Shown here: piece by piece, positions 1-43,521 of the stretch
Position numbering within the stretch: the first letter of the stretch is position 1
Layout: every line of letters begins with the position of its first letter
NCBI GenBank assembly: GCA_947600065.1
Contig: CANQFZ010000012.1
Location: 1-43,521 of the forward strand
DNA from: an uncultured Clostridia bacterium
GTDB lineage: Bacteria > Bacillota > Clostridia > Oscillospirales > Ruminococcaceae
Reading direction: 5' to 3'
DNA: 43,521 nt
The notes under the pieces: model-generated
Told to the model about the DNA's origin: nothing
The model's database searches: none
The model's input: the letters and a program-made list of their open reading frames with translations, nothing else
Translations under genes and position numbers: made by a program

Positions 1-26
1 CGTTATGTGTTTTTGTGGTTATTAAC

Positions 27-55
27 ATTATAACATATTTGAGGTAGTTTGTCTT
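27..55 (-). promoter_or_regulatory. possible divergent sigma-A promoter
   Basis: Read on the minus strand there is a perfect TATAAT at 32-27, a 17-nt spacer and AAGACA (4 of 6 matches to TTGACA) at 55-50. It would fire leftward into a gene outside the window. The -35 is weak and the region is AT-rich, so a chance match is possible. Confidence 0.3.
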
Positions 56-96
56 CTCTTTTTGTAACATATCTATTGTATCATAACACTCCGTAC

Positions 97-125
97 TTGA
101 CAATTGTATAAAAAAGTGATAAAAT
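97..125 (+). promoter_or_regulatory. sigma-A promoter of the thi operon
   Basis: Perfect TTGACA at 97-102, 17-nt spacer, TAAAAT at 120-125. The predicted start near 132 leaves a leader of only about 48 nt before thiE. That is too short for a TPP riboswitch, and no CTGAGA-type THI-box core is seen there. Confidence 0.8.
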
Positions 126-179
126 ATAGTTGATTATTGTTAAGACATCATTTTAGGAGCAGGAGGCAGAAAGGCAGAT

Positions 180-815
180 ATGACATTTTCGGAAAAACAG
201 TTGCTTCTTTATGCCATAACCGACAGCTCATACACCGCCGTGCCCCTTTTTGAGCAGGTCGAACGAGCGCTTCTGGGCGGAGCGACAATTATCCAGCTCC
301 GCGAAAAAAAGCTCGGCGAGGACGGGATAGTTTCCGTAGCAAGGGAGCTCCTGCCGTTATGTCACAAATACGGAGCGCCGCTCATAATAAACGACGACCC
401 GTTTATCGCACTGAGGAGCGGAGCAGACGGAGTTCATGTCGGACTTTCGGATATGCCCGTAAAAGAGATACGCGAAAAATTCGGAAAAGAGCTTATTGTC
501 GGAGCGACCGCAAAGACTGTTGAACAGGCAATTTTAGCCGAGGAACAAGGCGCGGATTATGTCGGCGTGGGCGCGGTATTTCCCTCCCCTACCAAAAAGG
601 ACGCTATAAGGATAACCGCAGAACAGCTTCGGGAAATAACAGCTTCCGTAAAGATCCCCGCTGTGGCTATAGGCGGTATAACCGCGCAGAACGCTATTAC
701 GCTTAAAGGCTGCGGCATAAAGGGTATAGCCGTGGTTTCGGCAATATTCGGCGCAGATGATATCGAAAAGTCCGCGAGAGCCCTTAAGGAGATAGCTCGG
801 GAGATCGTAAAATGA
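180..815 (+). CDS. thiE: Thiamine-phosphate synthase ThiE
   Basis: Joins hydroxymethylpyrimidine diphosphate (HMP-PP) to thiazole phosphate to give thiamin monophosphate in the cytoplasm. The 211-residue TIM barrel has the normal family length. Landmarks are QLREK (39-43), the NDD metal/diphosphate motif (71-73), HVG (86-88), the GAVFPSPTKK loop (131-140), GGI (165-167) and the phosphate-binding VVSAI (185-189). The start follows AGGAGG at 161-166 and a closer AAAGG at 170-174. It is the first gene of a thi operon and its stop overlaps the next start as ATGA. thiE, thiD and thiC are present but no thiazole-branch gene (thiG, thiH, thiS) or thiM lies in the window. Confidence 0.95.
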   Translation: MTFSEKQLLLYAITDSSYTAVPLFEQVERALLGGATIIQLREKKLGEDGIVSVARELLPLCHKYGAPLIINDDPFIALRSGADGVHVGLSDMPVKEIREKFGKELIVGATAKTVEQAILAEEQGADYVGVGAVFPSPTKKDAIRITAEQLREITASVKIPAVAIGGITAQNAITLKGCGIKGIAVVSAIFGADDIEKSARALKEIAREIVK

Positions 816-1054
816 ACACAAAAGATGAGTTTTTTATTGCTATTGATAAGCTCCATACAACAAAGCTCGGCGAAGAACGTATCAGAAAAAACCTTGATTT
901 ATCCGAAAATACCGAACCCGTTGAGTATCTGAAAGGGCGAGCGGGAGGCGAAATATCGCGGGTCGGAAAGAATTTCTATTTTTCGGCAGAAAGCGTTTTG
1001 ATAACGATAAACGCGGGAAGTTCAACAATAATTACTGCTCACAGGCAAAAATAA
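812..1054 (+). CDS. Small DUF3781-like protein
   Basis: An 80-residue protein translationally coupled to thiE by an ATGA overlap. The pattern IDKLHTT, then GEERIRKNL, then a GKNFYF-type strand and a C-terminal ITINAGSSTIITAH resembles the DUF3781 family as I remember it. This is recognition by eye, not a search. No signal peptide, membrane segment or cysteine is present, so it is probably a small cytosolic protein. Family members have no established biochemical role that I can name. Its place between thiE and thiD may be incidental or may point to a thiamin-linked function. Coding character is supported by the operon overlap and the compact intergenic spacing on both sides. Confidence 0.7.
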   Translation: MNTKDEFFIAIDKLHTTKLGEERIRKNLDLSENTEPVEYLKGRAGGEISRVGKNFYFSAESVLITINAGSSTIITAHRQK

Positions 1055-1085
1055 TATTAAAAATTAGTCAAAGGAAATGGATCTT

Positions 1086-1886
1086 ATGGGAGTAAAAATA
1101 TGTCTTACTATAGCAGGCTCGGACTGTTCGGGCGGCGCAGGGATACAGGCGGATCTTAAAACCTTTGCGGCGCACGGCTGTTACGGGGCGAGCGTTATAA
1201 CTTCCGTTGTTGCCGAAAATACCTCTAAGGTCATTTCCGTTTATAATGTTCCGAGTGATGAAGTAAAAAAGCAGATAAACGCGGTCTTTGAGGATATAAA
1301 AGTAGACGCGGTAAAGCTCGGAATGATGCCGAATACAGAGATCATTGAAGCTGTCGCGGAAAGGCTGAATTTTTACAAGCCGCCTTTTGTGGTGTGCGAT
1401 CCCGTTCTTAAAGCGACAAGCGGCGGGGCGCTCAGCGCAGAGGGAGCGACAAAGGCTTATGCGGAACATATTTTCCCGATTGCTGATCTTATAACGCCGA
1501 ACATTCCCGAAGCAGAGACTTTTACGGGAATGAAGATAGAAAGCGTTTCGGATATGTGTGCGGCGGCAAAAAAGCTTTGTTCTATGGGAGCGAAAGCGGT
1601 TTTATTAAAAGGCGGTCATCTAAAATCGTCCGAAGCGGAAGATGTTCTTTTTGACGGGAATGAGACAGTTCTTATAAAACAGAAAATGATAAACTCGCAG
1701 AACACCCACGGAACAGGCTGTACGCTGTCCTCGGCAATTGCGTCGGGTGCGGCAAAGGGCTTAACGCTAAAAGAAGCTGTCATTTCCGCAAAGGATTATA
1801 TAACGAGGGCAATTGAAAGCTCATATGTTGTCGGAAAAGGACACAGTCCCGTAAATCATTTTTACGCTTATTGGGATAAACTATAA
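1086..1886 (+). CDS. thiD: HMP/HMP-phosphate kinase ThiD
   Basis: Phosphorylates hydroxymethylpyrimidine and its phosphate to HMP-PP, the pyrimidine substrate of ThiE. It is a 266-residue ribokinase-fold protein. The N-terminal [17 protein letters not shown] (10-26) is diagnostic, followed by [10 protein letters not shown] (105-114), TPNIPEAE (137-144), LLKGGH (173-178) and the anion hole NTHGTGC with Cys212. I chose the ATG at 1086 because AGGA (1072-1075) lies 10 nt upstream. The alternative ATG at 1077 has only 1 nt of spacing and adds three residues. It sits between the DUF3781-like gene and thiC, 18 nt before thiC. Confidence 0.95.
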
Positions 1887-1904
1887 ATCAAAGGAGATAG
1901 AGCT

Positions 1905-3218
1905 ATGAGAGATTACAAAACACAGATGGAAGCGGCAAAGAAAGGGATAATAACCCCCGAAATGAAAACTGTCGCGGAGAAAGAATATTGGGACGCCGAG
2001 AAGATACGCGAAAAGGTCGCGACGGGAGAGATCGCCATTCCCGCAAACGTAAACCATACTTCCCTTTCCGCAGAGGGCATTGGCGGCGGGCTTCGCACAA
2101 AGATAAACGTAAACCTCGGCATTTCGGGCGACGCGAAGGACTACGACCTTGAAATGCAGAAGGTCGATATGTCCATAAAGTTCGGCGCAGAGGCAATTAT
2201 GGATCTGTCGAACTATGGAAAGACTAACACTTTCCGCAGGGAGCTTATAGCTAAATCACCCGCAATGATAGGCACCGTGCCTATGTATGACGCTATAGGT
2301 TATCTTGACAAAGACCTGCTCGAAATTAAAGCTGAGGATTTTCTGAAAGTCGTAAAGGCTCATGCCGAAGAGGGCGTTGACTTTATGACAATTCACGCGG
2401 GCATAAACCGCAGAGCCATAGAAGCCTTCAGGCGCGACCCGCGCAAGATGAACATTGTTTCGCGCGGCGGCTCGCTTTTGTTTGCGTGGATGATGATGAC
2501 GGGAAATGAAAACCCGTTTTATGAGTTTTATGATGATGTGCTTGATATACTGCGCGAATATGACGTTACTATTTCGCTCGGCGACGCTTTGCGCCCCGGC
2601 TGTATAGACGACAGCACCGACGGCGGACAGATAGCGGAGCTTATAGAGCTTGGCGCGCTGACCGAGCGCGCATGGGCAAAGGACGTTCAAGTTATGGTCG
2701 AGGGTCCGGGGCATATGGCGATGAATGAAATTGCGGCGAATATGCAAATAGAAAAGCGCATTTGCCACAACGCGCCGTTTTATGTTTTAGGTCCGCTCGT
2801 TACGGACATTTTCCCCGGGTATGACCATATAACTTCCGCGATAGGCGGGGCAATTGCCGCAGTGAGCGGAGCGGATTTTCTGTGTTATGTAACTCCCGCG
2901 GAGCATTTAAGGCTGCCCGATCTGTCGGACGTTAAAGAGGGAATAATCGCGAGCAAGATAGCGGCTCATGCGGCGGATATTGCCAAAGGCGTTCCGCATG
3001 CAAGAGATAAGGACAACGAGATGGCGGCGGCGCGCCACGCGGTCGATTGGGATAAGATGTTTGAGATATGCGCAGATCCCGAAAAGGCGAGAGCGTATTT
3101 TGAGAGCTGCCCGCCCGCAGACAGGCACACCTGCTCTATGTGCGGAAAGATGTGCGCGGTCAGAACAACGAATATGATACTTGAGGGTAAGGAAGTAAAG
3201 TTTTGTTCTGAAAAATAA
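1905..3218 (+). CDS. thiC: Phosphomethylpyrimidine synthase ThiC
   Basis: Radical SAM rearrangement of aminoimidazole ribotide to HMP phosphate. The 437-residue form is the short one lacking the N-terminal extension of plant and proteobacterial enzymes. Conserved blocks include [30 protein letters not shown] and [14 protein letters not shown]. The [4Fe-4S] ligands are near the C-terminus at Cys410, Cys413 and Cys417. The spacing read here is CX2CX3C, one residue tighter than the CX2CX4C usually quoted. The start follows AGGAGATAGAGCT. It is the last gene of the thi block; a hairpin repeat follows directly. With ThiD and ThiE it makes the pyrimidine branch and joining step of thiamin synthesis. 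Confidence 0.96.
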
Positions 3219-3224
3219 TATTAA

Positions 3225-3320
3225 ACGGACAACGTTTCCTTTTTCCGACCGCGCCGAAAGGCGCGGCACATAAAAGTTTTGAAAAGGAGCTTGGGGGAAA
3301 ACTTTCGTTTTCCCCCAAAA
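3225..3320 (+). repeat. Two-hairpin dispersed repeat, copy R1
   Basis: Between thiC and the MATE gene. Hairpin 1 is CCGCGCC-GAAA-GGCGCGG (3249-3266). A spacer with TAAAAGTTTTG follows. Hairpin 2 is TTGGGGGAAAAC-TTTC-GTTTTCCCCCAA (3291-3318). The same order recurs at 4661-4765 (inverted), 32390-32483 and 37816-37915 (inverted). Hairpin 2 probably also ends thiC transcription, but no T-run follows on the plus strand. Confidence 0.75.
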
Positions 3321-3339
3321 ATGTGACGGAGTATTCAGT

Positions 3340-4680
3340 ATGAAAGAAAACAGTCTTTTGAGCGGGAAAGTTCTCCCCGCGCTTATAAAATTTTCGCTGC
3401 CGATAATGGCGGCGCTTTTCTTGCAGTCGCTTTACGGCGGCGTAGACCTGCTGATAGTCGGGAAATTCGCGACAACGGCGGACGTTTCGGCGGTGTCTAC
3501 GGGAAGCACGCTCATGCAGACGGTGACAATGGTAATAACAGGGCTTACTGTTGGCGTTACAGTACTTGTCGGGCAGAAGATAGGCGCAAAGCGAAAGGAC
3601 GACGCGGGAAAAGTTATCGGCGCAGGAATAGTGTTGTTTTTGCTTTTGGGGATAATATTGTCGGTCATTCTCATATTCTGCACCAACGGGCTTGCAACGG
3701 TTTTGCAAGCGCCCGAAGAAGCATACTCAAAGACCTGCGATTATATCCGCGTGTGCGGGATAGGAACGGTTTTTATTGTTTTCTACAACCTGATCGGCGC
3801 GATATTCAGAGGAATAGGCGACTCGAAAACTCCGCTTTTTACCGTGCTTATCGCGTGTGTATGCAACATAATCGGAGACCTCGTTTTTGCGGCGTGGCTG
3901 GGCTTCGGAGCTATGGGAACGGCAATTGCGACGGTCATTTCTCAGGCAATAAGCGTTGTTGTGTCTGTTATTATCCTTAAAAAGAGGAAGCTCCCGTTTG
4001 AGTTTCACAAAAGTTACATACGATTTGACGGGTTTATCGGCAAAATATTAAAGCTCGGTTTTCCTATTGCGCTCCAGGAATTTCTTGTAGGCATTTCGTT
4101 TTTGGTGATAATGATGATAGTAAACGCAATAAACGTAAATGCTTCGGCGGGAGTTGGGATAGCCGAAAAGGTCTGCTCGTTTATAATGCTTGTGCCGTCG
4201 GCATTCTCCCAGGCAATTTCGGCGTTTGTTGCGCAGAACATAGGCGCGGGCTATCGCGACAGAGCCGATTCTTCGCTGAAATACGGGATAGTTAGCTCGC
4301 TTTGTATAGCGATAGTTATTGCGGCGCTGGCGTTTTTCAGAGGAGACCTGCTGGCGGGGATATTCTCAAATGACGGGATTGTAATTGCAAATGCGCACGA
4401 ATATCTGAAAGCCTATGCAATTGACGTGTTGCAGACGTCAATTCTGTTCTGCTTTATCGGCTATTACAACGGCTGCGGGAACACGCTGTTTGTTATGATA
4501 CAAGGTCTGGTCGGGGCTGTAGCGGTGAGGATACCCGTGGTTTTCCTTATGAGCAGGATACCCGACGTTTCACTGTTTCTGATAGGTTTAAGCACGCCGA
4601 TAGCTTCATTCGTTCAGATAATACTTTGCCTTGTCTTTATGGCACATGTTAAAAGGAAAGCAAGGGGGAAAACCTTTTGA
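3340..4680 (+). CDS. MATE family efflux transporter
   Basis: A 446-residue, twelve-helix membrane protein of the MATE (NorM/DinF-like) family, which exports cationic drugs or metabolites using Na+ or H+ gradients. N-terminal features include LPALIKFSLPIMAALFLQSLYGGVD split around helix 1, and a VDLLIVGKF segment typical of MATE helix 2. The second half repeats the pattern (ILKLGFPIALQEFLVGISF). The start is supported by CGGAG at 3327-3331. The last codons and the stop lie inside an 18-bp perfect hairpin (4661-4698), so the terminator and coding end are fused. The substrate is unknown. Lying downstream of thiC could suggest a thiamin-pathway metabolite, but the repeat between them argues against a simple operon. 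Confidence 0.9.
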   Translation: MKENSLLSGKVLPALIKFSLPIMAALFLQSLYGGVDLLIVGKFATTADVSAVSTGSTLMQTVTMVITGLTVGVTVLVGQKIGAKRKDDAGKVIGAGIVLFLLLGIILSVILIFCTNGLATVLQAPEEAYSKTCDYIRVCGIGTVFIVFYNLIGAIFRGIGDSKTPLFTVLIACVCNIIGDLVFAAWLGFGAMGTAIATVISQAISVVVSVIILKKRKLPFEFHKSYIRFDGFIGKILKLGFPIALQEFLVGISFLVIMMIVNAINVNASAGVGIAEKVCSFIMLVPSAFSQAISAFVAQNIGAGYRDRADSSLKYGIVSSLCIAIVIAALAFFRGDLLAGIFSNDGIVIANAHEYLKAYAIDVLQTSILFCFIGYYNGCGNTLFVMIQGLVGAVAVRIPVVFLMSRIPDVSLFLIGLSTPIASFVQIILCLVFMAHVKRKARGKTF

Positions 4681-4765
4681 AAAAGGTTTTCCCCCTTGAA
4701 CCCCCTTTCCAAAACTTTTACTTGCCGCCGCTTGCGCGGCGGACGAAAGAGGAAAAACGTTTCCA
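4661..4765 (-). repeat. Two-hairpin dispersed repeat, copy R2 (inverted)
   Basis: Inverted copy. Its long hairpin is an 18-bp perfect stem starting CAAGGGGGAAAACCTTTT (4661-4678, 4681-4698) that contains the MATE stop codon at 4678-4680. The GC hairpin is CCGCCGC-TTGC-GCGGCGG (4725-4742), whose loop in element orientation is GCAA, a GNRA tetraloop. The stem sequences differ from copy R1 but pairing is complete. Confidence 0.75.
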
Positions 4766-4788
4766 CTATCTGACCGAGCCTGTAGTCA

Positions 4789-4824
4789 GTTGACAGTATA
4801 CAATGAACAGTATCCAGTAAAGGT
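4789..4824 (+). repeat. 7-bp tandem repeat, degenerate
   Basis: Heptamers in register: gttgaca, gtataca, atgaaca, gtatcca, then gtaaa. A cleaner version with three identical gggtaca units occurs at 32124-32158, also starting gttgaca and ending gtattca-gtaaa. Both lie in gene-free repeat territory. Confidence 0.55.
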
Positions 4825-4844
4825 AGCCGCTTTTAGAGGATAAA

Positions 4845-5149
4845 AGTTGTATTGAGCGGCGGACAACGTTTTATATCCAGACCGCCAAACGGGCGGCGCA
4901 CGAAAGTTTTTTGAAAAGGGATTCCAAAGGGAAAAAATTTTTTTCAAAAAATTTTTTCCCTTTGGTCGCGGCGTAAGCCGCGAAACGGCGCTAGCTAGGC
5001 GCTAAAGGGTGTGGGGAAAACAAGAGTTTTCCCCACATTGAGATTTTCAAAATCATATTTTGAAAATCTCAATCCTAAAAGAAGTTTTGAACGTTGAGCA
5101 ACCTTAAAAATGAATCATACAATAGAGCGTGAAATCAAATGCTCTTATG
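4845..5149 (+). repeat. Composite multi-hairpin repeat, copy A
   Basis: This explains most of the 553-nt gap after the MATE gene. Structures in order: a small CCGCC/GGCGG hairpin (4883-4897); a 20-bp perfect A/T-rich stem (4924-4965); TCGCGGC-GTAA-GCCGCGA with a GNRA loop (4966-4983); TGTGGGGAAAAC-AAGA-GTTTTCCCCACA (5010-5037); a 17-bp stem ATTGAGATTTTCAAAAT with 3-nt loop (5037-5073); and a tail from GAGCAACC to TGCTCTTATG. Copies B (6898-7200) and C (31981-32367, inverted) share this order. No convincing ORF lies within. Confidence 0.8.
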
Positions 5150-5233
5150 GAAAAAAGAGGTAAGAAAAAAGACCGACAGCCTTTCAATTCTTACCTCTTA
5201 TTACTATTCTCTAAAAGTTTTCCCCAAAATCTT

Positions 5234-6259
5234 TTAAGCGTCAATTATTTCCTGTACAATATACTCGCCGTTTGCGTTTTTGCCTGCAAAGCCGAATGTG
5301 ATATATTCCTGGTCGCTTAGTTCAAGGTCTGCAAGGTCGTTTTTCGAGATGAAAATTATGATGCCGTTTATGTCGCTATACGTTAATTCGTGAAGTTCAA
5401 ACGGAATGTTTTTTGCCTTAAGTTCGGACAAAGTATTTTCGTAAACGGCTTTTCGCGACGACTTTACGGCAGTTTTTATTTCATTAGACAGACTTTGAAG
5501 AACTTTTTCCCCTGCCTCAATGTCGGCTTCAAGTTTTGCTCTGTCAAACTTCCCGTCCGTTATATAATCCCCTAATGATTTTAATGTTTCCATAACTGTC
5601 TCGCCGTTGACTACATAAGTGTTCAATATCTCCGTTTCATCTCCCGACGTAAGGTGTTGAACTTCTTCCTGCTCCATTACATAGTCATAAGTTTTCAAGA
5701 ACTCTTCGAGTTTCTCAATTTTATTTCCGAGTTCAGTTAGTTCATCGAGTATTTCACTTATCGTTCTGCCGTTGTAAACATAGTCAATGCTGTAACCTGT
5801 CAGTAATGACACCGCGAAAATGCTGTCGTCGTCATATTTATCGAACGCGTATTTTAACTCATACGACACCGGCTTTCCGTGCCATAATTCCATACATACG
5901 CTTTCGGAAATGCTTACGCCGCCCGTACTGCTCTGCGACCAGATGACATTTTCGGGTATTTCGGGTGTTTCGGGTATGCTTGACCATGACTGATTGTTTG
6001 ATAATTGAGAGTTGTCGGAAGTTGCGCTGTTTGAATTTTGGTTAGTGTCGGGTGTTGAAACAACGGGCGTGATGTCGTTTGTAACGGAATTTTTCTGATT
6101 AAGAACATTTACGCCCACAACTGCCGCCGCGGCAACACAGCAGGTCACAGATCCCGCCGACGCAATTTTTACGGCTGTCGCTCTTTTTCGCCTCTGCTCG
6201 GTCAGGTATTCATCTCTGCGTTTAAGCAGGCTTGTTGTCATTTCTTCAGATGTCTTCAT
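5234..6259 (-). CDS. Membrane-anchored anti-sigma-like protein
   Basis: I do not recognise a named family. The 341-residue protein has a basic cytosolic N-terminus (1-48, with LLKRRDEYLTEQRRKR) and one membrane helix (about 49-74, ending AAAAVVGVNVL). A Ser/Thr/Asn-rich linker (75-110) and a large extracytoplasmic domain with coiled-coil-like Lys/Glu segments follow. Its start overlaps the end of the upstream ECF sigma gene by 14 nt. A single-pass protein coupled to an ECF sigma is most simply its anti-sigma factor, with the outer domain as sensor; that role is inference. The cytosolic part is short for a classical zinc anti-sigma domain, and no HxxxCxxC motif is present. Two long direct repeats bracket the pair. 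Confidence 0.65.
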   Translation of the reverse strand: MKTSEEMTTSLLKRRDEYLTEQRRKRATAVKIASAGSVTCCVAAAAVVGVNVLNQKNSVTNDITPVVSTPDTNQNSNSATSDNSQLSNNQSWSSIPETPEIPENVIWSQSSTGGVSISESVCMELWHGKPVSYELKYAFDKYDDDSIFAVSLLTGYSIDYVYNGRTISEILDELTELGNKIEKLEEFLKTYDYVMEQEEVQHLTSGDETEILNTYVVNGETVMETLKSLGDYITDGKFDRAKLEADIEAGEKVLQSLSNEIKTAVKSSRKAVYENTLSELKAKNIPFELHELTYSDINGIIIFISKNDLADLELSDQEYITFGFAGKNANGEYIVQEIIDA

Positions 6260-6803
6260 AAATAAAACCCTCCTTTGTGAGAATGTTTTTGAGAGAAAGT
6301 TTTGCGTGATACAAAAGGTCGGTTATCTGGCGCGGGGATTTTTTCATTATCCTTGCGGCGTCCTTGTTTGAAAGTTCCTCAAAGTAGATGAGCCACAAGA
6401 TCTGCCTGTAATCGGGCTTGAGCTTTGAAAGCGCTTTATGGACCGTTATCTTGCGCTCTTCTTTGATGTACGACTGTTCAAGGCACTGCCCGTCGTAAAT
6501 ATAGTTTTCCATATCGTCGATAGGCGTATTTGATAATTTTGAGCTGTGCCTTATATAGTCGACCGCAACGTTTCTGCCTATTGCGTACAGCCATGTTTTA
6601 AAGCCGCACTTCCCCGAAAACCTCGGTTTTTTGGTTATCAGCCTGAAAAAGGTATCCTCGGCAAGCTCCTCGGCGGTGCAGAAATTATTTACAAATGTGT
6701 TGATATAAAGAATAAGACCGTCCTTGTACGTTTCAACTATTTCCGAAAGCCCGCTGTCGTCGCCGTCAAGGTAACGGCGGTAGCTACTTTCACCGTTATC
6801 CAT
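6246..6803 (-). CDS. ECF-family RNA polymerase sigma factor
   Basis: A 185-residue extracytoplasmic-function sigma factor. Region 2 spans roughly 20-85, with the helix CTAEELAEDTFFRLI and the -10 recognition segment FKTWLYAIGRNVAVDYIR. After a linker, region 4 (about 125-175) carries the helix-turn-helix LSNKDAARIMKKSPRQITDLLYHAKLSLK. The start is supported by AAAGGAGCG just upstream. It overlaps the downstream membrane protein by 14 nt, the usual arrangement for a sigma and its anti-sigma. I see no clear sigma-A promoter in the 95 nt between the start and repeat copy B, so expression may be autoregulated. The signal and regulon are unknown. Confidence 0.88.
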   Translation of the reverse strand: MDNGESSYRRYLDGDDSGLSEIVETYKDGLILYINTFVNNFCTAEELAEDTFFRLITKKPRFSGKCGFKTWLYAIGRNVAVDYIRHSSKLSNTPIDDMENYIYDGQCLEQSYIKEERKITVHKALSKLKPDYRQILWLIYFEELSNKDAARIMKKSPRQITDLLYHAKLSLKNILTKEGFIYEDI

Positions 6804-6897
6804 TCAGACGCTCCTTTCCGCAATTTTTTCTCTTCAATTGTTAGTCGTGTGGGGCGGGTAATTATCGCAGCCGGAAGTTAGATTTTTAAGAGGCTGT

Positions 6898-7200
6898 AAG
6901 CTGTTTCGAGCGGCAAAGCGCTTTAAATTTAAAGCCACCAAACGGGCGGCGCACAAAAGTTTTTTGAAAAGGGATTCCAAAGGGAAAAAATTTTTTTCAA
7001 AAAATTTTTTCCCTTTGGTCGCGGCGTAAGCCGCGAAACATCGCAAAATAGCGCTAAAGGGTGTGGGGAAAACAAGAGTTTTCCCCACATTGACTTTTCA
7101 AAGCCGTGCTTTGAAAAGTCAATCTTATAGAGATGTTTTGTAAGGGGAGCAACCTTGAAAATGCATTTACCTCAGAGCGTGAAATCCGTTGCTCTTATGA
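6898..7200 (+). repeat. Composite multi-hairpin repeat, copy B
   Basis: Second copy in the same orientation as copy A. It is nearly identical from GAAAAGGGATTCC through the AT-rich 20-bp stem, the GTAA-loop stem and the GTGGGGAAAAC stem. The next stem is different but perfectly paired: ATTGACTTTTCAAAGC against GCTTTGAAAAGTCAAT. The tail starts GGGGAGCAACC and ends GTTGCTCTTATGA, so GAGCAAC/GTTGCTC closes it. This accounts for most of the 417-nt gap 6804-7220. A and B flank the sigma/anti-sigma pair. Confidence 0.8.
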
Positions 7201-7220
7201 TAAAAAATTTCCCCCTCAAC

Positions 7221-8111
7221 TTAATCCGTAATTCCCGTCAAGTCAAACAGCGGCGTGTACTCCTCTTTTGCGGAGCTTTTTTCCTGCATATAGCCGTTAA
7301 GTCCCGCCGCTATAACCGCGTCAAGCGCTTTTTGATATTCAAAAGTCGTTATTCGCCTGTTAAGCATTTTAAAGCGCTCATCGGTCTTAACCAAGCCGAA
7401 AGGCGTATACTGGCTCATAATGCTGAACAATATCTCGCCATTAAACCGCTCGGCAACTGCGTTTATGACCTGTACAGAATCCTTGTACAGGCTCGGCAGA
7501 ACCAAATGTCGTACAACTGTACCTCGAACGAGTATGTCCCCGTTAAACACGGGCTTTCCCGTCTGGCGTACCATTTCCGAAACGGCGTTCATTGCGGTGC
7601 TGAAATAATCGGGAGCATTTGAAAGCTGCTCGGCGGTTTTGTTGTCGTAATATTTAACATCGGGAAGATAAATGTCAACAAGCCCGTTTAACGCTCTCAA
7701 TGTTTCAACTCTCTCGTATCCCCCGCTGTTGTACACGATGGGAATTTTCAAACCGTTTTGTTTAGCCGATTTAAGCGCTTTTATTATCTGCGGAACAAAA
7801 TGCGTGGGATTTACAAGGTTTATATTATGCGCGCCTTTTTGCTGCAGTTCAAGGAAAATTTCCGAAAGGCGGTCGGTTGTTATATCTGCGCCGAAGTTCT
7901 CCGAGCTTATGCCGAAATTCTGGCAATAAACGCACTTCATCACACACCCCGAAAAAAACACCGCGCCGCTTCCGTTTGTGCCCGAAATGCAGGGTTCTTC
8001 CCAGAAATGCAGGTCGGCGCGCGCCGCTTTGACAGTGTTTGTCATTTTGCAGAAGCCGAGCGTGTTTTCGCGGTCAGCCTTGCACTTTCTCGGACAAATA
8101 TAACATTTCAT
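7221..8111 (-). CDS. PflX-like radical SAM protein
   Basis: A 296-residue radical SAM protein of the type annotated as putative pyruvate formate-lyase activating enzyme (COG1313, PflX). The N-terminus carries an additional cysteine set, CYICPRKC plus GFCK (Cys3, 6, 10, 21). The SAM cluster motif is CVMKCVYC (Cys56, 60, 63) after FFSG. Family members have no firmly established substrate; a glycyl-radical-activating or anaerobic role is the usual guess. I moved the start from a longer open frame, which runs into the neighbouring kinase gene, to the ATG at 8111. That ATG has AAAGGCG upstream and begins directly at the conserved MKCYICPRKC. A hairpin terminator separates it from the kinase gene. 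Confidence 0.85.
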   Translation of the reverse strand: MKCYICPRKCKADRENTLGFCKMTNTVKAARADLHFWEEPCISGTNGSGAVFFSGCVMKCVYCQNFGISSENFGADITTDRLSEIFLELQQKGAHNINLVNPTHFVPQIIKALKSAKQNGLKIPIVYNSGGYERVETLRALNGLVDIYLPDVKYYDNKTAEQLSNAPDYFSTAMNAVSEMVRQTGKPVFNGDILVRGTVVRHLVLPSLYKDSVQVINAVAERFNGEILFSIMSQYTPFGLVKTDERFKMLNRRITTFEYQKALDAVIAAGLNGYMQEKSSAKEEYTPLFDLTGITD

Positions 8112-8136
8112 ATCTTGATCGCCTTTCAAAGCAAAA

Positions 8137-8168
8137 GCCCGTCCACATAAACGCCTTTGCGGACAGGC
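8137..8168 (-). terminator. Hairpin between the APH-like kinase and radical SAM genes
   Basis: GCCTGTCC pairs with GGACGGGC (8168-8161 with 8144-8137, one G-T pair) around a 16-nt loop. The minus strand continues TTTTGCTTT; the plus strand continues TTTTT. It may end kinase transcription or attenuate the downstream radical SAM gene. Confidence 0.55.
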
Positions 8169-8178
8169 CTTTTTATTT

Positions 8179-8943
8179 TTATAAAGATTCTGCAACGTCC
8201 AGCCAAGTAAGCAGAAATTCCCTCTCATCGGGGCGCTTGAATTTAAGCTGTGCCGCCGCAACGACAGGTATCCACTCTCTTATTTCCTTGCTGTCGGCTT
8301 TTGTTTTCTCACAGTAGAGCTTAAGATACCTTTCCGCGCTCTCGGTCTTGTGCTTAAGGCAGAAGCCGATATAAGTCCTCGCCGCGTCTGCGAGAGGGTT
8401 TCCCTGCTTTGCTTTCAGCCAGTCAACAACAAACGTTCCTTCCTTGCCGACTATGATGTTTTCGGGAAGAAGCTCTCCATGACACAGACAGGTCTGGTCG
8501 GGAAAAGCCGCAAGCTTTTTCAAAAGCTCATACTTCTTTACTTCCTCTATCATGTCCAGCCCCTCTATAGAGCGCTTTAGATAATCCTTCAGGCGGCTTA
8601 GCTTCGGAGAACGCAGAGAGTTTATTTCCGCCTGGATATCCGCCATCATCATAAGATAATCATCGCGCTTTGCGGGGTCCTCGCGGATAAGCATATCGAG
8701 CGTTTTTCCCTCTTTGAATTTGGTAATAAGCGTCCATTTTCCGTCTATCTTTCCCGCGTCTATAAGTTCGGGGATCTTTGTATAACCCGTTTCTTCAACT
8801 CTCGAATAAGTGAGCGCCTCATAAAACACAACGCTTTTCGGCTCGTCGGGTTCTTTAAATACTTTTACGCATTTATCGCCGCATTTGTATATCTGCACCT
8901 TCGAGCTTTCGCTTATAAGCTCTTTAAGATCTTTTGCTTCCAT
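8179..8943 (-). CDS. APH/choline-kinase-fold phosphotransferase
   Basis: A 254-residue protein of the aminoglycoside phosphotransferase superfamily, which also includes choline, homoserine and sugar kinases. VKVF with Lys27 and Glu42 fits the ATP-binding N-lobe. The catalytic loop is CHGELLPENIIV, with His155, Glu157 and Asn162, and the metal-binding VVDW has Asp174. The usual catalytic Asp of HGD is Glu here, which is a real departure. GGAGGG supports the start. The gene lies 76 nt downstream of a sugar-type nucleotidyltransferase, so the two may form a kinase-nucleotidyltransferase salvage pair (compare LicA/LicC or AmgK/MurU). That is inference and the substrate is unknown. Antibiotic resistance is not implied. 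Confidence 0.8.
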   Translation of the reverse strand: MEAKDLKELISESSKVQIYKCGDKCVKVFKEPDEPKSVVFYEALTYSRVEETGYTKIPELIDAGKIDGKWTLITKFKEGKTLDMLIREDPAKRDDYLMMMADIQAEINSLRSPKLSRLKDYLKRSIEGLDMIEEVKKYELLKKLAAFPDQTCLCHGELLPENIIVGKEGTFVVDWLKAKQGNPLADAARTYIGFCLKHKTESAERYLKLYCEKTKADSKEIREWIPVVAAAQLKFKRPDEREFLLTWLDVAESL

Positions 8944-9019
8944 AATTCCCTCCGTATATTCTTTGGCTGTATATAAAACTTGAGTTTAGCTTTTTTAGAC
9001 AGTCTTTTTATTAAGTCGG

Positions 9020-9919
9020 TCATGAAAGCGGAGAAGTATAAACTCCCCTGTTTACATAATCAAGAAGTATCTCCTTTGCCTTTGGCGTGTCGCTTTCATA
9101 TGTTATGCCGAACCAGTGGCTCGATGTAAGTATATCCGCAACCTTGAAGGTTTTGCCCTTTATCTCGTCGTTTACAACGTCCGCTATAGTAAGCTCGGCT
9201 TTTGTTTCATCGGCAGGCAGCCCGCAGATAAACTCCGCCAGCCTTTTCTCCAGAATGTCCATAAAGCTTACCTTAAAGCCCCACATACTCATAGAGACCT
9301 TGTCGTCGTCGTGGAGTATTCTTTCTTCTCCTCTGTAACTCCCGCGGATAATTCCGTCAGCGCCGCGCGATATCTGTCTTGTTTCCTCGACGGACGTAAG
9401 GCAGTTTTCGCTGTCGGTCTTGCAGACGCCCCTGTTTACGGTGCCGTTGTCGGAAAGGGTGTTTTTAAGCAGGAAATCAACCGAACAGCCGTCTGTCTTT
9501 GGCGCTTTGAAAAATTCCGAAAGCGAATCAAACGCCTCCGCTCCGTAAAAGTCGTCGGCATTTATTACCGCGAAATCTTCATTTAATACGTCCTTACAGC
9601 ACCACAGAGCCTGCGCCGTACCCCAAGGCTTTTCCCGTTTAAATTCTCCTTTTCTCGCGGGGATAAAATCCGCCGTCTGGTAGACATATTCCGTTTTAAT
9701 GAGCTTTTCAACGCGCGCGCCTATCGTGCTTCTGAAAAGCTCGTCGATGTCGTGCCTGATAATAAACAAAACCTTTGTAAATCCGCTTCTTACTGCATCA
9801 TGTACCGAATAGTCAATAAGAAGCTCGCCATTAGGACCTAAGGGCTCGAGCTGTTTTATTCTAGCTCCGAACCTTTTTCCCATTCCCGCCGCCAGAACAA
9901 CAAGTGTAAGTTCTTTCAT
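9020..9919 (-). CDS. Sugar-phosphate-type nucleotidyltransferase
   Basis: A 299-residue NTP_transferase-fold protein that would activate a phosphorylated sugar or alcohol with a nucleotide. The N-terminal signature is LAAGMGKRFG (9-18); KPWGTAQAL (97-105) and NADDFYG (120-126) correspond to nucleotide and metal sites. The C-terminal third is not the left-handed beta-helix of GlmU-type enzymes. I chose the ATG at 9919, preceded by CAGGAGGAAATT; the longer open frame adds 12 hydrophobic residues without a ribosome site. It lies 39 nt after valS and 76 nt before an APH-fold kinase that could supply its substrate. The exact nucleotide and substrate cannot be read from the sequence. Confidence 0.8.
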   Translation of the reverse strand: MKELTLVVLAAGMGKRFGARIKQLEPLGPNGELLIDYSVHDAVRSGFTKVLFIIRHDIDELFRSTIGARVEKLIKTEYVYQTADFIPARKGEFKREKPWGTAQALWCCKDVLNEDFAVINADDFYGAEAFDSLSEFFKAPKTDGCSVDFLLKNTLSDNGTVNRGVCKTDSENCLTSVEETRQISRGADGIIRGSYRGEERILHDDDKVSMSMWGFKVSFMDILEKRLAEFICGLPADETKAELTIADVVNDEIKGKTFKVADILTSSHWFGITYESDTPKAKEILLDYVNRGVYTSPLS

Positions 9920-9958
9920 AATTTCCTCCTGAAAATAAAAAATAAAATATTGCAAAAG

Positions 9959-12592
9959 TTATTTTAACCCTTCTATTGACGCGATTATCTTTGCCATTCT
10001 TTCCTCTGCCTTTTTGAGCTTTGCCCGCTCGTTTTCTATCTGCCGGGCGGGAGCTTTTGCCAAAAAGCCTTGATTATTGAGCTTTCCCGAGAGGAAGTCT
10101 ATGTCTTTCTGCGCGGCTTTCTTTTCCTTTTCGAGCCTTGAAAGCTCCTTTTCCTTGTCCACAAGCTCTCCCATAGGCATAAATATTCTCGCGCTTTCCG
10201 TTACGACAGTTACAGTTCCCTCGCTGTTTTCAACATTTTCGGAAACCTTGAATTCTCCCGCTCCCGCGAGCTTTGCGAAAAACTGCTCCGCGCTCTTGAA
10301 AAGCTCCGTGAACTTTGTTTCAACATACATTGACACTTTCTTTGACGGAGGAACATTCATCTCGTTTCTCTGAACGCGTACCGCCTTTATTGCCCCGACA
10401 ATACGCGAAAAGTCCTCCTGCTCTTTTGCAAATGAAAGCCCTTCGTCATATTCGCACCATTTCGCAAGCATAAGCGTATCGCTGTCGCCGTGCGGCATAG
10501 ACTGCCATATCTCCTCCGTTACGAACGGCAAAAACGGGTGGAGCGTTTTCAGAATGCCTATCATGACATAAACAAGAACGTTCTGCGCCGCAAGCGCCGT
10601 TTCTCCCCCCGCGGCAATTCTCGGCTTTGTAAGCTCAATATACCAGTCGCAGAAAATATCCCAGATAAAGTCGTAGAGATTTCCTACAGCAACTCCCAGC
10701 TCGTATGCTTCGAGATTTGCCGTTACATTCTTTATTAGGTCATTATAGAGCGACAGTATCCACTTGTCCTCGATAGGAAGTTCTTTCGGAAGCACGGGCT
10801 TTTCAAAGTCTTCGGGAAGGTTCATGAGGATATATCTCGAAGCGTTCCATAGTTTGTTTATAAAGTTTCTGGAATTTAAGACCTTCTTTTCCGACCAGCG
10901 CATATCGTTTCCCGGAGCGTTTCCCGTTACGAGCGTAAGTCTTAAAGCGTCCGCGCCGTACTTGTCGATTATATCGAGCGGGTCAACGCCGTTCCCAAGC
11001 GATTTCGACATCTTGCGCCCGAGCTCGTCGCGGACAAGTCCGTGTATAAGAACATCTTTAAACGGCTTTTGTCCCGTATGTTCAATACCGCTGAATATCA
11101 TTCTCGAAACCCAGAACGTTATTATATCATAGCCTGTTACGAGCGTGTCCGTGGGATAAAAATACTTATAGTCCTCTGTTTCTTCGGGCCAGCCTAAGGT
11201 TGAAAAAGGCCATAATGCCGAAGAAAACCATGTGTCAAGCGTGTCCTCGTCTTGCTTTACGGGCGCGCCGCAATTCGGACACTTGTCGATATTGTCGAGA
11301 GTTATCTCGGTGTGCTTACATTCGGGGTTCTGACAGTAAAACGCGGGTATTCTGTGCCCCCACCATATCTGCCTTGAAATGCACCAGTCGCGGATATTTT
11401 CCATCCAGTAAAGATAGCTGTTTTCAAAACGCTTCGGCACATATCTGAGCTCTCCGCTTTTTACAACGTCAATAGCGGGCTTTGCAAGTTCTTTCATTGA
11501 AACGAACCATTGTAAAGACGCGGTAGGCTCGACTGTTGTTCCGCAGCGCTGGCAGGTGCCGACGTTGTGCTTATGCGGTTCGACCTTTACGAGCAAGCCT
11601 TGTTCTTCAAGGTCCTTTACCATTGCCTTTCTTGCTTCATATCTGTCCATGCCCGCGTATTTTCCACCGACGCCTTCTTTTATTGTCGCGTCGTCGTTCA
11701 TCATATGGATAACAGGCAGGTCGTGACGCTTTCCGACTTCAAAGTCGTTCGGGTCGTGTGCGGGTGTTATTTTTACGCAGCCCGTTCCAAACTCCATATC
11801 CACATAGTCGTCCGCGATAACGGGAATTTCTCTGTCGGTGAGCGGAAGTTTAAGCATTTTTCCGACAATGTCCGTATAGCGTCCGTCCTTTGGGTTTACG
11901 GCTACGGCGCTGTCGCCCAGAAGCGTTTCGGGACGGGTGGTCGCTATTTCAAGACAGCCGCTCCCGTCTGCAAACGGGTAGTTTATATGCCAGAAAAAGC
12001 CGTCCTGCTCCTCGTATTCCGTTTCAATGTCCGAAATGGAAGTCTTACAGTTCGGGCACCAGTTTATTATTCTCTCTCCGCGGTAGATAAGACCTTTGTT
12101 ATAAAGGTCCATAAATACCTTCTGTACCGCCCTTGAACAGCCCTCGTCCATTGTAAACCTGTCGCGGCTCCAGTCGCAGGATGTTCCCATTTTGCGCTGC
12201 TGTTCCTTTATGCGGTTTCCGTACTTATGCGTCCAGTCCCACGCTCTTTCGAGAAATCCCTCTCGTCCGAGCATATCCTTTGTAAGACCTTCTTCTTTCA
12301 TTGCCGCGACAATTTTTGCTTCTGTCGCGAGCGCGGCATGATCCGTTCCCGGAAGCCATAGCGCCGAATAACCCTGCATTCTCTTAAAGCGAATGAGAAT
12401 GTCCTGAAGCGTGCAGTCGAGCGCGTGTCCCATATGGAGCTGTCCCGTAACGTTTGGCGGGGGCATTACTATAGTATACGGCTTTTTCTTCGGGTCTACC
12501 TCCGCTTTAAAACAGCCGTTTTCTTCCCAGCTTTTGTAGATACGCTCCTCGAAATCTTTAGGAGAGTATGTCTTTTCGAGTTCTTTTCTCAT
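9959..12592 (-). CDS. valS: Valyl-tRNA synthetase
   Basis: Charges tRNA-Val in the cytoplasm. The 877-residue class I synthetase has the HIGH-type motif in PPPNVTGQLHMGHAL (about 46-60) and the KMSKS loop GRKMSKSLGNGVDP. The large editing (CP1) domain contains ETEYEEQDGFFWHINYP and TTRPETLLGD. Zinc-like cysteines occur in CQRCG and CPNCG, and a C-terminal coiled coil runs from about 810 to the end. Length is normal for bacterial ValS. The start overlaps the rqcH stop as ATGA, so the two are translationally coupled. No T-box leader is possible inside this operon, so control must come from the upstream promoter at 16063-16091 or an internal one. Confidence 0.97.
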   Translation of the reverse strand: MRKELEKTYSPKDFEERIYKSWEENGCFKAEVDPKKKPYTIVMPPPNVTGQLHMGHALDCTLQDILIRFKRMQGYSALWLPGTDHAALATEAKIVAAMKEEGLTKDMLGREGFLERAWDWTHKYGNRIKEQQRKMGTSCDWSRDRFTMDEGCSRAVQKVFMDLYNKGLIYRGERIINWCPNCKTSISDIETEYEEQDGFFWHINYPFADGSGCLEIATTRPETLLGDSAVAVNPKDGRYTDIVGKMLKLPLTDREIPVIADDYVDMEFGTGCVKITPAHDPNDFEVGKRHDLPVIHMMNDDATIKEGVGGKYAGMDRYEARKAMVKDLEEQGLLVKVEPHKHNVGTCQRCGTTVEPTASLQWFVSMKELAKPAIDVVKSGELRYVPKRFENSYLYWMENIRDWCISRQIWWGHRIPAFYCQNPECKHTEITLDNIDKCPNCGAPVKQDEDTLDTWFSSALWPFSTLGWPEETEDYKYFYPTDTLVTGYDIITFWVSRMIFSGIEHTGQKPFKDVLIHGLVRDELGRKMSKSLGNGVDPLDIIDKYGADALRLTLVTGNAPGNDMRWSEKKVLNSRNFINKLWNASRYILMNLPEDFEKPVLPKELPIEDKWILSLYNDLIKNVTANLEAYELGVAVGNLYDFIWDIFCDWYIELTKPRIAAGGETALAAQNVLVYVMIGILKTLHPFLPFVTEEIWQSMPHGDSDTLMLAKWCEYDEGLSFAKEQEDFSRIVGAIKAVRVQRNEMNVPPSKKVSMYVETKFTELFKSAEQFFAKLAGAGEFKVSENVENSEGTVTVVTESARIFMPMGELVDKEKELSRLEKEKKAAQKDIDFLSGKLNNQGFLAKAPARQIENERAKLKKAEERMAKIIASIEGLK

Positions 12593-14331
12593 TTATTTTG
12601 TCCTCTTTCCATTATCTTATTTATTATCTCCTTGGTGGGAGTTATATAAAGCGTTTTGTTGTTGGTAAAGATGACCATTCCGGGCTTTGCGCCCGCAGGC
12701 TTTTTTACAAACTTTACCATGGTATAATCCACGGGCACTTTGGAAGACGAGCGTGCTTTTGAATGATATGCGGCAAGCTGTGCCGCCTCAAGTATGGTTT
12801 TTTCCGTAAGCGGCGTACCGTTGTTCTTTGTGCGTATAATTACGTGCGAACCCGCGATATCCTTTGTGTGCAGCCATATATCCGAAGCGCCCGCCGTTTT
12901 CAGCGTAAGCAAGTCGTTTTGCATATTGTTCCTGCCTACCAAAATCTCATAACCCTCGCAAGATATAAACTTCATAGGCTCGGACAATTTCACGGGCTTT
13001 GTTTTTGCTTTGCGTATATACCCCTGCTCGGAAAGCTCGGCGCGTATCTCCGAAAGCTCTCGGTCGCTGTGCGCGCGGGTCAGGCTGTCAAGAACGCTGT
13101 CGAGGTATTTTATCTCGCCCGTGCCTTCTTTTATAAGCTCGGAAAGCTTCTTTTCGGCGTTGCAGAGCTTTCTGTAAGAAGCATAGTATTTCTGCGCGTT
13201 CTGCGAGGGCGTAAGCCGCGGGTCAAGAGCTATCTCCCGCTCTCCTCCGCCGTAAAAATCCTCAAGCACGCATTTTGTCATGCCCTTTTCAAGGCGATAA
13301 ATATTCGCGCTTATAAGGTCGCCGCACACTCGGAAATTCTCGCGCTCGCCACATTCCGAAAGCTCTTTTTTTCTTATCTCAACTTTTCTCTGCGCTCTTT
13401 CATATGCGCTGTTTACGGTTTTAAGAAGATCTCTTGCACGCTGTTTTAGCCGCTCTCCCTCGTCATTGTCAGCATAGAAATCGTCTACGAGCTCGTTTGC
13501 GCTCGGGAAAAATGTCCTTTTAAAACTCTCTCCGTACTGCCTTAAATCCACAAACGAAAGCTCTTTTTTCCTTCCCGTTTCGTCAGCAATTTCCGTGAAC
13601 ATAGGAGAATGTGCTGCAATACCGAGTATCTCGCACAGCCGCGCTTTTTGCTGTTCATTCAATTCACAGCAGACCGCGTCCGTATCTCCCGCCGCATAAA
13701 ACGCACATTCTCTCGCAAAAACGGGAGCAATGCCCTCTAAGATCTCCGACAGTGCCTTTGAAAGCCTGTCGCGGGAGTTTTCGAGCTTTGCGACTATATC
13801 GCTCGGGCCGGTTTCAAAAAGGTTTAGCCTGTCCCGACGCACGGGCGGTTCGTATACGATGTTCGGGAGTATCCTGCGGTTTTCGTTGTCCGAAACGCGC
13901 TTTATGCTGTCTACTACCCTCTCCCCGCGCAGAAGAATGATATTAGCCGAACGCCCCATGATCTCCGCGCAGAGCGTGTTTATAACAACATCTCCTATTT
14001 CGTTTATACATTCAAAATCGAAGTTCAGTATCCTTTCAAGACCGTCCTGCCTGATGTCTATGAGTTTTCCGCCCTGTAAATGCTTTCGCATAAGCATACA
14101 GAACATGGGCGGCGACTGGGGATTTTCAAACTCAGATTTTGTAAGGCACACTCTAGCGCTCGCAGGATTTGCCGAGAATATCAGCTTTTCCAAAGCGCGT
14201 CCTTTTCCGAGCATACGAAGCGCAACGACAAGCTCGTCTCTCGAGGGCTGGTATATCTTTTCAACTCTTGCTCCCACAAGAGAGGAAAGTTCTTCTTTTA
14301 TATAGTGCAAAAGCACTCCGTCAAGCGACAA
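12589..14331 (-). CDS. rqcH: Ribosome quality-control NFACT protein RqcH
   Basis: RqcH binds obstructed 50S subunits carrying peptidyl-tRNA and directs addition of alanine tails; older annotations call it a fibronectin-binding FbpA-like protein. The protein has the NFACT-N domain at the start, a central coiled coil (about 270-420) and the DUF814/NFACT-R domain with DIWLHTKDIAGSHVIIRT (about 480-500). I propose a TTG start at 14331, giving MSLDGVLLHYI. This matches the usual MS(F/L)DG start of the family and has GAGGGG 8 nt upstream; the GTG at 14340 would have no spacing to its ribosome site. The protein is then 580 residues. It is coupled to valS by ATGA and belongs to a translation-themed operon with trmK. 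Confidence 0.93.
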   Translation of the reverse strand: MSLDGVLLHYIKEELSSLVGARVEKIYQPSRDELVVALRMLGKGRALEKLIFSANPASARVCLTKSEFENPQSPPMFCMLMRKHLQGGKLIDIRQDGLERILNFDFECINEIGDVVINTLCAEIMGRSANIILLRGERVVDSIKRVSDNENRRILPNIVYEPPVRRDRLNLFETGPSDIVAKLENSRDRLSKALSEILEGIAPVFARECAFYAAGDTDAVCCELNEQQKARLCEILGIAAHSPMFTEIADETGRKKELSFVDLRQYGESFKRTFFPSANELVDDFYADNDEGERLKQRARDLLKTVNSAYERAQRKVEIRKKELSECGERENFRVCGDLISANIYRLEKGMTKCVLEDFYGGGEREIALDPRLTPSQNAQKYYASYRKLCNAEKKLSELIKEGTGEIKYLDSVLDSLTRAHSDRELSEIRAELSEQGYIRKAKTKPVKLSEPMKFISCEGYEILVGRNNMQNDLLTLKTAGASDIWLHTKDIAGSHVIIRTKNNGTPLTEKTILEAAQLAAYHSKARSSSKVPVDYTMVKFVKKPAGAKPGMVIFTNNKTLYITPTKEIINKIMERGQNK

Positions 14332-14377
14332 ATCCCTCACCCCTCAGTATAAGTGTATGAGTACAAAAGTGTAAAAG

Positions 14378-15154
14378 TCAGACATATGAGCATGGGTCTG
14401 TTTCACTTTCCGAAACATAAACGCAGATGCTCGGAAATTGAACAGAAAGCATTTCCTTGAGAACAGTTTTCGCAGCGATCTCTGTGCCATAATGTCCCGC
14501 GTCTATAAGCGCAATGCCGCGATCTAGGGCTTCAACGCGGAAATTGTGCTTTATATCCCCCGATATTATCGCGCCGCAGTTCTTTTCCTGCGCGAGGCGC
14601 ATGACCTTTTCGTCTATGCCCGCGCCGCAGCACACCGCCGCCCGCGAAATCACCGTTTCATCAAGACCCGCGCTGTACTTTACACAGCCGCCCAGCTTCT
14701 TTCTGCAATAGAGCGCAAGCTCCCTCGGCGAAAACTCCTTCGGGGTTTTGCACACTGCCCCGAAGCCTTTTCCGTCGGGCTGTGTAACTTCTAGCGTTTC
14801 AAGTTTTTCAAAGCCTAGCGTTTTTATGAGCGCGTCGTTTACGCCGCCGTCCGCTATGTCAAAGTTCGTGTGCATGGCTATCGCGGCGATATTTTTTTCT
14901 ATAAGCAGCCTTACGGGGCTCCAAGAGGGTATGTTCTTTAGTCCGCTGAAAATAACGGGGTGGTGTGAAACGATAAGCTCCGCGCCTTTTTCAGCCGCTT
15001 CGAGCACAACCGCGCGCGTTATGTCAAGACAGCACATTATACGCTTTACTTTAGTATCTTCCGACCCTACGAGCAAGCCCACATTGTCAAAGCTCTCCGC
15101 AGTCGAAAACGGCGCTGCGCCGTCAAGAAATCCGATTATTTCCCTAATTTTCAT
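14378..15154 (-). CDS. Nif3-like dinuclear metal protein (YqfO family)
   Basis: A 258-residue Nif3/YqfO family protein, often annotated as GTP cyclohydrolase 1 type 2 homolog; the true substrate is not settled. Metal-binding histidines are visible in SHHPVIFSG and MHTNFDIADGG, with a further H in DAGHYGTE near the C-terminus. It is the short form without the inserted PII-like domain seen in some Bacillus proteins. The ATG at 15154 overlaps the trmK stop by 11 nt. A TTG two codons earlier is possible, and no strong ribosome site precedes either, so coupling to trmK is likely. The trmK-Nif3 pairing is very common in Firmicutes. Confidence 0.9.
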   Translation of the reverse strand: MKIREIIGFLDGAAPFSTAESFDNVGLLVGSEDTKVKRIMCCLDITRAVVLEAAEKGAELIVSHHPVIFSGLKNIPSWSPVRLLIEKNIAAIAMHTNFDIADGGVNDALIKTLGFEKLETLEVTQPDGKGFGAVCKTPKEFSPRELALYCRKKLGGCVKYSAGLDETVISRAAVCCGAGIDEKVMRLAQEKNCGAIISGDIKHNFRVEALDRGIALIDAGHYGTEIAAKTVLKEMLSVQFPSICVYVSESETDPCSYV

Positions 15155-15800
15155 TTTCAATTCTTAGTAGTATCTTCTCCGCTGTTTTTTTTAGCTTTTC
15201 GGCTTCTTCCGAATGTTCCGCGGACTTTTCCATATTCGCCGCGTTTTTCAAGAGCTTTTCGGCGATTTTCCCGAGGTATCTCCCGTCGCGGTTTTTTCCG
15301 CAAAGCGCCGTTATCTCGTCGATTTCCCGACTTACTCCCGAAAATCTCCAGAGCATAACGGTATAGATTTTTCCCGAATCCTCGGCGGAGCGTTCTTCCA
15401 AAAGCTCAAAGCCCGCGCTGTACAAGCGCTTTCTGAGAAAATCGGCTTTTGTCATGGGCTGTAGAATAAACCGCGTGTTTTCGTTTATAAAGCGGCATTC
15501 TTCAACTATCCTTGAGATAAGCTCCCCGCCCATTCCGCAAATTATCACATCATCGGCATAAGAAATTTTTTCCAGACCATCGCTCTTTACGAGTTCAACA
15601 TTTTTTACGTCCAATTCGTCAAGAGTTCTTTTCGCGGCTCTCAAAGGACCGTCCTTTACGTCCGAAGCGTAGACCTTTACCGATTTTTCAAGCGCCAGCT
15701 TAGCGGCGAGCCGTGCATGATCGGTGCCGACGTCGGCGGCAATAACTCCCGTCCTGCACAGCTCAAACGCTGTTTTAAGCCTGTTGTCGAGAGAAAACAA
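15144..15800 (-). CDS. trmK: tRNA (adenine-22-N1)-methyltransferase TrmK
   Basis: Methylates N1 of A22 in the D-loop region of tRNA using S-adenosylmethionine. The 218-residue Rossmann methyltransferase has motif I as ADVGTDHARLA (22-32), an acidic residue in YASD (44-47), and the family-specific IICGMGGELI (86-95) followed by LQPMTKADFLR. The gene starts with TTG at 15800, directly after the TAA of the DUF1858 gene. No ATG or GTG fits the conserved N-terminus better, so translation is probably coupled. It overlaps the Nif3-like gene by 11 nt, the arrangement seen across Firmicutes. A C-terminal helical region (about 165-218) matches the coiled-coil tail of the family. Confidence 0.92.
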   Translation of the reverse strand: MFSLDNRLKTAFELCRTGVIAADVGTDHARLAAKLALEKSVKVYASDVKDGPLRAAKRTLDELDVKNVELVKSDGLEKISYADDVIICGMGGELISRIVEECRFINENTRFILQPMTKADFLRKRLYSAGFELLEERSAEDSGKIYTVMLWRFSGVSREIDEITALCGKNRDGRYLGKIAEKLLKNAANMEKSAEHSEEAEKLKKTAEKILLRIENEN

Positions 15801-16001
15801 TTACTTGTTCATTGCGGCGTTGATCTTCTTGACGATCTCGTCAGCGTCAACTCCGTGTACCATGCAAGCTTCTCCGATAGATTCGCCTCTTGAGGACGGG
15901 CAGCCGAGGCAGTGCATTCCCATTTCCATAAGGATAGGAGCGACAGCCTGCGCGTTTTCGTCAAGTATCTCTCCTATGAGCGTATCAACAGTTACAGTCA
16001 T
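15801..16001 (-). CDS. DUF1858 / hybrid-cluster-associated redox disulfide protein
   Basis: A 66-residue protein of the DUF1858 family, sometimes called hybrid cluster protein-associated redox disulfide domain. The core is MHCLGCPSSRGESIGEAC with Cys31, Cys34 and Cys46. A CXXC plus a third Cys suggests thiol redox chemistry or metal binding; the biochemical role is unproven. The start is preceded by GAAAGGAAG at good spacing. It is the first gene after the minus-strand promoter at 16063-16091 and its stop abuts the TTG start of trmK, so it leads the tRNA/ribosome operon. The family is typical of anaerobes, consistent with the inferred host. Confidence 0.88.
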   Translation of the reverse strand: MTVTVDTLIGEILDENAQAVAPILMEMGMHCLGCPSSRGESIGEACMVHGVDADEIVKKINAAMNK

Positions 16002-16062
16002 TTTAAAAAACTTCCTTTCATTTTGTATACAGTATGTGCTTAAACTTACACATACACATATT

Positions 16063-16091
16063 ATTATACCACATTCTTTCGTGTTTGTCTA
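16063..16091 (-). promoter_or_regulatory. sigma-A promoter of the DUF1858-trmK-valS operon
   Basis: On the minus strand: TAGACA (16091-16086), 17-nt spacer, perfect TATAAT (16068-16063). It points into the DUF1858 gene and diverges from the aspS promoter. The rest of the 319-nt gap 16002-16320 is AT-rich; apart from these two promoters I see nothing in it. Confidence 0.75.
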
Positions 16092-16250
16092 CTAATATTT
16101 TAGATAATTTTGACAAAATAGAATAAATTTCATGTTGTAGATGAAGTAACAAGTAGTGGCGATTTTTGCAAATGTAAAATAATTTCACATTGAGCAAAAA
16201 ATATTTGTATAAAAGTTTGTATTCTTAGTATAAAAAATTGATTTTTCCTA

Positions 16251-16279
16251 TTGAAAAAATCGACAGATAATGTTATAAT
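16251..16279 (+). promoter_or_regulatory. sigma-A promoter of aspS
   Basis: TTGAAA at 16251-16256, 17-nt spacer, TATAAT at 16274-16279. The predicted leader is about 35 nt, so there is no T-box. The ribosome site AAAAGGGG lies just before the aspS ATG. Confidence 0.8.
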
Positions 16280-16320
16280 ATTTCTATATGACAAAAAATA
16301 AAGAAAAGGGGATATTTTAA

Positions 16321-18087
16321 ATGGACACTATGGGCGGTCTTAAAAGAACGTGTATGTGCGCGCAAGTCACGCTCGAAATGAAAGAAGTTGTTGTCGGAGG
16401 CTGGACTGCGAGAGTACGCGACAAGGGCGGCATAATCTTTATAGACCTGCGCGACAGAACGGGAATCGTACAGCTTACATTTGACGAAACAACAGACAAA
16501 GCTGTTTTTGAAAAGGCAAAGATCGTCAGAAGCGAGGACGTTCTGCTTGTAAAAGGAACTGTCCGCCAAAGAGAAAGCGTAAACACCGAGATAAAAACGG
16601 GCGGTATAGAAATAATGCCCGAGGAGCTTAAAATTCTCTCAAAGGCGCAAACGCCGCCTTTTGAAATAGTGAGCAATTCAAAGACAAACGAGGAGCTTCG
16701 CCTTAAATACCGCTATCTTGACCTAAGGCGCGAGCCGCTCGTAAACAACCTCGTTATGCGCCACAATATCGCGAGAGTTGCGAGAGAATATTTCTACGAA
16801 AACGGATTTCTCGAAATAGAAACGCCGATGATGATAAAATCAACTCCCGAGGGCGCGAGAGATTATATTGTCCCGTCGAGGATACACAACGGCAAATTCT
16901 ATGCCCTGCCGCAGTCGCCGCAGATGTACAAGCAGCTTTTGATGATAGCGGGATACGACCGTTATATTCAGCTTGCGAGGTGCTTCCGCGACGAAGACTT
17001 AAGAGCGGACAGACAGCCCGAATTTACGCAGATAGACCTTGAGATGTCGTTTGTTGACGTTGACGACATTCTCGAATGTCTGGAGGGATTTGTAAAACGG
17101 CTGTACAAGGAGATACTCGATATTGATATACAGCTTCCCCTGCCCCGCCTTACTTATGACGAAGCTATGTCGCGCTACGGCTCGGACAAGCCCGACACGC
17201 GCTTTGAAATGGAGATAACCGACATTTCGGAAATTGTAAAGGACACGGACTTTGTCGTGTTCAAATCTGCTCTCGAAAACGGCGGCTCGGTTCGCGGAAT
17301 ATGCGCAAAGAACGGCGCGGCAACTCTTTCGAGAAAAGAAATAGACAAGCTGACTGAATTTGTAAAAGGTATAGGCGCAAAGGGCTTGGCTTATATACGC
17401 TGGGTTGACGATATGCCAAACTGCTCGTTTGCGAAATTCCTAAAAGACGGGGAACTTGAAAAGATAATGGCGGCGCTCGGCTGTGAAAAGGGCGACGTTG
17501 CGCTTATTGCCGCAGACAAGGACAAGGTCGTTCTGCCTACGCTCGGAGCGCTCAGACTTAAAGTCGCAAAACAACTCGACATTATCCCGCAGAAATGGAA
17601 CTTTACCTGGATAACCGAATTTCCGTTTTTTGAATACGACGAGGAAAGCGGCGAATGGCTCGCAATGCACCACCCGTTTACAATGCCGCTCGATGAGTGT
17701 ATCCCCTATCTTGACAGCGACAAGGCAAAAGTACGCGCGAAATGCTACGACCTTGTGCTGAACGGCGTAGAGCTTCTTTCGGGTTCGATAAGAATAAACG
17801 ATCCCGAACTTCAGAAGCATATGTTTGAAATGCTCGGCATGACAGACGAGGAAATAAAGGCAAAGTTCGGTTTCCTTGTTGACGCGTACAAATACGGAGC
17901 ACCGCCCCACGGCGGCGCGGGAATAGGACTTGATCGCCTCGCTATGCTTATGTGCGGATGTGACAGCCTCAGAGATGTAATTGCTTTTCCGAAAGTACAG
18001 AATGCTTCGGAGCTTATGAGCGAAGCTCCCGGAACAGTCTCGGAAGAGCAGCTCAAAGAGCTCGGAATAAAGATCTCCGAAGAATAG
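16321..18087 (+). CDS. aspS: Aspartyl-tRNA synthetase
   Basis: Charges tRNA-Asp. The 588-residue class IIb enzyme is of bacterial type. The N-terminal OB-fold anticodon-binding domain covers about 10-110 (VGGWTARVRDKGGIIFIDLRDR). Class II motif 2 is in FRDEDLRADRQPEFTQ near 225. The bacterial GAD insertion follows (about 290-400). The active-site stretch LAMHHPFTMP precedes motif 3, GAGIGLDRLAML near 535. It reads as full length. It has its own promoter at 16251-16279. A sigma-like gene begins 8 nt after its stop, so aspS may be cotranscribed with the membrane-regulator genes downstream. Confidence 0.97.
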   Translation: MDTMGGLKRTCMCAQVTLEMKEVVVGGWTARVRDKGGIIFIDLRDRTGIVQLTFDETTDKAVFEKAKIVRSEDVLLVKGTVRQRESVNTEIKTGGIEIMPEELKILSKAQTPPFEIVSNSKTNEELRLKYRYLDLRREPLVNNLVMRHNIARVAREYFYENGFLEIETPMMIKSTPEGARDYIVPSRIHNGKFYALPQSPQMYKQLLMIAGYDRYIQLARCFRDEDLRADRQPEFTQIDLEMSFVDVDDILECLEGFVKRLYKEILDIDIQLPLPRLTYDEAMSRYGSDKPDTRFEMEITDISEIVKDTDFVVFKSALENGGSVRGICAKNGAATLSRKEIDKLTEFVKGIGAKGLAYIRWVDDMPNCSFAKFLKDGELEKIMAALGCEKGDVALIAADKDKVVLPTLGALRLKVAKQLDIIPQKWNFTWITEFPFFEYDEESGEWLAMHHPFTMPLDECIPYLDSDKAKVRAKCYDLVLNGVELLSGSIRINDPELQKHMFEMLGMTDEEIKAKFGFLVDAYKYGAPPHGGAGIGLDRLAMLMCGCDSLRDVIAFPKVQNASELMSEAPGTVSEEQLKELGIKISEE

Positions 18088-18095
18088 GACAAGAC

Positions 18096-18563
18096 ATGGA
18101 TAAAAAAGAATACCGCAAATATGCCGTTCAGTCCGCAAACGGCGACGCAACGGCGTTTGCAAAGCTCTACGGACTTATAAACAGAAATATGTACTACACG
18201 GCGTTTTATACGCTGAAAACCGAAAAAGAGGCAATAAGCGCAGTTACCGAGATCGCCCGCGAAACATTCGGGACTATCTCGAACCTGCACAGCGAACAGC
18301 AGCTCTGCACATATATGATGAAAGCGCTGTGTGCGAAGATAAAGGGTGTTTTAAAGCGTTATCCCGACAATTCTCTCGACGACGACCAGCCCGAAATAAA
18401 AGAGCTGTTTTTTGAGCTTCCGAATATTGAAAGAATGATAGCCGTAATGCATATTGCGGGGAAATTTTCGTGCGAAGATATAGCTTCGTTTATGGGTATG
18501 ACCTCGGCGGGCGTAAGAAAAAAACTTGAACGCGCCAAACAGAAGCTCGGCATAACGGAATAA
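18096..18563 (+). CDS. Divergent ECF sigma-like protein
   Basis: A 155-residue protein with the layout of a small sigma factor. Residues 15-85 (DATAFAKLYGLINRNM, then TEKEAISAVTEIARETFG and LCTYMMKALCAKIKGVLKR) track region 2, but the usual WLYxIARNxxxDxxR core is eroded. Residues 112-150 form a clear region 4 helix-turn-helix, FSCEDIASFMGMTSAGVRKK. It follows aspS by 8 nt and precedes a 773-residue single-pass membrane protein by 18 nt. It may be an atypical ECF sigma whose region 2 has drifted, or a DNA-binding adaptor derived from one. The weak region 2 makes -10 recognition uncertain. Confidence 0.65.
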   Translation: MDKKEYRKYAVQSANGDATAFAKLYGLINRNMYYTAFYTLKTEKEAISAVTEIARETFGTISNLHSEQQLCTYMMKALCAKIKGVLKRYPDNSLDDDQPEIKELFFELPNIERMIAVMHIAGKFSCEDIASFMGMTSAGVRKKLERAKQKLGITE

Positions 18564-18581
18564 AAGAATGGAGGAAAACAG

Positions 18582-20903
18582 ATGACAGTCGAGGAAATGC
18601 GCGCGATAATGCGCCGCAGGGTCGTTCCCGAAGATCTTGTAGTGCAGAATATCGTAGAATATCTTATGGACGAATCAGCACAACTTCCAAAACTCAGTGC
18701 GTTCGCATTTCTAAACCGTATCCATGACCTCGGAATGAGCGCAAAGGATTTTACCGTTCTTCTTGAAGGGTGCGGCGCGCCTCAGTCCGCCGTTGACAAA
18801 ATAAAGGCAAATCCCGCGATGAGCCTTAATAATCTTGTATTGACCCTCGAAAATTCGGGGCTTACTTCAGACGACTACAGCGATATGCTTTATACCGCCA
18901 GAATGGTATTTGAGCAGACGCTTACTTCGGCGGACATTCTCAGACAGGCGGAGAATGATAATGACGACGAAGACGAAGAACCGACTGTTTCGGAGCTGTT
19001 CGACGATGTTCCAGAAGAATCGGAAAAAACAGACAATGCAGAAGAAAGCGTTTCGGAAGAAAAAACATCCGTAGATGAAACTACAGATGAAAAAACGGAT
19101 ATTGAAGCAAAGGTCTCCGAAGAGAAAACTTCCGTTGAAGAACAATTGCCCGAAAACAAGGCTGAAGAAAACTCGGAACTTGCGGGTGATACTTCTACTC
19201 TTATTATTTCAATTGACCCTAAAAAACTGAAAAAAGGCTCGGCTGAAAAGTCTTTAAGTGTCGAGAGTTTGTTTGACGGTGACGCAGATGAAAAGTCGAA
19301 AGATGACGAGGAAGATAAGAGCAACGTTTCAGACGAAGAAATTGATGAAAAGACAAATGACGAAGCCGAAGATACGGAAAGCCCGTCCGAAAATCACGAA
19401 GAACTCGTCGAAACAAAAGAAGGCGAAAGTAAAAAGGGCGGCTATAACAAGCCCGCGCTGATTATATCCGCAGTGGGAGCGGCTGTGCTTTTGCTTTTGT
19501 GCGCGTTTTTTACATTTTTCGGGGATAAGATTTTTAAAAACAGCACATCTAAAAATAAGTTTAGTTATGCAGAAAACAACGACGCGATATTCGCCGAGGT
19601 CTACGACAGCTACACCGCGGGAAATATGGGCGGCGACAGAGCGCAGCCGTATTTTGCGGGAGAAAAGCTGTTTGGAAATATGCTTATTTCTCAGAGCGAC
19701 TTTGGGATAGTTTCCGACGGCGATTTCGTATACATCTGCTCGAAAGATAAGATCGCGGCTTATGACGACAAGGATATAAGTTCTGCGGCAAAGGCAGAGA
19801 TACTTCCGCCCGAAAACACGAAATTTGTAGATCTCTTTCAAAACGGAGATTCGGTCATAGCCGTATTTACGGGAAAAGAATGCGGATTTATGAATATCAA
19901 AAAAGGATATGTGAATTTCACGGTGCGTCAGGACGGCGAGCTTTGCGACTTCAGCGCAAATGAAAATGAAATAAGTTTCGGCTCGGTCTATGTTCCTCAT
20001 TATACTCACACCTTCAATTCTTCTGACGTAGATCAATATATCCCGCGCGTGGGCAGAGATGAAAAAGCCGCGCTTTCTGCGGGAAATATCCTGCTCGGAA
20101 AAGCAAGCGGCTGTTCGTATGCTGTCTGGGGAAAATATTCTCTTGCAGACGGAAGCACCCTTGCGGCAAGAGCCGCTCTCGGCGACCCTGTTTATGCGGG
20201 AGCTTCGGGTGTGTGTGCTTTGAATTTCAAAGACAAAGACGGCAATATACTGGGAAAAATAGTATATCTTTCGGAAGAACCCGTTGTAAAGGAAACAAAA
20301 GAAGCGATCTTCGCTGCGGCGGAATGCGCGGATATGTTTGCCGCGCTGGGAAATCAGAATATAACGCTCTTTGACGCGCAGTTTGAAGAAAAGACAGAAC
20401 CGACGGAGCTTCCTGCGCTTCCCGACAGAATGAAGTTTGGCGGAAAAGTTCTGCTCCTCGGAAAAGAGGACGGCGTGTTCTCTGCGATAAACTGCGCGAA
20501 TATAGACGCTCCCGTTGTTCTTGAAACAACAAAGGAAAACGGAGTTGTTTTGGGAGACAGCGCGGTTGTATTCAAAACCGACACAAAGCTCGAAGCCTCG
20601 CTGTTTCATCTTGAAAACGGAGAGGCAAAACAGACGGGCTCTTTCTCAAAAAGCCTGTCGGAAAGCGAACTTTCAACCCTTGAGGTAGGCGGGGCTGAAA
20701 CGGCGGCATTCAGCGAAGGCGTATGCGCGTTTGCGTTCAGATATTTCGACGGAGTTTCTATTGTTTCACAATGCGTTATGTTTGGAAAGAACAATTCCGA
20801 GAGAACCCTTTATGACGACAGAACAGGTTATACAGCCGTTTTCAACCTTGACGGAAGTATATTTGCGGTAAGTTCTAAGGGCTTGGAAACAGTTTTTGAA
20901 TAA
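18582..20903 (+). CDS. Large membrane protein with acidic linker and propeller-like outer domain
   Basis: I do not recognise a named family. Four regions are visible in 773 residues. Residues 1-125 are helical and cytosolic. Residues 126-285 are a strongly acidic, Ser/Thr-rich low-complexity linker with the unit VSEEKTSV twice. Residues about 290-312 are one membrane helix (ALIISAVGAAVLLLLCAFF). The remaining 460 residues are outside and consist of short beta-strand blocks (FVYICSKDKIAAYDD, SYAVWGKYSLADGS), compatible with a beta-propeller; that fold is inference. The start has GGAGG upstream. The position directly after a sigma-like gene suggests a signal-sensing partner. A perfect promoter begins 5 nt after the stop. 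Confidence 0.7.
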   Translation: MTVEEMRAIMRRRVVPEDLVVQNIVEYLMDESAQLPKLSAFAFLNRIHDLGMSAKDFTVLLEGCGAPQSAVDKIKANPAMSLNNLVLTLENSGLTSDDYSDMLYTARMVFEQTLTSADILRQAENDNDDEDEEPTVSELFDDVPEESEKTDNAEESVSEEKTSVDETTDEKTDIEAKVSEEKTSVEEQLPENKAEENSELAGDTSTLIISIDPKKLKKGSAEKSLSVESLFDGDADEKSKDDEEDKSNVSDEEIDEKTNDEAEDTESPSENHEELVETKEGESKKGGYNKPALIISAVGAAVLLLLCAFFTFFGDKIFKNSTSKNKFSYAENNDAIFAEVYDSYTAGNMGGDRAQPYFAGEKLFGNMLISQSDFGIVSDGDFVYICSKDKIAAYDDKDISSAAKAEILPPENTKFVDLFQNGDSVIAVFTGKECGFMNIKKGYVNFTVRQDGELCDFSANENEISFGSVYVPHYTHTFNSSDVDQYIPRVGRDEKAALSAGNILLGKASGCSYAVWGKYSLADGSTLAARAALGDPVYAGASGVCALNFKDKDGNILGKIVYLSEEPVVKETKEAIFAAAECADMFAALGNQNITLFDAQFEEKTEPTELPALPDRMKFGGKVLLLGKEDGVFSAINCANIDAPVVLETTKENGVVLGDSAVVFKTDTKLEASLFHLENGEAKQTGSFSKSLSESELSTLEVGGAETAAFSEGVCAFAFRYFDGVSIVSQCVMFGKNNSERTLYDDRTGYTAVFNLDGSIFAVSSKGLETVFE

Positions 20904-20907
20904 GCTC

Positions 20908-20936
20908 TTGACAGAAGCGCGGATTTTTTGTATAAT
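20908..20936 (+). promoter_or_regulatory. Perfect consensus sigma-A promoter
   Basis: TTGACA (20908-20913), 17-nt spacer, TATAAT (20931-20936), all consensus. Predicted start near 20943. It drives the DUF624 gene and probably purA. It lies so close to the small ORF at 20949 that a transcript from here would give that ORF a leader of only about 6 nt. Confidence 0.85.
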
Positions 20937-20948
20937 GGAAGTGGTTTT

Positions 20949-21053
20949 TTGAACGAGAAAAAACGTGCGCTGCTGATAAAGATCAGTAAGATCATAGCCT
21001 TTATCGTTGCGCTGGCGATGATAGCAGGCACTGTTCTGCAAGCTTTTTCATAA
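20949..21053 (+). CDS. 34-residue single-pass membrane peptide
   Basis: A short ORF beginning TTG (20949) and ending TAA (21051). The peptide starts MNEKKRALLIKISK, continues with one hydrophobic helix (IIAFIVALAMIAGTVL) and ends QAFS. A Lys/Arg-rich N-terminus plus one helix is typical of small conserved Firmicute membrane peptides (DUF4044-like in layout; not confirmed). It has no strong Shine-Dalgarno; a GGAAGTGG lies just upstream but would be mostly absent from a transcript started at the adjacent promoter. It could be read as a near-leaderless ORF or from read-through of the gene before. It ends 15 nt before the DUF624 gene. Confidence 0.55.
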   Translation: MNEKKRALLIKISKIIAFIVALAMIAGTVLQAFS

Positions 21054-21068
21054 TTAAGGATTTGGTAT

Positions 21069-21881
21069 ATGGGATTATTTTTTGACAACAGAACGGGTCC
21101 GGGCGTTCCCAAAAACGCGCCGAAGAAAAAACCGTTCTTCCGTTTCTGGGAACTTTTCGGAAATAAATTCTGGGACTTCTTCAAGATAAACCTTATATAC
21201 TTTCTGTTCTGTATCCCGATAGTTACTATTGGTCCCGCGACTGCGGCAATGACCGCTCTTATGCGGAATATTTATCTCGAACGCCCTCAGTTTTACTTTC
21301 ATGACTTCAAGAATGAATTTAAGAAAAATTTTAAAAAGTCCGTCGGCATCGGAATTATAAACGTTATTGCCATAGCAATAACACTGCTCTCGATAATAAT
21401 GTTCTTGAGCATGGAAAAGCTTACGCCTGTGGACGAGGTTATGTTTGCGGCATCAATTGCGGCTTCGCTGTTGTTTCTTATTATGAGCTTCTACATCTAC
21501 CCGCAAATAGTCGCACTTGACCTAAAGCTTACGGATATACTCAGAAACGCGCTTGTGCTCTCATTTCTGAACATCGGCAGAGAGCTTATAATACTTGTGT
21601 TTGTTTTAGGATATGCGTTTCTTGCGTTCAATTTCCCTGTTTTTGTGCTTCCGCTTACCCCTGTTGTGCCGCTCGCGTGGCTGGGATTTTTGTCGGTTTT
21701 CTGCTGTTATCCCGCGATACAGAAGCATATAATTGACCCATATTACAGGCAGACAGGAGAAAAAAATCCCGAAATTCCCGATTATGCCGAGGAGGCACTT
21801 TTTACCGACCAAGGCGGAAACGAAAAATCAACGGAGATAAATACATCCCGCAAACGCTCAAAAGGCAAAACCATAAAGTGA
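21069..21881 (+). CDS. DUF624 / YesL-like membrane protein
   Basis: A 270-residue integral membrane protein with the DUF624 (YesL) signature. Residues 25-60 contain FWELFGNKFWDFFKINLIYF and then IPIVTIGPATAAMTALMR, the most conserved stretch of the family. About five membrane helices follow, in pairs near 40-60, 92-115, 127-150, 163-190 and 195-215. The C-terminal 55 residues are charged and cytosolic. YesL proteins often sit with sugar-uptake or two-component genes, but no activity is established. Here the neighbours are a small membrane peptide and purA. Expression probably comes from the perfect promoter at 20908-20936. Confidence 0.85.
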   Translation: MGLFFDNRTGPGVPKNAPKKKPFFRFWELFGNKFWDFFKINLIYFLFCIPIVTIGPATAAMTALMRNIYLERPQFYFHDFKNEFKKNFKKSVGIGIINVIAIAITLLSIIMFLSMEKLTPVDEVMFAASIAASLLFLIMSFYIYPQIVALDLKLTDILRNALVLSFLNIGRELIILVFVLGYAFLAFNFPVFVLPLTPVVPLAWLGFLSVFCCYPAIQKHIIDPYYRQTGEKNPEIPDYAEEALFTDQGGNEKSTEINTSRKRSKGKTIK

Positions 21882-21913
21882 TAATTCGGCACGACCGATA
21901 AATAAAAATATAA

Positions 21914-23211
<1,298 letters not shown>

Positions 23212-23212
<1 letters not shown>

Positions 23213-23982
23213 TGAAGATATTATTTATAGGAGACGTCGTGGGTGACGCGGGAGTAAAGGCTCTTATGAGCGGACTTCCCGATGTGCGCAGAGAATACGG
23301 CGCAGACTTCACCATAGTAAACGGCGAGAACAGTTCGGAAAACAACGGCATAAGCGCGCGTTCTGCGGGCGAGATATTTTCGGCGGGAGCGGACGTTATA
23401 ACCACAGGAAATCACGCATTCCGCAGAAAATCCATTCTCGAAGAATACGAGCATAACGAACGGCTTATACGTCCCGCGAATTACGGCGACGGCGTAGCGG
23501 GGAGAGGATATTGCGAGGTAGACTGCGGAGCATATTCTATAGCCGTTATAAATCTTATGGGAACGGCATTTATGCAGCCCGTTGATAATCCGTTTAAATG
23601 CGCGGACGAGCTGCTGAAGCAAATAAGCTCGCGCATAATAATCGTTGATTTCCATGCCGAAGCAACGAGCGAAAAAAGCGCGATGAGCTGGTATCTTTCG
23701 GGGCGCGTTTCGGCAGTTATCGGAACGCACACTCACGTTCAGACCGCCGACGAGCGAATAATAAACGGAACAGGCTGTCTGACCGACGCAGGCATGACAG
23801 GTCCCGTAAATTCCGTTCTCGGCGTTAGAAAAGACATCATAATCGACAAATTTGTAAACTACATTCCGCGTCCTCATATCTTTGCGGACGGCGAATGTCG
23901 GATAAACGGCGTTTGCCTCGAAATAGACCGCAAGAGCGGACAATGCGTTTCGATAGAGCGCATTTGCAAAACTATTCAATAA
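23212..23982 (+). CDS. ymdB: YmdB family metallophosphoesterase
   Basis: A 256-residue calcineurin-like phosphodiesterase of the YmdB family (TIGR00282). In Bacillus this enzyme hydrolyses 2',3'-cyclic nucleotides and affects biofilm and motility decisions. Visible metal ligands are Asp8 (IGDVVGD), Glu in NGENSS, Asn and His in TTGNHAF, His in VDFHAEATSEK and the pair in GTHTHVQTADE. I used the ATG at 23212, which overlaps the purA TGA by one base and gives the family N-terminus MKILFIGDVVGD. An upstream GTG would add 21 residues inside purA without support. spoVS follows 101 nt later, the usual Firmicute ymdB-spoVS order. Confidence 0.95.
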
Positions 23983-24083
23983 TGTCAAAAATATAGTGCG
24001 AAGTAATATTTTCGTCACTCTATTTATAATCTAAAAAACATATATAGAAAGGTGAAACAAAAAGTTTCAGAAGGGTAATTAAA

Positions 24084-24344
24084 ATGGAAGTGGTTAAGGT
24101 TTCTTCTCATTCCGTACCGAAGTCGGTAGCGGGAGCGATCGCAGCGGTAATTCGTGAAAACCGCGAGGTCGAAGTACAGGCAGTAGGCGCAGGCGCAGCA
24201 AACCAAGCTGTAAAGTCGATTGCAATAGCAAGAAGCTATATGGCTCTTGTGGGAGTTGATCTTATTTGTATTCCCGCGTTTACTACCGTTGATATTGACG
24301 GCGAAGAGCGCACGGCTATGAAGTTTATCGTAGAGCCGCGCTAA
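24084..24344 (+). CDS. spoVS: Stage V sporulation protein S
   Basis: An 86-residue Alba-fold protein with the near-invariant SpoVS sequence: MEVVKVSSHSVPKSVAGAIA, then EVQAVGAGAANQAVKSIAIARSY and FTTVDIDGEERTA. In Bacillus it acts in spore coat and septum steps; it also occurs in some non-sporulating lineages, so it does not prove sporulation. AGAAGGGTAA supports the start. Upstream is a TATAAT at 24025-24030 without a convincing -35. A small GAAAC-AAAAA-GTTTC hairpin lies just before the ribosome site. The asparaginase gene starts 9 nt after its stop. Confidence 0.95.
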   Translation: MEVVKVSSHSVPKSVAGAIAAVIRENREVEVQAVGAGAANQAVKSIAIARSYMALVGVDLICIPAFTTVDIDGEERTAMKFIVEPR

Positions 24345-24353
24345 TTTTTGGTA

Positions 24354-25304
24354 ATGCATAAAATTCTGCTGATAACGACGGGCGGCACTATAGCTTGTCC
24401 CGACACAAACAAAGCAAGATCTCCCCAAGACTTTTCAAAAACATTTCCGCACAGCTTTTGTGAACATGAAACACAAGATATAGAAATTGTCGAACCGTTC
24501 TGTCTTGACAGCACGAATATGACTCCACGGCATTATATTGAGCTAGCAAAGATCATAACCAAAAACTACGGAGGCTTCGGCGGATTTGTCATAACTCATG
24601 GTACCGATACACTCGCCTATGCCGCCGCGGTTTTGTCGTGTCTTATTGAAAACAGCGAAAAGCCCGTTGTTCTGACGGGGAGCATGAAGCCGTTTATGGC
24701 TAAAAATTCCGACGCTCCCGAAAATCTCCATAATGCGCTTTTGTTCGCTTCTGACAATCACGCACACGGAGTTTCGGTCGTTTTCGGGAAATATGCGTTT
24801 GACGGCAGATGTGTATCAAAAGTGCACACAACGGCAATAAATGCGTTTGAAAGCGTGAATTTTCCTCCTTTGGCTTTGTTTGAACGGGAAAGGGTCGTTT
24901 TTACCGAGCCGAAAGCCGAATACAGCGGAACAGTTCGATTTTACGAAACGCTCGACGAAAGGATAGAAACGGTTTTTCTTGTTCCCGGAATATCCGCGCC
25001 CATTATCAGAAACGAAACGCGCGCCGTTATCATTTTAGGGTTCGGCACAGGCGGACTTCCCGTATATCTCGAAGGCTTTCTGAAAGAGCTTGTTTCGCGC
25101 GGGATCTATATTATAATGTCAACCCAGGTCTTACGCGGCGGGAGCAATCTTTCACTCTACGAGGTCGGAAGCGGGATAATGGACAGATATCCCGTCATTG
25201 ACGCGGGAAAAATGACCGTTGAATATGCGTCTATGAGAGCTATGTTTGCGCTTTCAATTTCCGACAGCTTTGAGGAATTTAGGCGCATTTTCTCAAATGA
25301 ATAA
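24354..25304 (+). CDS. L-asparaginase, type I-like
   Basis: Hydrolyses L-asparagine to aspartate and ammonia. The 316-residue protein has both catalytic threonine motifs: ITTGGTIA at the N-terminus and THGTDTLAYAA near residue 82. It also has the family stretch VVLTGSMKPF and a C-terminal GFGTGG. There is no signal peptide, so it is cytosolic (AnsA-like). I used the ATG at 24354; a TTG two codons earlier is possible. The ribosome site is weak, so translation may be coupled to spoVS, whose stop lies 9 nt upstream. The downstream kinase overlaps its end or follows within 17 nt. Confidence 0.92.
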   Translation: MHKILLITTGGTIACPDTNKARSPQDFSKTFPHSFCEHETQDIEIVEPFCLDSTNMTPRHYIELAKIITKNYGGFGGFVITHGTDTLAYAAAVLSCLIENSEKPVVLTGSMKPFMAKNSDAPENLHNALLFASDNHAHGVSVVFGKYAFDGRCVSKVHTTAINAFESVNFPPLALFERERVVFTEPKAEYSGTVRFYETLDERIETVFLVPGISAPIIRNETRAVIILGFGTGGLPVYLEGFLKELVSRGIYIIMSTQVLRGGSNLSLYEVGSGIMDRYPVIDAGKMTVEYASMRAMFALSISDSFEEFRRIFSNE

Positions 25305-25320
25305 AAGGGACTTTCCAAAT

Positions 25321-26226
25321 ATGAGATGTATTTCTACAGAACAGCTTAATATTGCCGCAGAAGATCCCGAAAAGATAATTTCTGACGGCGAAAGGTATTA
25401 TTTTGAACAGCTTTCTATGGCAGAGGAAAAAATATATGCCTCCCACGAGAAACGCCCCGTTGTGCTTATCTCGGGCCCGTCGGGTTCGGGAAAAACTACC
25501 TCCGCTCACAGGATAGCCGACCTTCTCGCAAAGCGCGGCTGTAAAGCGCATATAATTTCTATGGACAACTATTTTCTGTCTATGAGCGAAAACGAAGCCG
25601 CGCGCGACAAAAACGGGAACATCGACTTTGAAAGCCCGTATAGGCTCGACATTCCGCTTTTTAAAAAGCACCTTAAAATGCTTTCGCAGTGCGAGGAGAT
25701 AGACATTCCCGCATTTGATTTCGCAAAGCAGGAGCGCTATGAGGGAACAAAGCTGAAGCGCGAGCCGAACGATCTCGTTATACTAGAGGGCATACACGCC
25801 TTAAATCCCATTGTAACGGGAGACTGCGAGGATTATACAACTTGCGTTTATGTCAGCGTCCGCACGAGGATATCAAATGGAGAAAAGCTTCTCCACCCCT
25901 CAAAGATACGTCTTATGAGAAGGCTTATACGCGACAAGCTTTTTCGCGGGCGAGACATAGATGAAACGTTTGAGTTTTTCAAGTCGGTAGAACGCGGAGA
26001 AGATCTTTACATATTGCCGTTTAAGGAGCGCGCGAGTATAAGCATAGACACATTTATAGAATACGAAGCAAACGTATACCGTGATATGCTTTTGACCGAA
26101 CTTGAAGCAAAGAGCTCCGAACAGGCTATAGCAAAGGAATTAGCGGAGTTTCTCAAACTTCTGAAGCCTATAGAAAAAAAGTTTGTACCACAAAATTCGC
26201 TAATACGTGAATTTGTTGGTGACTGA
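25321..26226 (+). CDS. Uridine kinase-like nucleoside kinase
   Basis: A P-loop kinase of the phosphoribulokinase/uridine kinase family, probably phosphorylating uridine or another nucleoside. Walker A is SGPSGSGKTT near residue 50. The family motif SMDNYFLS follows, then FDFAKQERYEG and a Walker B-like VILEGIHALNP. An ARG-type lid segment is visible in RLMRRLIRDKLFRGR. I chose the ATG at 25321 because AAAAGGGA lies 10 nt upstream. An ATG at 25297, overlapping the asparaginase stop by 8 nt, would add eight residues. It differs from short Udk proteins by longer N- and C-terminal parts and resembles the nucleoside kinases common in Clostridia. Confidence 0.82.
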   Translation: MRCISTEQLNIAAEDPEKIISDGERYYFEQLSMAEEKIYASHEKRPVVLISGPSGSGKTTSAHRIADLLAKRGCKAHIISMDNYFLSMSENEAARDKNGNIDFESPYRLDIPLFKKHLKMLSQCEEIDIPAFDFAKQERYEGTKLKREPNDLVILEGIHALNPIVTGDCEDYTTCVYVSVRTRISNGEKLLHPSKIRLMRRLIRDKLFRGRDIDETFEFFKSVERGEDLYILPFKERASISIDTFIEYEANVYRDMLLTELEAKSSEQAIAKELAEFLKLLKPIEKKFVPQNSLIREFVGD

Positions 26227-26426
26227 ATTTTCCGTCCACATATTGCATTGAAATCTTATACAATTTGTATATTTTTTCCAAGATTTGGTTTAATAAAACT
26301 GCTTTAACTTTAAATGTTATTGTCTTTTTAACCATAATTTACATTTATTTTTTATCATAATACACAACGCCCATTGTAGCAGAATATTAAATTTAGTGCA
26401 TTTTATAAAAATATTTTTTTAATTTA

Positions 26427-26455
26427 TTGACAAAATAAATTAGCGGTGATATAAT
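26427..26455 (+). promoter_or_regulatory. Perfect sigma-A promoter of the exopolysaccharide block
   Basis: TTGACA (26427-26432), 17-nt spacer, TATAAT (26450-26455). The transcript would have a leader of about 130-170 nt, in which TCGGAC and GTCCGA could pair across about 50 nt. The 26227-26420 part of this 365-nt gap is AT-rich and shows nothing further that I can support. Confidence 0.85.
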
Positions 26456-26591
26456 AAGCTATAGCATGATGCATTATTATGTAGTATACTAATTCATGCA
26501 GAATTGATTTTGTCCGCAAACTCACGCGCGACAGGAAATTTAACTCGGACCTCACCACATATTTTACATAAAGATATAATCCACAACCCCA

Positions 26592-27155
26592 ATGTCCGAT
26601 GACGAAGAGATTTTTTACTATGATATTATTATGAACATTAAGCTTAGAATAAAAAAGTTTGTATCTTTGTTTTTCCTGTTTTTCATGATGTTTGCGATTT
26701 TTAATTTTTCCGCACAAAGCGGAAACGACAGCAACGGGCTTAGTTCTTCGGTGTCGAGGATAATTTGCAGGATACTCTTTTTTAAATTCAATGAGATGAC
26801 CTCGGTCGAGCAAGCCTTTGTCGTGACAGAAATCAATTACTTTGTGAGAAAACTCGCTCACTTTACCGCATATGCGGTCTTGGGTATCTGTGCTTATGCA
26901 AATGCGCGTCTTTTGGGAATAAAGCTTAAAGGATATTTCCTGCCTGCTGTTTTCTTCTGCACGGCATATGCGATATTCGACGAGATACACCAGTATTTCA
27001 CGCCCGGAAGGACAATAAAAATTACGGATATGATGATAGATACGTCGGGCGCAGTCGTCGGAGCTGCAGCGGCATCTGCCGCGACAGTCATCCTGATACA
27101 TATAGCGACATATTTACGAACGAAAAAAAAGAATAAATCGGAGGAAGTTTCATAA
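26592..27155 (+). CDS. VanZ-like membrane protein
   Basis: A 187-residue membrane protein of the VanZ family. Diagnostic parts are RKLAHFTAYAVLGI (about 84-97) and the charged loop AIFDEIHQYFTPGR followed by ITDMMIDTSGAVVG. Four membrane helices are expected. VanZ itself gives low-level teicoplanin resistance, but most homologues are of unknown role and often lie in cell-envelope or polysaccharide loci, as here. Neither the ATG at 26592 nor the in-frame ATG at 26631 (MNIKLRIKKF) has a good ribosome site; the shorter form would look more like a typical family N-terminus. The stop precedes the Wzz-like start with no gap. Confidence 0.88.
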   Translation: MSDDEEIFYYDIIMNIKLRIKKFVSLFFLFFMMFAIFNFSAQSGNDSNGLSSSVSRIICRILFFKFNEMTSVEQAFVVTEINYFVRKLAHFTAYAVLGICAYANARLLGIKLKGYFLPAVFFCTAYAIFDEIHQYFTPGRTIKITDMMIDTSGAVVGAAAASAATVILIHIATYLRTKKKNKSEEVS

Positions 27156-28004
27156 ATGGAAGAAAATGAACAGTCTATTGACCTCAGGGTCTTATGGAAA
27201 GTTTTAAAAGATCATTTGCTGCCAATAGCTGCGTGCGCTATCATAGCCGCCGTTGTAGGTCTGGTGCTTTCAGTGGCGGTCATACCGAAACAATATGCCT
27301 CCAAAGCGCAGTTGGTCGTTAAAAATACAGACGACAACACCTCGAGCACGATTATGAACATAAACGATATCAACGCGGCGCAGAAGATGGTTGCTACCTG
27401 TCAGGTAGTTTTCACGACAGACCACGTACTCGGCGAGCTTCAAGCCTTATTCAGCAATTACTCAATAGGCGAGCTTAGGAATATGATCGTTATAGAAGCT
27501 GTAAATAACACCGAGATACTAAGCGTTTCGGTTACAACGCTGGATCCCCAGGTTTCTATGGATATTGCCACAAAGCTCACGGAGCTCGGAATGTCCGAAT
27601 TTAAGAGCGTTTATGATAACGGTTCTATAAAGCTCTTGTCCCAGCCTTCGCTCCCCCAGTCGCATACGTTTCCGAGCGTTCCGATGTTTACGGTAGTGGG
27701 ACTGTTTTTGGGTCTTGTTATTTCATATATCGTTTTCCTTGTCATAGAAATGGTAGATATAAAGGTAAAGCCCGACGACGACCTTATGCAGCTTTACGGC
27801 ATACCCGTATTTGCGGAAATTATGAACTTTGAAATTTCCGATAAGGGCAGTTACAAATACAACTACTATTCGCACAGCAGTTCTGAGTCCTCTCAGAAGC
27901 CTAAGCCCAAAACCGAGCATACCACAGCGGCAGCAGCCGAGGAAAAGTTATCGGAACCTTCGACTGTTGATAAGATCGGCGACAAAAGGAAGGAGAACGC
28001 TTAA
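27156..28004 (+). CDS. Wzz/CapA-like chain-length regulator (BY-kinase activator)
   Basis: A 282-residue polysaccharide co-polymerase of the CapA/YveK type, the membrane adaptor that activates the cytosolic tyrosine kinase encoded next. Helix 1 lies near 20-47 (ALIPIAACAII region) and helix 2 near 175-200 (VGLFLGLVISYIVFLVIEMV). The extracytoplasmic loop lies between them, ending in a Pro-rich stretch (LPQSHTFPSVPM) before helix 2, as in Wzz proteins. After helix 2 comes KVKPDDDLMQLYGIPVFAEI. The Ser/Lys/Glu-rich tail (about 225-282) is longer than usual and looks disordered. GGAGGAAG provides the ribosome site. Confidence 0.9.
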   Translation: MEENEQSIDLRVLWKVLKDHLLPIAACAIIAAVVGLVLSVAVIPKQYASKAQLVVKNTDDNTSSTIMNINDINAAQKMVATCQVVFTTDHVLGELQALFSNYSIGELRNMIVIEAVNNTEILSVSVTTLDPQVSMDIATKLTELGMSEFKSVYDNGSIKLLSQPSLPQSHTFPSVPMFTVVGLFLGLVISYIVFLVIEMVDIKVKPDDDLMQLYGIPVFAEIMNFEISDKGSYKYNYYSHSSSESSQKPKPKTEHTTAAAAEEKLSEPSTVDKIGDKRKENA

Positions 28005-28006
28005 TA

Positions 28007-28738
28007 ATGGCAAAACAGAAAAAAGGTGTAAGACTTCCGATAAGTCAGTCGAGAAAATTTATACTTTCCGACAGTACCCAGTTTGTTATAAAAGAAGCAT
28101 ATAAAACCGCGAGAGCGAATATTATGTTCTCTCTCTCACAGTCGGACAAGAAGATAGTTGTTGTTACGAGCTGTTCGCCCGCAGAGGGAAAAAGCACAAA
28201 CTGCTTAAATCTCGCTATGACAATGGCGGAAACGGGCTCGTCGGTCCTTCTTATCGACGCCGACCTCAGAAAGCCCATACAACATTCGCTTTTGAAACTT
28301 GATAACAAAAAGGGTCTGTCCTCTATACTCGGAGGAATTACGGGAGATATCGGAAAGACGATAAAAAAGAACGTCAGAGATAACCTCGATGTTCTGACTT
28401 CGGGTCCTATCCCGCCTAACCCCGCAGAGCTTATTTCGGGTAAAAGAATGGGAGAGCTTCTGGAAATTGTAGGAAGCCACTATGACTATGTATTTATAGA
28501 CACCCCGCCCGTTATGGTTGTTACAGATGCGTGTCTTATGAACGACTTTGTCGCGGGAATTGTCTTTATAATAAAAGAAGGCTCTACTACACATGTAGAG
28601 ATTAAAGAAGCCATTCAGAAAACAAAGCTTATGAATGCTAAAATTCTGGGAATGGTAAAGGTAAATTGCGATTATAAAGGAAAGTCGGGTTATTCCTCTT
28701 ATAAGTACAAATACGACTATAAGAGCAGCAACTCATGA
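28007..28738 (+). CDS. Bacterial tyrosine kinase (CpsD/YwqD-like)
   Basis: A 243-residue cytosolic BY-kinase that, with its membrane activator, controls exopolysaccharide polymerisation and export. Walker A is SCSPAEGKST (55-64), Walker A' is LLIDADLRKP (81-90) and Walker B is VFIDTPP (162-168). The C-terminus has the expected autophosphorylation cluster with Tyr229, 232, 234, 236 and 238. The gene begins 2 nt after the Wzz-like stop, and the partner phosphatase follows 17 nt later. This three-gene order (activator, kinase, PHP phosphatase) is standard in Gram-positive capsule and exopolysaccharide loci. Confidence 0.94.
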   Translation: MAKQKKGVRLPISQSRKFILSDSTQFVIKEAYKTARANIMFSLSQSDKKIVVVTSCSPAEGKSTNCLNLAMTMAETGSSVLLIDADLRKPIQHSLLKLDNKKGLSSILGGITGDIGKTIKKNVRDNLDVLTSGPIPPNPAELISGKRMGELLEIVGSHYDYVFIDTPPVMVVTDACLMNDFVAGIVFIIKEGSTTHVEIKEAIQKTKLMNAKILGMVKVNCDYKGKSGYSSYKYKYDYKSSNS

Positions 28739-28755
28739 TTTTTGGGTAAAAGCTT

Positions 28756-29469
28756 ATGACGGATTTTCATTCGCATATACTCCCCGGCATTGACGACGGG
28801 TCGAAAGACGTTCAGATGTCGGAGCAAATGCTGAAGCTTGAGGCTGAAACAGGTATAACGACAATAGTCGCGACGCCGCATTTCTATCTGTCCGAACAGG
28901 GCGTTGAAAAATTTGCGGCAAAGCGCGAGGCTGCATTTGAAAAGCTGAAGCCCATAGCAGAAAGAATGGGCATTGAGATCGTAAAGGGCGCGGAGGTCTA
29001 CTACTCCCCTTCGCTTATCGACGAGGATCTCTCAAAGCTCCGTATAGGCGACACGAGATATATGATGGTAGAGCTTCCGTATACAAAGCTTACGGACAAT
29101 TTTATCCGCGAGTTTCACAGCTTTATCGGAAATATCTCCTCCGAAATTACCCCGATACTCGCACATGCCGAGCGTTATCTCAGATTTACCGATGCAAACA
29201 GCGTCTATGAAATAATGAACTGCGATATGCTCGTACAGCTCAACAGCGGTTCTTTCAAACCGTTTTCGTCCGAGCTCAAATTTATGCTCGACCTTTTAAA
29301 GCATAATATGGCGCACCTTCTCGGAACGGACTGTCATAACACTACGACACGTTCGCCGAATATGGATATAGCAAAGAAAATGATCGGAAAGAAAATTTCC
29401 CCGCGGTGCTTTGACAAGCTTATGTATAACGCGGATCTGGTGCTTTCCGACGAAGTTGTTGGAGAATGA
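28756..29469 (+). CDS. CpsB/YwqE-type tyrosine-protein phosphatase
   Basis: A 237-residue PHP-domain, metal-dependent phosphatase that dephosphorylates the BY-kinase tail. Metal ligands are visible in DFHSHILPGIDDG (3-15), VATPHF, AHAERY and GTDCHN. Its length is normal for the CpsB/YwqE family. The gene follows the kinase by 17 nt and its stop lies 1 nt before the EpsG-like start. Kinase and phosphatase together would cycle phosphorylation of the tyrosine cluster during polymer synthesis. Confidence 0.93.
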   Translation: MTDFHSHILPGIDDGSKDVQMSEQMLKLEAETGITTIVATPHFYLSEQGVEKFAAKREAAFEKLKPIAERMGIEIVKGAEVYYSPSLIDEDLSKLRIGDTRYMMVELPYTKLTDNFIREFHSFIGNISSEITPILAHAERYLRFTDANSVYEIMNCDMLVQLNSGSFKPFSSELKFMLDLLKHNMAHLLGTDCHNTTTRSPNMDIAKKMIGKKISPRCFDKLMYNADLVLSDEVVGE

Positions 29470-29470
29470 T

Positions 29471-30589
29471 ATGTTGGTTTACTACTTGCTGTTGGTTGGG
29501 TCTCTGGCGGTAGGAGTGCCGCTGTGCAGACTAAAGCACGGCAAAGGAGTCTACTGCGCTCTCGCGGGTACGGCGCTCTTTCTTACAGCCGCGCTCAGGT
29601 CGGGAGTGGGATATGATTATAACCTTTATGGTTCTTGGTTTGTAGATTACAGACTAAAGCTAACAAGCGAACTTGGAAAGTTTAAACAGGAAAAGGGTTT
29701 TCTTATCCCGATGAAATTTGTTTCGGAAGTAACCGACAACTATCAGGTGATGTTTGTCATCATAGCTGCCGTTATTTCAACAGCCGTAATGCTGTTTATA
29801 TATTTTTACTGCGAAAAGCCTTATCTGGGTGTGTTCTGCTTTTTATCGTTCGGAGTTTTCTTTAACTCGATGAACTTTATGCGGCAGATGATAGCGGCGG
29901 CTATCGTTCTTTATGCGTTTCAGTACATAAAGAAAAAGCAGTTCTTCAGATTTCTGGTTTTTGTACTTCTGGCGTCGGCTTTCCATGTATCGGCTCTGAT
30001 AATGGTCGTGTTCTACTTCCTGCTTCAGATAAAGATGAACCGGATAAGTCTGGGGGTATATTCGGGGATATTGGTGCTGTTCTTTATATTCTCCGAAAAG
30101 ATACTCGATGTTATCACCCGCTATTTCTACACAGGCTACAAGCCCGGCAGCAGTATCGAAGTGTCACAAGGCACAATGCCGATATATGCAATTCTGTTCA
30201 CGCTGGTGTTTATTGTGGCGTTTCTGCTCAGAAAGAGGCTCGTTGAGAGCGACAGCTTCAACAACGTCTTTTTAAACTGTATGTTCTTTGTATGCTTCTT
30301 CGAGCTTATGGGAATAAAGCACGGCATTGTTTCGAGACTTTCGGTGTTGTTCCTGATACCTGCGGTGACGGTGCTTGTGCCGAAAACCTTAACGGCGCTT
30401 GTAGAATTCTGCAAGGAGAAATTCGCAAAAGACAAAGTAAAGCAGGCGACGACAAAAGCTGTTGCTGTGGCTGTGTTTATAACATTCTGTACGGGAATGT
30501 ATTCATATATGATCTTTAACAATTATAATGGAGTTTATCCGTATAAGACTGTTATTTCCGAAAGAGGTAGTGACGATGCTGAACAGTGA
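29471..30589 (+). CDS. EpsG-like polysaccharide polymerase
   Basis: A 372-residue membrane protein of the EpsG family, the Wzy-like polymerase of Gram-positive exopolysaccharide systems. About ten helices are expected. Diagnostic parts are LRSGVGYDYNLYGSWF near residue 37 and FNSMNFMRQMIAAAIVLYAF, then FRFLVFVLLASAFHVSALI; the RQ and HxSA elements are typical. I used the ATG at 29471, one base after the phosphatase stop. The next gene overlaps its end by 14 nt. It is the only polymer-assembly enzyme in the block: no glycosyltransferase, flippase or initiating phosphotransferase lies nearby. Confidence 0.87.
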   Translation: MLVYYLLLVGSLAVGVPLCRLKHGKGVYCALAGTALFLTAALRSGVGYDYNLYGSWFVDYRLKLTSELGKFKQEKGFLIPMKFVSEVTDNYQVMFVIIAAVISTAVMLFIYFYCEKPYLGVFCFLSFGVFFNSMNFMRQMIAAAIVLYAFQYIKKKQFFRFLVFVLLASAFHVSALIMVVFYFLLQIKMNRISLGVYSGILVLFFIFSEKILDVITRYFYTGYKPGSSIEVSQGTMPIYAILFTLVFIVAFLLRKRLVESDSFNNVFLNCMFFVCFFELMGIKHGIVSRLSVLFLIPAVTVLVPKTLTALVEFCKEKFAKDKVKQATTKAVAVAVFITFCTGMYSYMIFNNYNGVYPYKTVISERGSDDAEQ

Positions 30590-31103
30590 CGCTATAAAAA
30601 AATTCGTTCTGGACAGAAGGAACAGCCTTTTTGAAAACATAGCTCTTTGTATGGCTATAACGCTTACAAGCGCGTTTTTCAGCTATGACACCTATTATTT
30701 CTTTCTGGATTTTCTTCGCCCCGTGGTTTCCGTTCTGCTTTTGTTTATATGGCTGTGGTGCGGATTTAAGAGCGGGATACATAAGAAATGGGGATTTTTG
30801 ATATTTACTGCGGTATACTGGCTCGTTCCCTATCTGTATATGCTTTATTTCAGTTCAAGGGATAACGTAAAGGACTATAGCGCAGTTCTCACAATGCTTT
30901 ACAGGTTTTCAAATATGATATATAACAAGTCATTGACGGGTATCGCAGAGTTTACACACTGCAGCGTCAATATCTGGGTCCTGTGTCTGGCTATACTTAC
31001 ATTTACGCTCTACTATGCGGGAATGAATGTATCGTACATACTAAGGGCAAAGGAAGAAAAGGAAGAAGCCGAGAAAGAGGAAGCCGAAACAAAGGCGGAC
31101 TGA
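30576..31103 (+). CDS. Membrane protein of unknown function in the EPS block
   Basis: I do not recognise this 175-residue protein. About five hydrophobic segments are visible (near 22-42, 46-64, 70-90, 95-112 and 130-150) and a charged tail rich in Glu and Lys (EEKEEAEKEEAE) ends it. The ATG at 30576 has AGAGG at 30563-30567 and overlaps the EpsG end by 14 nt, so translation is probably coupled. A longer in-frame start at 30528 has no ribosome site and lies deep in EpsG. Its position suggests a role with the polymerase, but no motif supports a specific function. Confidence 0.7.
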   Translation: MLNSDAIKKFVLDRRNSLFENIALCMAITLTSAFFSYDTYYFFLDFLRPVVSVLLLFIWLWCGFKSGIHKKWGFLIFTAVYWLVPYLYMLYFSSRDNVKDYSAVLTMLYRFSNMIYNKSLTGIAEFTHCSVNIWVLCLAILTFTLYYAGMNVSYILRAKEEKEEAEKEEAETKAD

Positions 31104-31120
31104 ACTAAGGCAAAAGGACG

Positions 31121-31150
31121 ATAATAAGTGTCCGAAAGGACGTTTATTAT
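31121..31150 (+). promoter_or_regulatory. 13-bp leader hairpin with GAAA tetraloop
   Basis: ATAATAAGTGTCC (31121-31133) pairs fully, with two G-U pairs, with GGACGTTTATTAT (31138-31150) around GAAA. It ends 30 nt before the surface-protein ATG and 13 nt before its AAAGGAGG ribosome site. No T-run follows, so it is not a terminator. An RNA-stabilising or processing site is likely. Confidence 0.7.
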
Positions 31151-31180
31151 AAAATATTTGAGGAAAGGAGGACAAATCAA

Positions 31181-31885
31181 ATGAAGAAGTTTACTGGCAA
31201 GATTTTTGCAGGTATCTTTACAGCTGCTGTTCTGGCAACCGCTGCGTTCGCAACTGACTACGTTGAGAACCCCGACTATGAGGCTCCCAGCATCGTAGAA
31301 GTAAAGGACGAGGACGTTAAGGCTGACGCAACAGTTAAGGTTGAAGGTGATGCTGCCAAGGTAACAGCTGAAGCGCTTTCTGCTCTTAAGGACGGCAAAG
31401 TTACTTTTGAGCTTGGCAACGCTACCATTACGGTAAGTGATGTTACAGACGCTAAGGATGTAACCATCGGCGTAAACGTTGTAACTGAAAAAGCTGACGC
31501 TAAGCTTGATTCCGGCGTTTCTGTTCCCAAGGATGCAGTTGTAGTCACTCCTGCTCAGCAGGGTAATTTCGGCATGAAGCTCACTGTAACTGTTGATACA
31601 GCTTTGAAGGATGCTAAGCTTTACTATGTTTCTACCGACGGTAAGAAGGTTGAGGACGTAACAAAAAGCACAGGCTTCAAGATTGCTGACGGAAAGGCAA
31701 CATTTACAATCGATCACGCTTCGCAGTACGTAATCTCTACATCAGAGATCAAGGCTGTAGCTAGCTCCGAAGATCCCGGCAAGCCCGGCACACCTGATAC
31801 AGGTGTTACGCTTCCGATCGCTCTCGTAGTGCTCGCTGGCGGCTCTGTAGCAGTATCTGCAATCGCTGCTAAGAAGAGAAAGTAA
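31181..31885 (+). CDS. Secreted, apparently wall-anchored surface protein
   Basis: I do not recognise a family. The 234-residue protein has a signal peptide (KKFTGKIFAGIFTAAVL, cleavage probably after AFA near residue 24). A mature domain of alternating beta-type segments rich in Val, Asp and Lys follows. The C-terminus is TPDTGVTLPIALVVLAGG, then a hydrophobic helix and KKRK, which has the layout of a sortase sorting signal (PDTG in place of LPXTG). Codon choice is strongly biased to GCT, GTT, AAG and GGC compared with neighbours, as in highly expressed genes. It has AAAGGAGG 9 nt before the ATG, a stable leader hairpin and two terminators. Anchoring is inferred. Confidence 0.75.
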   Translation: MKKFTGKIFAGIFTAAVLATAAFATDYVENPDYEAPSIVEVKDEDVKADATVKVEGDAAKVTAEALSALKDGKVTFELGNATITVSDVTDAKDVTIGVNVVTEKADAKLDSGVSVPKDAVVVTPAQQGNFGMKLTVTVDTALKDAKLYYVSTDGKKVEDVTKSTGFKIADGKATFTIDHASQYVISTSEIKAVASSEDPGKPGTPDTGVTLPIALVVLAGGSVAVSAIAAKKRK

Positions 31886-31908
31886 TTTCTCCTAAATAGC
31901 GCAAAAAC

Positions 31909-31944
31909 TAACGGTACGGCTTTACGGTCGTACCGTTAATTTTT
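31909..31944 (+). terminator. First of two tandem terminators
   Basis: TAACGGTACG pairs with CGTACCGTTA around a 10-nt loop, followed by ATTTTT. A preceding AAAAA run can extend the stem into the T-run. It starts 24 nt after the surface-protein stop. Confidence 0.88.
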
Positions 31945-31979
31945 AGCAAGGAAAACAAAATGTTTTCCTTGCTTTTTTT
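31945..31979 (+). terminator. Second of two tandem terminators
   Basis: AGCAAGGAAAAC pairs perfectly (12 bp) with GTTTTCCTTGCT around AAAAT, followed by six T. It begins directly after the first terminator's T-run, a classic rho-independent site. Confidence 0.92.
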
Positions 31980-31980
31980 C

Positions 31981-32367
31981 TCATAAGAGCATTTAGTTTC
32001 CCGCTCAAAGGTAGTTTCACTTTCAAGGTTGTTCCCCGCTCTATACCTCTTTTAGGATTGCCGTTTTAAAAACACGGTTTTTAAAACGGCAATGCGGGGA
32101 AAACTCTTGTTTTCCCCGCACCCGTTGACAGGGTACAGGGTACAGGGTACAGTATTCAGTAAAAGCCGAAAAGCTGTTCGCTCATTTATCACTTTTGAAT
32201 AGCCTTATCGCTCTTTTCCCCGCACCCTTTAGCGCTTTTTAAGCGTTATTGAGGGAAAACTTTTTTGAAAAAAAGTTTTCCCTCAAACTCCCTTTCAAAA
32301 AACTTTCGTGCGCCCGCCCGTTTGACGTTTCGGAAATAAAACGTTGCTCGCCGCTCAAAACAGCTTC
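31981..32367 (-). repeat. Composite multi-hairpin repeat, copy C (inverted)
   Basis: Inverted third copy. Its final stem is ATTGCCGTTTTAAAAAC against GTTTTTAAAACGGCAAT, different from A and B but perfectly paired. The preceding stem reads GCGGGGAAAAC where A and B have GTGGGGAAAAC, with the matching partner change. It carries about 90 extra bases (32124-32213) flanked by the 14-nt direct repeat TTTTCCCCGCACCC (32110-32123 and 32214-32227). The A/B GTAA-loop stem is replaced by a weaker GCTT/AAGC hairpin. With copy R3 this accounts for the 605-nt gap 31886-32490. Confidence 0.75.
32124..32163 (+). repeat. 7-bp tandem repeat (gggtaca x3)
   Basis: Three identical gggtaca units (32131-32151) preceded by gttgaca and followed by gtattca-gtaaa. 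It is the same heptamer framework as 4789-4824 and lies within the extra segment of repeat copy C. Confidence 0.7.
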
Positions 32368-32389
32368 TTACCACTTACTTCTAAACGTA

Positions 32390-32483
32390 AGCGCTGTTCG
32401 GCTTTCGTCCGCCGCGTCAGCGGCGGCACGTAAAAGTTTTGGGAGGGGTCAAGGGGGACCCTTTTTCAAAAGGGTCCCCCTTG
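32390..32483 (+). repeat. Two-hairpin dispersed repeat, copy R3
   Basis: Hairpin 1: CCGCCGC-GTCA-GCGGCGG (32409-32426). Spacer ACGTAAAAGTTTTGGGAGGGG. Hairpin 2: 16-bp perfect stem CAAGGGGGACCCTTTT (32450-32465) with its complement (32468-32483). It ends 7 nt before the ABC ATPase stop on the other strand and may terminate that operon. Confidence 0.75.
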
Positions 32484-32490
32484 TTTCCTA

Positions 32491-33270
32491 TCATATGTTC
32501 TCCAACGACTTCTCCAAAAACGCCTTTGTTCTTTCGCTCTTTGGGTTTCCGAACACCTGTTCGGGATCGCCTTCTTCTTCGATAACGCCATCCGCCATAA
32601 ATATTACCTTATCCGCAACTCCTCTTGCAAAATTCATCTCGTGGGTAACGACTATCATTGTCCTCATTGAATTTTTAAGCTCACGGATAACCCTAAGCAC
32701 CTCTCCCGTAAGCTCGGGATCGAGCGCGGACGTCGGTTCGTCAAAGCACAATATATCGGGGCTTAATGCTAATGCCCTCGCTATCGCAACTCGCTGCTGC
32801 TGACCGCCCGAAAGATTACAAGGATAAGAGTTTATTTTATCGCCCAGCCCCACGCTTTCGAGAATTGCTTTTGAATTTTCGTTAATTTTCGCGAACACCT
32901 TTTTCTTCTCGTCCTTCGGAAGTTTTTTATTGACAGTCAGCTCCACCGCAAGCGAAACATTTTTAAGCACGGTATACTGCGGGAAAAGGTTGAACTGCTG
33001 GAAAACAAGACCGAGATGTTTATGCTTTTCGCGTATCTCGCTGTCCTTATAGCTCTTTTCGGCATTGAAAAATTCCTCGCCGTTCAGCATAAAAACGCCC
33101 TTATCGGCACGCTCAAGAAAGTTTAAACACCTCAAAAGCGTTGTCTTTCCGCTGCCCGAAGAACCTATTATCGCAAGAACCTCGCCTTTTTCCATAGTAA
33201 AATCTATGCCTTTTAAGACCTCGGTCTTGCCGAAATTTTTATGTATTCCTTTTACTTCAAGAAAAGCCAT
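32491..33270 (-). CDS. Polar amino acid ABC transporter, ATP-binding protein
   Basis: A 259-residue ATPase of the GlnQ/ArtP/TcyN type, energising uptake of a polar amino acid. Walker A is GSSGSGKTT near residue 38. The Q-loop lies in VFQQFNLFPQYTV, the signature is LSGGQQQR, Walker B is DILCFDEPTSALDP and the switch His is in VVTHEMNFA. GAGGGAAGT precedes the ATG. It is the last gene of a three-gene minus-strand operon (binding protein, permease, ATPase). The operon diverges from the cysteine/homocysteine genes, so cystine, cysteine or methionine is a plausible substrate, but that is inference. Confidence 0.95.
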   Translation of the reverse strand: MAFLEVKGIHKNFGKTEVLKGIDFTMEKGEVLAIIGSSGSGKTTLLRCLNFLERADKGVFMLNGEEFFNAEKSYKDSEIREKHKHLGLVFQQFNLFPQYTVLKNVSLAVELTVNKKLPKDEKKKVFAKINENSKAILESVGLGDKINSYPCNLSGGQQQRVAIARALALSPDILCFDEPTSALDPELTGEVLRVIRELKNSMRTMIVVTHEMNFARGVADKVIFMADGVIEEEGDPEQVFGNPKSERTKAFLEKSLENI

Positions 33271-33287
33271 ACTTCCCTCACATTCTC

Positions 33288-33935
33288 TCAGCCGCTGTAA
33301 TAATTCAGCTTTTTCTCAACGCGGTTGAGAATGACCGTAAGCAATCCCGAAAACAGCAGGTAGAACGCTCCGATATAGAACATCGGCCAAAGCAGCGCTT
33401 TTTGCGCGACTATTTGCTGTGCCGCCTGGACAAGCTCCACTACCATAATTACTCTCGCAAGAGAAGTATCCTTTACAAGCGTTATTATCTCGTTTCCCAT
33501 AGGCGGAACAATGCGCTTTATAACCTGGAAAAGCACTATCTTGAAAAAGATCTGACTTTTCGTCATTCCGAGGACCTGCCCCGCTTCATACTGTCCTTTG
33601 GGAATACTTTCAATTCCACCGCGGTAGATCTCCGAAAAATAGCACGCATAGTTTATCACAAACGCAATAAGCACCGCCATAAGCCTCGGCAGCGCGCTCC
33701 AGCCGAACAAAAGCCCCGGACCGTAGAACACGATTATTATCTGAAGCATAAGCGGCGTTCCGCGTATTATCCAGATAAATGTTCTCATTATCCACTTTAT
33801 CGGCGGGATCTTCGACATTGAACCAAAGGTTATCAGAAGCCCCAGCGGAAGCGCACACACAAGCGTCACTCCGAAAATAAGGAGCGTCGTTAAAAATCCG
33901 TTTGCAAGCTGGGCTGTTACTTCGAGAAACGACAT
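33288..33935 (-). CDS. Polar amino acid ABC transporter, permease
   Basis: A 215-residue inner-membrane permease of the HisM/GlnP family with about five helices. The EAA loop is visible in EAGQVLGMTKSQIFFKIVLFQ, and the N-terminal LIIRGTPLMLQIII-type segment is characteristic (here TFIWIIRGTPLMLQII). AAGGTGAAATT precedes the ATG. It lies between the ATPase and binding-protein genes with 17- and 26-nt gaps, so the three are one operon. It probably forms a homodimeric channel, since no second permease gene is present. Confidence 0.94.
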   Translation of the reverse strand: MSFLEVTAQLANGFLTTLLIFGVTLVCALPLGLLITFGSMSKIPPIKWIMRTFIWIIRGTPLMLQIIIVFYGPGLLFGWSALPRLMAVLIAFVINYACYFSEIYRGGIESIPKGQYEAGQVLGMTKSQIFFKIVLFQVIKRIVPPMGNEIITLVKDTSLARVIMVVELVQAAQQIVAQKALLWPMFYIGAFYLLFSGLLTVILNRVEKKLNYYSG

Positions 33936-33961
33936 AATTTCACCTTGTTAAACTGTTTTAA

Positions 33962-34762
33962 TCATTTAAAAGCGTATACGTCCAAAAGATCATACTTTTC
34001 GCACAGAGCCTTTAGACTTCCGTCGTCTACCATTTCCTGTATAGCGGCGTTTATCTTGGACTGAAGCTCTTTGTCGTCCTTTCTGATACCTACCGCATAC
34101 TGTTCGGGAGTAAGCTCGACGCTCTCTACTATCATAAGGTCGGAATAGTCCGTTCCCTCTCCTACCGAAGCGTTTGCCATAACATAGTCTATAACGCCTA
34201 TCTCTGTAGTTCCCGACTTTATTTCTATAAGAACATCCTTCTGTGCGGCGCAGCCCGTGTAATTCTTGCTCAAAACACTGTCGTTCTGAACGGCTGTTTC
34301 GCCTGCCGAGCCTATCTCAGCCGTAACGGAAGCGCCCTCCATAGAAGCGATATCCTTATACTTGTCCGCATTATCCTTTTTGATAACAGCGACCTGTCTG
34401 TTGTTTATATAAGGCGTAGAGAAAAGCATTTCTTTCGCAAGATCTTCGTTTATTGTCATACCGTTCCAGATAACGTCTATTGTCTTTGAGTTAAGCTCGA
34501 AAACCTTGTTGTTCCAGTCTATCTCCTGAAACTCGGGCTCAACGCCGAGCTTTTCGCAGACAGCTTTTGTAAACTCCGTTTCAAAGCCCGTAAGCTCATT
34601 GTTCTCGTCGAAATAGTTCATCGGCTCGAAATAAGTAATTCCGACAGTGAGTTTTCCTTTTTCCTGTATGTACTCCCAGTCTGTCTTTTCACTTGCCGAA
34701 CAGCCTGCAAAAGCAAACACGCTCATTGCCGCGGCAAGAAATGCCGCCATAATTTTTTTCAT
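33962..34762 (-). CDS. Polar amino acid ABC transporter, substrate-binding lipoprotein
   Basis: A 266-residue family 3 solute-binding protein. The lipobox is FAFAGC, with Cys20 as the lipidation site, so it is anchored outside the membrane. The N-lobe contains LTVGITYFEPMNYFDENNEL, and FETEFTKAVCEKLG follows. MTINEDLAKEMLFSTPYI is the family signature region. The ribosome site AAAAAGGAGC precedes the ATG. It is the first gene of the transporter operon behind the promoter at 34824-34852. The ligand cannot be read from sequence; the sulfur genes across the divergent promoter hint at cystine. Confidence 0.93.
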   Translation of the reverse strand: MKKIMAAFLAAAMSVFAFAGCSASEKTDWEYIQEKGKLTVGITYFEPMNYFDENNELTGFETEFTKAVCEKLGVEPEFQEIDWNNKVFELNSKTIDVIWNGMTINEDLAKEMLFSTPYINNRQVAVIKKDNADKYKDIASMEGASVTAEIGSAGETAVQNDSVLSKNYTGCAAQKDVLIEIKSGTTEIGVIDYVMANASVGEGTDYSDLMIVESVELTPEQYAVGIRKDDKELQSKINAAIQEMVDDGSLKALCEKYDLLDVYAFK

Positions 34763-34823
34763 TTTAATTGCTCCTTTTTATTTGTTGTTTAATTTTTGTT
34801 ATGTCTTTTGAACTTAACGAGTT

Positions 34824-34852
34824 ATTATACCATATTTTTTCACATTTGTCAA
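34824..34852 (-). promoter_or_regulatory. sigma-A promoter of the ABC transporter operon
   Basis: On the minus strand: TTGACA (34852-34847), 17-nt spacer, TATAAT (34829-34824), all consensus. It lies 56 nt from the nearer Rrf2-type palindrome, on the opposite strand from the metY promoter, so shared control is possible but not shown. Confidence 0.85.
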
Positions 34853-34907
34853 GGTCTTTGAGCAAAACGGGTACGCCGAGGAAAAAATTTGAAAAAATTT
34901 TTAAAAA

Positions 34908-34924
34908 CCTATTGACAAAGTAGG
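34908..34924. promoter_or_regulatory. Rrf2-type operator box 1
   Basis: CCTATTGACAAAGTAGG, a 17-bp palindrome with 5-nt centre that includes the metY -35 hexamer. It matches box 2 as CCTAYT-N5-AGTAGG; the box centres are 41 bp apart, close to four helical turns. A repressor here would block RNA polymerase. Confidence 0.7.
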
Positions 34925-34940
34925 CGATAGGGTTTATAAT
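34912..34940 (+). promoter_or_regulatory. sigma-A promoter of metY-cysK-rrf2
   Basis: TTGACA (34912-34917), 17-nt spacer, TATAAT (34935-34940). Start expected near 34947. Both palindromes touch it, one over the -35 and one just downstream of the start. The leader to metY is about 167 nt and contains a short Cys-rich ORF. Confidence 0.88.
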
Positions 34941-34948
34941 ATAATCAA

Positions 34949-34965
34949 CCTACTCGATTAGTAGG
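34949..34965. promoter_or_regulatory. Rrf2-type operator box 2
   Basis: CCTACTCGATTAGTAGG, a perfect 6+6 palindrome with 5-nt centre, at about +3 to +19. The half-site and spacing resemble IscR/Rrf2 boxes known in Clostridia. An Rrf2 gene lies at the end of this operon, suggesting autoregulation. Confidence 0.75.
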
Positions 34966-34994
34966 AATATAGAAAAATGAAAGGCAACCGAACA

Positions 34995-35057
34995 ATGAAA
35001 CGCAGATATTATGGACGATGTATGATCTGTTCTTCCAGATCCCGAATGTGCCGTTAA
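34995..35057 (+). CDS. Cys-containing 20-residue leader peptide
   Basis: A 20-codon ORF in the metY leader, ending CMICSSRSRMCR, with Cys at positions 9, 12 and 19 and a basic N-terminus MKRRYYGR. GAAAGG (34979-34984) lies 10 nt before the ATG, an ordinary Shine-Dalgarno; an upstream in-frame ATG at 34977 lacks one. The last Cys codon is next to last. The ORF overlaps a hairpin and stops just before a second hairpin with a T-run. This layout fits a leader peptide sensing charged tRNA-Cys, comparable in principle to Cys-rich attenuator ORFs reported in mycobacteria. I know of no named family for it; translation and function are inferred. Confidence 0.6.
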   Translation: MKRRYYGRCMICSSRSRMCR

Positions 35058-35071
35058 ACTTATCGGCTTTT
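35024..35071 (+). promoter_or_regulatory. Leader hairpins, possible attenuator
   Basis: Hairpin a: GATCTG (35024-35029) with CAGATC (35036-35041), inside the leader ORF and spanning its second Cys codon. Hairpin b: GCCG (35050-35053) with CGGC (35064-35067), containing the ORF stop, extended by two pairs past a T-T mismatch and followed by TTTT. Hairpin b is weak as a terminator. The ribosome stalled at the Cys codons would disrupt a and could alter b. Confidence 0.45.
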
Positions 35072-35113
35072 AAAAAACACAATAATATAATATTTTAGGA
35101 GGAACTTTTTATT

Positions 35114-36415
35114 ATGTCAGACATCAGAAATTCACAGAACTGGAGCTTTGAAACAAAACAGCTCCACATAGGACAGGAAACCGCAGACCCTACTACAGAC
35201 GCGCGCGCAGTGCCCATATACGCGAGCACGTCTTTCGTATTCCATAACAGCAAGCATGCCGCAGACCGCTTTGGGCTTCGTGACGCAGGAAATATCTACG
35301 GAAGACTTACAAACCCCACCCAGGATATTTTCGAGCAGAGAATTGCCGCTCTAGAGGGAGGCACGGGCGCTCTTGCTACCGCGTCGGGCGCGGCGGCAAT
35401 AAACTATACCGTTTCTGCTCTCGCAAGAAGCGGAGAACATATCGTAGCTTCAAAGACTATCTACGGCGGCACTTATAATCTGCTCGCGCATACTCTTCCG
35501 CTTTCTTCGGGAATTACGACGACTTTTGTTGACCCCGAAGAGGAAAATACCTTTGAAAATGCTATCCAAGACAACACAAAGGCTATATTTATCGAAACGC
35601 TCGGAAACCCTAACTCTAACATAATCGACATTGAAGAAGTCGCAAAGGTCGCTCATAAACACGGTATACCGCTTGTTGTCGACTCGACGTTTGCTACGCC
35701 TTATCTCGTAAGACCGCTTGAATACGGAGCGGACATTGTCGTACACTCGGCGACAAAGTTCATCGGCGGTCACGGAACGGCGATAGGCGGCGTTATTGTT
35801 GACGGCGGATTTGACTGGGAAAAATCGGGAAAGTATCCGTGGATATCCGCGCCTAACCCCTCTTATCACGGAGTTTCGTTTGCACAGGCGGCGGGAAAAG
35901 CTGCGTTTGTAACGTATATCAGAGCGATACTTCTGAGAGATACGGGCGCGACGCTCTCGCCTTTCCATGCTTTCTTGTTCCTGCAAGGGCTTGAAACGCT
36001 TTCGCTGAGAGTTGAAAGGCATGTTCAGAACGCGCTGAAAATCGTCGAATACTTAAACTCCCACCCGCAGGTAGAGGCTGTTCATCACCCCTCGCTCGAA
36101 ACCGAACCGAGCCACAAACTGTATAAGAAATATTTCCCGAACGGCGGCGGCTCGATATTCACCTTTGAGATAAAGGGAAATGCAGAAACTGCGCAGAAGT
36201 TTATAGACAATCTCGCTATTTTCTCGCTTCTGGCAAATGTTGCGGACGTAAAGAGCCTCGTTATTCACCCCGCAAGCACCACACATTCTCAGCTCACCGA
36301 AAGCGAGCTTCTCGAACAAGGCATAAAGCCCAACACTATCAGGCTTTCTATAGGCACGGAAAACGTAAACGACCTTATTGCGGCGCTAGACGCGGCGTTT
36401 AAAGCCGTTGAATAA
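35114..36415 (+). CDS. metY: O-acetylhomoserine sulfhydrylase
   Basis: A PLP enzyme making homocysteine from O-acetylhomoserine and sulfide, or the related O-acetylserine reaction. It is of the 430-residue MetY/Cys-Met metabolism type. The PLP lysine is Lys215 in HSATKFIGGHG. The N-terminal LHIGQETADPTTDARAVPIY is typical, and ETLGNPNSNI, VVDSTFATPYL and SIGTEN are the other family blocks. AGGAGGA supports the start. It is the first enzyme gene after the leader peptide and dual operator, followed 32 nt later by cysK. With the Rrf2 gene it forms a cysteine/homocysteine operon that would respond to sulfur or cysteine status. Confidence 0.95.
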   Translation: MSDIRNSQNWSFETKQLHIGQETADPTTDARAVPIYASTSFVFHNSKHAADRFGLRDAGNIYGRLTNPTQDIFEQRIAALEGGTGALATASGAAAINYTVSALARSGEHIVASKTIYGGTYNLLAHTLPLSSGITTTFVDPEEENTFENAIQDNTKAIFIETLGNPNSNIIDIEEVAKVAHKHGIPLVVDSTFATPYLVRPLEYGADIVVHSATKFIGGHGTAIGGVIVDGGFDWEKSGKYPWISAPNPSYHGVSFAQAAGKAAFVTYIRAILLRDTGATLSPFHAFLFLQGLETLSLRVERHVQNALKIVEYLNSHPQVEAVHHPSLETEPSHKLYKKYFPNGGGSIFTFEIKGNAETAQKFIDNLAIFSLLANVADVKSLVIHPASTTHSQLTESELLEQGIKPNTIRLSIGTENVNDLIAALDAAFKAVE

Positions 36416-36447
36416 ATTTAATTTATGATTAAGGAGAACTGATTATT

Positions 36448-37380
36448 ATGGCAAAGATTTATACTTCGGCAGACCAGCTTGTAGGCAGAACGCCACTTCT
36501 TGAACTTGTGCACATTGAAAAGGAGCTCGGACTGAAAGCAAAGATACTTGCAAAGCTCGAATATTTCAACCCCGCGGGTTCTGTAAAAGACAGAGTTGCA
36601 AAGGAAATGCTCGACGACGCGGAGAAAAAAGGCGTATTGAATAAAGACTCGGTAATTATCGAGCCTACGAGCGGAAACACGGGCATAGGACTTGCGTCCG
36701 TAGCGGCGGCAAGAGGTTATCGTATAATAATAGTTATGCCCGAAACAATGTCCGTTGAGCGCAGGCAGCTTATGAAAGCATACGGCGCGGAGCTTGTTCT
36801 TACAGAGGGCGCAAAGGGAATGAAGGGCGCAATAACAAAGGCGGAGGAGCTTGCGAAGGAAATTAAGGGAGGATTTATCCCCTCGCAGTTTACAAATCCC
36901 GCAAATCCCGAAGCGCACAGAAAAACGACGGGTCCCGAAATATGGGAGGACACCGACGGAAAAGTCGACTATTTTGTCGCGGGCGTAGGCACGGGCGGCA
37001 CTATCACGGGAGCGGGCGAATATCTTAAATCGAAAAATCCCAACATAAAAATAGCCGCTATTGAGCCGAAGTCCAGCGCCGTATTATCGACAGGCGTTGC
37101 AGGCTCGCACAAGATACAGGGTATCGGAGCGGGGTTTGTTCCCGAGGTATTGAACACGAAGATATATGACGAGATAATTCCCGTTGAAAACAATGACGCA
37201 TTTGAAGCGGGCAGGCTTATCGGCAAGAAAGAGGGAGTTCTTGTGGGAATATCTTCGGGCGCGGCGTTATGGGCGGCAATTGAAATAGCAAAACGCCCCG
37301 AAAGCGAAGGAAAAAACATAGTTGTTATTCTCCCCGACACGGGCGACAGGTATTTGTCGACCGAGCTGTTTGGCGAATAA
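36448..37380 (+). CDS. cysK: Cysteine synthase A
   Basis: O-acetylserine (thiol)-lyase, making cysteine from O-acetylserine and sulfide. It is 310 residues, normal length. PLP Lys47 lies in [11 protein letters not shown]. The substrate loop is [10 protein letters not shown], and the phosphate-binding GTGGTITG lies near 179. IGAGFVP and the C-terminal [10 protein letters not shown] are present. AAGGAGAA precedes the ATG. It sits between metY and the Rrf2 gene with short gaps, so the three are cotranscribed. No cysE is visible in the window, so O-acetylserine must come from elsewhere. Confidence 0.96.
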
Positions 37381-37406
37381 TCAACGATTAAACGAGGAGA
37401 AAGACG

Positions 37407-37814
37407 ATGAAACTTGTATCCACCAGAGGACGCTATGCGCTGAGGGTAATTATTGACCTTGCGGAGCATGACAGCGGGAGCTATATCCCGATGAAAGAGA
37501 TCGCTATGCGTCAAGGTATCTCGCTTAAATATCTTGAGCAGATAATGCCCGTGCTTATGAAGAACAAGGTCATTGACGGCGCAAGCGGAAAAGGCGGAGG
37601 ATACAAACTTAACCGTCCGCCCGAGGATTATAAAGTCTGGGATATACTGACGCTTACAGAGGGCAGCCTTGCGCCTGTGGCGTGTCTTGATTGCGACGCG
37701 GAGAAATGCGAACGCGAAAGCGAGTGCCGCACTCTCCCGATGTGGAAAAAATATCAGGAAATGACGGAAGATTTTTTCAATAATATAAGCGTGGCGGACC
37801 TTATGAAGAAGTAA
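37407..37814 (+). CDS. Rrf2/CymR-IscR-type transcription regulator
   Basis: A 135-residue Rrf2 family repressor with a winged helix at the N-terminus (MKLVSTRGRYALRVIIDLAE, then IAMRQGISLKYLEQIM) and a GKGGGYKL wing. Four cysteines lie in the sensor loop, Cys93, 96, 101 and 107, in the region where IscR binds its iron-sulfur cluster. The spacing is not the IscR pattern. It may bind a cluster, or sense cysteine enzymes as CymR does through CysK, which is encoded just upstream. GAGGAGAA precedes the ATG. As the last gene of the metY-cysK operon, it likely controls that operon through the two CCTAYT-N5-AGTAGG boxes. An inverted hairpin repeat follows at once. Confidence 0.9.
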   Translation: MKLVSTRGRYALRVIIDLAEHDSGSYIPMKEIAMRQGISLKYLEQIMPVLMKNKVIDGASGKGGGYKLNRPPEDYKVWDILTLTEGSLAPVACLDCDAEKCERESECRTLPMWKKYQEMTEDFFNNISVADLMKK

Positions 37815-37815
37815 A

Positions 37816-37915
37816 CAAGGGGGACCCTTTTGAAAAAGGGTCCCCCTTGAACCCCTCCCAAAACTTTTACGTGCCGCGCCTTTCGGCGCGGTTGGAAAGT
37901 GGAAAAGTTGTTCTC
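37816..37915 (-). repeat. Two-hairpin dispersed repeat, copy R4 (inverted)
   Basis: Long hairpin: CAAGGGGGACCCTTTT (37816-37831) with complement (37834-37849), identical in stem to copy R3. GC hairpin: CCGCGCC-TTTC-GGCGCGG (37874-37891), loop GAAA in element orientation. It begins one base after the Rrf2 stop and probably ends that operon. Confidence 0.75.
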
Positions 37916-38026
37916 CTCTCTAAACTAATTCTAGCCTCCAGCATCTTTTTTTGATAACCAAAAAACTTTAATTCTCAAAAGTGCTTTTAAATTCTTACCT
38001 CTTACTTCTTCCCTCTTACATCTAAA

Positions 38027-38051
38027 AGGGGACTTTATGAAAAAGTCCCCT
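38027..38051 (-). terminator. Terminator of the ior-paaK-ACT operon
   Basis: On the minus strand, AGGGGACTTT pairs with AAAGTCCCCT around TTCAT, followed by TTTAGA. It lies 22 nt after the ACT gene stop. Between it and repeat R4 (37916-38020) I see nothing supportable. Confidence 0.7.
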
Positions 38052-38072
38052 GTTTATTATTTTCCGCTCTAA

Positions 38073-38492
38073 TTATGTGAAATCTCCGTCGTTCAGCATT
38101 TCTATACCGTGCTGTTTTAAAATGCTCTCTGCGGCTTCGTTGTCGCCAACTCTAAGCACCACATAAGCGTCAAGCGCGGGCGATGTGAACGCGTACATAT
38201 AGTCAATGTTTATACCCGCTTTGTCAAGAACAGTCAGTATTCCGCTGAGCGAGCCCGCCTTGTCCGACATCTTTACCGCAAGCACGTCTATCGCCGACAT
38301 TATGCTTTCGCCCTTCAGCGCTTCCTGTGCCTTTTCAAGATCCGAAACGATAAGCCTGAGTATGCCGCAGTCGCTGCCGTCGGCTATGCACATTGCACGA
38401 ATATTAACGTTTGCGTCCGAAATGAGCTTTACTATTTCGGAAAGTTTGCCTGCCCTATTTTCAAGGAAAACAGTAAGCTGTTTTACTGCCAT
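38073..38492 (-). CDS. Tandem ACT-domain protein
   Basis: A 139-residue protein with two ACT domains: residues 1-67 (LTVFLENRAGKLSEIVKLIS) and 68-139 (AVKMSDKAGSLSGILTVLDK). ACT domains bind amino acids and regulate enzymes. Stand-alone tandem-ACT proteins of this kind usually accompany phenylacetate-CoA ligase and indolepyruvate oxidoreductase, as here. A ligand such as an aromatic amino acid is therefore plausible but not demonstrated. AAGGAGTG precedes the ATG. It is the last gene of a four-gene minus-strand operon, 23 nt after paaK, and a terminator follows. Confidence 0.9.
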   Translation of the reverse strand: MAVKQLTVFLENRAGKLSEIVKLISDANVNIRAMCIADGSDCGILRLIVSDLEKAQEALKGESIMSAIDVLAVKMSDKAGSLSGILTVLDKAGINIDYMYAFTSPALDAYVVLRVGDNEAAESILKQHGIEMLNDGDFT

Positions 38493-38515
38493 AAAAACAC
38501 TCCTTTCATATCAGC

Positions 38516-39823
38516 TCAATCGTGGAGCTTGCGCTTGTCTATAACTCTTACAGCCTTGCCCTCGCTTCTTGCAACGGAATGAGGCGACATAAGATGTATC
38601 TTCGGGCCTATTCCCAGCATTGTTCTCATAGCGCTTTCGAGCTTTTTCTCCCTTGCCTGGATATCGCTTATCTTGTCGGAGAACTGCTCGGGCGGAAGCT
38701 CAACATTTATGTCGAGCGTATCGGTGTTGTTTACACGGTCGACAAGTATCTGATAGTTTGGCGGGTAGCCCTCTTTCAGCAATACCGCTTCTATCTGGCT
38801 CGGGAATACGTTTACTCCGCGTATTATCATCATGTCGTCGCTTCTGCCCATGGGCTTGCTCATCTTTACATGAGTGCGCCCGCAGGAACACTTCTTGCGC
38901 GAGAGAACGCAGATGTCGCGCGTTCTGTAGCGCAAAAGCGGGAACGCTTCTTTGTCGAGAGAAGTGAACACAAGTTCTCCCTTTTCTCCCTCGGGAAGTA
39001 CCTCGCCCGTGTCGGGGTCGATTATTTCCGCATAAAAATGGTCTTCATTTATATGCATACCCGTCTGTTCTTCACACTCAAACGAAACTCCCGGACCGCT
39101 CGTTTCCGTAAGTCCGTAAATGTCATAAGCCTTTATGCCGAGGCTCTTTTCAATGCTTCTGCGCATTTCTTCCGTCCAGGGTTCAGCGCCGAAAATGCCT
39201 GCTTTGAGCTTGTTGTCCTCGGGCTTATATCCCATTTCCGCAAGGCTCTCGCCTATGTACGCGGCATAAGACGGCGTACAGCAAAGTATGGTAGAACCCA
39301 AGTCCATCATAAACTGTATCTGCCTTTCGGTATTTCCCGAAGACATCGGTAGCGTCAGACAGCCGACCTTGTGAGAACCGCCGTTAAGTCCGGGTCCTCC
39401 CGTAAACAAGCCGTAGCCGTAGCAAACCTGGCATACGTCCTCATTTGTGCCGCCCGCCGCGACAATTGCTCTCGCGCAGCATTCCTCCCAGATGTCGATG
39501 TCCTCCTGAGTATAAAACGCTACGACGCGTCTGCCTGTCGTTCCCGAAGTAGACTGGATACGCACGCAGTTTTTAAGATCCGTTCCGAGAAGTCCGTAGG
39601 GGTATGCGATCCTCAGGTCTTCCTTTGACAGAAACGGGAGCTTTTTAATATCGTCGACGCTTTTTATATCGTCAGGCGTTACTCCCTTTGCGTCCATAAG
39701 ATCGCGATAATACTTCACGTTCTCATAAACGTGGCGTACTTGTTTTACGATCTTCTCGTTCTGGATCTCGAGAATTTTCTCGCGCGACGCGGTCTCGATC
39801 TCCGGCTGGTAGTAGTTGGGCAT
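38516..39823 (-). CDS. paaK: Phenylacetate-CoA ligase
   Basis: An adenylate-forming enzyme activating phenylacetate or related aryl acids to CoA thioesters. It is 435 residues. The nucleotide-binding P-loop is QSTSGTTGRRVVAFYTQ, the A5-type motif is YDIYGLTE and the hinge Asp lies in YRTRDICVL. C-terminal lysine-containing KAVRVIDKRKL is present. A GAGG site precedes the ATG. In this operon the IorAB complex upstream would form aryl acetyl-CoA from aromatic 2-oxoacids, and PaaK may run either way between acid and thioester. Whether the flux is degradative or biosynthetic cannot be told from sequence. Confidence 0.93.
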   Translation of the reverse strand: MPNYYQPEIETASREKILEIQNEKIVKQVRHVYENVKYYRDLMDAKGVTPDDIKSVDDIKKLPFLSKEDLRIAYPYGLLGTDLKNCVRIQSTSGTTGRRVVAFYTQEDIDIWEECCARAIVAAGGTNEDVCQVCYGYGLFTGGPGLNGGSHKVGCLTLPMSSGNTERQIQFMMDLGSTILCCTPSYAAYIGESLAEMGYKPEDNKLKAGIFGAEPWTEEMRRSIEKSLGIKAYDIYGLTETSGPGVSFECEEQTGMHINEDHFYAEIIDPDTGEVLPEGEKGELVFTSLDKEAFPLLRYRTRDICVLSRKKCSCGRTHVKMSKPMGRSDDMMIIRGVNVFPSQIEAVLLKEGYPPNYQILVDRVNNTDTLDINVELPPEQFSDKISDIQAREKKLESAMRTMLGIGPKIHLMSPHSVARSEGKAVRVIDKRKLHD

Positions 39824-39882
39824 TTGCTGAACCTCCTTGTAATTATTATTCCCGAAAATCTATATCGGGTAATTTCCTGAAA

Positions 39883-40455
39883 CTATGATGAAAAACCAAG
39901 CTCGAAAGCCTTTTTGTTTATTTCCACAAACTGCGGCTTTACGGTCTTTTCTATTGCAGAAAGCCATTTTTCTTTGTCAAGGTCGAAGTATTTTGCAAGC
40001 CTCCCCATAAGCACGATATTTACGGCTTTTGCGCTTCCCGCCTGCTCAGCAAGGCTAAGCGCGTCTGTCTCGTCAATGAAAACGCCCTTTGATTTTAATT
40101 CTTCGAGGACATTTTCGGGATATTCCGCCGCTCCGGTAATTACGGGCATGGGGTCTATCTGCCGGATATTTACGACGATCTTTCCGCCCTTTTTAAGACA
40201 GCTTACATATCTCGCCGCTTCGAGCTTTTCAAACGACACGATAAAGTCTGCTTCTCCCTCGGAAATAACGGGGGAATTTACCTTTTCTCCGAAACGAACG
40301 TATGTAACGACCGAACCGCCGCGCTGGCTCATTCCGTGAACTTCGCTTACTTTTACGTCATATCCCTCGTCGGTAAGAAGCACTCCGAGCAGCTTGCTCG
40401 CAAGCAGACTTCCCTGCCCTCCTACGCCTACTATCATCACGTTTTTTGTTTCCAT
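39883..40455 (-). CDS. iorB: Indolepyruvate oxidoreductase, beta subunit
   Basis: A 190-residue gamma-type subunit of the 2-oxoacid:ferredoxin oxidoreductase superfamily. The start MIVGVGGQGSLLASKLLG fits the family N-terminus, and GMSQRGGSVVTYVRFG and a C-terminal PQFVEINKKAFELG are present. It partners IorA to oxidise indolepyruvate and other aryl pyruvates to aryl acetyl-CoA with ferredoxin reduction. GGGGAG precedes the ATG at 40455. It begins 18 nt after iorA on the minus strand. Confidence 0.92.
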   Translation of the reverse strand: METKNVMIVGVGGQGSLLASKLLGVLLTDEGYDVKVSEVHGMSQRGGSVVTYVRFGEKVNSPVISEGEADFIVSFEKLEAARYVSCLKKGGKIVVNIRQIDPMPVITGAAEYPENVLEELKSKGVFIDETDALSLAEQAGSAKAVNIVLMGRLAKYFDLDKEKWLSAIEKTVKPQFVEINKKAFELGFSS

Positions 40456-40473
40456 ATCCGTATCTCCCCTCTC

Positions 40474-42204
40474 TTAAACCTCAATTGCGCCCTTTGCGCA
40501 AAGCTGTGTGCATACCGCGCAGCCGACGCACTGCGTTGCGTCTATGACAGCTTTTTTGTCCTTTATACTTATCGCGGGACAGCCGAGCTTCATACACATC
40601 TTACAGCCTATGCACTTTTCGCTGTTTACCTTCAGCGCGGGCTTCGGCTTTACATATTTAAGCAGCATGCAAGGTCTGCGGGAAATGATAACGGACGGCT
40701 CGTTTACCGAAAGTTCTTCCTTTACGGCTTCTTCGCATTGTTTAAGGTCATAAGGGTCTACAACTCTAACGCGCTTTATTCCTATCGAATGTACAAATTC
40801 CTCGATATTAACGGCAGTCGCTGGCTCGTTCTTTATGTTGTAGCCCGTTGTGGGGTTCTGCTGGTGACCTGTCATTCCCGTAATTGAGTTGTCGAGAATA
40901 ATTACTGTAGAGTTTGACGCGTTGTACGCAATGTTAACAAGCCCTGTCATTCCCGAATGCATAAATGTCGAATCTCCTATAACGCAGACGGTCTTATTTT
41001 CGCTGTCAGCGCCGCCGACCTTGTTAAAGCCGTGAAGTCCCGAAACAGACGCGCCCATACACAGCGTACTGTCAAGCGCGAAAAGCGGCGCGGCGCTTCC
41101 GAGAGTATAACAGCCTATATCTCCCAAAACGGTTATCTTGTTTTTAGCGAGGACATAGAACATTCCTCTGTGAGGGCAGCCCGCGCACATAACGGGCGGT
41201 CTGACGGGAACGGGCGCGTCAAGTTTTACGCTTTCGGGGAGCGTCAGCCCGAAAGCTTTTCTTATCGTCGTCTGGTCGTACTCTCCGAGCGGCGAGAACA
41301 TCTCTTTTCCCACGCAATCAATGCCGATATTTTTAACAAACGTTTCGATTATCCCGTCAAGCTCTTCGATAACATACAGCTTTTCAACACTTGCCGCAAA
41401 GTCCTTTATGAGCTTTTCGGGGAGCGGGTTTACGATTCCGAGTTTAAGCACGCATACGCTGTCGCCGAAAACCTCTTTTACATACTGATAGCAAGTGCCT
41501 GCGCAGATTATGCCGATTTTGTTGTCCGTCCCCTTTTCAACGCGGTTGAGGGGGCTTGTTTCGGCAAATTCGGCGAGCTTTTTCGTGCGCTCCTCTACAA
41601 ACGGGTGACGTTTTACGGCGTTTGCGGGAGCCATTATGTACTTCTGCGGATTTTTCTCATATGCGGGAAGTTCGATTTCCTTGCGTTCGCCAAGCTCCAC
41701 AATGCTCTGCGAATGTGCAATTCTTGTGCACATTCTGAACAATACGGGCGTATCGAACTTTTCGGAAATATCAAACGCTTCTTTTACAAACGCCTTTGCT
41801 TCTGCCGAATCGGACGGCTCTAACATAGGAACTTTAGCGGCAATTGCATAATGGCGCGAATCCTGCTCGTTCTGCGAGGAATGCATAGCGGGGTCGTCGG
41901 CTACGAACATAACCATTCCGCCCGTAACTCCCGTATAAGAGAGCGTAAAAAGCGGGTCTGCCGCAACGTTAAGCCCGACGTGTTTCATAGCGCAAGCCGA
42001 GCGAGCTCCTCTCAGCGACGCGCCGAAAGCGGTTTCAGTCGCTACTTTTTCATTCGGCGCCCACTCGCAGTAGATCTCGTCGTATTTAGCGGCGAACTCC
42101 GTTATTTCCGTAGAGGGCGTTCCCGGATAAGACGAAACGAGTTTTACTCCCGCCTCGTAAAGTCCTCTGGCAATTGCCTCATTTCCGAGCATAAGTTTTT
42201 TCAT
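40474..42204 (-). CDS. iorA: Indolepyruvate oxidoreductase, alpha subunit
   Basis: A 576-residue thiamin-diphosphate subunit of indolepyruvate ferredoxin oxidoreductase. N-terminal blocks include LMLGNEAIARGLYEAGVKLV and SYPGTPSTEI. The TPP-binding core has GDIGCYTLGS and GDSTFMHSGMTGL, then LDNSITGMTGHQQNP. The C-terminus is a ferredoxin domain with two clusters: CIGCKMCMKLGCP and CVGCAVCTQLC. I used the ATG at 42204, preceded by GAAAGGAA; a TTG two codons upstream is less likely. It opens the minus-strand operon with iorB, paaK and ACT. It needs thiamin diphosphate, which the thi operon in this window would help supply. Confidence 0.95.
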   Translation of the reverse strand: MKKLMLGNEAIARGLYEAGVKLVSSYPGTPSTEITEFAAKYDEIYCEWAPNEKVATETAFGASLRGARSACAMKHVGLNVAADPLFTLSYTGVTGGMVMFVADDPAMHSSQNEQDSRHYAIAAKVPMLEPSDSAEAKAFVKEAFDISEKFDTPVLFRMCTRIAHSQSIVELGERKEIELPAYEKNPQKYIMAPANAVKRHPFVEERTKKLAEFAETSPLNRVEKGTDNKIGIICAGTCYQYVKEVFGDSVCVLKLGIVNPLPEKLIKDFAASVEKLYVIEELDGIIETFVKNIGIDCVGKEMFSPLGEYDQTTIRKAFGLTLPESVKLDAPVPVRPPVMCAGCPHRGMFYVLAKNKITVLGDIGCYTLGSAAPLFALDSTLCMGASVSGLHGFNKVGGADSENKTVCVIGDSTFMHSGMTGLVNIAYNASNSTVIILDNSITGMTGHQQNPTTGYNIKNEPATAVNIEEFVHSIGIKRVRVVDPYDLKQCEEAVKEELSVNEPSVIISRRPCMLLKYVKPKPALKVNSEKCIGCKMCMKLGCPAISIKDKKAVIDATQCVGCAVCTQLCAKGAIEV

Positions 42205-42243
42205 TTGCAAAATTCCTTTCGTTTTATTTTAAATAAAAATAAG

Positions 42244-42272
42244 TTGATTTTTCTGTTAAACTATGCTATAAT
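42244..42272 (+). promoter_or_regulatory. sigma-A promoter of the amidohydrolase gene
   Basis: TTGATT (42244-42249), 17-nt spacer, TATAAT (42267-42272). The leader is about 30 nt with AAAAGGAGAT before the ATG. The minus-strand promoter for iorA must lie in the same 103-nt gap but is not clear. Confidence 0.7.
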
Positions 42273-42307
42273 CATACTGTTGATTTAAATTAAAAGGAGA
42301 TATAAAT

Positions 42308-43120
42308 ATGATTATAGATTTCCACACCCACACTTTCCCCGACAAAATTGCCGAGAAAACAATTGCCTATCTCGCAGAAAAAGGCAACGTAAAGCCCTTT
42401 CGCGAGGGTACTCTTTCCTCGCTCAAAGAAAGCATGAAGCGCTCGGGGGTAGATTATTCCGTGATACTCCCCGTGGCGACCGTTCCGAGGCAGGTCGTTT
42501 CGATAAATAATCTTGCCGCCGAGCTTAACGGAAAGGACGGCATAATCTACGCGGGCGCTATCCACCCCGATTATGAGGACATAGACGGCGCGCTTGATTT
42601 CATAAAGAACGCGGGGCTTTTCGGAATAAAGCTCCACCCCGACTATCAGGGAGTTTATTTCAACGACCCGCGCTGTCTTCGCATAATGGAGGGCGCGGCG
42701 AAACGCGGGCTTTATATCGTCACGCACGCGGGAATTGACGTAGGTTATCCCGACGACGTACACTGCACGCCCGATATGGTGCTTGAAGTTCTTGAAAAGC
42801 TGGGAGGAATAATCGACGACAAGCTGATCTTAGCGCATTTAGGCGGCTGCGACCTGCCCGATGAAGTTCTCCAAAAACTGTGCAACAAGCCCGTTTACAT
42901 GGACACGGCGGTAGTGCTCGACCGTTATCCCGAAAAGTCGGTTGAAATAATCAAAAAGCACGGCGCGGACAAAATTCTGTTTGCAACGGACAGCCCGTGG
43001 GCCGACCAGAAAGCGTTTGTCGAGCTTTTAAAGAGCTTTGGATTTTCACAGAGCGAAAATGAAATGATGTTCAGCAAAAACGCCGAAAAAATTCTCGAAA
43101 GCGCGGGAAATGTGCTATAA
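42308..43120 (+). CDS. Amidohydrolase-family (Amidohydro_2) metal enzyme
   Basis: A 270-residue TIM-barrel protein of the amidohydrolase 2 family (COG2159). Metal or active-site residues are visible in DFHTHTFPD (His6, His8), the KLHPDYQG strand, VTHAGIDVG, ILAHLGGCD and the C-terminal catalytic Asp in FATDSPW. Family members hydrolyse or decarboxylate diverse, often aromatic or lactone, substrates, so no specific reaction can be assigned. AAAAGGAGATATAA supports the start. It is transcribed on its own from the promoter at 42244-42272, away from the aryl-acid operon, and stops 119 nt before the next gene's end. Confidence 0.88.
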   Translation: MIIDFHTHTFPDKIAEKTIAYLAEKGNVKPFREGTLSSLKESMKRSGVDYSVILPVATVPRQVVSINNLAAELNGKDGIIYAGAIHPDYEDIDGALDFIKNAGLFGIKLHPDYQGVYFNDPRCLRIMEGAAKRGLYIVTHAGIDVGYPDDVHCTPDMVLEVLEKLGGIIDDKLILAHLGGCDLPDEVLQKLCNKPVYMDTAVVLDRYPEKSVEIIKKHGADKILFATDSPWADQKAFVELLKSFGFSQSENEMMFSKNAEKILESAGNVL

Positions 43121-43194
43121 ATCATTATAACATTTTTGCAGAAAAAAGTCAACCCTCGGCGGGAAAATAGTTAAAAATAGACAAAAATGAACAA

Positions 43195-43221
43195 GGGGAA
43201 ACCTTTTAAAAAGGGTTCCCC
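43195..43221 (-). terminator. Terminator-like hairpin after the coiled-coil gene
   Basis: GGGGAAACCTTTT pairs with AAAAGGGTTCCCC (one A-G mismatch), flanked by ACAA and TTGT. It lies 18 nt past the coiled-coil gene stop. The stem resembles the long hairpin of repeat copies R2-R4, so it may be a worn partial copy. Confidence 0.5.
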
Positions 43222-43239
43222 ATTGTTGTCAAATGTTAT

Positions 43240-43521
43240 TCATATAGCTTGTTGTTTAACAGGAAACGGATCATCATTATCTGAATGCATTTCGATCCAC
43301 TTAACAACTTCGTTTGTAGCCACTCTTGTGATCTTGCCGTCTTCCTTGATTTCCTCGATATCGGTTTTCATCACTTCGATATCTTCTTTAATATCGCTGA
43401 CGTCTGTTTTCAAACCGCTGACGTCTGTTTTCAAACCGCTGACATCTGTTTTCAAAACACTGACGTCTGTTTTCAAAACACTGACGTCTGTTTTCAAACC
43501 GCTGACGTCTGTTTTCAAACC
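43240..43521 (-). CDS. Partial coiled-coil protein built from 7-residue repeats
   Basis: The gene enters from the right edge, so its 5' end is missing; 92 residues are visible from the first in-window Met, but the open frame continues beyond. Residues 1-42 are a tandem heptad, LKTDVSG/LKTDVSV, repeated about six times. Degenerate units DIKEDIEVMKTDIEEIKED follow, then the tail VVKWIEMHSDNDD. The pattern gives a long coiled coil with Leu and Val in the core. Similar heptad-repeat proteins are common as hypothetical proteins in Firmicutes. The 21-bp DNA repeats beneath it (43395-43520) make length change by slippage likely. The function is unknown. Confidence 0.7.
   Translation of the reverse strand, partial: GLKTDVSGLKTDVSVLKTDVSVLKTDVSGLKTDVSGLKTDVSDIKEDIEVMKTDIEEIKEDGKITRVATNEVVKWIEMHSDNDDPFPVKQQAI
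43395..43520 (+). repeat. Six tandem 21-bp repeats inside a coding region
   Basis: Six units of the form CGCTGACGTCTGTTTTCAAAC, with single-base variants (CGCTGACATC and CACTGACGTC forms). 21 bp encodes exactly seven residues, so copy-number change keeps frame. The array probably continues past the window edge. Confidence 0.9.

Follow-up and report, generated by a model that had tools for sequence, protein, structure and literature searches.

The question raised by this locus is how a sulfur assimilation operon is controlled in an uncultured Clostridia bacterium of the Ruminococcaceae, and whether a short open reading frame with cysteine codons, located directly upstream of metY, takes part in the control. 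The window is the whole stretch of DNA that was analysed, 43,521 nucleotides of contig CANQFZ010000012.1.

Genes and promoter of the metY locus

The metY-cysK-rrf2 operon is divergent from a cystine-type ABC transporter operon. The genes and the elements in front of them are as follows.

35114..36415, + strand, metY, O-acetylhomoserine sulfhydrylase (TIGR01326 match)
36448..37380, + strand, cysK, cysteine synthase A (TIGR01139 match)
37407..37814, + strand, Rrf2-family regulator (TIGR00738; IscR/CymR-like, under those equivalog cut-offs)
34912..34940, + strand, sigma-70-like promoter, TTGACA at 34912-34917 and TATAAT at 34935-34940 (consensus match only)
34908..34924, no strand assigned, imperfect inverted repeat CCTA..GTAGG over the -35 box, candidate Rrf2/CymR-type operator (read from the sequence)
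34949..34965, no strand assigned, inverted repeat CCTAC-N7-GTAGG at the expected transcription start, second candidate operator or 5' hairpin

The two repeats (34908-34924 and 34949-34965), both of the CCTA..TAGG kind, flank the promoter of this Rrf2-encoding operon; the original prediction mentioned neither them nor the Rrf2 gene. We read the repeat at 34908-34924 as a candidate Rrf2/CymR-type operator because the Rrf2 gene belongs to the same operon. Autoregulation of metY-cysK-rrf2 by Rrf2 is probable, on top of the leader control described below. An operator regular expression, too crude for scoring, was applied to 82 metY regions of the family and found a CCTATTGACA-type -35 in 26, the downstream repeat in 12 and both in 5. 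No tRNA was found in the window, and the window and 18 related loci gave no Rfam match at gathering scores to a T-box, an S-box or another riboregulator.

The leader ORF

The leader between the promoter and metY holds the following features.

34995..35057, + strand, leader ORF MKRRYYGRCMICSSRSRMCR, 20 codons and TAA, from the second ATG
34977..35057, + strand, the same leader ORF with 26 codons, from the first in-frame ATG (34977)
35016..35024, + strand, upstream module CGA-TGT-ATG (R-C-M)
35043..35051, + strand, CGA-ATG-TGC (R-M-C), conserved codon module, ORF codons 17-18 and a Cys codon; proposed stall site
35029..35036, + strand, putative anti-SD GTTCTTCC within the ORF, 8 bp with the metY SD, one of them G-U
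35098..35105, + strand, metY Shine-Dalgarno site GGAGGAAC, 3' arm of the proposed switch
35024..35041, + strand, hairpin A (GATCTG/CAGATC), an inverted repeat, not conserved
35050..35067, + strand, hairpin B (GCCG/CGGC, then TTTT), present only in the closest relatives

The Cys codons of the ORF start at 35019, 35028 and 35049 (codons 9, 12 and 19). The original prediction was of a cysteine-responsive leader peptide with a proper ribosome site, acting through hairpins A and B. The 20-codon, Cys-bearing ORF is real: ORF, frame and CGA-ATG are kept above chance in relatives, and close versions of the window ORF occur in L005, L292 and L293. As for the ribosome site, an AAAGG is present at 34980-34984, 10 nt 5' of the ATG at 34995; this is a modest Shine-Dalgarno site with long spacing, not a strong one. 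The two hairpins exist as inverted repeats and are not conserved. Hairpin A has its full 6 bp in only 1 of 15 genus leaders, the window itself. Hairpin B, a stem of just 4 GC pairs with a 10-nt loop, is complete and in register in 3 of the 15, and L293 has the GCCG/CGGC stem in a shifted position. Hairpin A would moreover be a mutually exclusive competitor of the anti-SD:SD helix. The complete leader does not exceed its shuffles in folding stability (z -0.10 for 34996-35130 and -0.01 for 34949-35130).

The original prediction named no clostridial family for the peptide, and no convincing one turned up in NCBIfam or Pfam. The 26-aa form of the window peptide had no curated match in either library, and 16 of the 20 peptides of set A1 gave none in NCBIfam and two single weak matches in Pfam (E 0.037 and 0.074).

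Conservation in the family and the genus

At the cut-off used, 83 of 197 family genomes gave a metY match. We read 82 upstream regions; two truncated metY matches (G193 and G070) were left out. CGAATG is present in 52 of the 82 regions and absent from 30. It occurs 57 times, 50 times in frame with an SD-led start and 3 and 2 times in the other frames. In 50 of the 82 regions there is a short ORF that has a ribosome site and an in-frame CGA-ATG, the next codon being in most cases Cys or a stop. By sequence this is the arrangement of an attenuator, an SD-led short ORF directly 5' of the operon. Given the in-frame counts, we take the shared element to be CGA-AUG in a translated frame and not the three Cys codons.

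In the genus of the window, 15 of 30 metY loci have a CGA-ATG ORF, one (L306) is doubtful and 14 have none. The metY start was placed in a first parse for 19 of the 30 loci and in a second for the other 11; three further genus matches without a locus are outside the 30. An extra upstream in-frame CGA-TGT/C is found in 10 of the 15 leaders. The window peptide does not have the NFRFG body of the canonical form described below, and its kinship with the other leaders rests on gene, position, CGA-ATG and anti-SD. Two of the genus loci counted as having no CGA-ATG ORF, L301 and L302, have a similar ORF with ATA instead of CGA before ATG-TGC; FIMCG is the end of the leader ORF in L301, and the ORF runs on past it in L302.

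The canonical form of the leader peptide

A canonical peptide, ..LVRANFRFGRM(C), is encoded 5' of metY, nlpA-type and other binding-protein genes across Clostridia. In the family, a [FW]R[FN]GRM peptide is found in 13 of 50 leaders (17 if small variations are allowed), and the canonical pattern matched 24 of the 197 genomes. Nine pattern matches lay off the known metY regions: four before NlpA-like lipoprotein genes, one at a shortened metY, and four that look like chance. A scan of named genomes gave at least 120 loci, and most of the 80 titles among the matches listed name Clostridia.

The canonical set consists of at least 140 leaders (136 distinct ORFs), from the named-genome matches together with 30 loci of a class search; some genomes are present in both collections. 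In brief, 142 of 150 loci (L112-L261) were parsed. L173 gave no parse, L119, L141 and L192 had no near start, L232, L243, L256 and L259 were left out as not CGA, and removal of L234 and L247 as chance matches left 140. Of these, 116 came from the scan that required TG after CGAATG, and 24 had no such preselection. Among the matches listed, the automatic call of the downstream gene was metY in 115 of 142 and a lipoprotein gene in 7. On reading, the remaining 20 were found to contain genes of the NlpA, solute-binding, NMT1-like, ABC-ATPase and URO-D kinds, along with two interrupted metY, two chance matches and some unclear cases. Five downstream proteins were assigned by Pfam: two NlpA, one SBP_bac_11, one NMT1_2 and one URO-D.

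When any Arg codon was allowed at position 17, the pattern was found in 37 of 391 genomes of a class sample. A CGA-fixed pattern matched 2 of 398 genomes of a phylum sample, both in what by eye looks like ordinary coding sequence. A gap-pattern search of the window's genome found one site, L111, which is not leader-like; this pattern demands GGAG and is blind to the window's own leader, which has no GGAG.

Selection on codons and on the peptide

In the class sample, where the Arg codon was not preset and all 38 sites were read, R17 is CGA in 29 of 29 leader ORFs; the sites judged to be non-leaders comprise two with CGA and seven without. CGA is otherwise a rare choice for Arg: it accounts for 2.5% of the Arg codons of metY genes (n = 1387) and 2.7% of those of 11 window ORFs (n = 255). 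R10, a position that the search pattern does not cover, is occupied by Arg in 138 of 140 canonical leaders, and all six codons occur there; a fixed residue with varied codons indicates that the peptide is selected too.

The preference for a Met or Cys codon after CGA extends beyond the anchor. In 202 leader ORFs, the codon after a non-anchor CGA encodes Met or Cys in 50 of 100 cases, versus 21 of 475 where another Arg codon comes first; for CGA in the tail behind RM the count is 38 of 42. Six leader ORFs have two or three CGA-ATG. Tandem or repeated CGA-ATG within one leader ORF was seen in L304, L305, L307, L027, L116 and L037, for example as KRMCRMCR.

Cys accounts for 200 of 701 tail residues (28%) after RM in the canonical leaders, versus 10 of 2431 body residues. 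Excluding the first tail residue, which was selected by the scan, the count is 88 of 369 over the next six positions. As expected of an attenuator, whose regulatory codons specify an amino acid that its operon makes or imports, the tails are enriched in Cys codons. Leaders free of Cys codons are nevertheless many: 41 of 140 canonical leaders have none (9 of the 24 not preselected for TG), which is why we regard Cys alone as insufficient as the signal. The stop follows directly after RM in 46 of 140 (12 of the 24). About a third of the canonical leaders thus end in RM-stop and would have one Met codon as the sole possible sensor, bearing in mind that the Met codon of CGA-AUG is part of the search patterns and is present there by construction.

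These counts bear on two points of the original prediction. Cys as the only signal is not borne out, as the shared unit is CGA-AUG. Homologous leaders that have no ORF or no Cys codons, named beforehand as evidence against a conserved attenuator, do exist in part: besides the Cys-free leaders above, 30 of the 82 regions in the family and 14 of the 30 loci in the genus have no CGA-ATG ORF.

Pairing between the leader ORF and the metY ribosome site

In many canonical leaders the metY SD is complementary to the FRFG codons, and a CACATT further downstream to AATGTG. Taken singly, the canonical leaders are only mildly stable (mean z -1.04, 30 of 115 below -2), and we therefore tested co-variation instead. 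Cognate arms pair at -13.66 kcal/mol versus -11.88 kcal/mol for swapped arms, a difference reached in 0 of 10,000 permutations (109 leaders). The corresponding figures are 0 of 10,000 with GC- and length-matched swaps (79 leaders), 5 of 10,000 for the family set (42 leaders) and 10 of 10,000 for its 27 non-canonical peptides; these permutations count related genomes as independent, and dereplication was by ungapped identity only. Two negative controls, with an ORF segment from further upstream and with the initial codons of metY, gave z of 0.3 and 1.4, versus -7.5. The excess at the ribosome site itself is small, with the -16..-5 stretch of metY in a duplex in 71 of 109 cognate pairs versus a mean of 63 (56-70) for swapped ones. 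No pairing was found in the five canonical leaders of the WRN type (-5.4 versus -9.7 when swapped).

Ten genus leaders with GGAGGAA keep the position of the anti-SD, with 8-10 pairs in 11 nt; the anti-SD starts 17-20 nt 5' of CGA in nine of them and 26 nt in L298. There are compensatory changes in the genus: pair 8 of the SD is C:G in L001 versus A:U in L296, and pair 10 is C:G in L006 versus A:U in L296. Against shuffles, P of 0.05 or less was obtained in 10 of 15 genus leaders for the duplex energy and in 6 of 15 for the longest helix. The mean number of pairs over the 15 loci is 8.2 with the cognate SD, 7.8 with the SDs of other leaders and 7.3 with shuffles. In L304, L305, L307 and L308 no anti-SD pairing beyond shuffles was found (P 0.12-0.92).

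For the window helix alone, the comparison with shuffles gave P 0.018 for duplex energy, 0.12 for the longest helix and 0.69 for pairs in 11 nt. The helix is present only in the centroid of a 135-nt fold; in a 182-nt fold of the window it is absent from both the best structure and the centroid. On comparative grounds, pairing of an ORF segment with the SD or with a terminator arm, as expected of an attenuator, is supported as a structure of the leader set, the window's own support (8 bp) being mixed and modest.

Relatives of the terminator type

Nine relatives (L037, L047, L048, L050, L072, L116, L167, L214 and L226, the last a repeat of L214) have, just 3' of CGAATG, a segment whose possible partner is the 5' arm of a hairpin preceding T-runs. 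Pairing of segments 1 and 2 was computed for L037, L072, L214 and L226, and L167 shows it in its best fold; in the remaining four (L116, L047, L048 and L050) it was judged by eye, as were their hairpins. In L072 the strengths are -27.8 kcal/mol for 1:2, -18.8 for 2:3 and -22.2 for 1:1b. Segment 1b, where a classical attenuator requires them, contains Cys codons in L072, L167, L214 and L226 and, less clearly, in L037 and L047, while L048, L050 and L116 fit the segment-1b scheme poorly. If the ribosome stopped at the Cys codons of such a leader, antitermination would be favoured, and a stall would again mean expression. The window's version has no convincing terminator. The idea of a leader-peptide attenuator in which stalling would raise metY-cysK expression is supported by the Cys codons after CGA-ATG and in segment 1b; its operation through hairpins A and B is not supported.

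Proposed mechanism and alternatives

We consider it fairly likely that the leader peptide controls metY by translational attenuation, a stall at CGA-AUG(-UGY) freeing the SD and switching expression on. In brief, the segment of the ORF about 7-20 nt 5' of CGA-AUG would act as an anti-SD against the metY Shine-Dalgarno site. With sulfur amino acids in good supply, the ribosome would translate CGA-AUG-UGC, terminate and depart, and the anti-SD would shut the metY ribosome site. Under a shortage of charged Met- or Cys-tRNA, the ribosome would wait at CGA-AUG or at the next Cys codon and cover the anti-SD; the SD would stay open and metY-cysK-rrf2 would be expressed. A ribosome extends roughly 15 nt upstream of its P-site codon. 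With CGA or AUG in the P site it would thus cover most or all of the anti-SD, and at the stop codon of the window ORF it would no longer do so. CGA, the rarest Arg codon here, would slow the ribosome just before the sensing codon, and a contribution of the nascent NFRFGRM chain to the pause is probable in canonical leaders. Comparison among the relatives shows the ORF, its frame, CGA-ATG, the placement of Cys, the set-wide anti-SD:SD co-variation and the repeated use before sulfur genes; from these we infer the stalling, the stall signal, the ON outcome and a window helix that acts as in its relatives.

The tRNA set of a relative, together with two published cases, makes CGA plausible as a pause codon. 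The tRNA-Arg genes found in G132, a closed, single-contig genome, are tct, acg, ccg and cct; tcg was not found in the regions of its 51 tRNA matches. In this one closed genome, CGA thus appears readable only by the ACG/inosine tRNA. Neither tRNA-Arg acg nor tcg was found in the window's own genome, an incomplete assembly. CGA is described as slow in the Salmonella his leader in a passage of PMC4046918, and a passage of PMC6379720 lists CGA-CGA and CGA-AUA among the inhibitory codon pairs of yeast. Those cases resemble the proposed pause in that an inosine-wobble CGA slows the ribosome in a neighbour-dependent way, and differ in that CGA is here paired with sulfur amino-acid codons in regulatory leaders.

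A wider reading is put forward more tentatively, with chances somewhat short of even. The phrase of CGA and Met and/or Cys codons, sometimes in tandem, could be a class-wide sulfur-starvation sensor of Clostridia, in which rare, inosine-read CGA would make the next sulfur codon hypersensitive to tRNA charging, with help from the NFRFG chain in canonical leaders. The same phrase would either open the SD or prevent termination ahead of metY-cysK and of genes for sulfur uptake, those of the methionine type included. If so, many gut and rumen Clostridia would regulate sulfur assimilation by a leader peptide that is unnamed in the libraries searched, and the codon pair CGA-AUG would be a portable, evolutionarily fixed sensor. 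The leaders would offer a natural bacterial test system for how codon context and nascent chain set the sensitivity to tRNA charging, and would predict the genes that answer Met or Cys scarcity in these mostly uncultured bacteria.

Four other explanations were weighed. The nascent ..NFRFGRM could itself halt translation on sensing a small molecule (Met, Cys, SAM or a precursor), in the manner of TnaC or the Erm leaders, with codon charging secondary. The body of the canonical peptide is indeed fixed as amino acids with varying codons (R10 in 138 of 140, six codons), and the 46 of 140 leaders that stop right after RM and the 41 of 140 with no Cys codon resemble termination arrest. We nevertheless regard arrest by the peptide as somewhat unlikely: the body is not conserved in the window's genus, where CGA-ATG is still there, and a peptide-only model does not predict that CGA is fixed as a codon or that other CGA codons also precede Cys and Met. 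Control by Cys-tRNA scarcity alone, through hairpins A and B, accounts for the three Cys codons of the window ORF, for Cys as 28% of tail residues and for the Cys codons in segment 1b of several terminator-type leaders. It is improbable in view of the 41 of 140 canonical leaders with no Cys codon and of the two hairpins, neither of which is conserved.

Promoter control by Rrf2 only, with an ORF that is incidental or encodes a small functional protein acting in trans, would fit the inverted repeats over the -35 box and the start site, the Rrf2 gene in the operon, the recurrence of the repeats in the family (26, 12 and 5 of 82) and the 14 of 30 genus metY loci with no leader ORF. It leaves aside the marks of cis-regulation (an invariant rare codon, a gene-adjacent position, co-variation, terminator variants and varied tails), and as a sole explanation it is very improbable; Rrf2 control probably coexists with leader control. 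That CGAATG is a DNA or RNA site for an unidentified protein, overlapping an ORF by accident, seems scarcely credible. Its nucleotide conservation is strong (52 of 82), but 50 of 57 occurrences are in frame with an SD-led start versus 3 and 2 in the other frames, and repeats of CGA-ATG in one ORF keep the frame.

Relation to known attenuators

Canestrari et al. reportedly described, in 2020, cysteine-responsive attenuators in mycobacteria that consist of polycysteine uORFs. The mycobacterial type is defined by a run of consecutive Cys codons in a leaderless ORF. The window ORF, CMICSSRSRMCR, has no consecutive Cys run and is preceded by a leader and AAAGG; it is not leaderless and is not a member of the mycobacterial type. 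The likeness is a short Cys-codon ORF 5' of cysteine or sulfur genes. Unlike the mycobacterial attenuators, the Clostridia leaders are SD-led, have a single Met and scattered Cys codons, and carry a conserved CGA-AUG, a canonical peptide body and, in some, terminators. Polycysteine uORFs are cited as cysteine-responsive attenuators in passages of PMC9094748 and PMC13236596, and the latter presents translation attenuation, in the part concerned, as SD occlusion relieved by stalling.

In Erm- and cat-type translational attenuators the leader ORF overlaps an anti-SD, and stalling on that ORF makes the SD of the gene that follows accessible. The same is proposed for our leaders, with sulfur amino-acid supply and not an antibiotic as the signal. 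The ermC leader is mentioned in a passage of PMC2965389.

The terminator-type relatives also have a known parallel. The trp and his leaders are transcription attenuators that respond to amino acids. Nine relatives resemble them in their alternative hairpins, and six of these (five distinct) have Cys in segment 1b, whereas the window's version has no convincing terminator. Firmicutes his leaders are treated as amino-acid transcription attenuators in the relevant passage of PMC2965389. TnaC, an arrest peptide (PMC8429421), is similar in its conserved residues beside the last codon, the stop following right after RM in a third of our canonical leaders. It differs in that ligand and stall are proposals here and that the body is not conserved in the window's genus; residues of the nascent chain are conserved in the canonical leaders and not in that genus. 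The CGA-Met/Cys phrase is the unusual part of an otherwise known attenuator scheme. In a literature search with subscription papers and preprints outside its scope, no paper was recognised as describing this peptide, and six-letter strings of the peptide led to unrelated papers only.

Unusual loci with the canonical leader

In L098, L101, L107 and L108 the leader before an nlpA-like gene is, by eye, apparently intra-operonic, shortly past an upstream stop. L096 has a canonical leader followed by an apparent metY start fused to a cysK end and then an Rrf2 gene; the fusion looks like a deletion or an assembly error. In L162, on a contig titled Treponema, a canonical leader precedes a URO-D family gene, by transfer or misbinning. 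A second conserved tail, ..GG(I)(S/A)YC-stop, for example SDGGISYC, ends the leaders of L132, L153 and L242, all before solute-binding protein genes, and was not noticed in leaders before metY.
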